Assembly: GCA_903874055.1 (NCBI GenBank)
Contig: CAIQQR010000010.1
Coordinates: 1-48,258, forward strand
DNA from: an uncultured Bacteroidota bacterium
GTDB taxonomy: Bacteria > Bacteroidota > Bacteroidia > Chitinophagales > Chitinophagaceae
Direction: 5' to 3'
Length of the DNA: 48,258 nucleotides
In this document: positions 1 through 48,258 of the stretch, in pieces
Numbering within the stretch: the stretch's first letter is position 1
Layout: each line of letters begins with the position of its first letter
Program-made: the position numbers and the translations under genes
Notes under the pieces: generated by a model
Database searches by the model: none
The model's input: the letters and a program-made list of their open reading frames with translations, nothing else
What the model was told of the DNA's origin: nothing

Positions 1-32
1 TAAAATATTAACTTTTAAAATACTATATATCA

Positions 33-2477
33 TTAATTTGGGGTAATAATTTGTTGCGAAGCTGCCTCTTTTAGGATCTTATTTTTTGAAAAATAGGCTG
101 GAAAGTAGCCATCATTAGCCCATTTTTCTAGCAAATTGCTGTAAAAAGGACTATTGGGGTCTCCCGATTGTCCTGGGGTATTTATCATTAAAGTACGATC
201 CCAATCCTTTGTATCCATCAAAACTCGAAAACTTGCACCACTTTGTTGATTTTCGGCACTGCCAGTGGAACCCACTGTATAACCATTTCCTCCTCTGGGA
301 TAGGCTTGCAAATTTAATTTTTTGCTAGTTGCCGAATCGGTCAACGCAGCAAGTGGATGTTCAAATTGAATGTGCTTGTAATTTAATTGTCCATAGCTCC
401 ATTGTTTAAAATCTGCAAATTGTTGTTGTGCTTTAAACTTAGTTTTCATTTTGTCGAAAGCTTGATCAAAACATTTTAATAAAAACGTATTTCGGTTTTC
501 TAAGGAAGGTGCAGGAAAATACAATGCAGGATTTTGAATATGCTCAATTACTTTTGATAATTGCATGGAAACTAGTCCTCTGATATTTTCTGGAACAAAT
601 AATTTATTGGCTTCGTTTAAAACTTCTTTTTCCCACATCACATAGAATCCTGCAGCGATACTTTCTTTATTTAATTTATAATTCCAATTTTCTAAATAGT
701 TTTTAATCAACTTTTTTTCATCCGTAGATTCAGAATTTATTTTTGAAAAAAGAGGAACCAAGATACTTGCAGGTACAGCATAATAATCTGTTTGTAGCGC
801 GGCCATATCCTGGATGCTAATTTTATTTATTGATTCCAATACATTGTTGATTCTATTAGCTCTAAAAGGATCAGCCCATGTGTAGCCTATTGCATCCCAA
901 TGTTTATAGTCATTTGGCGTTACATTATTATTTGCTGTTGCAAAAAATCCTTTAGCAGGATTTAATAAATGAGGGCGTTCTTTTATCGGTAAATATCCTT
1001 CCCATTCATACCTACCATCACCAGGCACAGGAACATAACCACTAAAGTTTTTTCTTATGGGAATAATACCAACTGCTTGCCATCCAATATTTCCTTTCTT
1101 ATCAGCCCATATCATATTCTCACCAGGAATATGACTATAACTACAAGCATCTCTAAAACTATTCCAATCCTTTGCTTGATCAATTCTTAATGATGCTAGA
1201 TAAGGGGAGCCACCGGGTTCCATCCATGCACATTTCAAAGCATAGGCTTTATGATGCACACTATCTATATACATTACAGGTCCATGTACTGAATATTGTA
1301 ATTGTACAAATGCGGCGGCTTTATTTTTTATCTTGATAGTATCACTAATGTTCAGGAAATTTTTCCAAGCACCTTTATACCAATATTGTTGGTGATTATT
1401 TGGATTCAAATTATACACAAAAATATCTTCTCCATCTGTTTCAAAAATGGTTAAGCCCCAAGCCCCAAATTCATTGTGTCCAATGGAAATGCCCGGTATG
1501 GTTGGTTCTCCGCCGCCAATTACATTCCATCCTGGCGCATTTAAATGTACAATATATCTTAAGGAAGGAACAGCAACTTTACGATGTGGATCATTGGCAA
1601 GCATTGGGAATCCACTTTCAGATTTTGCACCACTAACAATCCAATTATTACTTCCTTCTGTTTCTTGATCAGACAAATAAGGTTCTAATTTTTTTCTTTG
1701 ATTCAAAATTGGCAAGGCCATTGCATCATCTTCATCAAATTCAGCTAAATCATTTTTTATAAATTCCACTTCGTTTCTATACGCATTATACAAACCCAAA
1801 ATATCTTCCTTTAATAAACTTGCATCTATTGAACTGTCTAATTTTATATTAGGTTCCTTTGGATGAAACCACATTACTTCTTTTACTTTTTTATCTCCCA
1901 CTTTGGCAACCGCTCTTCCAATATTTAATTCCTGTGTACTATTACCTAATAAACCTTGATGTCTTGATATTACAATAGCTGCAGTCCAAGGTTTTGGTTG
2001 AATATTTAAAATTTTAAATTCAATGGGTAATATGGTAGGATTGGCTGTAACCTCTTTAATATAAGCATTTACACCATCCACGTATGATTGAATAATAGAG
2101 GCCCCATGCGGATGATAGTGATTCAATTCTTTTTGCATATCACCCCTGAATTTAAAAAGTCTGGTCCCCAAATCTCTTTTAAATTCACGTTCTCCTAAAA
2201 TTTCAGACAGGGTTCCAGTGGCCTGTCTTCTCCATATTTCAAATTGAAATAATCTGTCTTTAGCTGCACAATATCCTTGTGTAAAAAATAAATCATGTTC
2301 ATTGTTTGCATAAATATGATTCACACCCCACTTATCTCTTATCACTTCTACATTTTCTTTTATCCCATTTACTTTTAATTTAGAGGAAGAATTTGATTTT
2401 ACTAAAACTTGCGCATTCAAATTGAAGTAATCTACTAAACAAAAAAGGGATAGAATAACTAGAAATGATTTTTTCAT
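33..2477 (-). CDS. Penicillin acylase family protein (exported Ntn-hydrolase)
   Basis: An exported amide hydrolase of 814 residues, the usual length for a penicillin-amidase precursor. Residues 1-23 form a signal peptide ending in NAQ. The proenzyme cleavage site and nucleophile are visible as EGSNNW, with Ser276 becoming the N-terminus of the beta chain, followed by the conserved NDPH about 20 residues later. The beta-chain Asn lies in the RGGNGYT stretch (Asn731), and the family C-terminal GQSGDPNSPFYSN motif is present. Such enzymes self-cleave in the periplasm and hydrolyse acyl-amide bonds; natural substrates may include acyl-homoserine lactones or N-acyl amino acids, and the sequence cannot decide between them. 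It lies 10 nt downstream of the persulfide dioxygenase gene and is probably cotranscribed with it. The family call is secure and the substrate is unknown. Confidence 0.92.
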   Translation of the reverse strand: MKKSFLVILSLFCLVDYFNLNAQVLVKSNSSSKLKVNGIKENVEVIRDKWGVNHIYANNEHDLFFTQGYCAAKDRLFQFEIWRRQATGTLSEILGEREFKRDLGTRLFKFRGDMQKELNHYHPHGASIIQSYVDGVNAYIKEVTANPTILPIEFKILNIQPKPWTAAIVISRHQGLLGNSTQELNIGRAVAKVGDKKVKEVMWFHPKEPNIKLDSSIDASLLKEDILGLYNAYRNEVEFIKNDLAEFDEDDAMALPILNQRKKLEPYLSDQETEGSNNWIVSGAKSESGFPMLANDPHRKVAVPSLRYIVHLNAPGWNVIGGGEPTIPGISIGHNEFGAWGLTIFETDGEDIFVYNLNPNNHQQYWYKGAWKNFLNISDTIKIKNKAAAFVQLQYSVHGPVMYIDSVHHKAYALKCAWMEPGGSPYLASLRIDQAKDWNSFRDACSYSHIPGENMIWADKKGNIGWQAVGIIPIRKNFSGYVPVPGDGRYEWEGYLPIKERPHLLNPAKGFFATANNNVTPNDYKHWDAIGYTWADPFRANRINNVLESINKISIQDMAALQTDYYAVPASILVPLFSKINSESTDEKKLIKNYLENWNYKLNKESIAAGFYVMWEKEVLNEANKLFVPENIRGLVSMQLSKVIEHIQNPALYFPAPSLENRNTFLLKCFDQAFDKMKTKFKAQQQFADFKQWSYGQLNYKHIQFEHPLAALTDSATSKKLNLQAYPRGGNGYTVGSTGSAENQQSGASFRVLMDTKDWDRTLMINTPGQSGDPNSPFYSNLLEKWANDGYFPAYFSKNKILKEAASQQIITPN

Positions 2478-2487
2478 TCTTTAAATT

Positions 2488-3912
2488 TTACAATAATAAA
2501 GTGGTAGGGGTAGTGAATTCTGTTATACTCAATTTTCCATTTTCTTTGATAGCTGTAAAGCCTCCCTGAACATCAATCAAATGATCAAAGCCTCTTGCTT
2601 TTAAGATTGAAATGAAAATCATTGAACGATATCCACCAGCACAATGCACAAAATAAGTTTTGTTCTTATCTATCAAAGCCATGCTATCATTGATAAAATC
2701 TAAGGGTGCATTAATTGCCGACTTCACATGTTCGCTTTTATATTCCGATGCTTTTCGCACATCAATAATTGAAGTTTTAGGATCTTTCTCTTTTATTTCA
2801 GCAATTTCAGCAGCAGTAATAGATTTTATATGATCTACTTCCTTGCCTGCTTTTATCCATGCATCCATTCCGCCTTGTAAATATCCAATTGTAAAATCAT
2901 ACCCTACTCTAGCGAGTCTAGTAATAACTTCTGATTCCTTACCTTCATCTGTTACCAATAAAATTTGTTGTTTTATATCTGGAATCATAGCGCCTACCCA
3001 AGGTGCAAAGCTTCCATCAATTCCAATATTTATGGAATTGGGAATAAATGCTTTTGCAAATATTTGTGCCGATCTGGTATCTAAAATAAGGGCACTGGTT
3101 TCATTGGCTGCTGCCTCAAATGCATCAGGAGTTAAAGCATGCTGTCCGCGTTCCAATACCTTATCAATACTTTCGTAGCCTTGAATATTCATCATCACAT
3201 TTAAAGGAAAATATCCAGGAGGTGCCACCAATCCATCTAATACGGCTTCAATAAATTCAGCCTTTGTCATATTGGGCGCTAAAGCATAATTGGTTGCTTT
3301 TTGATGTCCTAAAGTATCTTGGGTTTCCTTACTCATTTTTTTACCGCATGCACTACCGGCACCATGAGCTGGATAAATAATAATGTCATCGGACAATGTC
3401 ATTATCTTATATCGCAAAGATTCGTATAAATGACCTGCTAAAATTTCCTGCGTTAATTCGGCCTTCACTTTCTGTGCTAAATCAGGACGGCCCACATCAC
3501 CAATAAATAAAGTATCTCCACTAAATAAAGCCACTTCTTTTCCTTGTTCATCCATTAATAAATAACAAGTACTTTCCATGGTATGACCTGGAGTATGAAT
3601 CACTTTAATTTTTGCTTTCCCTAATGTAAGAACTTCGCCATCTTTTGCAGCATAAAAATTAAATTCAGGTGCAGCAGTTGGGCCATATACAATTTTTGCT
3701 CCTGTTTTTTTCGCCAGGTCTAAATGTCCAGAAACAAAGTCGGCATGAAAATGTGTTTCTAAAACATATTTTATGACCGCCTTATCTGCAAAAGCCCTTT
3801 GGGTATATGCATCCACTTCTCTCAATGGATCAATAATGGCAACCTCACCCTCACTCATAATATAGTAGGCACCTTGTGCAAGACAACCCGTATATATTTG
3901 TTCAATCTTCAT
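2488..3912 (-). CDS. Persulfide dioxygenase-like MBL hydrolase fused to two rhodanese domains
   Basis: A 474-residue cytoplasmic protein. I start it at the ATG before KIEQIYTG because ETHE1-like proteins begin there; an upstream in-frame ATG at 3939 would add nine residues. The N-terminal metallo-beta-lactamase domain has metal ligands His54, His56, Asp58 (THFHAD), His110 (HTPGHT), Asp133 (SGDT) and His183 (PAHG). Two rhodanese domains follow. The first, about residues 270-360, has no active-site Cys (VTDEGKESE in the loop) and looks structural. The second carries HCAGGYRS with Cys424. ETHE1-type enzymes oxidise glutathione or low-molecular-weight persulfide to sulfite, and an active rhodanese can convert sulfite plus persulfide to thiosulfate. 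The divergent neighbour is a TauE-type exporter that could remove sulfite, so the pair reads as sulfide/persulfide detoxification. Confidence 0.9.
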   Translation of the reverse strand: MKIEQIYTGCLAQGAYYIMSEGEVAIIDPLREVDAYTQRAFADKAVIKYVLETHFHADFVSGHLDLAKKTGAKIVYGPTAAPEFNFYAAKDGEVLTLGKAKIKVIHTPGHTMESTCYLLMDEQGKEVALFSGDTLFIGDVGRPDLAQKVKAELTQEILAGHLYESLRYKIMTLSDDIIIYPAHGAGSACGKKMSKETQDTLGHQKATNYALAPNMTKAEFIEAVLDGLVAPPGYFPLNVMMNIQGYESIDKVLERGQHALTPDAFEAAANETSALILDTRSAQIFAKAFIPNSINIGIDGSFAPWVGAMIPDIKQQILLVTDEGKESEVITRLARVGYDFTIGYLQGGMDAWIKAGKEVDHIKSITAAEIAEIKEKDPKTSIIDVRKASEYKSEHVKSAINAPLDFINDSMALIDKNKTYFVHCAGGYRSMIFISILKARGFDHLIDVQGGFTAIKENGKLSITEFTTPTTLLL

Positions 3913-3948
3913 AGAATATTTATTTATTTTAATCCACAATTTCTACTA

Positions 3949-3956
3949 TAAATTTA
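3949..3956 (-). promoter_or_regulatory. Candidate -7 promoter box for the persulfide dioxygenase operon
   Basis: Read on the minus strand this is TAAATTTA followed by TAGTAG, close to the Bacteroidota -7 consensus TAnnTTTG with the last base changed. It would start transcription about 30 nt before the chosen ATG. The palindrome at 3963-3982 lies just upstream, where a bound regulator would touch the -33 region. The octamer is self-complementary and frequent in AT-rich DNA, so the support is mostly positional. Confidence 0.35.
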
Positions 3957-3962
3957 GCTTTT

Positions 3963-4010
3963 AAAGTGACAATAATCACTTTGATTCAAAATTATTAATT
4001 AAGTGACAAT
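3963..4010. promoter_or_regulatory. Crp/Fnr-like palindromic operator with an extra half-site
   Basis: AAAGTGA at 3963-3969 and TCACTTT at 3976-3982 are perfect inverted 7-bp arms around a 6-bp spacer. The core GTGA-N6-TCAC is the classic Crp-family operator geometry. The left arm with its flank (AAGTGACAAT) recurs in direct orientation at 4001-4010. The site lies in the 149-bp divergent region between the persulfide dioxygenase and TauE-type genes, so one bound protein could control both. No Crp-family gene is in the window. The palindrome is seen directly; the regulator is inferred. Confidence 0.55.
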
Positions 4011-4061
4011 TAGTACATAAAATGTAAATGATTAACCCGAAGTTTGCATAAATATTTTAAA

Positions 4062-4847
4062 ATGGAGTGGGTGGGCTATATAGCAGCAATTTTAATTGGA
4101 ATTTCACTTGGCCTCATTGGTAGTGGTGGCTCCATTTTAACGGTCCCTGTATTAGTATACCTTTTTCATATTGACCCATTGCTTGCAACCACTTATTCAT
4201 TGTGTATTGTGGGCGTAAGTAGTATAGCAGGTGTAATTTCTCGATTAAGACAAAAATTGTTAGACTTAAAAGTCATACTTGTTTTTGGAGCACCTTCCAT
4301 CATTGGTGTTTTTATTTCGCGTAAATTTATTTTACATAATATTCCTGATCATTTTTCAATTGCATCAAATCCCATTAGCAAAGGCAATTTTATTATGTTG
4401 TTCTTTGCAACCCTAATGCTAGCTTCTGCATTTTCTATGATACTTGGTAAAAAACAAGAAAATGAAATTGAGCAAAAACCAATATATGGCGCAACACTAA
4501 TGATAGTTGGACTTGCAGAGGGAATGGTTACTGGTATTGTTGGTGCAGGTGGGGGATTTTTAATCATACCAGCACTTGTCATTTTAGGTAAACTTCCAAT
4601 GAAAAAAGCAATTGCATCTTCTTTGTTTATAATTACTATCAAGTCATTGGTAGGATTTAGTGGCGACTTAATGCATGTAAATGTTCAGTGGAATTTTTTA
4701 TTCATTATCATTGCATTGGCTACACTTGGAATTGTCACAGGTAATTATTTAAATAAAACAATTGACGGAGCTAAACTTAAAAAAGGTTTTGGATGGTTTG
4801 TTTTTTGTATGTCTCTGTTTATATTTTACAAGCAATTTTTCTTCTAA
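4062..4847 (+). CDS. Sulfite exporter TauE/SafE family permease
   Basis: An inner-membrane protein of 261 residues with about eight hydrophobic helices and the two-repeat layout of the TauE/SafE family. Both repeats show the Gly-rich motif: GLIGSGGSILTVPVLVYLF near the N-terminus and GIVGAGGGFLIIPALVIL in the second half. I chose the ATG at 4062; an in-frame TTG at 4044 would add six residues and is less likely. Family members export sulfite, sulfoacetate or related organosulfur anions. Its divergent partner is a persulfide dioxygenase, an enzyme that makes sulfite, which supports sulfite as substrate. It converges with the mutarotase gene, with only 5 nt between stop codons. Confidence 0.88.
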   Translation: MEWVGYIAAILIGISLGLIGSGGSILTVPVLVYLFHIDPLLATTYSLCIVGVSSIAGVISRLRQKLLDLKVILVFGAPSIIGVFISRKFILHNIPDHFSIASNPISKGNFIMLFFATLMLASAFSMILGKKQENEIEQKPIYGATLMIVGLAEGMVTGIVGAGGGFLIIPALVILGKLPMKKAIASSLFIITIKSLVGFSGDLMHVNVQWNFLFIIIALATLGIVTGNYLNKTIDGAKLKKGFGWFVFCMSLFIFYKQFFF

Positions 4848-4852
4848 CTCAT

Positions 4853-5188
4853 TTACAAAGAAAATATTTTTTGCATAAGCACCCACTTCTCACCCGGCTT
4901 TGCGATGGGTAATGCTTGCTGATATTCCCACATGGTATTTTCCCACTGTTGTACAATTTCATTTTTGGCATCCATGGCAGCTTTTTGCTCAAAATTAAAA
5001 TCTGCATCGGTTTCAATAATCATAAATAAACGATTCGAAATTCTATAAATTTCAAGTGATTTAATTCCGGAAGATTTAATAGAATCAATAATTTCGGGCC
5101 ATACAGATTGATGGTATTCATCATAAGCTGCAATCAATTGTGGGTCATCTTTTAAATCTAAGGCTAAACAATAACGCATACTATTCAT
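4853..5188 (-). CDS. rhaM: L-rhamnose mutarotase family protein
   Basis: A 111-residue cytoplasmic protein that matches the RhaM/DUF718 ferredoxin-like fold in length and motifs: MRYCLALDLKDDP at the N-terminus, YHQSVWPEI with the conserved His near residue 26, then IEIYRI-type strands and a C-terminal W-x-L-M-x-x-I-F. These enzymes interconvert alpha and beta anomers of rhamnose or related 6-deoxy sugars such as fucose. It follows a Gfo/Idh oxidoreductase gene by 8 nt and is probably the last gene of an S9 peptidase / oxidoreductase / mutarotase operon. No rhamnose isomerase or kinase is near, so the sugar is uncertain. The gene symbol reflects family membership only. Confidence 0.85.
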   Translation of the reverse strand: MNSMRYCLALDLKDDPQLIAAYDEYHQSVWPEIIDSIKSSGIKSLEIYRISNRLFMIIETDADFNFEQKAAMDAKNEIVQQWENTMWEYQQALPIAKPGEKWVLMQKIFSL

Positions 5189-5196
5189 TTTTCTTT

Positions 5197-6174
5197 TTAT
5201 AAATTATTACCATAGACAAAGGATTCCATTACATGCATTGAGCTTATGGCATCTTGAGCAGAGCATGGATTAGGCCCCTTATCCAAAAAATAATTTACTA
5301 TTTTTTCAATCATTGGTTGCTGAATATGAGCAGGTGGTTCAAAATGAATGACTTCCTTTTGTCCCTCTTTTACAATTATTAGATGCTGACCAAATACCTC
5401 AAATTGAATACTTCCTTTTTCTCCCTGAATAATAAATTCATCTTTTTCAATATCAGTAGCTGCTGCAAAGCACCAATCGCCAATAAATTCAATGTCATTT
5501 TGCAATTGCATTTTTCCTTTAACCGTATCTTCAACCTCATATAAGCCTGCTTTGTTGTTTGCAGTCCCTTTATAATTAAATGCTTCACCAAAAAAATAAA
5601 TGACCAAGTCTAATTGATGGGGTGCCAAATCATAAAACAAGCCACCACCCGCAGTTGCTTTGTTGACTCTCCAATTATTGATGTAATAAGAAGCGTTCGC
5701 AGCATTTTTTTGCATGTTTATTTTTACAGTATACACTTTGCCAATTTCATTTTGTTGGAGTAACTCCTTTACTTTTAAAAATAGGGGGAGTGCTCTTCTA
5801 TAATGTGCAATGACTAATTTTCCATCTAATTCGTTGGCAACTTTTTGCATATTTAAACATGCTGCAACAGTGGTGGCCATTGGCTTTTCTACATACACAA
5901 ATTTATTAGCCCTCAATGCCTCAATTGCATATTGTTCATGAACGTTTGGAGGTGTTGCAATATATACAGCATCTACTTCGGGATGTTGAATTAAATCAGC
6001 GGCATTATTAAAAGTATAAGGCACATTATGTCTTAATGCATAATCTTTTAGTAATACTTTGTCTCTTCGCATTACGGCCAATAGTCTGGAATTGGGTACT
6101 TTATTAAAGGCTGGTCCGCTCTTTACTTCAGTAACATTTCCACAACCAATTATACCCCATCTAATTTCTTGCAT
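5197..6174 (-). CDS. Gfo/Idh/MocA family oxidoreductase (cytoplasmic)
   Basis: A 325-residue NAD(P)-dependent sugar or inositol dehydrogenase-type protein without a signal peptide. The N-terminal Rossmann fold opens with WGIIGCGNVTEVKSGPAF. The family EKP motif appears as YVEKPMATT, where the Lys is catalytic, and DLAPHQLDLVIYFFG supplies the conserved His of the C-terminal domain. It sits between an S9 peptidase gene (10 nt upstream) and the mutarotase gene (8 nt downstream). Pairing with a mutarotase suggests a 6-deoxyhexose or related sugar as substrate, but the family is too broad to name one. It is distinct from the Tat-exported Gfo/Idh protein at 41443-42708. Confidence 0.9.
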   Translation of the reverse strand: MQEIRWGIIGCGNVTEVKSGPAFNKVPNSRLLAVMRRDKVLLKDYALRHNVPYTFNNAADLIQHPEVDAVYIATPPNVHEQYAIEALRANKFVYVEKPMATTVAACLNMQKVANELDGKLVIAHYRRALPLFLKVKELLQQNEIGKVYTVKINMQKNAANASYYINNWRVNKATAGGGLFYDLAPHQLDLVIYFFGEAFNYKGTANNKAGLYEVEDTVKGKMQLQNDIEFIGDWCFAAATDIEKDEFIIQGEKGSIQFEVFGQHLIIVKEGQKEVIHFEPPAHIQQPMIEKIVNYFLDKGPNPCSAQDAISSMHVMESFVYGNNL

Positions 6175-6184
6175 ATCCTATCAA

Positions 6185-8170
6185 TTAGTTTACATATTTT
6201 TTAAACCAATCCAAATGGCTATTGTATCTATGAACTAAATAACTTGGAACACGAATTCCATGGTTTTGATTGGGATAAATGATGAGTTGTGTAGGGATAC
6301 CCACGGATTTAAAAGCTTGATACATTTGTTCAGCACCTACAACTGGTACATTAAAGTCGGCTTGGCTTGCCATAAATAAGGTAGGTGTTTTAATTTCTTT
6401 TACTTTAAAGAAAGGATAAGAAACATCTAACCATTTTTGAATGTTTTCCCAAGGCTTTCCAAGTTCAGGTTCATACTGACTAATGTATTGATCCGTTCCA
6501 TAAAAAGAAAGCATTAATGAACTACCTGCTCCACTTACTGCAGCTTTAAATCGCTTATCTGTTGCAATGGTATAATTTGTCAAAATACCTCCATAACTCC
6601 ATCCAGCAATTGCCATTTTATTTGCATCTGCAATGCCAGAGCCAATTAAGTAATCGGCCACGCCAATAATATCTTTCACTTCCTTGTTACCCCAATCTCC
6701 ATAAATGCATTTTGAATAATTGGCACCACGACCACTACTACCTCTATAATTTACTGCCGCTACAGCATAACCAGCAGCCGCATATATTTGTCTTGTTAAA
6801 TCAAATGAATATTCATCTTGTGCAACTGGTCCTCCATGAATAAATAAAATCAGTGGTAAATTTTTAGCATTACTATCTGGTAAATATAAAATTCCATTTA
6901 CCTTATTATTATCACTTGCAATAGCCGTAAATCCTTTTACAAAAACTTTCTGAGTATTACTCACAAAATCATCTTGCACATGCGTTAATTTTTTAAATCC
7001 AGCGCCTTCATTTAAATATATTTCAAATGGATTATTAGGAGTGCTAAACAAAGCAGCCATTTTTCCTTTACCATTTATATTTAAATTACTATACACACCT
7101 ATCTCGTTAGTAAGCAATTTTACTTCTCCATTTATTACATTTACTTGAATTATATTTTGCTTTCTATCGTCCTCCGCTGTTGCCATTATTGACTTTCCAT
7201 CGATTGACCATGTAATATTATCAATAGAAAGGTCATACTTTTTAGTGATTACATTATCATTGTTTGTCTTAATGTCTATGATTCCTAATTGTTGAATATC
7301 ATACATGCCATAGGGATCCTCAGAACTACTTCTTAAAAAAGCAATCTTGGTATTGTCAGGACTAAATAAAGGATGACGATCCGATCCTTTATATTTAGTT
7401 AATTGAATTGGTTTTGCATTTTTTTCATTTGCAATAATAAAAATATCGGTATTGTCATTTTGATCAAAGTTGCTTGTTACATTACTTGTATATGTAATAA
7501 ATTTTCCATCACTACTTACCGAAGCATCAGTTTCGTTATTATTCCCCTTTGTTAAAGTGTCTAAAATTTTAGATTTTAAATCAAAAAGATAAAGATGTGT
7601 TTTTCTATTATCCAAATACCCTTCATAATCGGCTTTAAAGTGATAACGGTCTATTTCATAAGGTTGGCGAATCTTAGTTTTAGCCGTATCTGCAAAATTG
7701 GGATCCTTTATTTCAAACAGAATTTTACTAGCATCTTTAAACCATTGATAGCTTGAAATTTCCCCTTTGATATGTGTAATTTGAATAGGTTCTCCGCCTC
7801 GACGATCCATTAAATACAATTGATTGTCTTCTTCAGCCTCTTTTCCTGCTGTTAAATAGGAAATATATTTTCCGTCGGGACTCCAATTATAATTTGAAAC
7901 ACCCTTGGTTTGTTCTGTTAATGTAAGCGTCTCCGTCCCTTCTTTATTAATCATATATAATTTAGCAACCTGCTTATCTTTTTTAGCATCTGCTTTAGCT
8001 ACAGAAAATAACACCCAATCTCCCTCTGGTGAAACAATTGGACTTCCAAATGTGCTTATATCATAAACTGATAGTGGACTTAATTTCTGTTTTGCCTTAA
8101 CAATAGATTGTGCATTCAAATTAAAACTTACCAAAAAAGAAAGCAGGAGCATGTTTGAGAATATGCGCAT
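6185..8170 (-). CDS. S9 family prolyl-oligopeptidase-type peptidase, exported
   Basis: A 661-residue serine peptidase of the dipeptidyl-peptidase / acylaminoacyl-peptidase type. I start it at the ATG before RIFSNMLLLSFLVSFNLNAQ because this gives a clean signal peptide; an in-frame ATG at 8227 would put 19 polar residues ahead of it. The first 400 residues form a beta-propeller with repeated SPDGK or SPDN motifs. The C-terminal alpha/beta hydrolase domain has HGGP near residue 445 and the catalytic triad Ser525 (GWSYGG), Asp605 (SQADFNVP) and His637 (NQNHG). It probably trims oligopeptides in the periplasm. A strong terminator upstream separates it from the DUF3570 operon. Confidence 0.93.
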   Translation of the reverse strand: MRIFSNMLLLSFLVSFNLNAQSIVKAKQKLSPLSVYDISTFGSPIVSPEGDWVLFSVAKADAKKDKQVAKLYMINKEGTETLTLTEQTKGVSNYNWSPDGKYISYLTAGKEAEEDNQLYLMDRRGGEPIQITHIKGEISSYQWFKDASKILFEIKDPNFADTAKTKIRQPYEIDRYHFKADYEGYLDNRKTHLYLFDLKSKILDTLTKGNNNETDASVSSDGKFITYTSNVTSNFDQNDNTDIFIIANEKNAKPIQLTKYKGSDRHPLFSPDNTKIAFLRSSSEDPYGMYDIQQLGIIDIKTNNDNVITKKYDLSIDNITWSIDGKSIMATAEDDRKQNIIQVNVINGEVKLLTNEIGVYSNLNINGKGKMAALFSTPNNPFEIYLNEGAGFKKLTHVQDDFVSNTQKVFVKGFTAIASDNNKVNGILYLPDSNAKNLPLILFIHGGPVAQDEYSFDLTRQIYAAAGYAVAAVNYRGSSGRGANYSKCIYGDWGNKEVKDIIGVADYLIGSGIADANKMAIAGWSYGGILTNYTIATDKRFKAAVSGAGSSLMLSFYGTDQYISQYEPELGKPWENIQKWLDVSYPFFKVKEIKTPTLFMASQADFNVPVVGAEQMYQAFKSVGIPTQLIIYPNQNHGIRVPSYLVHRYNSHLDWFKKYVN

Positions 8171-8184
8171 AGAATTTATTTTAT

Positions 8185-8192
8185 TAAATGTA
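8185..8192 (-). promoter_or_regulatory. Candidate -7 box for the S9 peptidase gene
   Basis: The minus strand reads TACATTTA, one base from TAnnTTTG, about 14 nt before the chosen ATG. A TTG lies 15 nt upstream, slightly closer than the usual spacing for a -33 element. The box falls between the terminator at 8205-8243 and the gene, where a new promoter is needed. Confidence 0.35.
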
Positions 8193-8204
8193 CGAACATA
8201 TTTA

Positions 8205-8243
8205 AAACAAAAAAGCGAACTAGTCAATACTAATTCGCCTTTT
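8205..8243 (-). terminator. Intrinsic terminator of the thioredoxin-ApbE-DUF4266-DUF3570 operon
   Basis: On the minus strand, GCGAATTAG (8230-8238) pairs with CTAGTTCGC (8215-8223) over nine bases including one G-U pair, around the loop TATTGA. A further G-U pair and four A-T pairs extend the stem, and a T-rich run (8205-8214) follows. It lies about 20 nt past the DUF3570 stop codon. Confidence 0.85.
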
Positions 8244-8261
8244 ACTAAATTATAAATTCGA

Positions 8262-9605
8262 TTATTTAAATGTAAAGTGCAATGAAATTACATTTGAATT
8301 TAAATCTGTAGTTTGTACATAATGTCCAAATCTTAATTCTAAAGCAGATAAATAGGTATTATTAAATCCACCTGGAGGTGCGCTTCTTAATCCAACGCCT
8401 ACATAATTACTACTAAATGCCGATGAAGCATAGTTGCTAGTGTAGTAGGTATCTTTTGGATTACCAACCGCATCAACTTTGTGGCCATACAAAGGAGCAA
8501 AGTATTTAGTAGCCGTTTGTGTATAGTATCTATAAAATGGAGATACCGAAAAGAACGGCGTTATTTTATACGGCACTTCAATGCTTGCCGTGTGAGAAGT
8601 TAATCCCCAATCATCGGTATAATATCTGTAATAAGATCTAATAATAACATCATCTCCCATAAAATAATTAACCCTCAAGCCAATAGGCAACTTGGTTCTA
8701 GAAGAGGGTAGTTTTTCAATTCTTTCTAAATGATTTTCAAATATAACTCGGTGAAAAGGAAGTCCTAAATATCCATCCTGTTTTACCAAATCAAATAATA
8801 CAGCCATTTGTAGCGACTTATTAATTACCTGACTATAGGTTAAAGAAGTAGTATAGGTATTTCTTGGAGTAGTTGCAATTGAAGATTCGCCGCTACCACC
8901 TCCATAATAGGCAACACCCCCACCACCAGATTGGCTCGCATTGGTAGTAATTACCAATTGATCCAAGGGTGTAGTAATTGAGTTGGTTCCTGTTTTATAT
9001 TTAGTAGAATCGTCAGATGGATATATCAATGAAACTTGATCAAAATAAGCAGATACTTTGGCGCCAAACTCACCACCTGTTTTATTTTTATAACCAACAT
9101 GTCCATCCAATGCAAATGAAGTATAATTATATTCATGTGAATAATAAGTACCCAATCCAAATTCAGTTCCTTGATTTAAATTCTCAACAGTCCAATTAAG
9201 GGAAGGATACACTCTTGTGCCACCTGGATTAGATGCACCTGTTGGAGAAATATACTTTTGAGAAGCTGCAGTATGGTGATCAATTCCTAATCCTGCTGTA
9301 ATGGTATGCTTATTCCCAGTCTCGCCATATCCAACTAATTTTAATTCTAAGAAATTAGAAAAATCATTTAATTGCTCTGATCCTGGTAGAGTAATTGCAT
9401 TGGCGCCAACACCCAATATTGCGGTTCCACCACCTGTTACTGCCGAATGTGTTCCGTTTTGAGAATAGTAACTGGTAACTAAATTTATTTCTTCAATTTT
9501 TAATGGTCTTGATTGAAAAATATCTTGATACTTTTGAGCGATTTGAGAATAACCATGCAGAAACAATAAATACAATCCTATTAAGGTTAGCGATAATTTT
9601 TTCAT
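8262..9605 (-). CDS. DUF3570 outer-membrane beta-barrel protein, possible flavinylation substrate
   Basis: A 447-residue exported protein with a signal peptide ending at GYSQ and many alternating strands typical of an outer-membrane barrel. The DUF3570 signature is in the second half: DGYLGLPFHRVIF, then SSRTKLPIGLRVNYF, SYYRYYTDDWGLTSHT, and PFYRYYTQTATKYFAP. Residues 109-115 read D-H-H-T-A-A-S and residues 122-125 T-G-A-S. Both resemble the D-x-x-S/T-G/S/A-A-T/S site that ApbE enzymes modify with FMN in NqrC and RnfG, and I recall a similar D-x-x-S-S-A-S in proteobacterial DUF3570 proteins (unverified). It is the last gene of an operon with periplasmic thioredoxin, ApbE and DUF4266. The family call is strong; the modification is an inference. 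Confidence 0.88.
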   Translation of the reverse strand: MKKLSLTLIGLYLLFLHGYSQIAQKYQDIFQSRPLKIEEINLVTSYYSQNGTHSAVTGGGTAILGVGANAITLPGSEQLNDFSNFLELKLVGYGETGNKHTITAGLGIDHHTAASQKYISPTGASNPGGTRVYPSLNWTVENLNQGTEFGLGTYYSHEYNYTSFALDGHVGYKNKTGGEFGAKVSAYFDQVSLIYPSDDSTKYKTGTNSITTPLDQLVITTNASQSGGGGVAYYGGGSGESSIATTPRNTYTTSLTYSQVINKSLQMAVLFDLVKQDGYLGLPFHRVIFENHLERIEKLPSSRTKLPIGLRVNYFMGDDVIIRSYYRYYTDDWGLTSHTASIEVPYKITPFFSVSPFYRYYTQTATKYFAPLYGHKVDAVGNPKDTYYTSNYASSAFSSNYVGVGLRSAPPGGFNNTYLSALELRFGHYVQTTDLNSNVISLHFTFK

Positions 9606-9638
9606 TTAATGCGTATAACTATGAGTCAAATATTTTAA

Positions 9639-9860
9639 TTAATTACAACCACAACCTCCACCTGTCTTACCGCCATTTGCACCAGATGCCCCCTCTTTAT
9701 AAGATTGGAAATTCATTTCATTTTTTTCGACCTTTCTAGTTGACAAGGCCATTTCAGCATCATTCAATCTATTTTTTTGATACTCTTTTACCGTCTCACA
9801 TGAGCTTGCTAAAACAACCAATAGCAATAAAGAAAAGAATGCGTAATAATTTCGTTTCAT
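9639..9860 (-). CDS. DUF4266 lipoprotein with GGGCGCN tail
   Basis: A 73-residue lipoprotein. Residues 1-20 are a signal peptide and Cys21 (LASSC) is the predicted lipidation site. The short middle part is charged, and the C-terminus runs from YKEGASGANGG into a glycine-rich tail ending G-G-G-C-G-C-N. From memory, the same ending is typical of DUF4266 members in other phyla, so the two cysteines are likely functional: a redox dithiol, a metal site or an attachment point. EGASGAN also resembles the NqrC/RnfG site (D/E-x-x-S-G-A-T), but the acceptor Thr is replaced by Asn. It lies 10 nt after apbE and 33 nt before the DUF3570 gene. Biochemical function is unknown. Confidence 0.85.
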   Translation of the reverse strand: MKRNYYAFFSLLLLVVLASSCETVKEYQKNRLNDAEMALSTRKVEKNEMNFQSYKEGASGANGGKTGGGCGCN

Positions 9861-9870
9861 TTCATTTTTT

Positions 9871-10806
9871 TTAAGTAGTTAGTTTTATATTCTTTGTTGC
9901 ATATAAAGTATTGTTATCATCAATTACAATGGCCTCAATATCATTAATTTGATTAATCATATTTAGTCCGGCTTCAATACCCATGATCATTACCGGCGTT
10001 GCCATTGCATCGGCCACTTCGGCATTAGTGGAAACGATAGTAACACTTTTGATTCCAGTAACCGGCAATCCAGTTTTAGGATTAATCGTATGTGAATATT
10101 TTACGCCGTCAATCATGATATATTTTTCATAATTGCCCGAAGTAGCAACTGATAATCCACTTACGTTCATATAAGAAAAAACACTTGAAGCCATTTCAGG
10201 ATGCACAATTCCGATGGTCCACTTATTTCCATCTGGCATTAACCCCCAGGTGGTTAAATCTCCTGATGCATTAACTACCCCATTTTCCACACCGGCAGCG
10301 CGCATTACATTTTTTGCCTGCTCTGCTGCATAGCCCTTACCAATACCTCCAAAACCAATGCGCATCCCTTTTTGTTTTAAAAAAACAGTGGACGCTTCTT
10401 TATCAATAATGATATTCTTATAATTAATTAATCGCACACTTTGTTTTGCAATCTCTCTACTAGGCAAGCTTGTCATACTGGTATCAAAATTCCATAATGA
10501 CTTATCAACCGATCCATAACTTATATCAAATGCACCTTGCGTAATATTAGAAATTCTTAAAGCCCTCTCAATTAATAAAATAATTTCTTCAGAAACTTTT
10601 ACTGGCGAGATACCTGCATTTGTATTGATCAAATTAGTTTCACTATCCTCCGCATAGGTAGTTAAAAGCTTTTCAATTCTTTGAATTTCTTTAACGCCTA
10701 TTTCAATTTTTTCATTTGCCCATTGTTCATCATCACCCACTACCGTAATCTCAAAATGGTTACCCATTAAGTGCATTGATTTTTTATGTAGTAATAATGC
10801 AGACAT
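9871..10806 (-). CDS. apbE: FAD:protein FMN transferase (ApbE family), no visible signal peptide
   Basis: A 311-residue flavin transferase that moves FMN from FAD onto Thr or Ser of extracytoplasmic proteins. Motifs are intact: MGNHFEITV at residues 14-22, GGIGKGYAAEQA from 153, VNASGDL from 178, ATSGNYE from 221, HTINPKTGLPV from 239 and the metal-binding ADAMAT at 265-270. The protein starts directly with the catalytic core and lacks the lipoprotein or Sec signal usual in this family. An upstream extension is unlikely because the thioredoxin stop codon is 1 nt before the ATG. Either the export route is unusual or the enzyme works in the cytoplasm. Its substrate candidates are the two downstream genes; no FMN-bind, NqrC or RnfG protein lies in the window. 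Confidence 0.92.
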   Translation of the reverse strand: MSALLLHKKSMHLMGNHFEITVVGDDEQWANEKIEIGVKEIQRIEKLLTTYAEDSETNLINTNAGISPVKVSEEIILLIERALRISNITQGAFDISYGSVDKSLWNFDTSMTSLPSREIAKQSVRLINYKNIIIDKEASTVFLKQKGMRIGFGGIGKGYAAEQAKNVMRAAGVENGVVNASGDLTTWGLMPDGNKWTIGIVHPEMASSVFSYMNVSGLSVATSGNYEKYIMIDGVKYSHTINPKTGLPVTGIKSVTIVSTNAEVADAMATPVMIMGIEAGLNMINQINDIEAIVIDDNNTLYATKNIKLTT

Positions 10807-10807
10807 A

Positions 10808-11254
10808 TTATTGATGATCTTGAATAGTTTGTTGTAGGTCAGCTATGAACTCGATTGGCGATGCGGGGAATCCCTCCCAACTTTTTACCACTTTACCATT
10901 TTGATCTACCAACACAGTTAATGGAAATACCCCTTTATCATTATATTTATCGGCTAAGTTGTCATTTAATTTTTGTTGAGCAGCTGGTAATTGATTTTTT
11001 TTAGCTCTCGGGAAATCTGCATTTAATAATACCAACTTTTCATTCGCCACTTTTGCAAAATCAGTCATCACAAAAACTTCTTTGTGCAATCTTATACATG
11101 GCCCACACCAATCAGAACCAGAAAAATTAACTAATATAAATTTATGTTCCTTTTGTGCTTTTTGTAACGCCTCATTATAATTATGTCCCCATTCCGGAGT
11201 AGGCGACATAAACGCAGATGAAATAATTAACAGTAAGGCAATTGCTATTCTCAT
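10808..11254 (-). CDS. Periplasmic thioredoxin-family protein (CGPC)
   Basis: A 148-residue exported thioredoxin-fold protein. Residues 1-17 form a short hydrophobic signal. The active site is WCGPC with Cys50 and Cys53, and the cis-Pro loop is Pro111 in GVFPLTVLVD. Length and the SGSDWCGPC context fit the thioredoxin_7 / DUF255-like group of periplasmic reductases. It is the first gene of the operon and abuts apbE with a 1-nt gap, so it probably keeps a cysteine substrate of this operon reduced. The obvious candidate is the Cys-Gly-Cys tail of the DUF4266 lipoprotein. That partnership is inferred from gene order. Confidence 0.9.
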   Translation of the reverse strand: MRIAIALLLIISSAFMSPTPEWGHNYNEALQKAQKEHKFILVNFSGSDWCGPCIRLHKEVFVMTDFAKVANEKLVLLNADFPRAKKNQLPAAQQKLNDNLADKYNDKGVFPLTVLVDQNGKVVKSWEGFPASPIEFIADLQQTIQDHQ

Positions 11255-11283
11255 ATTATACTATTAAACTAATTTATATTTTA

Positions 11284-11291
11284 CAAAGATC
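11284..11291 (-). promoter_or_regulatory. Candidate -7 box for the thioredoxin-ApbE operon
   Basis: The minus strand reads GATCTTTG, one mismatch from TAnnTTTG, about 30 nt before the thioredoxin ATG. It lies downstream of the terminator at 11403-11430, so the operon appears to have its own promoter. I see nothing else of note between 11292 and 11402. Confidence 0.35.
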
Positions 11292-11402
11292 GTTCAAAAC
11301 AAATGCCAGAACATCCATTAGTTTTGATTTTAACCATTTTATAAAGGAATTAAGGCTTTATTAAGTTATATATGAATCAAAACGCATTAAAGATTTGTCC
11401 AT

Positions 11403-11430
11403 AAAAAAGGGCAGTATAGAAATACCGCCC
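11403..11430 (-). terminator. Intrinsic terminator ending the structured RNA
   Basis: On the minus strand GGGCGGTAT (11422-11430) pairs with ATACTGCCC (11409-11417) over nine bases including one G-U pair. The loop is TTCT and six T follow (11403-11408). It closes the transcript that contains the tRNA-like domain. Premature termination ahead of the thioredoxin operon is a less likely alternative reading. Confidence 0.88.
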
Positions 11431-11465
11431 GTCTTAACGATTGCTTGCCTATGTATATGATCTAG

Positions 11466-11536
11466 CTGTCATAGATGGGATCGAACCATCGTTGAGGGTT
11501 TTGCTGACCCCTGCCTCTCCACTCGGCCACATGACA
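11466..11536 (-). tRNA. tRNA-Cys(GCA)-like gene, atypical, possibly non-coding or decayed
   Basis: A cloverleaf folds fully on the minus strand: acceptor TGTCATG / TATGACA (one G-U pair), D-arm GCC / GGC around GAGTGGAGA, anticodon arm GGGGT / ACCCT around CAGCAAA, four-base variable loop, and T-arm GATGG / CCATC around TTCGATC. The anticodon by position is GCA (Cys), and the layout resembles tRNA-Cys. However, base 33 is A instead of the invariant U, base pair 1-72 is U-A, the discriminator is G instead of the U73 needed by CysRS, and no CCA is encoded. It is therefore unlikely to be the ordinary tRNA-Cys. It may be a specialised tRNA-like RNA or a decaying copy. Confidence 0.6.
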
Positions 11537-11690
11537 ATATTTGGCTAAGTTTCCTTAGCGTTAATTAGTTTTATTTGAATTTGGAAAATTAAATGCATCT
11601 TTTCTTTTTTTGACTTTGTCCTCATCGTTTTACCACCGCGGAGTAAGCCGCTCTCGGTTGGCACCCATTCAAGGATTCTTGATGACAACA

Positions 11691-11698
11691 CAAATATA
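11691..11698 (-). promoter_or_regulatory. Bacteroidota-type -7 box for the structured RNA
   Basis: The minus strand reads TATATTTG, a full match to TAnnTTTG. The expected start, about seven bases downstream near 11687, coincides with the first hairpin of the structured RNA. No clear TTG -33 element is visible at the usual distance. Confidence 0.55.
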
Positions 11699-11885
11699 GT
11701 ATTTTATTTCATATTGTCTACCATTTTTATAGACTTATTTTAATTAATCTTCTTAAATATTGATTATCAATATTTTATATATATTCAAAATCTGTTTTAG
11801 ACGAAAATTTATATTGTTTGATACTATTAAGTATATAAAAGCGTTATTTAAATACTTGGTTTATAGAATACTAAGGTTTTATAAC
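11699..11885. other. AT-rich divergent region without an assigned gene
   Basis: This is the remainder of the 631-nt gap between the thioredoxin and DUF481 genes. An in-frame TTG at 11760 could extend the DUF481 protein by 42 residues, but those are basic, hydrophobic and AT-driven and do not form a cleavable signal. I see no clear plus-strand promoter box here. Confidence 0.4.
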
Positions 11886-12695
11886 ATGTTTATCAATTCA
11901 CAATATGTAAGAATAGTGCTTGTAAGCACATTAATAATGTTAAGTGCACAAGTTGCTTTATGCCAAGTTTTAAATACAGATAAAACTTCAAACTTAGATT
12001 CAACAAAAAAAATTCAAAGTTCTATTTCATTGGCTATTTCAACGGATCAACAAAAGAAAAGTTTAGTAGACTTGTTTTATGCTGGAGATTTTACTTTGAT
12101 TAGAAAAAATAATTCAACCACACTATACACTAAAATTGATCGTGTTACAAATGGTGGTGTTTCAATTCAGGATCTAGGTACATTTCAATTGAAAAATAAT
12201 CATCGTATTGGAAAAAAATTATTTTTAGAAAGTTTTGTTCAATACCAATGGGATGGAGGTTTAGGATTGGATCGTAGAGCATTAGCAGGAATGAATCTTG
12301 TGCAGCATTTTAAAAATACTGAGACAGAAGATTTTTTTATGGGCGCAGGAATTTTTATGGAAAATGAAGCGTGGAACTTTTCGCAAGTAAATGATCAAAC
12401 TTTAATTAACAATACGCCCATAAATGTTACACATCCAAAATTAAATTTAACTGCAAAATATTCTGTTGTAAATCCTACCACTAATTATGAAGTAATTATT
12501 AGGGCATTTAATCAATCGGGATATTTTGAAAATAAATTGAGTAATCGAACATCGGTGTTTACTACATTACAATTTCCAATAAGCAAAAAATTAACTACTT
12601 CCTTTAACATCGATTGTATATACGATACAGCGCCTATTGTGCCAATTGATCATTTTCATTATAATTACGCACAAGCACTAACTTATAGTTTTTAA
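11886..12695 (+). CDS. DUF481-like exported beta-barrel protein
   Basis: A 269-residue protein, probably an outer-membrane barrel. I chose the ATG at 11886 because the next residues form a signal peptide ending in ALCQ. After a polar linker, the sequence alternates short strands separated by turns, with LVDLFYAGDFTLIRK, LGTFQLKNNHRIGKKLFLESFVQYQWDGG and an F-terminal last strand (QALTYSF). This pattern fits DUF481/YdiY-like proteins, although the match is by pattern and not by a strict motif. The next gene on the same strand, 46 nt away, is a CaCA-type cation exchanger, so a role in ion or envelope homeostasis is possible. Substrate and function are unknown. Confidence 0.6.
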   Translation: MFINSQYVRIVLVSTLIMLSAQVALCQVLNTDKTSNLDSTKKIQSSISLAISTDQQKKSLVDLFYAGDFTLIRKNNSTTLYTKIDRVTNGGVSIQDLGTFQLKNNHRIGKKLFLESFVQYQWDGGLGLDRRALAGMNLVQHFKNTETEDFFMGAGIFMENEAWNFSQVNDQTLINNTPINVTHPKLNLTAKYSVVNPTTNYEVIIRAFNQSGYFENKLSNRTSVFTTLQFPISKKLTTSFNIDCIYDTAPIVPIDHFHYNYAQALTYSF

Positions 12696-12713
12696 TTCAA
12701 GTTTATAAAGAAC

Positions 12714-12721
12714 TATCTTTA
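12714..12721 (+). promoter_or_regulatory. Weak -7-like box before the cation exchanger
   Basis: TATCTTTA, one base from TAnnTTTG, lies about 20 nt before the exchanger ATG and 18 nt after the DUF481 stop codon. It may give the exchanger its own promoter. Chance occurrence in AT-rich DNA cannot be excluded. Confidence 0.3.
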
Positions 12722-12741
12722 TTATAAATAATGGCATTAAA

Positions 12742-13782
12742 ATGTTTATAGATAGCGCCTCTAGTCAATTCTTGATTATTATATTTTTAATTGCTACAAT
12801 AGCTATTTGGATTAGTGGCATAAAACTAACTATTGCTATCGATGCCATTACTACGCATTTTAATTTAGGAGAGGCATTTGGTGGCATGGTATTTTTAGCA
12901 ATCGTCACCAACCTTCCAGAAATTGCTATTACTGCAGTCGCGGCTTATCATCGCAATTATGATATTGCCATAAGTAATATTTTAGGAGGTATTACCATAC
13001 AGACCGTAGTACTTGTTCTTATTGATATTTTTGGCGTGGGTCGTTCAGCACCCCTCACCGAAAAAGGCCATTCTAAAATATTAATTATTGAAGGGGCTTC
13101 GCTTATTTTTATTTTAAGCTTAGTTATTATTGGTAGTCAATTTCCTAGTACATTTTTTTTTGCAAGAAGCACTCCTTTTGAATGGATTATTTTAGCAATT
13201 TGGTTAGGGACTATCTACCTAAGCTCAAAATATTTAATAAAAAAGAAAACCCTTTTTGCACAAAGACAGGAAGTAAAAAATAATTTAAGAAATCCTAAGA
13301 GAAAATTCAAAGGATCCATTTACGCTGCATTTTTAGTATTAGGAGTTGGGGCTATCATTACCCTTTTTGCAGGTTGGAGTTTAGAAGTTACCGGCGAACA
13401 ACTTGCAAATAGATGGGGTATGAGTGGTGTACTTTTTGGAGGTACTATACTTGCGCTTTGTACTGCCCTTCCTGAGATATCTACAGGTATAGCTTCGGCA
13501 AAAATTAGAGATTACAATATGGCAGTGAGCGATATTTTTGGAGGCAATGCATTTTTACCTGTTCTATTTTTAATGGCCTCATTTATTGGAAATGATGCCA
13601 TTCTTCCCAATTTAAAACCGGCTGATATTTACTTAACAGTTTTAGGGATCATCCTTACCGGCATTTATATGATTGGTATGGTGCTGCATTCCAAAAAACA
13701 AATATTAAGAATGGGTGTAGACTCTTTTATAGTAGTTATTGTTTATTTATTGGGGCTATGGGGTTTACTAAAATTGGTTTAG
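12742..13782 (+). CDS. CaCA-family sodium/calcium exchanger-type antiporter
   Basis: A 346-residue integral membrane protein with about ten helices and the two alpha repeats of the CaCA superfamily. The first repeat is GGMVFLAIVTNLPEIAITAV and the second GGTILALCTALPEISTGIA, followed by VSDIFGGNAFLP. The conserved Pro-Glu pair in each repeat supplies the cation-binding Glu. The usual G-x-S-x-x-A-T motif is altered, with LAIVTNLPE and LALCTALPE, so the transported cation may differ from calcium. It follows the DUF481 gene by 46 nt. Its stop codon is inside the left arm of an 11-bp inverted repeat that probably terminates transcription. Confidence 0.82.
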   Translation: MFIDSASSQFLIIIFLIATIAIWISGIKLTIAIDAITTHFNLGEAFGGMVFLAIVTNLPEIAITAVAAYHRNYDIAISNILGGITIQTVVLVLIDIFGVGRSAPLTEKGHSKILIIEGASLIFILSLVIIGSQFPSTFFFARSTPFEWIILAIWLGTIYLSSKYLIKKKTLFAQRQEVKNNLRNPKRKFKGSIYAAFLVLGVGAIITLFAGWSLEVTGEQLANRWGMSGVLFGGTILALCTALPEISTGIASAKIRDYNMAVSDIFGGNAFLPVLFLMASFIGNDAILPNLKPADIYLTVLGIILTGIYMIGMVLHSKKQILRMGVDSFIVVIVYLLGLWGLLKLV

Positions 13783-13802
13783 ACATTTCGCCTAAACCAA
13801 TT
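13772..13802. terminator. Perfect 11-bp hairpin between convergent genes
   Basis: AATTGGTTTAG (13772-13782) and CTAAACCAATT (13792-13802) are perfect inverted arms around nine bases. The left arm contains the last codons and the TAG stop of the exchanger. No long T run follows on either strand; the minus strand has only TTTT. It probably acts as a weak bidirectional terminator or a 3'-end stabilising stem for the convergent exchanger and YVTN genes. Confidence 0.6.
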
Positions 13803-13841
13803 CAGAATAGCTGCTAAAAGCAATGTATTTATCAGTAATGC

Positions 13842-14855
13842 TTACTTATTACCTAACACTAGAATTTGAAATGTACCAGGAATCATGCTAGGTCTTTTTT
13901 CCCCTGCTTTCAAAGCATCTAGGTCTGCTGTTGGTAAATAAACTAGATGAGTTGTTTCATCATTACCAATTGTTCTCGCCCCTTTTTTAGTCTTTATTGT
14001 ATCAATTACTTTAAAATCATTTGCACTATTTTCTTTTACAATTGTCATGGTGCCTTCCCCATTTGAAGTATAAATATATTTTAAAGTATTATCAAATGCA
14101 ACTCCATCACATCCTTCGCCAATTGGTAAATTGGCAACTACCTTACCACTTTTTGCATCTACAACGATTAATTTTTTATCTGTGCCTGCAAAAAGTCTAT
14201 TTGTTTTAATATCAATAGCTAAGCCAGTAGGTTCTTCCCCTGGTGCAATGGACCAATGAGCAATTACTTTATTATTGGCTATATCTATTTTAACAATTTC
14301 ATTTTTATCTTCTACATTCACATATACATTGCCAGCATTATCACTTACTGCTGTTTCTGGCTTTCCTCCTACTGGAATTGTAGCAATAACCTTATTTGTA
14401 GAAGGATCAATGATACTTAAGTCTTTACTTTTTCCATTACATGTAATAATTTTTTTAGAAAATTCTTCATAAAAAATAGCATCAGGATTTTCGCCTGTAG
14501 TAATTTTTGTTATCACTGCATTTGTATTTAGATCAAAAACAGTTACATCATTTGTTCTACCGTTACTAGTATACCCTTTTTGCAAATCATTTATAAAAGC
14601 AATGCCATGAACGCCATTCGTATTAGTAATAATTCCTAATGAATCGCCTGTAATTTTATCTAAAATATTTACTTGCGTGCCGTGAGACATGTATAATTTA
14701 TTAGAAGATGGGTTAATTGTAATATAATCCCAACCTCCAGTGCTAGCAATGTGAAATGTTTTTTCTAACTTATAATGACTTGCTTGGGCATTTAGTTGAC
14801 TAAAAGCCATAGATAATGTGACCATAGCAAAACATCCAAGGATTACTTTTTTCAT
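13842..14855 (-). CDS. Exported YVTN/YncE-family beta-propeller protein
   Basis: A 337-residue periplasmic protein with a signal peptide ending SQLNAQ. The body contains about seven propeller repeats with the pattern V-x-x-L-D-x-x-T-x-x-V-x-x-x-I-x-x-G, for example VTVFDLNTNAVITKITTG, LSIIDPSTNKVIATIPVG and LIVVDAKSGKVVANLPIG. YVTN propellers are binding scaffolds and no catalytic site is visible. It lies 35 nt after the RND permease gene and is probably the last gene of the TolC-adaptor-RND operon, which suggests a periplasmic accessory or substrate-binding role for that pump. A larger fusion containing the same kind of propeller is encoded at 29442-31871. Confidence 0.85.
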   Translation of the reverse strand: MKKVILGCFAMVTLSMAFSQLNAQASHYKLEKTFHIASTGGWDYITINPSSNKLYMSHGTQVNILDKITGDSLGIITNTNGVHGIAFINDLQKGYTSNGRTNDVTVFDLNTNAVITKITTGENPDAIFYEEFSKKIITCNGKSKDLSIIDPSTNKVIATIPVGGKPETAVSDNAGNVYVNVEDKNEIVKIDIANNKVIAHWSIAPGEEPTGLAIDIKTNRLFAGTDKKLIVVDAKSGKVVANLPIGEGCDGVAFDNTLKYIYTSNGEGTMTIVKENSANDFKVIDTIKTKKGARTIGNDETTHLVYLPTADLDALKAGEKRPSMIPGTFQILVLGNK

Positions 14856-14890
14856 AAATATGTTGTTTAATAATTGAAGTTAGTAATATA

Positions 14891-17800
14891 TTATTTTGTT
14901 TTATATGCCATTCGTATAAAACTTGGTAAAACCACCAATAATAATGGTAAGGCAATAATAAAACCGCCTATCACTGCAATCGCCAAGGGTTGATGTAACT
15001 GTGCGCCTGTTCCTATTCCCAATGCTATTGGCATTAATGCAATAATGGCACCCAACGCAGTCATTAATTTTGGTCTTAACCTTGTTGAAATAGAATAAAT
15101 AATGGCGTCATCAACATTATTAGTAATTTGATAGGATTCTTTAAACTGCAAGAAAGTGAAAATTGCATTTTCTCCAATAATACCAACAATCATAATTAAC
15201 CCAGTATAACTTCCCACATTTAATGGAGTACCTGTCATAAATAGGCCCAAGTAGCTTCCACTAATTCCCAAGACCGCAACTAGTAGTATAATAACTGCAA
15301 TTTTAAAGTCTTTAAATAAGAAAAGAATTACACCAAAAACCAATAAACTTGCAGCTATTAAAATTAATAGAAGTTCACTAAAGGATTGTTGTTGATCGGC
15401 ATAAGAGCCACCATAAACAATAGCATAACCCTGTGGAAGTTGTATATTTTTTTGAATGGTAGATTGTATTTCCTTCATAACAGTTCCTAAGTCTCTACCC
15501 TCCAATCTTGCTGTTACTACACCCATTGATTGTAAATTCTCTCTTTGAATTTCAGCATCCCCATTATTAATTTGAACATTTGCCAATTGATTGATAGGCT
15601 TTAAATTTCCGTTAGGTAAAAAGATAAGTGTTTTGTGAATTCCCTTTACACTTAAATTTCGGCTACCTGGATAAACCATTCTAATATTTGTAAATTGTTC
15701 TTTATCATAAACAGCACCTACTACATTGCCTTCTAAACTTGATTGCATTTGAAATTGTAAATTAGCCGGGGTAATTCCATATTGAGCTAGTGTAGATGAC
15801 TTTGGTTGAATATCAATAGAAGGACCTGCAATGACTATGCCATCAAAAACATCGGCTGTACCTTCCACTTTCCCAATCACAGCAGCAACATCATGAGATA
15901 AAGCTTTTAACTTATTTTGATCGGTTCCAAAAATTTTTACTTCAATAGGTTGAACGGAAGTCATTAAATCACCCAACATATCTCCAATCACTTGCCCAAA
16001 ATCAATTCTTAATGCAGGCTGCGTGGATTCAACTTTTTTTCGAATATCACTAATGACTTCCTCAGTTGTTTTAGATCGATCCTTTTTTAATTGAATAAGA
16101 TAATCTCCTCTATTTGGTTCGGTAATAAAAAAGCCCATTTGTGTTCCTGTTCTACGACTATATGCTTTTATTTCAGGAATTTGAACAAAGGTTTTTTCTA
16201 CTTCACGAAGCATCCTGTCCGTTTCTTCCAATGAAGTTCCAGGAGGGGAACTATAATCAAATACAATACTACCCTCATCCATTTCAGGTAAAAATCCAGT
16301 TTCCAATTTTGGGAAAATATAAATAATTGAAAATACTAAAGCAACAATAAATGCAATACTAATAATAGGTTTTTTAATAAAGTAACCAACCCATTTTTGA
16401 GTTTTTACTTTATGCTCTTTTGATTTATTTTTATTAAAACTATTTGAATCTGCATTTTTAGTTAATAATAAATAAATTATTGGCAATATAATCCAGGTAA
16501 CAAAAAAGGAACATACCAATGCAATGATCATGGTATTTGTTAATACTTTAAAATAAGCACCAGCTACGCCACTCATTAATTCAAAGGGCAAGAAAATGAC
16601 AATGGTACTTAAAGATGATCCAATCATTGCAGGAAGTAAATAGCGAATTGCTTTTACAACTAAGGATGCAGTTGGTTCTTCAGGATGCTCTTCATGTGTT
16701 CTATGAATTTGTTCTACTACTACTATGGCATCATCTATAATTAATCCTATAGCAGCAGCCAAAGCGCCCAATGTCATTATATTAAAAGTCTGTCCAAACG
16801 CATATAATAAAATTAGCGTCAAGCCCAATATAATAGGAATAGTAATTAAAATGACAGTACTTGATTTTAAAGAACGTAAAAATAAAATGGCAACAAATAT
16901 GGCTAATCCCAACCCAATCCATAAACTATCCGTAACACTTTTAATGGAATCTTGTACAAATTCAGCTTGAACATAAAATGGTTTAATAGTAACATCTTTA
17001 GGAATAAGTTTTTTAACTTCTTCTAATTTTATATTTAACTTATCTGTTAAACTAACTAAATTACTATTGGGTTGTTTTATTACAGCCAGAAGTAATCCAT
17101 CTTTACCATTTGCATTTATCTTTACATATTCTTTTGCTTCTTGAATTTGAACATCAGCAATATCTTTAAGTAACACAATTCTTTTACCATCATTACTTAA
17201 TACCACATTTTCCAATTGTGTTTTGGATGAAACAGCAGCATCCGTTGTAGTCAAATACAATAATCTATAATCTGCTAAATAACCATTTGACTTAATAAAA
17301 TTAGTTTGAGACAATGCAGTATTAATAGCATCAGGCGTTATTCCAAGACTACTCATTTTTTGAGGATTCAAAGTAGCCCAATATTCTTTGGATTTGCCTC
17401 CAATAACACGAATTTCAGCAACACCTTCCACTTGAGATAAAAATGGCTTGATGGTATATAAGGCAAGCATTTTCATTTCAATAGGAGATCTAGTAGCGCT
17501 TTCTAATGAAAAACCTGCAATTGGCAATATTGAAGGATTCATACGTTCTACCGTTATATTTGTCTCCGGCGGAAGTGTATTTCGAATTTCATTTATTTTT
17601 GACTCAATTCTTTGTTGACTTATATCAATATTTGCATTCCAATCCATGAATGCAGAAATTTCACAACTACCCCTGCTAGTAGTGCTCCGAATTGTTTTTA
17701 AATCGGGAACTTGTTTTACTGCGTTTTCTAATTGACGAGTTACAGTTACCATCATTTTTTTTACAGGTAACTGACCTGCGTCTGCAATAATCTTAATTTT

Positions 17801-17923
17801 CGGAAAAGTGATTTCTGGAAATAAAGATGTTTGAAATTTACTATAAGCATAAAAGCCGCCTAACAAAATAAAGACGGCAACTACAGTTATAGGATTTTTA
17901 TAAGAAGAGAAAAATTTTCTCAT
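14891..17923 (-). CDS. RND efflux permease
   Basis: A 1010-residue inner-membrane pump with the RND layout: one N-terminal helix, a periplasmic domain, six helices, a second periplasmic domain and five helices. TM4 carries GLIIDDAIVVVEQ with Asp397 and Asp398, the proton-relay pair of drug-type pumps. The TM10 position that is Lys940 in AcrB is Glu918 here (GIIGENAIF), as in metal-type CusA. The relay is therefore a mix of drug-pump and metal-pump features, and the substrate class is uncertain. Upstream genes encode the adaptor and a TolC-like channel, giving a complete tripartite pump; a YVTN propeller follows. The start codon overlaps an inverted repeat that also contains the adaptor stop codon. 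Confidence 0.93.
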   Translation of the reverse strand: MRKFFSSYKNPITVVAVFILLGGFYAYSKFQTSLFPEITFPKIKIIADAGQLPVKKMMVTVTRQLENAVKQVPDLKTIRSTTSRGSCEISAFMDWNANIDISQQRIESKINEIRNTLPPETNITVERMNPSILPIAGFSLESATRSPIEMKMLALYTIKPFLSQVEGVAEIRVIGGKSKEYWATLNPQKMSSLGITPDAINTALSQTNFIKSNGYLADYRLLYLTTTDAAVSSKTQLENVVLSNDGKRIVLLKDIADVQIQEAKEYVKINANGKDGLLLAVIKQPNSNLVSLTDKLNIKLEEVKKLIPKDVTIKPFYVQAEFVQDSIKSVTDSLWIGLGLAIFVAILFLRSLKSSTVILITIPIILGLTLILLYAFGQTFNIMTLGALAAAIGLIIDDAIVVVEQIHRTHEEHPEEPTASLVVKAIRYLLPAMIGSSLSTIVIFLPFELMSGVAGAYFKVLTNTMIIALVCSFFVTWIILPIIYLLLTKNADSNSFNKNKSKEHKVKTQKWVGYFIKKPIISIAFIVALVFSIIYIFPKLETGFLPEMDEGSIVFDYSSPPGTSLEETDRMLREVEKTFVQIPEIKAYSRRTGTQMGFFITEPNRGDYLIQLKKDRSKTTEEVISDIRKKVESTQPALRIDFGQVIGDMLGDLMTSVQPIEVKIFGTDQNKLKALSHDVAAVIGKVEGTADVFDGIVIAGPSIDIQPKSSTLAQYGITPANLQFQMQSSLEGNVVGAVYDKEQFTNIRMVYPGSRNLSVKGIHKTLIFLPNGNLKPINQLANVQINNGDAEIQRENLQSMGVVTARLEGRDLGTVMKEIQSTIQKNIQLPQGYAIVYGGSYADQQQSFSELLLILIAASLLVFGVILFLFKDFKIAVIILLVAVLGISGSYLGLFMTGTPLNVGSYTGLIMIVGIIGENAIFTFLQFKESYQITNNVDDAIIYSISTRLRPKLMTALGAIIALMPIALGIGTGAQLHQPLAIAVIGGFIIALPLLLVVLPSFIRMAYKTK

Positions 17924-17937
17924 AATTGCTCAATTAT
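17922..17937. repeat. Inverted repeat spanning adaptor stop and RND start codons
   Basis: On the minus strand ATAATTG and CAATTAT flank two bases. As RNA, six pairs can form around a GAGC loop. The right arm ends with the AT of the permease ATG and the left arm overlaps the adaptor TAA. It could mask the start codon unless a ribosome finishing the adaptor opens it (translational coupling). Confidence 0.4.
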
Positions 17938-18857
17938 TTTATAATAACAACTTTTGCAGTATCGCTTAAACCATAATGTCCAGTTAGCACAATTTTATCA
18001 TTCACTGATAATTTTGGCTCCAACACTTCAACACTATTATTGTTTTCAATTCCTTTTTTTATGTCTACCCTAACTGCAGTATTACTATCTAATAATTTCA
18101 TGATCCAAAATTCGGTTTGTATTTCATTAGATAAAACTGCTTCTTTGGCAACTGATACAATGTTTGATTTTGCTTGTTTTACTAAATTCACTTTTGCGAT
18201 TAAATTTTCAGGAATGTTTTGATTATTATTAACCCTAATAATATATCGTTGAGTTTGAGATACTGGGTCAACTGTTGGTAATGGGGATTCGATAATTCCA
18301 TTCAAAATACTTGCATCTGGTAATTTTAGTTGGATTTGTTTATTACTTAAAAGGAATGGTTTTAACTCATAAGGCAGGTCTAATAAAAAAACAAAACTTT
18401 TTGTATCAGTGATGGTAGCAATCACTTCCCCATCTTGTACATAATCACCTGCTTGATAATTAATTTGAGTGATATAACCAGTTCCAGGAGCTTTAACATG
18501 AATTACACCATTAAAATGAAGTGAGCTATCCATATTATGATTGCTATTTTCCAAAACACTTGCTTCCTTAGTTTTGATTACAAACAAATCATCCCCCTTG
18601 TGAACCAATTTACCTAAACTAGCATTTACCAATTGTAAATATCCATTTGTATTTGACTTTACATTTGTTTTAAGTAAAAAAGCAGATACTGCATTTAGCT
18701 CCACTTCTTCTCTCATATTCCCCATTAAAGGAGATGTTAAAGTAACGGGAGTGCCTATGACAGCTGCTACTTCAGCGGTATCTTCCTTGACATTATTTTT
18801 ACAAGCCATAATGCTACTTAAAGCAATTGAAGCAAATATTATTTTGTAATGATTCAT
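17934..18857 (-). CDS. RND periplasmic adaptor (MFP/HlyD family) lipoprotein
   Basis: A 307-residue membrane-fusion protein. The N-terminus MNHYKIIFASIALSSIMAC is a lipoprotein signal with Cys19 as the lipidation site. A lipoyl half-motif appears as SNTNGYLQLVNASLGKLVHKGDDLFVIK, and its second half follows after an unusually short hairpin, with VKAPGTGYITQINYQAGDYV. The beta-barrel part is in the second half. The protein is shorter than AcrA-type adaptors, mostly because the coiled-coil hairpin is nearly missing. It links the TolC-like channel to the RND permease. It is 8 nt downstream of the TolC gene. Confidence 0.88.
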   Translation of the reverse strand: MNHYKIIFASIALSSIMACKNNVKEDTAEVAAVIGTPVTLTSPLMGNMREEVELNAVSAFLLKTNVKSNTNGYLQLVNASLGKLVHKGDDLFVIKTKEASVLENSNHNMDSSLHFNGVIHVKAPGTGYITQINYQAGDYVQDGEVIATITDTKSFVFLLDLPYELKPFLLSNKQIQLKLPDASILNGIIESPLPTVDPVSQTQRYIIRVNNNQNIPENLIAKVNLVKQAKSNIVSVAKEAVLSNEIQTEFWIMKLLDSNTAVRVDIKKGIENNNSVEVLEPKLSVNDKIVLTGHYGLSDTAKVVIIK

Positions 18858-18865
18858 TTTAATTT

Positions 18866-20104
18866 TTATTTTTTATTCCAATAATTAATCTGATTTATAA
18901 TCTGAAATTTATTTATAGCATTTTGAGTAACCGTATTTTTTGCAAAAAGATAGTTATTGATCGACAAAATATAATCTGTAATTCGTGCATCACCAGATTC
19001 AACTAATTTTTTTTGTGCCTCCATCAACATTTCAGCATAACCAATTTGTTTTTCAGAAACCGCTATAATTTTATCGGTTGCATTTAATTGTTGTACTAAT
19101 TGTAAAATTTGTTGGTCATATTGTTTTTTAAAAAAGTCTCGATAGTCTTGACGTGTTTGCTCTGCTATTTTAATACGATCGGTTTGCATCTTTCTTTGAT
19201 TGCCATCATAAATGGGTACTGTTATAGAAACGCCTGCACTAGCACCAAAATTTTTATAAGCATTTTCTGCAAAAGTGCTTAAATAGCCTCCATCTGCATA
19301 TAAATTTACCTTCGGTTTATAGTTATACTTTATTTGCTCATTTGCGTTTTTTAACTTGAAACTATCTACAGTAAATTGTTGGTAATACACTGTATTTTCA
19401 ACCATGGCAATTGGTTCAATTTTGATAGTTGGATTAGAGAGTTGAACTTGATTGGTATCTTTAATGCCACACAAATAATTTAGTGCTGCTACTTCATTTT
19501 GAAATTGAGCTTTTAACTGTTCAATTACTATCGCCTGTTGCTGAGATGCAACTAATATGTTTAAATAATCTGCTTGTTTATAAATTCCTTTTTCAGTAAA
19601 ATTCTTTAATAAAGTTTGTTGTTTTAAAAGTAAGTCGTTGATGTTATTATTAAAACTAATTTGTTGGTAAACACCATAAGCAGTTATGTATTGAGCATTT
19701 ATTGTTTTTATTAAATCCTGTGTCGAAATTTTACCTGCAATATTTAGGGATTCATTTAATAATTTAATAGCCTCGTGTTGATTATTGAGGTTTTCTTTAC
19801 TAACTAATTTTTTAGTAGCTACTATTTGTTGTGCAAAATTGGTTCCATTGGTAACTGCATAATCATAGCCCCAACCATTTAAAGAAGGTGCATAATTATT
19901 GGTACTAACCCCATTTACTTGGGTTTTATAACCAGCTAAAATTTTTAAACTATCAATTAAATTAACAAGATGTTGATTTTTTAAATCTTTTAAAAGTGGA
20001 CTATTTTCAAGACCTACTTGGATATAATCATCTACCTTTTTTTGCTGTGCAAAGCAAATATTAGTCAAAAGACAGACAATTACAATCGAAATAACATATT
20101 TCAT
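18866..20104 (-). CDS. TolC-family outer-membrane efflux channel
   Basis: A 412-residue outer-membrane efflux protein with a signal peptide ending in CFAQ and two long alpha-helical blocks, about residues 120-215 and 310-410, rich in Gln, Leu and Lys as in TolC coiled coils. The family GASAGVSITVPIYDGNQRK strand-turn motif is at about residue 290. It is the first gene of the pump operon (TolC, adaptor, RND permease, YVTN propeller). Its upstream region is shared with the divergent PLP-enzyme gene and holds TTAACTT-based inverted repeats. A hairpin with one bulged base ends exactly at its start codon. Confidence 0.9.
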   Translation of the reverse strand: MKYVISIVIVCLLTNICFAQQKKVDDYIQVGLENSPLLKDLKNQHLVNLIDSLKILAGYKTQVNGVSTNNYAPSLNGWGYDYAVTNGTNFAQQIVATKKLVSKENLNNQHEAIKLLNESLNIAGKISTQDLIKTINAQYITAYGVYQQISFNNNINDLLLKQQTLLKNFTEKGIYKQADYLNILVASQQQAIVIEQLKAQFQNEVAALNYLCGIKDTNQVQLSNPTIKIEPIAMVENTVYYQQFTVDSFKLKNANEQIKYNYKPKVNLYADGGYLSTFAENAYKNFGASAGVSITVPIYDGNQRKMQTDRIKIAEQTRQDYRDFFKKQYDQQILQLVQQLNATDKIIAVSEKQIGYAEMLMEAQKKLVESGDARITDYILSINNYLFAKNTVTQNAINKFQIINQINYWNKK

Positions 20105-20125
20105 TTCACAATTATTTTGTTGAAA
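20104..20125. repeat. Inverted repeat ending at the TolC start codon
   Basis: On the minus strand TTTCAACAA (20125-20117) pairs with TTGTGAAA (20111-20104) with one bulged A, around the loop AATAA. The final A of the right arm is the A of the ATG. It resembles the start-codon repeats at 28167 and 29442 but is imperfect. Confidence 0.35.
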
Positions 20126-20168
20126 TTATAAAATCTGCTACCTAAATACTTAATTCAAGGGTAACATA

Positions 20169-20248
20169 AACAATTAACTTGTTCATTATAAATATGGCAG
20201 AACTTCATTATTTATAACGTTTTTTAAGTTAATATATTTTGTTAACTT
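20169..20248. promoter_or_regulatory. TTAACTT inverted repeats in the TolC / PLP-enzyme divergent promoter region
   Basis: AAGTTAA (20226-20232) and TTAACTT (20242-20248) are perfect inverted arms around nine bases, just before the PLP-enzyme start. TTAACTT also occurs at 20174-20180 inside a shorter palindrome, AACAA-TTAAC-TTGTT (20169-20183). Three copies of one heptamer in a 162-bp divergent region suggest binding sites for one regulator of both transcripts. No regulator gene is nearby. Confidence 0.4.
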
Positions 20249-20266
20249 AGGTTTATAATTAATTCT

Positions 20267-21565
20267 ATGGCAAATCGTCGCAATTTTGTAAAGCAAATTG
20301 GCTTGTTGGCTGGTGCTTTTTCTGCTGAAAGCTTATTTAATCAAGCACATGCTGCTGAGTTTGAACACCAAAACCTCCTAAAAAATGGCCTATCCGCCAA
20401 AGAGTTAGCTACAGACGAAGATTACTGGTCCATCATTCAACAAAGCTATACAACCAGTCCAGCACTCATTAATTTAAACAATGGAGGGGTAAGCCCAAGT
20501 CCAAGAATTGTACAAGAGGCGGTGGAGCGATTTAATAAAATGACCAACGAAGGGCCTTCGTATTATATGTGGCGCATATTAGATCAAGGGCGCGAACCTT
20601 TAAGGTATAAATTAGCCGAGTTGGCGGGTGCTGATCCCGAAGAAATTGCCATAAACAGAAATGCAACCGAAGCATTAAATACAGTCATCTTTGGATTGAA
20701 TTTAAAAGCAGGAGATGAAGTAATTGGGACTAAACAGGATTATCCAAACATGATTAACGCATGGAGACAAAGAGCAGAAAGAGAGGGCATTGTTTACAAA
20801 CAAATTAATTTTCAGTTCCCAATAGAAAATGACGAGGAAATTGTTGCAGGTTTTGAGCACGCAATTACACCTAAAACTAAAATCATTCATATTACCCATA
20901 TCATCAATTGGATTGGTCAAATTTTACCTGTAAAAAAAATCACCGCAATGGCCAAAAAACATGGTATTGAAACCATTGTAGACGGCGCACATAGTTTTGG
21001 ACTTTTAGACTATAAAATTCCAGCATTAGGTTGTGATTATTTTGGAACTTCATTACATAAGTTTTTGTCTGCTCCAATAGGTAGTGGGATGCTATGGATT
21101 AAGAAAGAAAATATTGAAACAATTTGGCCATTGGTTTGTAATGACAAGCCAAAAAGTGCAGATATAAGAAAGTTTGAAACCATTGGTACAAGAAGCTTTC
21201 CCATTGAGCAAGGCATTGGGGAAGCAGTAAATTTTCAAAACGGAATTGGAAGTAAAAGAAAAGAAGAGCGTATTAGATATTTAAAAAATTATTGGGCAAC
21301 ACGTGTTCAAAACATCCCTAAAGTTAAAATACACACTTCCTTCAAAGATGAATACGCCTGCGCTATTTGTGGTGTTAGTATTGACGGCATGACTCCAGGC
21401 GAATTAGATAGTGCTTTATTTAGTAATTATAAAATTCATACGGTAGGAATCGTTTGGGAAAATATAAGCTGCGTTCGAATTACGCCACATGTATATACTA
21501 GAATACAAGATTTAGATAAATTAGTAATGGCTATTGATACTATTGCTAAAAAAGGAAAAGCTTAG
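20267..21565 (+). CDS. Tat-exported aminotransferase class V-type PLP enzyme
   Basis: A 432-residue fold-type I PLP enzyme. The N-terminus MANRRNFVKQIGLLAGAFSA has a twin-arginine motif (R-R-N-F-V-K), so the folded holoenzyme is probably exported to the periplasm. The class V core shows LNNGGVSPSP near residue 70, NRNATEALNTVIFGL for the cofactor phosphate, IVDGAHSFG with the PLP-binding Asp, and SLHKFLSAPIGSGML with Lys265 as Schiff-base lysine. The best family analogy is isopenicillin-N-epimerase-like or cysteine-desulfurase-like proteins. The reaction is unknown. A strong intrinsic terminator follows about 40 nt after the stop codon. Confidence 0.87.
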   Translation: MANRRNFVKQIGLLAGAFSAESLFNQAHAAEFEHQNLLKNGLSAKELATDEDYWSIIQQSYTTSPALINLNNGGVSPSPRIVQEAVERFNKMTNEGPSYYMWRILDQGREPLRYKLAELAGADPEEIAINRNATEALNTVIFGLNLKAGDEVIGTKQDYPNMINAWRQRAEREGIVYKQINFQFPIENDEEIVAGFEHAITPKTKIIHITHIINWIGQILPVKKITAMAKKHGIETIVDGAHSFGLLDYKIPALGCDYFGTSLHKFLSAPIGSGMLWIKKENIETIWPLVCNDKPKSADIRKFETIGTRSFPIEQGIGEAVNFQNGIGSKRKEERIRYLKNYWATRVQNIPKVKIHTSFKDEYACAICGVSIDGMTPGELDSALFSNYKIHTVGIVWENISCVRITPHVYTRIQDLDKLVMAIDTIAKKGKA

Positions 21566-21603
21566 TATAAAACCAAAACAATTCGGGAATTACTTTTAGA
21601 GAT

Positions 21604-21654
21604 ACCCCTACTTTTAAATACATCAAGTTTAAAAGTATGGGTTTTTTATTTTTT
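21604..21654 (+). terminator. Intrinsic terminator that contains the start codon of the next gene
   Basis: ACCCCTACTTTTAAA (21604-21618) pairs with TTTAAAAGTATGGGT (21628-21642) over 15 positions with one mismatch, around a nine-base loop. It is followed by T5-A-T6 (21643-21654). It is well placed to end the PLP-enzyme transcript. The ATG at 21637-21639 is inside the right arm, so the structure may also control expression of the downstream gene. Confidence 0.8.
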
Positions 21655-22191
21655 CAAAATCACAAAAAGGTTTGTGTTTATTTCCTTTTGGGAGTAGTGG
21701 GTGATGGAAATGCTCAACATGCCAATACAATACATTTTATTGACCCATACACTTTAAATGTAATGGGTAATACTTATCCGTTCAACCATATCTCATTGGA
21801 CTGGAGTGTTGGCGAAGCTCCCCTTGTTCAAATATTAGACTTACAAAAACAGTATCAATTATCTACAGGTTTTTTACAAGGCAGTTATTACCCACAATTA
21901 CTCTACCAACAACTAGATAGTTTTGCCATTCAAATTAAAGTAGGGCCTAACCCGTTTAGCAATCGCATCATTATTCAAAGCAAAGTAGATGATCTTACTA
22001 TTACATCCATTCAGTTAATTGATTTTCAAGGGAGCAAATTATACAATTCATCCGAACAGTTTTCAGGACTTCAATTTTATAAAGAAATAATTATAAAAAA
22101 ATTGATAGTCCCAGTTTGCTTTTTGGAAATACAGTACACTATCTCTGATCATATTTATAAATCAAAATATTTAAAACTAATTCAGCATTAA
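21637..22191 (+). CDS. Small exported protein with a T9SS type A-like C-terminal sorting domain
   Basis: A 184-residue protein. Residues 1-27 form a signal-like segment (HKKVCVYFLLGVVGDGNAQ). The middle contains LDWSVGEAPL and LSTGFLQGSYY, which I recall as S-V-G-E and T-Q-G-F-L-Q motifs in short Bacteroidota proteins destined for the type IX secretion system. The last 80 residues fit a type A sorting domain: KVGPNPFSNRIIIQSK, then SIQLIDFQGSKLYNS, and the C-terminal YLKLIQH. The only ATG available lies inside a terminator hairpin, and no better start is visible in frame. Its stop codon directly abuts the next ATG, so it is coupled to the adhesin-like gene. The start is less certain than the frame. 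Confidence 0.65.
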   Translation: MGFLFFQNHKKVCVYFLLGVVGDGNAQHANTIHFIDPYTLNVMGNTYPFNHISLDWSVGEAPLVQILDLQKQYQLSTGFLQGSYYPQLLYQQLDSFAIQIKVGPNPFSNRIIIQSKVDDLTITSIQLIDFQGSKLYNSSEQFSGLQFYKEIIIKKLIVPVCFLEIQYTISDHIYKSKYLKLIQH

Positions 22192-23478
22192 ATGAAATTC
22201 ATACTATCATTGATTGTATTACTACTAATTTTTATAAACTTATTGCATGCTCAAAGCAATAAGGGAATTCACTTTCAAGCCATTGCTCGAAACGAAAATG
22301 GATTAATTATTCCTACAAAACAAATTACCTTACGTATTTCAATTTTAACTGATTCCATCCAAGGAATGATAATTTATCAAGAAATAAAATCAGTCACCAC
22401 TAATATGCTTGGACTATTGTTTATTGATATTGGAAATGAGGAACCGGGAAAAGTTGTAACGATTGGAAGTTTTAATGAAATTAACTGGAGTTCAAAATCT
22501 TTTTATTTACAAGTAGAGCTGGATCCTAATAATGCTTTGTCTTTTTTAAACGCGGGTATTGAAAAAATAAACTATGTGCCACTTGCTTTGTACGCAGACA
22601 AATCTAATATGGTGGAAAGTATTGTTCCTATTGAGTTAGGAGGTACAGGGGTGGGAAGTATAAAAGAAATAGTTAAGCTATTAAATATGGAAAAAGTAAA
22701 CAATACCCCAGATAGTTTAAAGCCCATTAGTAATGCTATGAATAGTGCACTCAATGAAAAATTAAAAAAATCAGACACCCTATATTTAAGTAACAGAATT
22801 AATGCAATTCCAAAAATAGATACCTTAATCATTAACAATAAACTAAATCAAAAATTAAATACGATTGACACTATAAAATTGTCCAACCGCATCAATTTAA
22901 AATTAAACATGAGCGATACTGTTAGTTTAAGTAATAGAATAAATAATAAAATAAATATAGGTTCATTAAGTAGTAATGACATTATGAGCGGTCTAGGTTA
23001 CGCTCCCGTAAAAAATAATTTTGGAATTTTTTACGATTCTTCAAAACAAATAACAAATATTGCAACGGCTACAGCAATTAAATTTAATTTTCAACAAGCG
23101 GGTTCTAAAATAAATACAGCATTAAATACCTCAGGAAACCCAACAAGAATAATGGTTGTAGAGGCAGGCACTTATCAACTGAACTATGTTTTACAGTATA
23201 TTAAACCTGATGCAGGAACGGATGAGGTAAGTATTTGGTTAAGAAAAAATAGCAGTGCCTATCCCAATACACATACAAGCTATCTGATTCAGGGTGGTAA
23301 CTTTAAAAATATTTTTGCTGGAAACTATTTTATAGAACTTGGGGCCAATGATTATATTGAACTATTTTATAGTATTAAAAATAGTAACACTACACTTTAT
23401 GGTACCACTCCAATTACCACTACTCCTTCAAGACCAGCCACTCCTTCGGCCTATTTAAGCATCCACTCAGTAAATTAA
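22192..23478 (+). CDS. Fibre-like surface adhesin with DT-LSNRIN repeats and a jelly-roll tail
   Basis: A 428-residue exported protein. The signal peptide ends LLHAQ. Residues 24-135 form an N-terminal domain seen in many Bacteroidota tail-fibre-like surface proteins (GIHFQAIARNENGLII, YVPLALYA). A Gly-rich hinge (ELGGTGVGS) leads to four copies of a 15-16-residue repeat at residues 194-256. The C-terminal part, about 275-428, resembles a C1q/TNF-like jelly roll (AGTYQLNYVLQYIK, ELGANDYIELFYSIK). The architecture suggests a trimeric stalk and knob, by analogy to phage or adhesin fibres. It starts immediately after the T9SS-tailed gene. Its stop codon overlaps the stop of the convergent M24 peptidase gene by 4 nt. 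Ligand unknown. Confidence 0.7.
   Translation: MKFILSLIVLLLIFINLLHAQSNKGIHFQAIARNENGLIIPTKQITLRISILTDSIQGMIIYQEIKSVTTNMLGLLFIDIGNEEPGKVVTIGSFNEINWSSKSFYLQVELDPNNALSFLNAGIEKINYVPLALYADKSNMVESIVPIELGGTGVGSIKEIVKLLNMEKVNNTPDSLKPISNAMNSALNEKLKKSDTLYLSNRINAIPKIDTLIINNKLNQKLNTIDTIKLSNRINLKLNMSDTVSLSNRINNKINIGSLSSNDIMSGLGYAPVKNNFGIFYDSSKQITNIATATAIKFNFQQAGSKINTALNTSGNPTRIMVVEAGTYQLNYVLQYIKPDAGTDEVSIWLRKNSSAYPNTHTSYLIQGGNFKNIFAGNYFIELGANDYIELFYSIKNSNTTLYGTTPITTTPSRPATPSAYLSIHSVN
22771..22959 (+). repeat. Four-copy repeat in the adhesin stalk
   Basis: The encoded units are SDTLYLSNRINAIPK, IDTLIINNKLNQKLNT, IDTIKLSNRINLKLNM and SDTVSLSNRINNKINI. The shared frame is D-T-x-x-(L/I)-x-N-(R/K)-(I/L)-N. 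The spacing and regular hydrophobic positions suggest a trimeric coiled or beta-helical stalk. DNA identity between units is only partial, so the repeat looks old and not freshly expanded. Confidence 0.75.
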
Positions 23479-24749
23479 CCAAAAGGTTGCTCAATAGAGA
23501 TACTCTGTTTTGTAAAAAAGTGAGGGCCATCTTCACCAATATATAAACAGTCCTCTAATCTTATGCCAAATTCACCAGGAATTGAAATTGTGGGTTCATT
23601 GCTAAAACACATACCAACTTGAATTGGCGTTTTATTACCTTTTACAAAATTGGTCCACTCATGTCCATCTAATCCAATGCCATGACCAGTTCGGTGCGGT
23701 AAACCGGGCAATTGATAATTTTTATGAAAACCTGCTTTTTCAATAACTGCTCTAGCCGCGGCATCTACTACTTCGCATGGTGCTCCAATTTTAATAGCAG
23801 CAAAAGCGGCATCCTGTGCTTGCTTTTCAGTATTCCAAACGTCAATTTGACGTTGAGAAGGTTTGCCTACACAAATGGTTCTTGATATATCTGATTCATA
23901 GCCTTCGCATGTAGTGCCTCCATCAATTAATACAATATCTCCTTCCTGAATAGTTTGTGGCGCAATACTTCCATGTGGTAATGCCGAATATTTTCCTACA
24001 ATCACCATGGCGCCACCACTAAAACCTAATTTTCTAAATGCACTACTTATATTACCGCTGAATTCGGTTTGAGACATTCCAGGCTTAATACTTGGAAAAG
24101 CTAATTTATACGCTTCAATAGTGACATCATTGGCAATTTGTAACAATGCAATTTCTGCCTTGCTTTTAATCATTCTACAACCTGCTGTAATTGGAGTAGC
24201 ATCCACTATTTCCATACCTGGTGCTGCTTTTTTAACTCCGTCTGCAATAAAAAAACGAACACGTTCTTCCATTCCAATTTTATGATACACCACACCTCTG
24301 TCCTTTACAGCTTCGACTATTAAAGCATAAGGGCTTTCATGTTCTTCCCAACAACGCACTTCATCACCAAATGCTGGCTTAATCAATTCCTTAGCACGAT
24401 CTTCTTCAAATTTTGGACAGATATATATAATAGATCCTTTTGCTGGTATTACCACACCAAAGGTTCGCTCACTTTGACCCCATCTCATACCCGTAAAATA
24501 AAAGCAAGAGGTAGTGCCTTCTAAAAAAATGGCATCTATTTTTTGTTGCCCCATTAATTCCTGTGCTCGAGCAATTCTTTGCTTTCTTTCATCTACTGAA
24601 ATTGGTACTACTTTATCCTTAAAGCTAGTATTTACAGTAGTTGTTGCATTATTTTGACCTATTGCATACTTGCTTAATGGAAGTGTGGCAGCTGTTAATG
24701 CAGAGAGACCTAAAAATTTTCTTCTATTGAATTGAGTATCTTTTTTCAT
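23475..24749 (-). CDS. Tat-exported M24 family metallopeptidase (Xaa-Pro aminopeptidase-like)
   Basis: A 424-residue dinuclear metal aminopeptidase. The N-terminus FNRRKFLGLSALTAATLPLS is a twin-arginine signal. A creatinase-type N-terminal domain (about 50-190) is followed by the pita-bread fold with all five metal ligands: Asp276 (LIDGG), Asp287 (ESDISR), His356 (HRTGHG), Glu385 (NEPTI) and Glu399 (RLED). It should remove N-terminal residues ahead of proline in the periplasm or at the surface, complementing the S9 peptidase at 6185-8170. The stop codon overlaps that of the adhesin gene on the other strand. Confidence 0.92.
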   Translation of the reverse strand: MKKDTQFNRRKFLGLSALTAATLPLSKYAIGQNNATTTVNTSFKDKVVPISVDERKQRIARAQELMGQQKIDAIFLEGTTSCFYFTGMRWGQSERTFGVVIPAKGSIIYICPKFEEDRAKELIKPAFGDEVRCWEEHESPYALIVEAVKDRGVVYHKIGMEERVRFFIADGVKKAAPGMEIVDATPITAGCRMIKSKAEIALLQIANDVTIEAYKLAFPSIKPGMSQTEFSGNISSAFRKLGFSGGAMVIVGKYSALPHGSIAPQTIQEGDIVLIDGGTTCEGYESDISRTICVGKPSQRQIDVWNTEKQAQDAAFAAIKIGAPCEVVDAAARAVIEKAGFHKNYQLPGLPHRTGHGIGLDGHEWTNFVKGNKTPIQVGMCFSNEPTISIPGEFGIRLEDCLYIGEDGPHFFTKQSISIEQPFG

Positions 24750-24828
24750 AATCCAAATTTGAATTTTACCTTTTAAAGATATTACTTATTCTTATAGATT
24801 TTATTAACTATAATAGTTTAAATTTATA

Positions 24829-24836
24829 ATGCACAA
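24829..24836 (+). promoter_or_regulatory. Weak -7-like box upstream of the DUF5916 gene
   Basis: TAAATTTA followed by TAATG lies about 32 nt before the DUF5916 ATG. The same octamer precedes genes at 3912 (minus), 38280 and 41443. It is a near match to TAnnTTTG but common in AT-rich DNA. Confidence 0.28.
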
Positions 24837-24867
24837 AAACGATTACTTGCCCTTTTATTGAAAACCT

Positions 24868-27069
24868 ATGTTAAAAAATTGCACGCGTGTTGGATTATTA
24901 CTATATCTTATAATTTGCTCCTATATTTCCTTTGCACAAAAAAAGAATGCACATATTCAATATCATATTCACAAAGCAACAGATCCAATTATCTTGGATG
25001 GAAAAATGGAGGAAGCGAGTTGGAAAAATGCAGAAGTAGCAAAAGATTTTGGAATGGTATTACCAATGGATACCAGTATATCCAATTTACCTACGCAAGT
25101 GCGTATGACCTACGATGATAAAAATATTTACATTTTGGCCATTTGTTTTAAACCCTCCAAGGGAAAAGACATGGTAGAGTCTCTAAAAAGAGATTGGAAC
25201 TTTGGCAAAAACGACAATTTTATTGTTTTTATGGACACTTATGGTGACTTAACCAATGGATTTGCATTTGGCGCCAATGCAGTTGGTGCACAATGGGATG
25301 GTACAATGTATGATGGAGGAAGTGTGGATTTAAATTGGGATAATAAATGGGTTTCTGAAATAACGAACGATGATAAAAAATACGTTTGGGAAGCAGCCAT
25401 CCCTTTTAAATCTATTAGATACAAAAAGGGAATTAAAGAATGGGGGATTAACTTTAGTAGAAACGATTTAAAAACAACCGAAAAATCAAGCTGGGCTCCG
25501 ATGCCAAGAAATTTTCCTACTGCATCACTTTCTTATACTGGCAATTTAATTTGGGATCAAGAGCTACCTAATCATGAAAATAATATTTCATTTATTCCCT
25601 ATTTTAAAACAAACTATTCAAGAAGTTTTGCAAATAGTGATGGAAGTAAAATAAATACTCCAAGTACAATTGGAAGTGAATACGGATTGGATGCAAAAGT
25701 GAGTTTATCGTCTTCTTTAAATTTAGACCTTACTTTAAATCCAGATTTTTCTCAAGTAGAAGTAGATAGACAGGTTACCGACCTTAGTAGATTCGAATTA
25801 TTTTTTCCAGAAAAGAGGCAATTTTTTTTAGAGAACGCTGATCTTTTTTCTAACCTTGGATTTGCCAGCGTACGTCCGTTTTTTTCAAGACGTATCGGAT
25901 TGAATACCAATATTGATTTTGGCGCCAGAATGAGTGGACAAATTAATAAGCAATGGCGTATAGGAATCATGGATATGAAAACTGCAGCTAGTATAGATAA
26001 TAATACCATTGCTCAAAATTATTCAGTGCTAGCAGTACAAAGAAAATTATTTAAGAAATCGAGCATTGAACTTTTTTATATAGATAAAACAGGAATTGAA
26101 AATAAATCAGCAATAGATACTGTTTATGCTGGCAATTCCTACAATCGAAATATTGGTTTTGAATATTTAATTGCACCTTCCAATAATAAATGGTCTGGTA
26201 AAACTATTTTTATCAAATCATTTACACCCAATAAAACGGGTAATGATTTTTTAACGGCAAGTAGCTTACAATACAATACCAGAAACCTTATTGTTGCATG
26301 GCAACATGAAATAGTAGGCAATAATTATAATGCCGAAGTAGGATATGTTCCTCGTAATAATTATATCAAGTTTGCTCCGACTATTACAAAGTTATTTTTT
26401 CCAAAAAGTGGTGCCATCTTAAGTCATGGCCCTCAATTAAGTGCTACTTATTATTACAACAACAACTTTGTTGGCACTGATAATACAAAAGCGTTAACCT
26501 ATTTAATTACCTATCGAGATAAAAGTACTTTGTCTGGAGTAGTTCAAAACGATTATGTTGAATTACTAGCACCATTTGATCCTACTAGAATTGGAAAAAC
26601 ACCATTAGCAGTTCATACAAAGCATCAATGGAATACTACTGGCTTTGATTGGATATCTGCTCCTCAGCATCAAACTACTTTTAGTTTGTCAACGAGAGTG
26701 GGTGGATACTATGCAAATGGAAATTTAGTGAGTGTGAGTGGTGATATTGGTTATAGAATTCAACCATTTATAAACTTTGATTTTGCAGCTACTTATAATA
26801 AAATTTCTTTGCCGCAACCCTGGGGAGAAAACAATTTTTTACTACTTGGCCCAAAAATGGATGTGACCTTTACCAATAAAATATTTTTCACCGCATTTTA
26901 CCAATACAATGAACAAACTAAAAACATTAACTTTAATACCAGATTTCAATGGAGGTATAAGCCAGTGTCTGATTTGTTTATAGTATATACTGATAATTAT
27001 TATATTGGTCCCGTATTTATAAAAAATAGGGCAGTGGTTTTAAAATTCACTTATTGGTGGAATAAATAA
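24868..27069 (+). CDS. DUF5916 outer-membrane protein with N-terminal CBM9-like domain
   Basis: A 733-residue exported protein. A signal peptide ends at ISFAQ. Residues 30-220 form a family 9-like carbohydrate-binding fold, with DPIILDGKMEEASWKNAE, DDKNIYILAICF and WEAAIPFKSIRY. A DUF5916 barrel follows: NPDFSQVEVDRQVTDLSRFE, FFPEKRQFFLENADLF and the FSRRIG motif. The sequence ends in an aromatic strand (VVLKFTYWWNK), as outer-membrane barrels do. These proteins are abundant in Bacteroidota and are uncharacterised; uptake or binding of a glycan or peptide ligand is likely. It leads a tight run of genes: a serine hydrolase (5 nt gap), an MFS transporter and a propeller-phosphoesterase. Confidence 0.88.
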   Translation: MLKNCTRVGLLLYLIICSYISFAQKKNAHIQYHIHKATDPIILDGKMEEASWKNAEVAKDFGMVLPMDTSISNLPTQVRMTYDDKNIYILAICFKPSKGKDMVESLKRDWNFGKNDNFIVFMDTYGDLTNGFAFGANAVGAQWDGTMYDGGSVDLNWDNKWVSEITNDDKKYVWEAAIPFKSIRYKKGIKEWGINFSRNDLKTTEKSSWAPMPRNFPTASLSYTGNLIWDQELPNHENNISFIPYFKTNYSRSFANSDGSKINTPSTIGSEYGLDAKVSLSSSLNLDLTLNPDFSQVEVDRQVTDLSRFELFFPEKRQFFLENADLFSNLGFASVRPFFSRRIGLNTNIDFGARMSGQINKQWRIGIMDMKTAASIDNNTIAQNYSVLAVQRKLFKKSSIELFYIDKTGIENKSAIDTVYAGNSYNRNIGFEYLIAPSNNKWSGKTIFIKSFTPNKTGNDFLTASSLQYNTRNLIVAWQHEIVGNNYNAEVGYVPRNNYIKFAPTITKLFFPKSGAILSHGPQLSATYYYNNNFVGTDNTKALTYLITYRDKSTLSGVVQNDYVELLAPFDPTRIGKTPLAVHTKHQWNTTGFDWISAPQHQTTFSLSTRVGGYYANGNLVSVSGDIGYRIQPFINFDFAATYNKISLPQPWGENNFLLLGPKMDVTFTNKIFFTAFYQYNEQTKNINFNTRFQWRYKPVSDLFIVYTDNYYIGPVFIKNRAVVLKFTYWWNK

Positions 27070-27074
27070 AATAT

Positions 27075-28139
27075 ATGAAGCGTATTATTATAGGAATATT
27101 ATTATTGACTTTAGGATTAAATGCAAGTGCTCAATCGAATAAAAAAATTAAGCTTGCCATTGATTCTATTTTAGCACGGTATTCCCATCCCAATGAACCA
27201 GGTGCTTCCGTATTGGTACTAAAAAATAATAAAATCGTTTTTAAAAAAGGATATGGTGTAAGTAATATAAATACAAATGAGCTCGTTAAACCTACTACTA
27301 ATTTTAGACTCGCCTCAGTAACAAAACAGTTTACAGCTATGTCTATTTTGTTATTGGAGCAAAAACATAAACTTTCATTAGAGGACCCAATTTCAAAATA
27401 TTTTTCAATCCTCCCTCCCTATATTGCTAAAATAAAAATTAAAGATTTACTTACACATAGTTCAGGCTTGATAGATTATGAGGACTTAATGCCAGTAACT
27501 CAAACCGTACAATTGCATGATACCAATTGCTTACAATTAATGTTTATGGCAGATTCATTATATTTCCCCGCAGGTACACAATATAAATACAGCAATACAG
27601 GTTATGCAATACTGTCTTTAATTGTAGAGCAAGTAAGTGGAAAGCCATTTGCTCAATTTTTAATAGAAAATATTTTTAAAAAGCTTAAAATGAAAACGAC
27701 TGTTGCTTTTGAAGAGGGCAAAAGTACAGTGGCAAATCGGGCTTATGGAAATACATATGAGCAAGGAAAATGGATACAAACAGATCAAAGTTTAACTAGT
27801 GCTGTATTGGGAGACGGAGGCATTTACACTAATGTTCAAGAATATACAAAATGGATTAAAGCATTGTGGAACTATGAATTAATTGATCAAGCACAACAAG
27901 AAAAGGCTTGGTCAACAACAACATTAGATAATGGAAAAACTATTGATTATGGATATGGATGGCATGTAGAAACATTCCAAGGCATTACCCATCCGTTTCA
28001 CGATGGAAGCTCCATAGGATTTAGAAACTCCGTAGGATTATTTCCTGATCAAAAATTAATGGTCATTATTCTTACCAACAGAAGCGAGCCTGACCCTATT
28101 GAAGAGGTACATAAAATTGCTGCACTATATCTAAAATAA
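27075..28139 (+). CDS. Exported serine hydrolase (class C beta-lactamase / DD-peptidase fold)
   Basis: A 354-residue serine hydrolase with signal peptide ending NASAQ. The SxxK motif is SVTK with Ser81 and Lys84. The second motif is Y-S-N in KYSNTGYA at about residue 173. The third, normally KTG, appears as HDGSS near residue 310. That H-x-G form is common in esterase- or D-aminopeptidase-like members of the family. It is therefore more likely a peptidase or esterase acting on D-amino-acid peptides or esters than a beta-lactamase. It sits 5 nt after DUF5916 and precedes an MFS transporter, which could import its products. Confidence 0.87.
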   Translation: MKRIIIGILLLTLGLNASAQSNKKIKLAIDSILARYSHPNEPGASVLVLKNNKIVFKKGYGVSNINTNELVKPTTNFRLASVTKQFTAMSILLLEQKHKLSLEDPISKYFSILPPYIAKIKIKDLLTHSSGLIDYEDLMPVTQTVQLHDTNCLQLMFMADSLYFPAGTQYKYSNTGYAILSLIVEQVSGKPFAQFLIENIFKKLKMKTTVAFEEGKSTVANRAYGNTYEQGKWIQTDQSLTSAVLGDGGIYTNVQEYTKWIKALWNYELIDQAQQEKAWSTTTLDNGKTIDYGYGWHVETFQGITHPFHDGSSIGFRNSVGLFPDQKLMVIILTNRSEPDPIEEVHKIAALYLK

Positions 28140-28142
28140 TTG

Positions 28143-28167
28143 TGCGTTTTTGTTTAATTTAAACGCA
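28143..28167. repeat. Perfect inverted repeat ending at the MFS start codon
   Basis: TGCGTTT (28143-28149) and AAACGCA (28161-28167) are perfect arms around 11 bases. The last A is the A of the MFS ATG. Formed in RNA it would occlude the start codon. It lies directly after the serine-hydrolase stop codon and has no T run downstream, so it is not a typical terminator. Confidence 0.55.
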
Positions 28168-29426
28168 TGAAAAAACGCTACCAAGTCTTATTTGTATTGT
28201 CATTACTATCCATGATTACTTTTTTGGATAGAGTAGCATTATCATCTGCGAGTAGCAATATCATGAGTGATTTGCATATTAGTACCGTTAAATGGGGATG
28301 GATATTAGGTATGTTTACTTTATCTTATGCAAGTTTTGAAGTGCCAACAGGATGGCTGGGTGATCGTTTTGGTGGAAAGAATATTTTAATTAGAGTAGTC
28401 ATTTGGTGGTCAATATTTACCATATTAACAGGTATCTCTACCGGATTTATTATGTTATTGATTGTAAGATTTTTATTTGGTGTAGGTGAAGCAGGTGCCT
28501 ATCCCAACACTTCCATTATTTTAGCGAAATGGTTTCCAGTACTTGAAAGAGGGCGCGCGCAAGCTACCATTTGGGGTGCGAGTAGATTAGGTGCTGCCTT
28601 GACTCCTTTTATTGTTTTACCTATTCAGCAAAAATATAGTTGGCATGTTTCATTTTATACTTTGGGATTTGTAGGATTGGTTTGGGTATTGTTTTTTATT
28701 TTTTGGCAAAAAGAAGATCCTACACATAGTAAGCATATTAAAAAAGAAGAGTTAGATGAAATATTAGCAAAAAGAGATTTGCCCTTACAAATTGAAAATG
28801 AGAAAACTTCATTTTGGTCGGGATTTAAAAATAAGTATTTAGGATTTTTATTACTCATGTACATCTGCTATGCAATTGGTGCTTACTTTTTTCAATCCTG
28901 GTTTCATACCTATCTGCAAAAAGGAAGACAAATACCAGAAGAACAATTAATATGGGCTTCTTCAGTACCTTATTTATTAGCCGCGCTTGGTTGTTTCACA
29001 GGCGGATGGTTAAGTGACATTGCTTGTTTGAGATGGGGTAAAAAATGGGGCCGTCGTATCGTGCCCATGGTTGGTTTATTTGTTTCAGGTATTTGTATCA
29101 TGACCGCATCCATAATTAATGATAATTTAACATGCATCATTTTACTTGGCATAGGCATGGCATTTATGGATGTGACAGCACCAGTTGCTTGGGCTGTTGC
29201 TATGGATATGGGAGGTACAAAAAGTGGAACAGTTTCAGGGGCAATGAACTCCGCAGGCTTGCTAGGGGCCTATTTGAGCACAGTTGTGTTTGGTTATCTT
29301 GCAAACGCGTACGGATATTATTTACCCGTTTTGTATATTGGCATGATTGTATTTTGTGGCACTTTCATTTGGCTAAAAATTGATGCCACACAAAAAATTC
29401 AATTCCGTAAAATCAGTACCTTGTAG
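28167..29426 (+). CDS. MFS transporter, anion:cation symporter-like
   Basis: A 419-residue inner-membrane transporter with 12 helices. The first loop carries GWLGDRFGGKNILIR, the family G-x-x-x-D-R-x-G-x-K/R motif. TM1 has TFLDRVALSSA and TM4 has GVGEAGAYPNTSIILAKWFP, both typical of the ACS subfamily that imports hexuronates, galactonate, glucarate or other organic anions. No sugar-acid catabolic gene is adjacent. Its neighbours are a serine hydrolase and a propeller-phosphoesterase, so the solute could be a product of these periplasmic enzymes. Its start and stop codons are both inside perfect inverted repeats. Confidence 0.88.
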   Translation: MKKRYQVLFVLSLLSMITFLDRVALSSASSNIMSDLHISTVKWGWILGMFTLSYASFEVPTGWLGDRFGGKNILIRVVIWWSIFTILTGISTGFIMLLIVRFLFGVGEAGAYPNTSIILAKWFPVLERGRAQATIWGASRLGAALTPFIVLPIQQKYSWHVSFYTLGFVGLVWVLFFIFWQKEDPTHSKHIKKEELDEILAKRDLPLQIENEKTSFWSGFKNKYLGFLLLMYICYAIGAYFFQSWFHTYLQKGRQIPEEQLIWASSVPYLLAALGCFTGGWLSDIACLRWGKKWGRRIVPMVGLFVSGICIMTASIINDNLTCIILLGIGMAFMDVTAPVAWAVAMDMGGTKSGTVSGAMNSAGLLGAYLSTVVFGYLANAYGYYLPVLYIGMIVFCGTFIWLKIDATQKIQFRKISTL

Positions 29427-29442
29427 TAACAAATTGTTACTA
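29424..29442. repeat. Perfect 8-bp inverted repeat from MFS stop to phosphoesterase start
   Basis: TAGTAACA (29424-29431) and TGTTACTA (29435-29442) flank AAT. The left arm begins with the MFS stop codon TAG and the right arm ends with the A of the next ATG. The whole 15-nt intergenic space is thus one palindrome, which could serve translational coupling or protein binding. Confidence 0.6.
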
Positions 29443-31871
29443 TGAAAAAAACGCTTCTTTGTTGCATCATTTTGCTGCAATCTGCAATGGTATTTGCCCA
29501 GCCCAATGTCAATACGAGTAATAAAATTCAACTACCCAACGGATGGAAATTAAGTCCTGCAGGTAAAAGTTTGCCATTAGGTGACTTGCCTTTAAACATG
29601 GCCATTTCTAAATCAAAAAAATTAATGGCAGTGACCAATAATGGTCAAAGCAAACAATCTTTACAATTAATAGATTTAGTAAATGATAAAATTGCTGACA
29701 CCATAACAATTGATAAATCATGGTTGGGCATTGTTTTTAGCCCAGATGAAAAATCGGTGTTTGTATCCGGCGGAAATGATAATTGGATTTTACAATACGC
29801 TATTTCAAATCAAAAATTTAAATTAATAGACTCCATTAAATTAGGAGACAAGTGGCCAAACAAAATTTCGCCAGCAGGCATGTGCATTGATGAAGCACAA
29901 CAAAAACTATATGTGGTTACAAAAGACGACAATGCTTTATACACTATTAATTTAATGACTAAGAAAGTAATACAAAAAACTTTTCTTCCCGCTGAAGCTT
30001 ATACCTGTGTTTTATCTCCAATAAAAAATGAATTGTATATAAGTTGTTGGGGTGGGAAAAAAATAATTGTGTTTAGTACAACTAGTAATCAAATCATTAA
30101 AGAAATTGGTGTAGGCACACACCCGAATGATATTTGTATTACAAAAAATGGCAAGTTATTGTATGTGGCAAATGCCGAAGACAATAATGTATCGGTAGTG
30201 GATTTGTCTATTTACAAAGAACTAGAAGTATTGAATACGGCCCTGTACCCTAATGCACCAGCAGGTTCTAGCACCAACGGGGTTGCATTAAGTGAGGATG
30301 AAAAAACTTTATACATTGCCAATGCAGATAATAATTATATAGCCGTTTTTGATGTTAGCAAAAAATTAGAAAGTCATTCTAAAGGATTTATTCCTGTTGG
30401 TTGGTATCCTACAGCAGTGAAAACAGCGCATGGAAAAATATATGTTACGAATGGAAAAGGATTTAGTTCATTTCCAAATCCATTAGGACCTGATCCATAT
30501 AAGCGAGGTGCACAAATGGCTTACCAGCAAGGTTTAATTAAATCAGTTGAAGACAATCAATATATAGGTGGACTGATGCAAGGAACTTTAAGTATCATTA
30601 ACACGCCATCTGAAAAACAATTGGGATTATATGCTGCTGCTGTATATGAAAATACTCCTTACACTAAGGTAAAAGAAAATGCTTCATTTGCAGAAGCGGG
30701 TTCAGTGATACCACAAAAAATTGGACAGCCCTCTTCCATTAAACATGTATTTTATATTGTAAAAGAAAACAGAACCTACGATCAAATATTAGGAGATGTG
30801 GCAGCTGGTAATGGAGATACGAGTTTAGCACTATTCGGCGAAAAAATTACACCTAATCAACATGCACTTGCAAAGGAGTTTGTTTTGTTAGATAATTTTT
30901 ATGTGGATGGAGAAGTAAGCGCAGATGGACACAACTGGACACTCGGTGGATATGCTAATGATTACTTGGAAAAAAACTGGGTAACAAGTTATGGAGGTAG
31001 AGGGGGGAATTATGACGCAGAAGGTACCCGAGAGATTGCGAATAATAAAAATGGTTTTATATGGGACTTTGCAAAAAGAGCGGGGGTAAGTTATCGTACT
31101 TATGGTGAGTTTGCAGATGATTACAAACCCAATTTACCAGTATTGAAAAATCATTTTTGTACTTATTACACAAGTTGGGATCAAAAAGTGAGAGATACCA
31201 CAAGAGTAAGTCAATGGAAAAGAGATTTTGATTCCTTATTGGCTATCAATGCTGTGCCTCAATTAAATACTTTAAGATTAATTAACGATCATACCGAGGG
31301 TATGCGCTTAGGCCGACCATCACCATACGCACATGTTGCTGATAATGATTTGGCCGTGGGGATGTTTGTAGAATATTTAAGCAAAAGCCCAATTTGGAAT
31401 GAATCTGTTGTGTTTATTGTAGAGGATGATGCTCAAGACGGACCAGATCATGTAGATGCCCATCGTAGCCCAGCTTATATTGCGGGCGGATTTGTAAAAA
31501 CAGGATTCGTGGATCACAGTATGTATTCAACTTCATCTGTATTAAAAACCATTGAACTTATTTTGGGCATGCAACCCATGAGTCAATATGATGCAGCTGC
31601 CAATACTTTATGGAAATGTTTTGATAAAGCAGCTACACATAATGGATTTATTGCTAAACCGAATCAATGGGATTTGAACGAAAAAAATACGGCTGTGAAT
31701 GCAATGCAAAAAAAGAGTGAGGCATTCAATTTCAAAAAAGAGGATAGTATTAATGAACATGATTTTAACGAAGTGCTATGGAAAGGATTAAAAGGCGAAA
31801 TGGCCATTGTTCCGACACCTAAGAGAGCAGCTTTTTTACAAATCAAACAGACTAAAGACAAAAATGATTAA
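29442..31871 (+). CDS. YncE-like propeller fused to an alkaline-phosphatase-type phosphoesterase
   Basis: An 809-residue exported protein with signal MKKTLLCCIILLQSAMVFAQ. Residues 40-410 form a YVTN/YncE-type beta-propeller with repeats such as LYVANAEDNNVSVVDLS and LYIANADNNYIAVFDVS. Residues 430-740 form a phosphoesterase domain of the AcpA/phospholipase-C superfamily. The nucleophile region is KENRTYDQ with Thr445, and the metal-binding region EDDAQDGPDHVDAHRSP is near residue 665. The combination is a recurrent architecture in Bacteroidota. It likely hydrolyses a phosphate ester or phosphodiester in the periplasm, with the propeller as scaffold. It follows the MFS gene by 15 nt, all of it inside an inverted repeat. 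Confidence 0.88.
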   Translation: MKKTLLCCIILLQSAMVFAQPNVNTSNKIQLPNGWKLSPAGKSLPLGDLPLNMAISKSKKLMAVTNNGQSKQSLQLIDLVNDKIADTITIDKSWLGIVFSPDEKSVFVSGGNDNWILQYAISNQKFKLIDSIKLGDKWPNKISPAGMCIDEAQQKLYVVTKDDNALYTINLMTKKVIQKTFLPAEAYTCVLSPIKNELYISCWGGKKIIVFSTTSNQIIKEIGVGTHPNDICITKNGKLLYVANAEDNNVSVVDLSIYKELEVLNTALYPNAPAGSSTNGVALSEDEKTLYIANADNNYIAVFDVSKKLESHSKGFIPVGWYPTAVKTAHGKIYVTNGKGFSSFPNPLGPDPYKRGAQMAYQQGLIKSVEDNQYIGGLMQGTLSIINTPSEKQLGLYAAAVYENTPYTKVKENASFAEAGSVIPQKIGQPSSIKHVFYIVKENRTYDQILGDVAAGNGDTSLALFGEKITPNQHALAKEFVLLDNFYVDGEVSADGHNWTLGGYANDYLEKNWVTSYGGRGGNYDAEGTREIANNKNGFIWDFAKRAGVSYRTYGEFADDYKPNLPVLKNHFCTYYTSWDQKVRDTTRVSQWKRDFDSLLAINAVPQLNTLRLINDHTEGMRLGRPSPYAHVADNDLAVGMFVEYLSKSPIWNESVVFIVEDDAQDGPDHVDAHRSPAYIAGGFVKTGFVDHSMYSTSSVLKTIELILGMQPMSQYDAAANTLWKCFDKAATHNGFIAKPNQWDLNEKNTAVNAMQKKSEAFNFKKEDSINEHDFNEVLWKGLKGEMAIVPTPKRAAFLQIKQTKDKND

Positions 31872-31880
31872 TTAAAGGGT

Positions 31881-31888
31881 TATTTTTG
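31881..31888 (+). promoter_or_regulatory. Full-match -7 box for the ABC exporter operon
   Basis: TATTTTTG is a full match to TAnnTTTG. It lies 10 nt after the phosphoesterase stop codon and 22 nt before the adaptor ATG, giving a short leader. No TTG -33 element is obvious at the right distance. Confidence 0.5.
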
Positions 31889-31910
31889 TAGTCAAGAAAT
31901 TGGTTTACTA
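31889..31910. repeat. Imperfect inverted repeat ending at the adaptor start codon
   Basis: TAGTCAA (31889-31895) and TTTACTA (31904-31910) pair at six of seven positions around eight bases. The last A is the A of the ATG. The right arm shares TTACTA with the palindrome before the phosphoesterase gene. It occupies essentially the whole predicted leader. Confidence 0.35.
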
Positions 31911-33004
31911 TGTATAGTTTTAAAACAAAATTGTATTCACTGCTATTAATCGTTTTAACGATTTTTAGTTGCGGAAAAAAACAAGCGTCAATACATCCAG
32001 TTATTGAAAAAATTACAGCTTCGGTATATGCCTCAGGAACTATAAAAAGTAGTTCACAATATGAAGTATATTCTAAGGTAAACGGAATTATTGAAAATAT
32101 ATTAGTGAGCGAAGGTGCGGAAGTTAAAAAGGGGCAAACTATCATTGCGCTCTCCAATAAAGCACAATCCTTGGGACTTGAAAATGCAAAATTATTAGCC
32201 AACTATTCTTCGGCAGAAACTAACCAAGAAAAATTAAAGCAGGCACAAAATGAATTAGAGGTTGCTAAATTAAAAATGGATAATGATGCTTCCTTATTAG
32301 ATCGTCAAAAAAAATTGTGGAGTAATGAAATTGGAACTAAAAATGATATTGATCAAAGAGAGCTTACTTATAAAAATAGTACTGCACAATTTAATGCGAG
32401 CAAACTAAAATTAAATGATTTGAAAAAGCAGATTGATTTTCAATCTCAACAAACCAATAAGAGCGCTTCCATTTCTGCAACCACTTTAAATGATTATTTG
32501 ATAAAGTCAGATATTAACGGAAGATTATTTAGCATTAATAAAGAAGTGGGTGAAATGGTCACCACACAAACACCGGTTGCAATTATTGGAGATGCCAATC
32601 ATTTTTATGTTGAAATGCAAGTGGACGAATATGATATTGCAAAATTACAAAAGGGACAAAAGGTAATGATATCAATGGATAGCTATAAAGGGAAGGTTTT
32701 TGAAGCCATGATTAATAAGGTATATCCTATCATGAATCCTAAATCAAAATCCTTTAAAGTAGATGCCATTTTTTCAAATCAGCCCGAAAATTTATACCCT
32801 AATTTAAGTGCACAGGCAAATATCATTATTGAGGTGAAAGAAAAAGCAATTACCATTCCGCGCGCTTATTTAATTGACAATGAGTATGTCTATTTAGAAA
32901 ATAATGAAAAGCGTAAAGTAAAAGTTGGATTAATGGATTATGAAAAAGTGGAGATACTAAGTGGCATTTCTACAAATGATGCTTTGGTAAAAACCATTCA
33001 ATGA
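31910..33004 (+). CDS. ABC-exporter periplasmic adaptor (MacA/HlyD-like) lipoprotein
   Basis: A 364-residue membrane-fusion protein. The N-terminus ends in LTIFSC, a lipobox with Cys near residue 21. The lipoyl domain halves are YEVYSKVNGIIENILVSEGAEVKKGQ and DYLIKSDINGRLFSINKEVGEMV when read across their insert. A long charged helical hairpin (about 100-190) lies between them, and a beta-barrel with QVDEYDIAKLQKGQKVMI follows. It should connect the ABC permease to an outer-membrane channel; no TolC gene is adjacent, so it may borrow one. The gene overlaps the permease gene by 4 nt (ATGA), showing tight coupling. Confidence 0.88.
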   Translation: MYSFKTKLYSLLLIVLTIFSCGKKQASIHPVIEKITASVYASGTIKSSSQYEVYSKVNGIIENILVSEGAEVKKGQTIIALSNKAQSLGLENAKLLANYSSAETNQEKLKQAQNELEVAKLKMDNDASLLDRQKKLWSNEIGTKNDIDQRELTYKNSTAQFNASKLKLNDLKKQIDFQSQQTNKSASISATTLNDYLIKSDINGRLFSINKEVGEMVTTQTPVAIIGDANHFYVEMQVDEYDIAKLQKGQKVMISMDSYKGKVFEAMINKVYPIMNPKSKSFKVDAIFSNQPENLYPNLSAQANIIIEVKEKAITIPRAYLIDNEYVYLENNEKRKVKVGLMDYEKVEILSGISTNDALVKTIQ

Positions 33005-34260
33005 GAAAGCGTTTACTCTTAAATATAGCCAAGTCGCTCCTGCTTGCCAGGTGGAGACAAACTTTAGTAGCCGCTGTAGGAGTCACTTTTAGCATTACTA
33101 TGTTTATTACTTTATTAAGTTTTATGTCAGGGTTGAATGATTTATTAGATGGCCTCATACTCAATAGAACAGCCCATGTAAGAATTTACAATGATATTAA
33201 ACCCAATGCCGATCAACCCATTAATAAAAGTAGTATCAATGCTAATGGACATAATTTTATTGGTTCTGTAAAATCTGATGCCAACCGACAAGCTATTTAC
33301 AATAGCGAGGCCATTATGAAAGCCATTAAAAATGATCCACGCGTATTGGGCCTTTCCCCAAAATTGACTGCACAAGTATTTTTTAATGATGGTAGTATTG
33401 ATATTACTGGAAGTATTTTTGGGATTAATCCCAGCGAAGAAACAAAGCTTTATCACTTTGACGAATATATTACCACCGGTAATTCAGCAGATTTAACTAA
33501 AATAAATAACAGTATTATTTTAGGCAAAGGATTGGCAGATAAATTATTGGTACAAATTGGAGATGCTGTACAAATTACGACTTCAAAAGGGGATTTATTT
33601 CAATTAAAAGTAGTGGGTACCTTTCAATCTGGTATCAAAGATTTTGACAATGTACAGAGTTACGCCTCTTTAAACACCGTACAAAAAATATTATCTGTAC
33701 CAAATGACTATGTTACAAGTATTCAGGTAAAATTAAAAGACATTACTCAAGCACCAGCTGTTGCAAAAGAATATCAACAGTTATATCAAACAGATGCCGA
33801 AGATATTCAAACAGCCAATTCGCAATTTGAAACAGGAAGTTCCATTCGAACTTTAATATCTTACTCCGTTGGAATTACTTTATTAATTGTAGCAGGATTT
33901 GGAATTTATAATATTTTAAACATGATGATTTTTGAAAAAATGGATTCCATCGCTATTTTAAAAGCAACTGGATTTTCAGGAACTGATGTTAAAAAAATAT
34001 TTATTTACATTGCTGTAACCATTGGAATTTTTGGTGGTTTACTAGGTTTATTATTTGGATTTGGACTCTCTGCTATCATTGATCAAATTCCTTTCAACAC
34101 TGCTTCTTTGCCTACGATAAAAACCTATCCGATTGTTTATAACCCTAGGTTCTATTTTATTGGAATTATATTTTCATTTATCACCACTTATTTTGCAGGA
34201 TGGTTCCCTGCAAGAAAAGCTAGTAAAATTGATCCAGTTGTGATCATTAGAGGAAAATGA
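33001..34260 (+). CDS. ABC transporter permease (MacB/LolC-type, FtsX domain)
   Basis: A 419-residue inner-membrane permease with the MacB topology: one N-terminal helix (TLVAAVGVTFSITMFITLLSFM), a periplasmic MacB_PCD-like domain of about 230 residues, and three C-terminal helices forming an FtsX domain with DSIAILKATGFSGTDVKKIFI. It ends with the family AGWFPARKASKIDPVVIIRGK motif. The ATPase is a separate gene 1 nt downstream, unlike fused MacB. Type VII ABC systems of this kind act as mechanotransmitters that push periplasmic substrates or lipoproteins outward. The substrate is unknown. Confidence 0.9.
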   Translation: MRKRLLLNIAKSLLLARWRQTLVAAVGVTFSITMFITLLSFMSGLNDLLDGLILNRTAHVRIYNDIKPNADQPINKSSINANGHNFIGSVKSDANRQAIYNSEAIMKAIKNDPRVLGLSPKLTAQVFFNDGSIDITGSIFGINPSEETKLYHFDEYITTGNSADLTKINNSIILGKGLADKLLVQIGDAVQITTSKGDLFQLKVVGTFQSGIKDFDNVQSYASLNTVQKILSVPNDYVTSIQVKLKDITQAPAVAKEYQQLYQTDAEDIQTANSQFETGSSIRTLISYSVGITLLIVAGFGIYNILNMMIFEKMDSIAILKATGFSGTDVKKIFIYIAVTIGIFGGLLGLLFGFGLSAIIDQIPFNTASLPTIKTYPIVYNPRFYFIGIIFSFITTYFAGWFPARKASKIDPVVIIRGK

Positions 34261-34261
34261 A

Positions 34262-34936
34262 ATGAATACAATTTTAGAAGCAAAAAATATTAATAAATTC
34301 TTTCATGACCCTGAAACCATTCAGGTTTTGGAAAATATAAACTTTAGTATTAATAAAGGGGAATTTGTTTCACTCACTGGAAAATCAGGGTGTGGAAAAT
34401 CAACACTGCTATACGTTCTATCCACTATGGACACGGATTATGAAGGAAGCTTATTCATTGATGGGATTGAAATGCCAAAGAAGAATGAAGCTTTTTTAGC
34501 AAAAATTAGAAATGAAAAAATTGGATTTGTATTTCAGTTTCACTATTTATTAAATGAGTTTAATGTTTTAAAAAATGTAATGTTGCCTGGTTTAAAATTA
34601 AATAAATATAGTGCCGACGAGGTGGAACATCGTGCCATGGAAAAATTAAAGATATTGGGTATTGAACATTTAGCTTTAAAACAAGCCAACCATGTGTCAG
34701 GAGGTGAAAAACAAAGAGTGGCAATTGCAAGAGCATTAATAAATGATCCACATATTATTATGGGGGATGAGCCAACCGGAAACTTAGATAAAAAAAATAG
34801 TGATCTGGTTTTTGATATTTTTAATCAACTTTCAGATGAATTCAATCAAACTTTGTTAATTGTTACACATGATCCAAGTTTTGCAGAACGCACGCATCGT
34901 ATTATTAAAATGGAAGACGGAAAAATTATTTCCTAA
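34262..34936 (+). CDS. ABC transporter ATP-binding protein (LolD/MacB-type)
   Basis: A 224-residue ATPase with all motifs intact: Walker A GKSGCGKST at residues 40-48, Q-loop in FQFHYLLNE, signature VSGGEKQRVAIARAL from residue 144, Walker B IIMGDEPTGNLD with Asp168-Glu169, and H-loop LLIVTHDP. The VFQFHYLLNEFNVLKNVMLP stretch is typical of the LolD/MacB/FtsE group. It energises the permease encoded immediately upstream and completes an adaptor-permease-ATPase operon of three genes. Confidence 0.94.
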   Translation: MNTILEAKNINKFFHDPETIQVLENINFSINKGEFVSLTGKSGCGKSTLLYVLSTMDTDYEGSLFIDGIEMPKKNEAFLAKIRNEKIGFVFQFHYLLNEFNVLKNVMLPGLKLNKYSADEVEHRAMEKLKILGIEHLALKQANHVSGGEKQRVAIARALINDPHIIMGDEPTGNLDKKNSDLVFDIFNQLSDEFNQTLLIVTHDPSFAERTHRIIKMEDGKIIS

Positions 34937-35002
34937 AAAATTATATTGATAGACTTGTTCTAATTTTATTTTATGCTTATATTTAAGTATAAAACGATTG
35001 CT

Positions 35003-36013
35003 ATGAACAATGATCAACCACAAGGCATGGTTCCAACCATGGTGCCTACCATGACGCCCACAATGGCAACACCCAATAGTAATGCCCACAAGGATATTCC
35101 TGGAAATCCTTCTACTGCAAAAAGTAGTGCCGAAAAATTAAATGACCGTTCCAACGGCAAACCACTTCGTGTATTGAGCGAGGATGATTGGAATTTTTGG
35201 ATTCATAACGGATACATTGTTATTAAAAATGCAGTGCCTCGTGAACAAGCTTTAGCAACTGCACAATTCTTATGGGAGTTTGAAGAAAAAGACCCTAACA
35301 ATAAAGAAACCTGGTACACTGCACCAAGAGCCGAAATGAAAATGAAAGAATTAGCTGGTACAGGCATGGTAGAGTGTTATAATAACCAACATCAGTGGAA
35401 CAATCGACAAATGCAAAGAGTATATGATGCCTTTGTAGATATTTGGGGTACCGAAAAATTATGGGTAACTATTGACCGTGCCAATTTAAATTTTCCAATT
35501 CGTCCAGGTCATGAATACAAAGCTTTTATTCATTGGGATTATGATCCAGAAACAAAGCCAGTAAACGTACAAGGAGTATTAGCGCTAGCTGATCAAACTG
35601 ACGAAAACATGGGTGGCTTTCAGTGTATTCCTGAATTATTCAGAACCTATGATACTTGGAAATTAACGCAACCTGAGGACAGAGACCGCTACAAACCTGA
35701 CACCACAGGCTTTACACCCACTAAAGTAAAATTAGAGGCAGGAGATTTATTGATTTTTAATAGTTTAGAGCCACATGGCATTAGGGCAAATAATAGTGAG
35801 GATAAGGTTCGTATTGCACAATACATTTCGATGATGCCGGCCGAGGAAGACAATGAGGCATTAAAAGAATGGAGAATCAATTCTTGGAAACATCGCATTG
35901 CACCAGAAGGATATGCATTCCCTGGTGATCCAAGAAATTGGGAACAAACTAAATACGAAACAGCGGTGTTAACTGATTTGGGAAAAAAATTATTAGGTCT
36001 AGAAAAATGGTAA
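35003..36013 (+). CDS. Phytanoyl-CoA dioxygenase (PhyH) family protein
   Basis: A 336-residue cytoplasmic Fe(II)/2-oxoglutarate-dependent oxygenase. I start it at ATG 35003; an in-frame ATG at 34973 adds ten residues. The first 25 residues are low complexity, with MVPT-type repeats. The PhyH fold begins near residue 47 (LSEDDWNFWIHNGYIVIKNAVP). The iron ligands are visible as H-x-D in FIHWDYDPE and a distal His in SLEPHGIRANN, with Arg in DKVRIAQY to bind 2-oxoglutarate. It probably hydroxylates a small substrate of unknown identity. It heads a same-strand group with an aldo-keto reductase (8 nt away), a Dabb protein and an alpha/beta hydrolase. Confidence 0.85.
   Translation: MNNDQPQGMVPTMVPTMTPTMATPNSNAHKDIPGNPSTAKSSAEKLNDRSNGKPLRVLSEDDWNFWIHNGYIVIKNAVPREQALATAQFLWEFEEKDPNNKETWYTAPRAEMKMKELAGTGMVECYNNQHQWNNRQMQRVYDAFVDIWGTEKLWVTIDRANLNFPIRPGHEYKAFIHWDYDPETKPVNVQGVLALADQTDENMGGFQCIPELFRTYDTWKLTQPEDRDRYKPDTTGFTPTKVKLEAGDLLIFNSLEPHGIRANNSEDKVRIAQYISMMPAEEDNEALKEWRINSWKHRIAPEGYAFPGDPRNWEQTKYETAVLTDLGKKLLGLEKW
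35027..35074 (+). repeat. Tandem 12-nt repeat encoding MxPT at the PhyH N-terminus
   Basis: Three degenerate 12-nt units encode MVPT, MVPT and MTPT, followed by a decayed unit encoding MATP. Each unit begins with ATG, so several alternative start codons lie in frame. The third codon positions differ between units, so the repeat is not a very recent expansion. Confidence 0.7.
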
Positions 36014-36021
36014 ATTTATAA

Positions 36022-36846
36022 ATGATAAATGATATTATTCCAAACACTAAGCTCAACAATGGTATTTCAATGCCTTTGTTGGGCTTAGGTGTTTATGACA
36101 TGTACCAAAAGCAAGCTGAACAAGCCGTAGAAACTGCCCTTGAAATAGGCTATCGATTAATTGACACAGCAAGCATGTATGAAAATGAAAAAGAAATTGG
36201 AAATGCCATAAAAAATAGTGGGGTAAAAAGAGCTGAAATATTTTTAACCACCAAGTTAAATAATACCAATCACGGTTATGACCAAGCACTCAAAGCATTT
36301 GATACAAGTTTGCAATTATTATGTCAGGATTATGTAGACTTATATTTAATTCATTGGCCCATAAAAGAAGGCAGAGCTGATTCTTGGAGAGCTTTGGAGC
36401 GTATTTATCAAGAAGGTCGCGCTAAAGCTATTGGTGTGGCTAACTATACCCTTCCCTTTTTAAATGAATTAGCTAATTACAGCAATATGACTCCTGCAGT
36501 CAACCAAATTGAATTTACGCCCTGGATGTTTGATAAAGCAACATTTGATTATTGTAAGCAATCTCATATTCAATTACAATCCTATTCCCCTATTACTCGC
36601 GGGATTAAGTTTACGGATAAACGACTTAAGGGTCTCTGTGAGAAATATCAAAAAACACCAGCTCAGATAATTTTAAACTGGAATATTCAATTAGGGGTTT
36701 CTACAATACCTAAATCATCTCAAAGAGAAAGGTTACAGGAAAATTTTGACGCAGTTAATTTCACATTGGATGCACAAGATGTTGAATTTATGAATACATT
36801 TAATGAAGGATTTCGCATATGTGATGATCCCATTATTTTCTTATAA
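36022..36846 (+). CDS. Aldo/keto reductase
   Basis: A 274-residue NADPH-dependent oxidoreductase with a complete catalytic tetrad: Asp48 (LIDTA), Tyr53 (SMYENE), Lys78 (LTTKLN) and His111 (LIHWP). The C-terminal cofactor-binding motif IPKSSQRERLQENFDA is present. Size and sequence fit the AKR5-like group of small TIM-barrel reductases that reduce aldehydes, diketones or keto-sugars. It lies 8 nt after the PhyH gene and precedes a Dabb protein, suggesting one pathway. The substrate is not deducible. Confidence 0.93.
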   Translation: MINDIIPNTKLNNGISMPLLGLGVYDMYQKQAEQAVETALEIGYRLIDTASMYENEKEIGNAIKNSGVKRAEIFLTTKLNNTNHGYDQALKAFDTSLQLLCQDYVDLYLIHWPIKEGRADSWRALERIYQEGRAKAIGVANYTLPFLNELANYSNMTPAVNQIEFTPWMFDKATFDYCKQSHIQLQSYSPITRGIKFTDKRLKGLCEKYQKTPAQIILNWNIQLGVSTIPKSSQRERLQENFDAVNFTLDAQDVEFMNTFNEGFRICDDPIIFL

Positions 36847-36879
36847 AAATTTTAAATCAAATATTATAAAAACTATTTT

Positions 36880-37260
36880 ATGAAAAAAATATTATTCCTA
36901 CTTGCATTTACCATTAGCATGTCAGCCGTTCAAGCGCAAAACAGAACTGGCGAATTAAAACATATTGTTTTATTTACTTTCAAAGCAACCTCAACGCCTA
37001 AGGAGGTGGAAAATGTGGCAAAGACATTTGCTGCCTTATATGGCAAAGCGCCTCAGGTTAAAAAAATGGAATGGGGGATTAATATGAGTCCAGAGCATTT
37101 GGATCAAGGATTCACACATTGTTTCACCCTAACTTTCAATTCTGAAAAAGATTTAGCGGATTATCAACAAAATCCTGATCATAAAGCTTTTCAAGCAGTT
37201 TTAAAACCACATATGGATAAAGTATTTGTGGTGGATTATTTTGTAGAGCCTAATAAATAA
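36880..37260 (+). CDS. Exported Dabb (stress-responsive alpha/beta barrel) family protein
   Basis: A 126-residue protein with a signal peptide ending AVQAQ followed by a Dabb domain: ELKHIVLFTFKATSTPKEVENVAKTFAAL, then a WGINMSPEHLDQGFTHCFTLTF strand and the conserved DLADYQQNPDHKAFQAV helix. Dabb domains form ferredoxin-like dimers and some act as cyclases or monooxygenase-like enzymes. The signal peptide indicates a periplasmic location, which is common for the Bacteroidota members. It is 33 nt after the aldo-keto reductase and 3 nt before the hydrolase. Confidence 0.88.
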   Translation: MKKILFLLAFTISMSAVQAQNRTGELKHIVLFTFKATSTPKEVENVAKTFAALYGKAPQVKKMEWGINMSPEHLDQGFTHCFTLTFNSEKDLADYQQNPDHKAFQAVLKPHMDKVFVVDYFVEPNK

Positions 37261-37263
37261 AGT

Positions 37264-38205
37264 GTGAAAATTATAAAGATTAGTTTTATTGGTATAGTAT
37301 CTTTTTTAATATTATTCGCTTCTGTATTTGCACAAAAAGATATTCCTAAAAATATATTAATTACAAAATACACAAATGCGCATTCAAAATTTATGCCTAT
37401 CATGGGTATGCGTGTGCACTATCGAGATGAGGGTAATGCATTAGATAGCATACCACTTGTTTTAATTCATGGCACTTCCTCATCGCTACATACTTGGGAG
37501 CAAGTAGTTACTATTTTAAATACTACAAGCTATGGAAACAAAAGAGTCATCACATTAGATATGCCAGCCTTTGGATTAACTGGACCTAATCCAGAAAACA
37601 AATATTCATATGAAAATTTCATCCAGGTTATTGATTCACTGTTAATTAAGTTAAATGTGAATCATTGTATGATTGGAGGAAACTCATTAGGTGGAGGCAT
37701 TGCATGGCATTTTGCAGTTGCTCATCCTAATAAAGTGAATAAACTTATTTTAATTGATGCAAGTGGGTATCCCAAGAAAAATGAAAAAGGCTCCTTAGGA
37801 TTTAAAATCGCTCAAATACCCGTTATCAATAATGTACTACTTTATATTACGCCTAAATTTTTGATACAAAAAAGTATTGAGGGTGTCTACTACAACCAAA
37901 ATTTAATTAAAGAAACTACAGTAACTAGATATCATGAGCTTTTACTTTGCGAGGGCAATCGTAGTGCAGCACTCTCTTTATTTAAACATCCATTTGTTCA
38001 AAATACGGAGTTAATCAAAACCATTAAAACACCTACTCTAATTTTATGGGGAAGCGCCGATGGTTTAATAAGCGTTGATAATGCGTCCCTTTTTAATAGT
38101 GACATCAAAAACAGCAAGGTAGTAATATTAGACAAAGTTGGTCATGTACCTAACGAAGAAGCCCCTCAAGCTGTTGCAGATGCTATTTATGATTTTATAA
38201 AGTAA
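37264..38205 (+). CDS. Exported alpha/beta hydrolase
   Basis: A 313-residue hydrolase. The start is a GTG 3 nt after the Dabb stop codon, followed by a signal peptide ending SVFAQ. The fold is clear: VLIHGTSSSLHTWEQ forms the oxyanion region, Ser141 in GGNSLGGG is the nucleophile, Asp266 (WGSADGLIS) and His294 (VGHVPNEEAP) complete the triad. It probably cleaves an ester or a carbon-carbon bond in the periplasm. It closes the PhyH / reductase / Dabb / hydrolase group. A fresh promoter seems to drive the next gene. Confidence 0.9.
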   Translation: MKIIKISFIGIVSFLILFASVFAQKDIPKNILITKYTNAHSKFMPIMGMRVHYRDEGNALDSIPLVLIHGTSSSLHTWEQVVTILNTTSYGNKRVITLDMPAFGLTGPNPENKYSYENFIQVIDSLLIKLNVNHCMIGGNSLGGGIAWHFAVAHPNKVNKLILIDASGYPKKNEKGSLGFKIAQIPVINNVLLYITPKFLIQKSIEGVYYNQNLIKETTVTRYHELLLCEGNRSAALSLFKHPFVQNTELIKTIKTPTLILWGSADGLISVDNASLFNSDIKNSKVVILDKVGHVPNEEAPQAVADAIYDFIK

Positions 38206-38255
38206 TTTATTTTATCCAAGTACTGTAATATTTTCAAAATATAAGTTGTATTTAG

Positions 38256-38263
38256 TAAATTTA
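38256..38263 (+). promoter_or_regulatory. Candidate -7 box before the amidohydrolase gene, flanked by an inverted repeat
   Basis: TAAATTTA followed by TAGTAC lies 17 nt before the ATG. It sits between the inverted arms GTTGTA (38245-38250) and TACAAC (38267-38272), so a regulator bound there would cover the promoter. Both elements are short and the call is tentative. Confidence 0.33.
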
Positions 38264-38279
38264 TAGTACAACCATTTTT

Positions 38280-39845
38280 ATGAAATATCCCTTAGTAATT
38301 TTCGCCATCTTTATAAGTCCATACTTGTTTGCACAAAATGCAGATTATATTATTCGAAATGGAAAAATAATAGATGGCACTGGAAATAATTGGCAGTTCA
38401 AAAATATTGCGATTGTCAATAATAAAATAATAGCTATTGGCAATCTAAAAAATTGGAAAGCAACAAAAGAAATTGATGTAAAGGGATTGATTGTCGCGCC
38501 TGGTTTTATTGATGTGCATGCACACATTGAAGGAAGCGAGGTAAAAAATCCTTTGGCAACTAACTTTATTTATGATGGAGTTACTACAGTTATTACCGGA
38601 AATTGTGGTGGATCTGCTGATAACATGAAAACCTATTTTGATTATATTGATTCATTAGGCATTTCTATCAACGTTGCTGCACTAATGGGGCACAATAATA
38701 TTCGCAAACAAGTTATGGGAACTGCTAACAGGCATGCAACCGAGGAAGAGCTTCAAAAAATGGAAGCCATTGCTGATAAAGCCATGAAGGATGGTGCTGT
38801 GGGTATGTCCACTGGGTTGATCTATATTCCTGGAACTTTTGCACCAACCAATGAAGTAGTGAGACTTGCAAAAGTAGTTGCACAAAATGGCGGAGTTTAT
38901 GCATCTCATATTCGTAATGAGGAAGATATGGTTGCAGAAGCGGTGAATGAAGCAATTGCTATTGGTAGAGAAGCAAAATTACCTGTTGAAATTTCTCATT
39001 TTAAAGTAAATGGTCAAAACAATTGGGGAAGAAGTGATGAAACTTTGAACCTAGTAAAAAATGCAAGATTAGAAGGCATTGATGTAACCATTGATCAGTA
39101 TCCATATACTGCTAGTAGTACCAACCTTGGTATCCTTTTACCTGATTGGGTTTTAGCGGATGGTCAAGATTCAATTTTATCAAGATTAAAAAATCCAGCA
39201 ATTCGCTCAAAAGTAAAAGCACATAGTATTGATATGATTACGCGCAGAGGGCTTAAGCATTTTGATTATGCTTATGTGGCTAATTTTAAAGCGGACACTA
39301 ACTATAATGGAAAAAATATTAGAGAGATAAATTTACTACGTGGTGGAAAAGACAATGCATTAGCCCAAGCAGAAACCATTGTACAAATGATGGAATTAGG
39401 GGGTGCACAAATGGTATACCATGGCATGGGAGATAAAGATGTAAAAAATATAATGGCTTATCCATTTAATATGGCTGCAAGTGATGCTGGTATTGCTGTT
39501 GTTGGAGTTAGCAGACCTCATCCACGTGCCTATGGTACCAATGCAAGAGTCCTTGGTAAATATGTGAGAGAAGAAAAAGTAATGTCATTAGAAGAAGCCA
39601 TCCGAAGAATGACATCATTACCTGCTGATAAATTTAATATCAATCAAAGAGGTTTGATAAAAGAAGGTTTCATTGCAGATATCGTTGTATTTGATGAAAA
39701 CGAAGTTACCGATATGGCTACCTTTGAAAATCCACATCAGTTTTCAAAAGGATTTAAATATATATTTGTGAATGGTGCTTTAACAATTGAAAATGGATTG
39801 CACAACGGAGCAAGAAAAGGGGTAGCTATTAGAAACAATAATTAA
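38280..39845 (+). CDS. Exported D-aminoacylase / N-acyl-D-amino-acid deacylase-type amidohydrolase
   Basis: A 521-residue zinc amidohydrolase with a signal peptide ending in FAQ. The TIM-barrel metal site is visible: His80 and His82 (DVHAHIE), Cys109 (GNCGG) as the bridging ligand typical of D-aminoacylases, His210 (ASHIRNE), His240 (EISHFK) and the catalytic Asp402 (AASDAG). The family hydrolyses N-acyl-D-amino acids, dihydropyrimidine-like rings or D-dipeptides. Periplasmic location suggests turnover of D-amino-acid-containing wall fragments or scavenged amides. A hypothetical exported protein gene follows after 21 nt. Confidence 0.88.
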   Translation: MKYPLVIFAIFISPYLFAQNADYIIRNGKIIDGTGNNWQFKNIAIVNNKIIAIGNLKNWKATKEIDVKGLIVAPGFIDVHAHIEGSEVKNPLATNFIYDGVTTVITGNCGGSADNMKTYFDYIDSLGISINVAALMGHNNIRKQVMGTANRHATEEELQKMEAIADKAMKDGAVGMSTGLIYIPGTFAPTNEVVRLAKVVAQNGGVYASHIRNEEDMVAEAVNEAIAIGREAKLPVEISHFKVNGQNNWGRSDETLNLVKNARLEGIDVTIDQYPYTASSTNLGILLPDWVLADGQDSILSRLKNPAIRSKVKAHSIDMITRRGLKHFDYAYVANFKADTNYNGKNIREINLLRGGKDNALAQAETIVQMMELGGAQMVYHGMGDKDVKNIMAYPFNMAASDAGIAVVGVSRPHPRAYGTNARVLGKYVREEKVMSLEEAIRRMTSLPADKFNINQRGLIKEGFIADIVVFDENEVTDMATFENPHQFSKGFKYIFVNGALTIENGLHNGARKGVAIRNNN

Positions 39846-39866
39846 TGGATATAAAAAATTATTAAA

Positions 39867-40625
39867 ATGAAAAGTTCAATATTAAAAATAGTAGTGGTAA
39901 TTATTTGTTTGTTAACGGGTATTAAATCAAAGGCTCAAATGTCCGAGGCTGGATTAATCACAGATTTGCGTGAAATAGATTTAAACACCATTGTATACGA
40001 TCCAGCACACCCAAGATCAAGTAGTAAAAGTGGTCTTAGTTATGCTGATGTAGAAGGAACTCCTTTTTGGAACGAAAAATGGAACCCTGCCTTACTATTT
40101 TTTAATAACGGAACAAAGGCTAAAATAAACCAAGCTAAATTGAATTTATATACAAATGAAATTCATTACCTGAGCAGCACAGGCGAAGAACTTGCTGTAG
40201 ATAATAATGGAATTGTTAGACTAGTTTTTTTAAATAAAAATAATTTAACGCAGCCTATTGCTAGTTTTGCGGTTTTAATGAATCACTTAACAGGTAATGG
40301 TACTGCTTATTACAAAGTATTAAATGCAGGCCTGTTTCAATTAATACTAATGCAAAAGCAATTGACAAAAACGAGTCCTTATGATCCAATTCAAGGAAAA
40401 AGTATCACTAGTTTTTATACAAGAAACGATTATGCTATTTACAATGAAGGAAAAATTATTCCTTTAAAAGATTTGGATAGAATAAATGTTTTAAACGCTG
40501 TTCCTTTGAATACTTTAACAAGTGATTGGTTAAGATCAACTAAGTCAAAATTAAAAACCGAAAAAGAAGTGACAGCTTATCTTGAACAAGTAAACTTAAG
40601 TAATATCAAGATTGGAAATAAGTAA
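39867..40625 (+). CDS. Exported protein of unknown function
   Basis: I do not recognise this 252-residue protein. It has a signal peptide ending SKAQ and a body of mixed strands and loops. Visible features are VYDPAHPRSSSKSGLSYADVEGTPFW near the N-terminus, a WNPALLFF strand, a central hydrophobic strand pair (FAVLMNHLTGNGTAYYKVL) and a Lys-rich C-terminal helix (STKSKLKTEKEVTAYLEQV). No cysteines, metal motif or membrane segment is seen after the signal. It is 21 nt downstream of the amidohydrolase gene and probably cotranscribed with it. It converges with the VIT1 gene with one base between the stop codons. Confidence 0.8.
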   Translation: MKSSILKIVVVIICLLTGIKSKAQMSEAGLITDLREIDLNTIVYDPAHPRSSSKSGLSYADVEGTPFWNEKWNPALLFFNNGTKAKINQAKLNLYTNEIHYLSSTGEELAVDNNGIVRLVFLNKNNLTQPIASFAVLMNHLTGNGTAYYKVLNAGLFQLILMQKQLTKTSPYDPIQGKSITSFYTRNDYAIYNEGKIIPLKDLDRINVLNAVPLNTLTSDWLRSTKSKLKTEKEVTAYLEQVNLSNIKIGNK

Positions 40626-40626
40626 A

Positions 40627-41331
40627 TTAGGCCTGAATTAATTTTGCAATAGCAAAGGCAGTTGTTGCTGCTGCAGCACCTATTAACATTACTTTTACAC
40701 CACCCCACCATGGATTAATTCCTGTCATTTTGCTTTTAAAGAACCCAAAAACAAATAAACAAACCAAGGTAATCATTGCAGATATTTCTAAACCCTTTAA
40801 AGCATTGTCTACAAAAAAATATGGGGTTAAGGGAATTAAACCTCCAACAATATAACTAAGGCCAATATTTAAAGCACTTTTGCGCGCGCGCTTAGGATCA
40901 GGTTCTTCCAATCCTAATTCAAATTTCATCATAAAGTCAACCCATCTTTTATCATCCTTGATAATTTCCTGTGTAGCTTCTTCGGCTGTTGATGCGCTTA
41001 AACCCCAACCTAAAAATACATTACGTACTTCTTGTATTTCAACCTCTCTTTTATGCGTTAATTCCCAATATTCTTTTTTCAATTCACTTTGATAGTGATC
41101 TTGTTCGGTCTTGCCTGCTAAATAACCACCTAATCCCATGGCAATAGAACCTGCAGCAACTTCTGCAATGCCCGCGATCCATATTAAATTCACATGACCA
41201 TCTACAGCACCGCTTAATCCTGCTGCTAAAGCAAAAGGGACAGTTAGTCCATCGCTCATGCCAATTACAATATCAGTTAACAAATCACTGCTTTGCATAT
41301 GTTCTTCAAGATGTAAGTGTAAATCGCTCAT
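40627..41331 (-). CDS. VIT1/CCC1-family iron/manganese transporter
   Basis: A 234-residue membrane protein with five helices. TM1 shows DIVIGMSDGLTVPFALAAGL, the D-G-x-x-x-x-x-A-L/V pattern of the VIT1/CCC1 family. TM2 has AGIAEVAAGSIAMGLGGYLAG with the conserved Glu and Met-Gly. A Glu-rich cytoplasmic helix pair follows (KKEYWELTHKREVEIQEV), the usual ferrous-iron-binding region. It should move Fe(II) or Mn(II) out of the cytoplasm. It is divergent from the Tat-exported Gfo/Idh gene, 111 nt away. Confidence 0.9.
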   Translation of the reverse strand: MSDLHLHLEEHMQSSDLLTDIVIGMSDGLTVPFALAAGLSGAVDGHVNLIWIAGIAEVAAGSIAMGLGGYLAGKTEQDHYQSELKKEYWELTHKREVEIQEVRNVFLGWGLSASTAEEATQEIIKDDKRWVDFMMKFELGLEEPDPKRARKSALNIGLSYIVGGLIPLTPYFFVDNALKGLEISAMITLVCLFVFGFFKSKMTGINPWWGGVKVMLIGAAAATTAFAIAKLIQA

Positions 41332-41389
41332 GGCTAAATAAATTCTTTTATTTTAAAATGTAGGCATGTCAAATGTAACTAAAATTGAA

Positions 41390-41397
41390 TAAATTTA
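41390..41397 (+). promoter_or_regulatory. Weak -7-like box before the Tat-exported Gfo/Idh gene
   Basis: TAAATTTA followed by GTATAC lies about 45 nt before the ATG. The arrangement resembles the boxes before the genes at 38280 and 3912 (minus). Matching to TAnnTTTG is one base short and the motif is common by chance. Confidence 0.3.
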
Positions 41398-41442
41398 GTA
41401 TACATAAAACCTAATCTTAATCATTATTTAAAATCAGTTGTA

Positions 41443-42708
41443 ATGAATTCAAAAAATAGTTCAAGAAGAAAATTTATAAAAAACACAGCTACTATTTTAG
41501 CTGGTTTTTCAATTGTACCAAGGCATGTGCTTGGGAGAGGATTCTTAGCACCCAGCGATCAACTCACTAAAGGAATTATTGGTGTTGGTGGAATGGGCCG
41601 TGGACATATTCCTTATGCTGGCACAAGGGTGGTGGCTATTTGTGACGTGGATAAAAATCATTTAACTGAAGTTGCCAATTCAATTGGAGGAGGCGTAAAA
41701 ACTTTTCATGATCATCGTGAATTAATTGCCTTGCCCGAAGTAGACATTGTGCATATTGCAACCCCTCCACATTGGCATGGAATTATGTCCGTTGATGCAG
41801 CAAAAGCGGGTAAAGATATTTGGTGTGAAAAACCAATGACAAGAACCATTGGAGAAGGCAAGATTGTAAGAGAAGCCATGAAGCAATATGGCAGTATGTT
41901 TCGCTTAAATACTTGGTTTAGGTTTGAAGATAATTTTTACGGCATGAACACTACTGTTAAGCCCATTAAAAAATTAGTAGAAAGCGGATTATTAGGTTGG
42001 CCACTCACTGTAACAGTGAGCAAGACTACAGGATTTGATTGGAAATTTTATTGGATTGGAAAAACAAATTTAGAACCACAACCTGTTCCAGAACAATTAG
42101 ATTATGATAGATGGCTAGGCCCCGCTCCCTATAAGCCTTACCACGTTCACCGAACGCATCAAACTTTTAGAGGTTATTGGGATTATGATGGTGGAGGATT
42201 GGGTGATATGGGACAACATTACTTAGATCCTATACAATATTTTTTAGGCAAAGACCAAACCAGTCCTGTAAAAGTAGAAGTAGACGCAGAACAACAACAT
42301 CCTGATGCATGTGGCACATTTAGAAAAATCACTTACACTTATGCCGATGGTTGTAAAATTATTTTAGACGGAGAGGCTAAGGATCCTAATGCAGCTTACA
42401 TAGAGGGTCCAAATGGAAAATTATTTGCTGGATTTAAAAGTACCATTCCAAATTTAAAAGAAAAATTAGCCATGATGCCCGATCCAGCTCCTCAAGTAAC
42501 TAATTTTTTAGATAGTGTAAAATATAGAACACCATTTGCTTTAAATGAGCAAAATGGATTTAGATCCTGCACCTTAATTAATTTAGGTAAAATTGCTTTA
42601 CAACTTGGACGCACTTTAAATTTCGATCCAGTAAAAGAGGAGTTTATAAATGATACCGAAGCAAATTATTTAATTCATCCTCCTATGCGTGGACCTTGGA
42701 CTATTTAA
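41443..42708 (+). CDS. Tat-exported Gfo/Idh/MocA family oxidoreductase
   Basis: A 421-residue NAD(P)-dependent oxidoreductase with a twin-arginine signal (SSRRKFIKNTATILAGFSIV). Export by Tat fits a protein that folds around tightly held nicotinamide, as in glucose-fructose oxidoreductase. The Rossmann motif is GIIGVGGMGRGH, the catalytic Lys is in WCEKPMTR, and the C-terminal domain has GLGDMGQHYLDPIQYFLG. The next gene encodes a double 3-keto-disaccharide-hydrolase-type protein, so the likely reaction is oxidation of a glycoside at C3 in the periplasm, followed by cleavage of the 3-keto sugar. That pathway is inferred from the pairing. Confidence 0.9.
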   Translation: MNSKNSSRRKFIKNTATILAGFSIVPRHVLGRGFLAPSDQLTKGIIGVGGMGRGHIPYAGTRVVAICDVDKNHLTEVANSIGGGVKTFHDHRELIALPEVDIVHIATPPHWHGIMSVDAAKAGKDIWCEKPMTRTIGEGKIVREAMKQYGSMFRLNTWFRFEDNFYGMNTTVKPIKKLVESGLLGWPLTVTVSKTTGFDWKFYWIGKTNLEPQPVPEQLDYDRWLGPAPYKPYHVHRTHQTFRGYWDYDGGGLGDMGQHYLDPIQYFLGKDQTSPVKVEVDAEQQHPDACGTFRKITYTYADGCKIILDGEAKDPNAAYIEGPNGKLFAGFKSTIPNLKEKLAMMPDPAPQVTNFLDSVKYRTPFALNEQNGFRSCTLINLGKIALQLGRTLNFDPVKEEFINDTEANYLIHPPMRGPWTI

Positions 42709-42737
42709 AAATTATAAAAAATATTTAAAAAAATAAA

Positions 42738-44738
42738 ATGAATAGACATTATATAAAATTAAAAATCGCATTACTTATTCTTTTTGCTTTAATAGTTGCA
42801 CCTGTTTTTTCACAAAACAACATTTCGCCTAAAGAGGCAATTGCTGTATTTCCTTATCAGCACACCAGTGAAGCTGACAAAGCATTGTCCTTAATGAAGA
42901 ATTGGAAAAAATCGGATTGGAAATCATTTTTCAATTTAATAGAGGATACAGGTACTAAAATACAATCTAGTTTTGCATTGCATGCATTCGTGAATACCAT
43001 TGCTTTAGACCCTGTTAATAAAGATAAATTCATTGTGATTCTTACATCTCAAATGAAAAAAGCAAAATCAGAATATGCTAAAATTTTATTGCAAGAAGAA
43101 TTAAAATTATTAAGTAGCAAAGCTTTTGTTATGGATAGATTAACATTAGCAACTCCCACATATCAAGAACTACCGGGAAAAGCATTTACAAAAAGTTCAA
43201 ATAATGCAATAGAGTTATTAGTGTTACAAAAAAGTATGGAAAAGCCATTGAATGTAATACAAAAGAAAAATATTATTTGGGAAGCAAGTAAATTAAAAGG
43301 AATCTGCAGCTTTATGTTTTTAACTAAATTCCTCGAAGATGTAGAGGTTAATCAAAATGCTGCAACAGCTATTACTAAACTAGCATTGAACGATGTAAGC
43401 ATACGTGGTGTTGAAGTGCGCAATGCCTTAGAAAAAGCCATTACATTTATTCATGGTGAAGACAGCGCCATTTTAGTACCAGCAATAAAAGCACATCTTA
43501 AAAAAATGCCTTATGATTATGGATTTGTTTCTTTGTTTAATGGAAAAGATTTGACGGGATGGAAAGGACTTGTGGCTAATCCAATTGCAAGAAGCAAGAT
43601 GAGTGAAACGGAATTACAAGCCGCACAAGTAATAGCAGATAAAAAAATGCGTGAAGACTGGATTGTAAAAGATGGTTTATTAAATTTTACAGGTAATGAA
43701 CACGGGGAGAACCTTGCCACGATTAAACAATATGGTGATATGGAAATGTTTATTGATTGGCGCATTCAACCAAAAGGAGATGCTGGTATTTATTTAAGAG
43801 GTACGCCACAAGTTCAAATTTGGGATACAAGCCGAAGAGAAGTTGGGGCACAAGTGGGTAGTGGCGGATTGTATAATAATCAAAAGAATGTAAGTAAACC
43901 ATTAGTGGTAGCAGACCATAACGTTGGCGAATGGAATAACTTTCATATTATCATGAGAGGGGATCGTGTAACTGTTTATTTAAATGGTATTTTAGTAACT
44001 GATAATATTCCTTTAGAAAATTACTGGGATCATAATCTTCCATTATTTGCAAAAGAACAAATTGAATTACAAGCGCATGGTACTTTTGTATCCTACCGCA
44101 ATATTTATTTACGTGAACTACCTTCAAATGAACCTGTAAAACTAAATGAGCAAGAAGCGAAAGAAGGTTTTAGTTTATTATTTGATGGAACCAATATTAA
44201 TAATTGGACGGGCAATACTGCAGGTTATTTAATTCAGGATGGCGCACTAGTAGTAATACCTGAAAATGGATCTGGAGGAAATTTATATACTAAAGAGGAG
44301 TTTAGTGATTTTATATACAGATTTGATTTTCAATTAACTCCTGGTGCTAATAATGGAATTGGTGTACATGCTCCCTTGCAAGGGGATGCTGCTTATGTTG
44401 GTATGGAAATACAAGTATTAGACAGTGAACATCCCATATATGCTGAATTACAGCCTTATCAGTATCATGGTTCGGTATATGGTGTGATACCAGCTAAAAG
44501 AGGTTATTTAAAGCCAATTGGAGAATGGAATAGTGAAGAGATTATCGTAAAGGGTACTAAGATTAAAGTGACTTTAAACGGCAGTGTAATAGTGGATGGT
44601 GATTATGCATTGGCTTCAAAAAATGGAACGATTGATCATAAAGAACATCCAGGTTTATTGAATAAAACAGGTCACTTGGGATTTTTAGGACATGGCGATG
44701 TAGTTAGATTTAAAAATATGCGTGTAAAGCAATTATAG
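42738..44738 (+). CDS. Tandem DUF1080 / 3-keto-disaccharide hydrolase-like protein
   Basis: A 666-residue exported protein. A signal peptide ends in VFSQ. Residues 30-258 are helical and HEAT-like (KAHLKKMPYDYGFV). Two DUF1080 jelly rolls follow: residues 262-465 starting with GFVSLFNGKDLTGWKG and 476-665 starting with GFSLLFDGTNINNWTG. Both hold the typical DIYLRG-like or NNGIGVHAP strand and the end motif F-R-N-I/M. The family includes hydrolases of 3-keto-glycosides. It is 29 nt after the Tat-exported Gfo/Idh gene, its likely partner. An intrinsic terminator follows. Confidence 0.88.
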   Translation: MNRHYIKLKIALLILFALIVAPVFSQNNISPKEAIAVFPYQHTSEADKALSLMKNWKKSDWKSFFNLIEDTGTKIQSSFALHAFVNTIALDPVNKDKFIVILTSQMKKAKSEYAKILLQEELKLLSSKAFVMDRLTLATPTYQELPGKAFTKSSNNAIELLVLQKSMEKPLNVIQKKNIIWEASKLKGICSFMFLTKFLEDVEVNQNAATAITKLALNDVSIRGVEVRNALEKAITFIHGEDSAILVPAIKAHLKKMPYDYGFVSLFNGKDLTGWKGLVANPIARSKMSETELQAAQVIADKKMREDWIVKDGLLNFTGNEHGENLATIKQYGDMEMFIDWRIQPKGDAGIYLRGTPQVQIWDTSRREVGAQVGSGGLYNNQKNVSKPLVVADHNVGEWNNFHIIMRGDRVTVYLNGILVTDNIPLENYWDHNLPLFAKEQIELQAHGTFVSYRNIYLRELPSNEPVKLNEQEAKEGFSLLFDGTNINNWTGNTAGYLIQDGALVVIPENGSGGNLYTKEEFSDFIYRFDFQLTPGANNGIGVHAPLQGDAAYVGMEIQVLDSEHPIYAELQPYQYHGSVYGVIPAKRGYLKPIGEWNSEEIIVKGTKIKVTLNGSVIVDGDYALASKNGTIDHKEHPGLLNKTGHLGFLGHGDVVRFKNMRVKQL

Positions 44739-44786
44739 TGCTCTATAAGTATTTTCAAAATCTTTTTCAATCTTCTATATACCAAC

Positions 44787-44817
44787 AAAAATGCCCTCCA
44801 AATTGGAGGGCATTTTT
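44787..44817. terminator. Bidirectional intrinsic terminator
   Basis: AAAAATGCCCTCC (44787-44799) and GGAGGGCATTTTT (44805-44817) are perfect 13-bp arms around AAATT, with T runs on both strands. It serves the convergent DUF1080 gene and TonB receptor gene. Confidence 0.95.
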
Positions 44818-44840
44818 TATATCTATTAGTAGTTTAAATA

Positions 44841-47800
44841 CTAGTTAAATAAGTATCTAACTCCAATTTGAATTTGGTAACGAGAACCTAAACTTGGACT
44901 AGGCTTGTAAGCTCTTGTATAAGGAACTTTGTTAACCGCATCTTGGTAAGGGAATGTGTATACAGGTGTTTTACCATCTGTATCAATTTTACTAAATACC
45001 AACGGAGTAGTTGTTGTTGGTACATAGTATACTCCCCAATCCTTGTTCAACAAGTTAGTGAAGTTGTAGATATCAGCTGTGAAACGTAAAGTATGCTTAT
45101 TTTTACCCATTGTAAATCTTACATCTTGAGTAAAGTTTAAATCTAATTTATGTGTCCAAGGCAATACGTATGCATTTCTTTCAGCAAATTGACCACGACG
45201 GCTAAATAAATATGGATTACTTGCAATGAATGCATCTAATTGATTCCATAATTCAGTTTGAGTTCTTGTATCACCAGTTGCATTGATCAATTTGATTTGA
45301 TCAGATGTTTTAGGTACAAACATTAAGTCATTGTAAGTAATACCATCATTGTTCACGTCACCTTGTACATAGTATGAAGTTGCATAGTTTGGAGATCCTT
45401 CATATACCATACCAATTGAAGTTGTTTGGTCTTTGATGAAATCTTTATGATATACTACGCTACCAATAATTCTGTGTGGCATGTAGTTGTTTGAGTTACC
45501 AATTGTGAAATCATTTGGATTATCTGAAGTTACTTTAGAACCCCACATTGTTGCAGCAGTTGAACCACTTACTGCAGCATCCTTAGCTTCTTGTCTTGTG
45601 TATGCAGCAGTTAAAATAAAGTTTTTAGTTACTTTTTGAATTTGTAATGTTCCAGTCCAAGCATAACCAGCACTTGAGTTAGTCATGTAGATAGCATTAC
45701 CAATTGTTGGGTTATTAGCAGTTGCAGCTGTTGTTCCACCCATTTGCTTTCCACCTAAAGGATAAATAGAAGTGTAAGGGAATCTCCAACGACCGTCAGA
45801 CAATTTTACTAAACCTGTATTTGGTAAAGCGATATTTTGGAATACAGAAGCATTAAATTGTTTTGTGTAAGTTCCTTCAACTGTCACTGTCCAACCATTT
45901 CCTAATTTTTTATCCGCAGCTAAAGTAGATTTAAATACTTGAGGGAATTTGTAGTTAGGATCTGTTACGTTGATTGAATAAGATGAACTTAAACCAGCAG
46001 TTGCAGAAGGACGGTATGCATTCACATCTGGATTAAACACATTTGTATTTGTGTTAGAGAAAGATCCAAACAATGCCATACCTGAGTTAGAAGCTTGGTT
46101 AGAAACCCATACAAAAGGAGGAGCACCTTGGAATAAACCAGCACCACCACGGATTTGTAAAGTTTGATCACCATATGCATCATAGTTAAATCCAATTCTT
46201 GGAGATACTTGAACTGCTAAGTTTGGAGCAGCACCCGTATTCGCATGAATACCTTGGTAGAAACGAGTTAAAGTATCTACAACTGGGTTGTATAAGAAAG
46301 TGTTGTAGAACTTGCTGTAATCTAAACGGATACCGTAAGTAATTGTTAATTTATCAGTTGCTCTGTATTTATCTTGAGCATAAACACCAGCTTCAAAATC
46401 TTTAGGTCCTACTAATGGGAATGCACCACCACCTAATGTATAAGATAAGTTATATACAGCAGCTTTAGTACCAACACCATTTGCAGAGTTAATAAAATCA
46501 TTCAAAGAATTGAAACGGAAAACACCCTCATAGTTAGGAGAGAAGCCGTTTAAATATTTTTTAAATGAAGACTGAAGACCTACGCTAATTTCATGCTTAC
46601 CTGCATAAATAGATAAGTTATCGTTTAATTGATAAACGTCGGTGTTCAATTTGTTTCCGTATGTATATAATTCATATCCAAAAGATGTGAATGGTTTACC
46701 ATTACCATCTAAGATATCCACCATTGGAAATTCTTTGCTAGTTAATGCATTTCTGAAATCTCTTAATGCAGTATAACCAACTTGTAATTTATTGTTTAAT
46801 CTGTTGCTCAACTTAGTGTTCAACTCAGCAATAAATACATTTGCGTTATTGTTAATTTCATAACCAGCACCAAAGAAAGGCAATGCAGTTGCACTTGCTT
46901 GTCTTGTTGAAACAGATCCACTGTTTGATGGTGGAATTTGGCTAGCTGATTTTAAGTAATTGTATTTGAAAGTGAAAGTATTGTTAGCATCAATATTCCA
47001 ATCCAACTTCATTGTTAAACGCTTTGAAGAAGATACATAAGAGTATCCTTGGTATGCACCTGGATCGTAGTTATATTTTGATTTTAAGAAATCAACTAAC
47101 TTATTTAATGAATCCGCATTTGCAGCAGAAATTGTTGAACCATTTGCTGGATTGCTTGCAGAAGAAGCTGACCAAGTAGTACCTGGAGTTGTTGTTGCTT
47201 CTTGCTCACCGTTTACAAATAAGAACAATTTATTTTTGATGATTGCACCGCTAGCAGTGAAACCTTTTAAATCATAACTATAATCTTGCTTAGGTACCGT
47301 GATTGTATACGGAGCACCATTTACATCATAACCTTGCCAATCTTTGTTTTTGAAGTATTGGTAAACTGATCCAGAGTAAGTGTTAGTACCACTTCTTGAA
47401 ACTGAGTTGATACCTCCACCAACGAAACCACCATTCTTAACATCAAATGGAGAGGTGTTCACTTGAATTTGCTCAATCGCATCTAATGATACCGCGTTTT
47501 GGCCAGTTTGACCACCAATATCACCAGACAAACCAAATGAGTTGTTGAAGTTAGCACCATCAATTGTGATGTTGTTCAATTGAGAACTTTGACCACCAAA
47601 AGATCCACTGTTGTAAGTTGGAGTCAATTTGATGATGTCTTTATAAGAACGAGAAATAGTAGGCAAACTTGTGATTTGATTTCTATTAAAAGTTTCTTGA
47701 GAACCAGTACGTGCGTTGTTAAATATTTTGTCTTGTTTGTTTGAAGACACAACAACTTCTTTTAAAGTGCTGCTTGTTTCAAGCATAGCAAAATTTGCTT

Positions 47801-48113
47801 TGTATGTTTGACCTAACAACAATGTGATATCATCTTGTTTTTCAGGTTTTAAACCTACATAAGTAACTTGTAATAAATAAGGACCACCAATTTTTAAGTT
47901 TGTTAAGTTATATCTACCATCGTTACGGCTGGTAGTTACATACTTAGTTCCTGTTGGTTGGTGAATTGCAGTAATGTTTGCACCTGCAATACCTGCATTT
48001 CCTACAGTGATTAAACCTTGTATTTCGGCTGTTGTTTCTTGTGCGTTTACTTTAATAACTGAGATTAAAATAACCAACAACACAGACAAAGCTTGTTTTA
48101 AAACACTTTTCAT
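44841..48113 (-). CDS. Oar-like TonB-dependent receptor
   Basis: A 1090-residue outer-membrane receptor. A signal peptide ends in KVNAQ. A carboxypeptidase-regulatory-like domain follows at about 28-105 (GRYNLTNLKIGGPYLLQVTYVG), then a plug with KEVVVSSNKQDKIF, NITIDGANFNNS and DAIEQIQVNTSPFDVKNGGF, and a large barrel ending in VRYLFN. There is no SusD gene next to it, so it fits the Oar/BtuB-like stand-alone group and not a SusCD pair. Its codon choice looks smoother and somewhat less AT-rich than its neighbours, as in highly expressed genes. The ligand is unknown; the nearby glycoside-oxidation genes are on the other strand. Confidence 0.92.
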   Translation of the reverse strand: MKSVLKQALSVLLVILISVIKVNAQETTAEIQGLITVGNAGIAGANITAIHQPTGTKYVTTSRNDGRYNLTNLKIGGPYLLQVTYVGLKPEKQDDITLLLGQTYKANFAMLETSSTLKEVVVSSNKQDKIFNNARTGSQETFNRNQITSLPTISRSYKDIIKLTPTYNSGSFGGQSSQLNNITIDGANFNNSFGLSGDIGGQTGQNAVSLDAIEQIQVNTSPFDVKNGGFVGGGINSVSRSGTNTYSGSVYQYFKNKDWQGYDVNGAPYTITVPKQDYSYDLKGFTASGAIIKNKLFLFVNGEQEATTTPGTTWSASSASNPANGSTISAANADSLNKLVDFLKSKYNYDPGAYQGYSYVSSSKRLTMKLDWNIDANNTFTFKYNYLKSASQIPPSNSGSVSTRQASATALPFFGAGYEINNNANVFIAELNTKLSNRLNNKLQVGYTALRDFRNALTSKEFPMVDILDGNGKPFTSFGYELYTYGNKLNTDVYQLNDNLSIYAGKHEISVGLQSSFKKYLNGFSPNYEGVFRFNSLNDFINSANGVGTKAAVYNLSYTLGGGAFPLVGPKDFEAGVYAQDKYRATDKLTITYGIRLDYSKFYNTFLYNPVVDTLTRFYQGIHANTGAAPNLAVQVSPRIGFNYDAYGDQTLQIRGGAGLFQGAPPFVWVSNQASNSGMALFGSFSNTNTNVFNPDVNAYRPSATAGLSSSYSINVTDPNYKFPQVFKSTLAADKKLGNGWTVTVEGTYTKQFNASVFQNIALPNTGLVKLSDGRWRFPYTSIYPLGGKQMGGTTAATANNPTIGNAIYMTNSSAGYAWTGTLQIQKVTKNFILTAAYTRQEAKDAAVSGSTAATMWGSKVTSDNPNDFTIGNSNNYMPHRIIGSVVYHKDFIKDQTTSIGMVYEGSPNYATSYYVQGDVNNDGITYNDLMFVPKTSDQIKLINATGDTRTQTELWNQLDAFIASNPYLFSRRGQFAERNAYVLPWTHKLDLNFTQDVRFTMGKNKHTLRFTADIYNFTNLLNKDWGVYYVPTTTTPLVFSKIDTDGKTPVYTFPYQDAVNKVPYTRAYKPSPSLGSRYQIQIGVRYLFN

Positions 48114-48174
48114 TTTGTAAGGTATTTGTTTATGATATTTAAAGTGCGAAATTAAACTAAAACTTGTTAATAAA

Positions 48175-48202
48175 CCTTACAAATCCTTAACAAATCATTA
48201 AC
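48175..48202. promoter_or_regulatory. Direct repeats upstream of the TonB receptor
   Basis: CCTTACAAAT, CCTTAACAAAT and CATTAAC follow one another, giving nearly identical 10-11-nt direct repeats about 60-90 nt before the receptor ATG. The helical spacing suits cooperative binding of a regulator. A -7-like box, TAATTTCG on the minus strand, lies closer to the gene, near 48147-48154. Confidence 0.35.
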
Positions 48203-48258
48203 TTTTTTTTGTTGTTGAAGAATTAAAGTAAATAATAATCATATTATTAAACATTATA

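Follow-up and report, generated by a model that had tools for sequence, protein, structure and literature searches.

The closest described relative of the locus reported here is the DUF3570 system of Meheust et al. (2021, eLife, PMC8238504), in which ApbE was shown biochemically to flavinylate the DUF3570 protein of Chlorobium luteolum at two [S/T]GA[S/T] motifs. The same paper proposed a system made of ApbE, DUF3570, a PF13899 thioredoxin and DUF4266, and counted 316 clusters of this gene set without an adjacent DsbD. In its E. coli experiments, DUF3570 was flavinylated despite lying mostly in the insoluble pellet, apparently from constructs without signal peptides; a folded barrel thus seems unneeded for the reaction. 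The terms 'cytosolic ApbE', 'intracellular' and 'barrel' are absent from its main text, and its supplementary gene table includes signal-peptide predictions.

The window, a stretch of 48,258 nucleotides of Bacteroidota DNA, carries a minus-strand set (11254-8262) of thioredoxin, ApbE, DUF4266 and DUF3570 genes with intergenic gaps of 1, 10 and 33 nucleotides. The open reading frame positions thus bear out the initial annotation, which had described four adjacent genes separated by 1-33 nucleotides. It had also given them a single terminator: a terminator-like hairpin is present 3' of DUF3570 (8210..8243, minus strand), but it is weak evidence, a scan of the region having returned 2 sites versus 1.7 expected from shuffles. 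Rfam gave no match on the window at the gathering threshold.

The first gene (10808..11254, minus strand) encodes a thioredoxin-like, exported protein of 148 residues with a WCGPC motif and an N-terminal signal peptide, of the Thioredoxin_7 / DsbH-like type (Pfam Thioredoxin_7, 5.4e-12; NCBIfam DsbH, 3.8e-23, under that model's curated cut-off); its closest solved structure is 2ju5, 'Thioredoxin Disulfide Isomerase' (2.6e-14). ApbE (9871..10806, minus strand; 311 residues; Pfam 5.7e-79), whose top solved match is 7esa, 'FAD:protein FMN transferase' (9.3e-47), is the sole ApbE match in the genome and has no signal peptide. DUF4266 (9639..9860, minus strand; 73 residues; Pfam 1.3e-18) is a small lipoprotein with a lipobox, LASSC, recognised by eye, and a C-terminal GGGCGCN, the CGCN tail with its CxC being kept among relatives. 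The last gene (8262..9605, minus strand; 447 residues; 16 predicted strands) encodes the DUF3570 protein, an outer-membrane beta-barrel and the predicted ApbE substrate (Pfam 1.2e-26; 93.9 bits versus a cut-off of 25). Searches against PDB sequences gave four chance-level matches for DUF3570 (E 0.19-0.76) and none for DUF4266.

By analogy with PMC8238504, the operon is a DUF3570-type flavinylation system, of a kind published in 2021 and hence not new. It shares with the system set out there all four genes (including PF13899, and PF14086 with its CxC) and the inclusion of ApbE in the cluster; like the 316 clusters counted there, it has no DsbD beside it. Its DUF3570 also has a pair of motifs, of which only the second has the published form. 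It differs in gene order (Trx-ApbE-DUF4266-DUF3570), in its first site, TAAS versus [S/T]GA[S/T], and in an ApbE without signal peptide, a point that we did not find in the text of PMC8238504. The earlier suggestion of a covalent flavoprotein barrel whose redox partners are a lipoprotein with CxC and an exported thioredoxin is supported, since flavinylation was shown for the C. luteolum homologue and the system proposed in that work; for the window protein it is predicted.

Two predicted flavinylation sites lie in the same loop after strand 3, at the residues given in the initial annotation: D109-H-H-T-A-A-S115 (site 1; 9261..9281, minus strand) and T122-G-A-S125 (site 2; 9231..9242, minus strand). 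Site 2 fits the published [S/T]GA[S/T] (PMC8238504); T112-A-A-S115, with Ala for Gly, fits only the wider [ST][GSA]A[ST]. Among 110 DUF3570 proteins, this wider pattern occurs 1.96 times per protein in the 130-residue N-terminal region versus 0.084 in shuffles of the same proteins, and the strict form D..[ST][GSA]A[ST] 1.09 times versus 0.014. Site 1 is present in 108 of the 110 and so passes the conservation check proposed with the initial annotation. At the Asp109 position 94 proteins have Asp, 14 have Ser and 2 have a gap; Ala114 is invariant across the DUF3570 proteins compared. Exactly two motifs stand in the N-terminal region of 95 of the 110 proteins, site 1 alone in 7, and the strict pattern is missing in 2; the second site is usually present, its position shifting between loops. 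The sole proteobacterial relative seen (Vibrio) has DTVSGAS, not the DxxSSAS form that the initial annotation gave for such relatives.

Could these motifs be merely structural? The protein might be a porin or transporter of the outer membrane in which D-x-x-T-x-A-S serves the fold, in a lineage without flavin; the structural matches described below are indeed to generic porins, and TAAS departs from the published [S/T]GA[S/T]. We judge this very improbable: TSAS, SSAS and TAAS are the usual forms of site 1 in Bacteroidota DUF3570 proteins outside family f18 (which we take to be Chlorobiaceae), with ApbE adjoining nearly all of them, and the genome's one ApbE would be left without known substrate.

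A comparison of DUF3570 proteins with and without a neighbouring apbE had also been suggested. Site 1 is found in 79 of 81 proteins that have ApbE on the same strand no more than 2.5 kb away and in 29 of 29 that do not, so that motif loss in the second group was looked for and not seen. Some of these 29 are clipped where a contig or stretch ends, however, and almost all of their genomes hold ApbE elsewhere, so the contrast cannot show whether the motif depends on ApbE. At the level of whole genomes, 114 of the 118 that carry DUF3570 have ApbE versus 146 of the 277 that do not (Fisher 1e-20, uncorrected for relatedness), and the 4 of 118 in which it was not detected are all f18 drafts.

The source genome (99.25% complete, 131 contigs) has no match to FMN_bind, NQR2/RnfD or DUF2271. 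This agrees, genome-wide, with the absence of NqrC, RnfG and any FMN-bind protein noted from the window, and leaves the single genomic ApbE without other known substrate family. Within a set of 71 DUF3570 genomes, 29 have no more than one ApbE, and none of these has FMN_bind, NQR2/RnfD or DUF2271; FMN_bind occurs in 14 of the 42 with more than one.

As the window ApbE has no signal peptide, its target might instead be some cytosolic protein, with DUF3570 only an operon companion; a cytosolic ApbE of Klebsiella is described as acting on soluble fumarate reductase (PMC12052999). This we hold to be improbable, in view of the missing substrate families just listed and of DUF3570 motifs about 20 times commoner than in shuffles. 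A locus that we take to be the C. luteolum DUF3570/ApbE locus (L093) also has a signal-less ApbE. The C. luteolum ApbE-DUF3570 pair is itself reported to flavinylate (PMC8238504). Another candidate substrate, or second substrate, is DUF4266, via the E-G-A-S before its CxC tail: the window's K-E-G-A-S-G resembles [S/T]GA[S/T]. However, the Ser varies among 90 DUF4266 sequences compared by eye (Ala, Val, Gly, Ile, Glu and Lys stand there), and we rejected this candidate, to which we attach almost no credence.

The AlphaFold2 model of DUF3570 (pLDDT 74, pTM 0.68) has 16 strands once two that are broken have been joined up, and Foldseek places OmpG and other porins on top (E 2.7e-9). The signal peptide, the even strand number and the modelled barrel fold point to an outer-membrane barrel. 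Both flavinylation sites are predicted, with low confidence in the loop, to lie in an outer-side loop: pLDDT is below 50 over residues 115-128, and the side was deduced from strand order, not from coordinates. Conserved strand residues tilt toward the outer half of the barrel (p 0.006), a tilt that fades when loops are included (28 of 40 top positions versus 265 of 414 positions overall). Placing both FMNs outside leaves the path from the periplasmic dithiol to FMN unexplained, which counts against the explanation that we otherwise find best.

In which compartment would FMN be attached? The best-studied ApbEs are exported enzymes. The window ApbE has no signal-like stretch anywhere in its whole open frame, neither signal peptide nor lipobox, and modification therefore probably takes place outside the periplasm. 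By a home-made hydropathy rule, not SignalP, 59 of 80 operon-linked ApbEs lack a signal peptide and 19 of 80 have one (0 of 19 in the window clade, 1 of 29, doubtful, in f18, and 18 of 32 in other Bacteroidota); under a similar rule, 103 of 110 DUF3570, 83 of 90 DUF4266 and 75 of 79 thioredoxin proteins have one. The Vibrio operon with equivalent genes also has a signal-less ApbE. In an ApbE tree, which omitted the truncated L111 and both L133 frames and was labelled by hand (L066 with a signal peptide; L124 and L076 without one of their own), signal-less enzymes fall in two distant places, f18 with Vibrio and a Bacteroidota clade including the window's. Cysteine content, tried as a proxy for compartment, was discarded as mixed (the median is 4 for f18 and 0 for the window clade, versus 2 for signal-bearing ApbEs).

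Periplasmic flavinylation must also work, since 19 of the 80 are signal-bearing and one locus (L076) is a natural fusion of ApbE to the exported thioredoxin, with a signal peptide. The same flavinylated barrel could then arise in the window by export of ApbE without recognisable signal, whether by piggy-back, non-classical export or a readthrough fusion with thioredoxin, and in 16 of 18 loci of the window clade ApbE does start -1 to +2 nucleotides from the thioredoxin stop. We consider this unlikely, although it deserves more weight than the other alternatives. Thioredoxin-to-ApbE phases vary (0 in 2, 1 in 4 and 2 in 12 of 18 loci), so no frameshift or readthrough fusion is conserved, and programmed fusion was rejected as a general mechanism, L076 yet being a true one. 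Moreover, the L007 and L012 ApbE frames begin at ATG with no space for a signal, and all 20 of the non-operon ApbEs sampled from DUF3570 genomes have clear signals. To judge from these sequences, FMN is probably attached to DUF3570 in the cytosol, prior to export.

We consider it likely that the window locus is a DUF3570 flavinylation operon of the Meheust et al. 2021 type with cytosolic loading, an external FMN pair and electron supply by DsbD and thiols. Drawing on FAD of the cytosol, the signal-less ApbE would modify the DUF3570 precursor either ahead of Sec export or while it proceeds; the FMN-bearing unfolded chain would be exported and then fold as an outer-membrane barrel of 16 strands, both FMNs lying in an extracellular-side loop over the barrel half with conserved Arg, Tyr, His and Asp. 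Electrons would leave the cytosol through DsbD, which the source genome encodes on a different contig from the operon. The exported DsbH-like thioredoxin would receive them and hand them to the DUF4266 lipoprotein at its CxC tail, from which they would reach the FMN pair and then a cell-surface acceptor, perhaps iron, sulfur or some other oxidant. That DUF3570 would carry electrons over the outer membrane to an acceptor outside the cell is proposed from topology and gene neighbourhood.

We put forward more tentatively, as a possibility still short of likely, a general scheme for both tree places of the signal-less ApbE, f18 with Vibrio and the window's Bacteroidota clade: DUF3570 flavinylated in the cytosol would travel as an unfolded precursor through SecYEG to BAM and display its FMN pair in the extracellular-side loop, giving a thiol-driven (DsbD-Trx-DUF4266 CxC) flavin outlet for electrons, a non-haem counterpart of porin-cytochrome conduits. 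If this is true, a large ApbE branch works in the cytosol on an outer-membrane-bound protein, a bulky redox cofactor crosses the Sec and BAM machineries bound to its chain, and exported FAD is unnecessary. The literature collection searched returned nothing on an ApbE-flavinylated outer membrane protein combined with Sec. The near-constant pair of sites, the mobile second site and the predicted outer-side position yield direct predictions on how electrons could exit without haem from green sulfur bacteria and from the Bacteroidota of the window.

Among other systems, the fumarate reductase ApbE of Klebsiella pneumoniae, as presented in PMC12052999, shares with the window's the lack of a signal peptide and acts in the cytosol; its substrate is a soluble cytosol enzyme, whereas that of the window would be an exported outer-membrane protein. 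The PepSY-TM / DUF2271 / ApbE system, which one genome (G021; L155, L079) carries in addition to a DUF3570 operon, likewise combines ApbE with a substrate other than FMN_bind. Unlike in the window, the ApbE of that system (L136) bears a signal peptide, its substrate is small and periplasmic, and electrons enter via PepSY-TM with a flavodoxin-reductase part. In MtrCAB-type porin-cytochrome conduits, electrons cross the outer membrane through a barrel. An octaheme cytochrome gene adjoins the operon in 13 of 41 f18 genomes searched, and multihaem cytochromes stand beside it in L087 as well as in some of the f18 genomes. The window operon contains no cytochrome; its likeness to MtrCAB-type conduits lies in the proposed electron transfer by a barrel, which here would use covalent FMN in place of haem and a thiol-disulfide donor.

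The operon comprises four minus-strand genes, encoding an exported thioredoxin-like protein (11254-10808), ApbE (10806-9871), a DUF4266 lipoprotein (9860-9639) and the DUF3570 barrel (9605-8262). Intergenic gaps are 1, 10 and 33 nucleotides, and each product passes a Pfam cut-off, the thioredoxin by Thioredoxin_7, Thioredoxin_2 and DsbH. The initial annotation had described a compact operon with two candidate flavinylation sites in DUF3570; the coordinates are confirmed, and so are DHHTAAS at residues 109-115 (site 1) and TGAS at 122-125 (site 2). The only tRNA gene detected in the window, tRNA-Cys (11536-11465, minus strand), lies directly upstream, and a terminator-like hairpin (8243-8210, minus strand) follows DUF3570, in a hairpin scan that was overall at chance level. 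In the 'window clade' (the window and loci L003-L021, from Bacteroidetes, Chitinophagaceae, Chitinophaga, Mucilaginibacter and Sphingobacteriales), a metallo-beta-lactamase/rhodanese protein (window 2488-3939, minus strand) is kept close to the operon in 14 of 20 loci and a TauE/SafE exporter (4044-4847, plus strand) in 15. This may be no more than synteny among relatives, or it may point to a link with sulfur.

We compared 110 DUF3570 proteins: that of the window, 19 relatives and 80 stretches chosen among the matches listed. Half of the set (55/110) comes from family f18, which we take to be Chlorobiaceae, its members including genomes presumed to be Chlorobaculum parvum and Chlorobium luteolum. 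The initial annotation had singled out Asp109 and Thr112/Ser115. The site 1 pattern [ST][GSA]A[ST] is kept in 108 of 110 proteins, the two exceptions having Ala at its first position, and the Asp109 column holds Asp in 94 (Ser in 14, a gap in 2). Among 414 mature positions, Ala114 ranks 19th in conservation, Asp109 36th, Ser115 47th and Thr112 106th. Site 2 residues rank only 128th to 310th because the place of this site shifts between proteins. Site 1 is accompanied by a downstream site in 75 proteins and by an upstream one in 20; six have three sites, seven site 1 alone and two none by the strict pattern. The locus taken as C. luteolum (L093) has the upstream site and site 1. Two sites are thus usual, the second being variable in place. 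DUF3570 has multiplied in f18, with up to nine Pfam matches per genome among the matches listed (L091, L092, L098, L105, L106) and four copies within one 18-kb stretch in L091. Several f18 copies keep the motif with neither ApbE nor DUF4266 in the same stretch.

AlphaFold2, run on the window DUF3570 with 19 relatives, gave a barrel model with a pLDDT of 74 and a pTM of 0.68. It has 16 predicted strands, two broken ones being joined by hand (residues 33-51, 77-93, 99-111, 130-142, 147-158, 161-173, 179-192, 245-260, 265-278, 302-316, 320-331, 336-349, 352-365, 395-408, 419-431 and 435-446). Such barrels usually have both termini in the periplasm, so that loops following odd strands are extracellular; in the model, most of these are also the long loops. 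Sites 1 and 2 fall in the loop predicted to follow strand 3, a low-confidence region (pLDDT below 50 for residues 115-128); for the upstream site of f18, the predicted position is the loop following strand 1. Strand order thus suggests that all three sites are on the outer side. The 33 strand residues among the 40 most conserved positions lie nearer the outer end (mean 0.64 versus 0.48 for the remaining strand residues, P = 0.006), a lean that is gone or small once loops count (28 of 40 top positions versus 265 of 414). In a Foldseek search the model matched porins, OmpG among them, at TM-scores (by query length) of about 0.3-0.4, a generic barrel result.

Of 118 genomes that carry DUF3570, 114 have an ApbE, versus 146 of 277 that lack DUF3570 (Fisher P = 1e-20, kinship ignored). 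The four DUF3570 genomes in which no ApbE match was found (G181, G213, G276, G362) are all f18 drafts; in G181, which is 97% complete, DUF3570 (L120) keeps both motifs. Among 71 DUF3570 genomes examined for other ApbE substrates, no match to FMN_bind, NQR2/RnfD or DUF2271 was found in the 29 that carry no more than one ApbE, whereas FMN_bind occurs in 14 of the 42 with several (Fisher P = 4e-4). Therefore, DUF3570 is the only known substrate type, among those tested, for the single ApbE of the window genome.

Where would this ApbE act? The window apbE starts one base past the thioredoxin stop codon, and no signal-like stretch was found in its open frame, including 12 further upstream codons. 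We scored a signal as eight consecutive residues, none of them D, E, K, R, N, Q or H, with mean hydropathy of at least 2.0, at most 22 residues from an ATG, GTG or TTG itself at most 60 codons before the domain. Among 80 operon-linked ApbEs (same strand, within 7.5 kb of DUF3570), this rule found signals in 0 of 19 in the window clade, 18 of 32 in other Bacteroidota and 1 of 29 in f18. The f18 case (L124) is doubtful by eye, while L066, a near twin of L080 scoring 1.91, does have a signal by eye. L076, from the window's family, encodes a signal, thioredoxin and ApbE in a single ORF (4060-5430, plus strand), a natural fusion; its genome has two more DUF3570 operons (L072 and L081) with separate, signal-less ApbEs. 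The final tally, by rule and eye, is 19 with a signal, 59 without and two special cases (L124 and L076). For the other proteins of these operons, the same rule was run on the first 60 residues, or on 40 in the case of DUF4266, and found signals in 103 of 110 DUF3570, 83 of 90 DUF4266 and 75 of 79 thioredoxins.

Non-operon ApbEs, in a hand-picked sample all from DUF3570 genomes, bear a signal in 20 of 20 cases. The operon ApbE has no signal of its own in nine of these genomes (G075, G021, G057, G343, G316, G253, G249, G371, G238) and has one in seven; the remaining four operon ApbEs fall outside the comparison. The signal-bearing ApbE of G021 adjoins DUF2271 and PepSY-TM by Pfam scan (L155), and two flavinylation systems in this cell would act in two compartments. 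Three further loci (L156-L158) resemble L155, the only one Pfam-scanned, in sequence, and their genomes also carry a DUF3570 operon. On a 1.85-Mb Vibrio replicon filed as a plasmid, thioredoxin, DUF4266, DUF3570, ApbE and DsbD are consecutive; this ApbE, a profile match, has no signal, the other four being named by reading ORFs. In a quick unrooted tree of 101 ApbEs (40 with a signal), the signal label needs two changes, and the starred branches force two; the Vibrio row has a long branch, and its placement is unsure. The spacing between the thioredoxin and ApbE genes covers all three phases (18 loci), which speaks against a hidden fusion of the two. We therefore infer that DUF3570 would be flavinylated in the cytosol, before export. 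In lineages whose operon ApbE bears a signal peptide, flavinylation would be periplasmic.

By eye, all 90 DUF4266 sequences have GGCGC at or near the end, mostly as GGGCGCN; a conserved [KR]E[GA] and a glycine-rich stretch come before it. This C-terminus (window 9639-9695, minus strand) is strongly kept from Bacteroidota to Vibrio, a stronger constraint than a bare CxC redox tail would need. The thioredoxin resembles DsbH, its nearest solved relative being a thioredoxin disulfide isomerase. The window genome has one DsbD (a 655-residue ORF), on a different contig from the operon; in many f18 loci, a gene following ApbE encodes 620-670 residues with a thioredoxin domain, which we take, by size and domain, as a putative DsbD.

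In several f18 loci, the operon is preceded by genes for an octaheme cytochrome c (about 871 residues), a monohaem lipoprotein and, in most cases, a cupredoxin-like protein; L127 has Rieske, ferredoxin and cytochrome b genes ahead of this set. Genes of this kind stand beside the operon in L127 (910-6626), L089, L092, L131 and L087. The octaheme gene occurs in 24 of 41 f18 genomes searched, and in at least 13 of these 24 it lies no more than about 5 kb from one of the DUF3570 matches listed; the distance is 14 kb in G010, and in several other genomes the two are on different contigs. In L087, from family f16, the region directly upstream of the thioredoxin holds a monohaem lipoprotein and an 11-haem protein as well as, where the stretch ends, a similar tetrahaem fragment. 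No cytochrome-type gene was found adjoining the window operon. The f18 and L087 neighbourhoods favour a respiratory electron outlet as the function.

The flavinylation system proposed by the initial annotation is right in substance but not new. It is already reported in the accessible portion of Meheust et al. 2021 (PMC8238504), where ApbE was shown to flavinylate a C. luteolum DUF3570 at two [S/T]GA[S/T] motifs, and the proposal is therefore a rediscovery; among 5.39 million open-access papers searched, we found no other description of DUF3570 or DUF4266. The window operon is a real member of this published class. Worth pursuing are the ApbE without export signal, the conserved pair of sites on the predicted outer side and the f18 cytochrome neighbourhood. 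In the available part of another study (PMC12052999), the substrates of cytosolic ApbEs are fumarate reductases that remain inside the cell.
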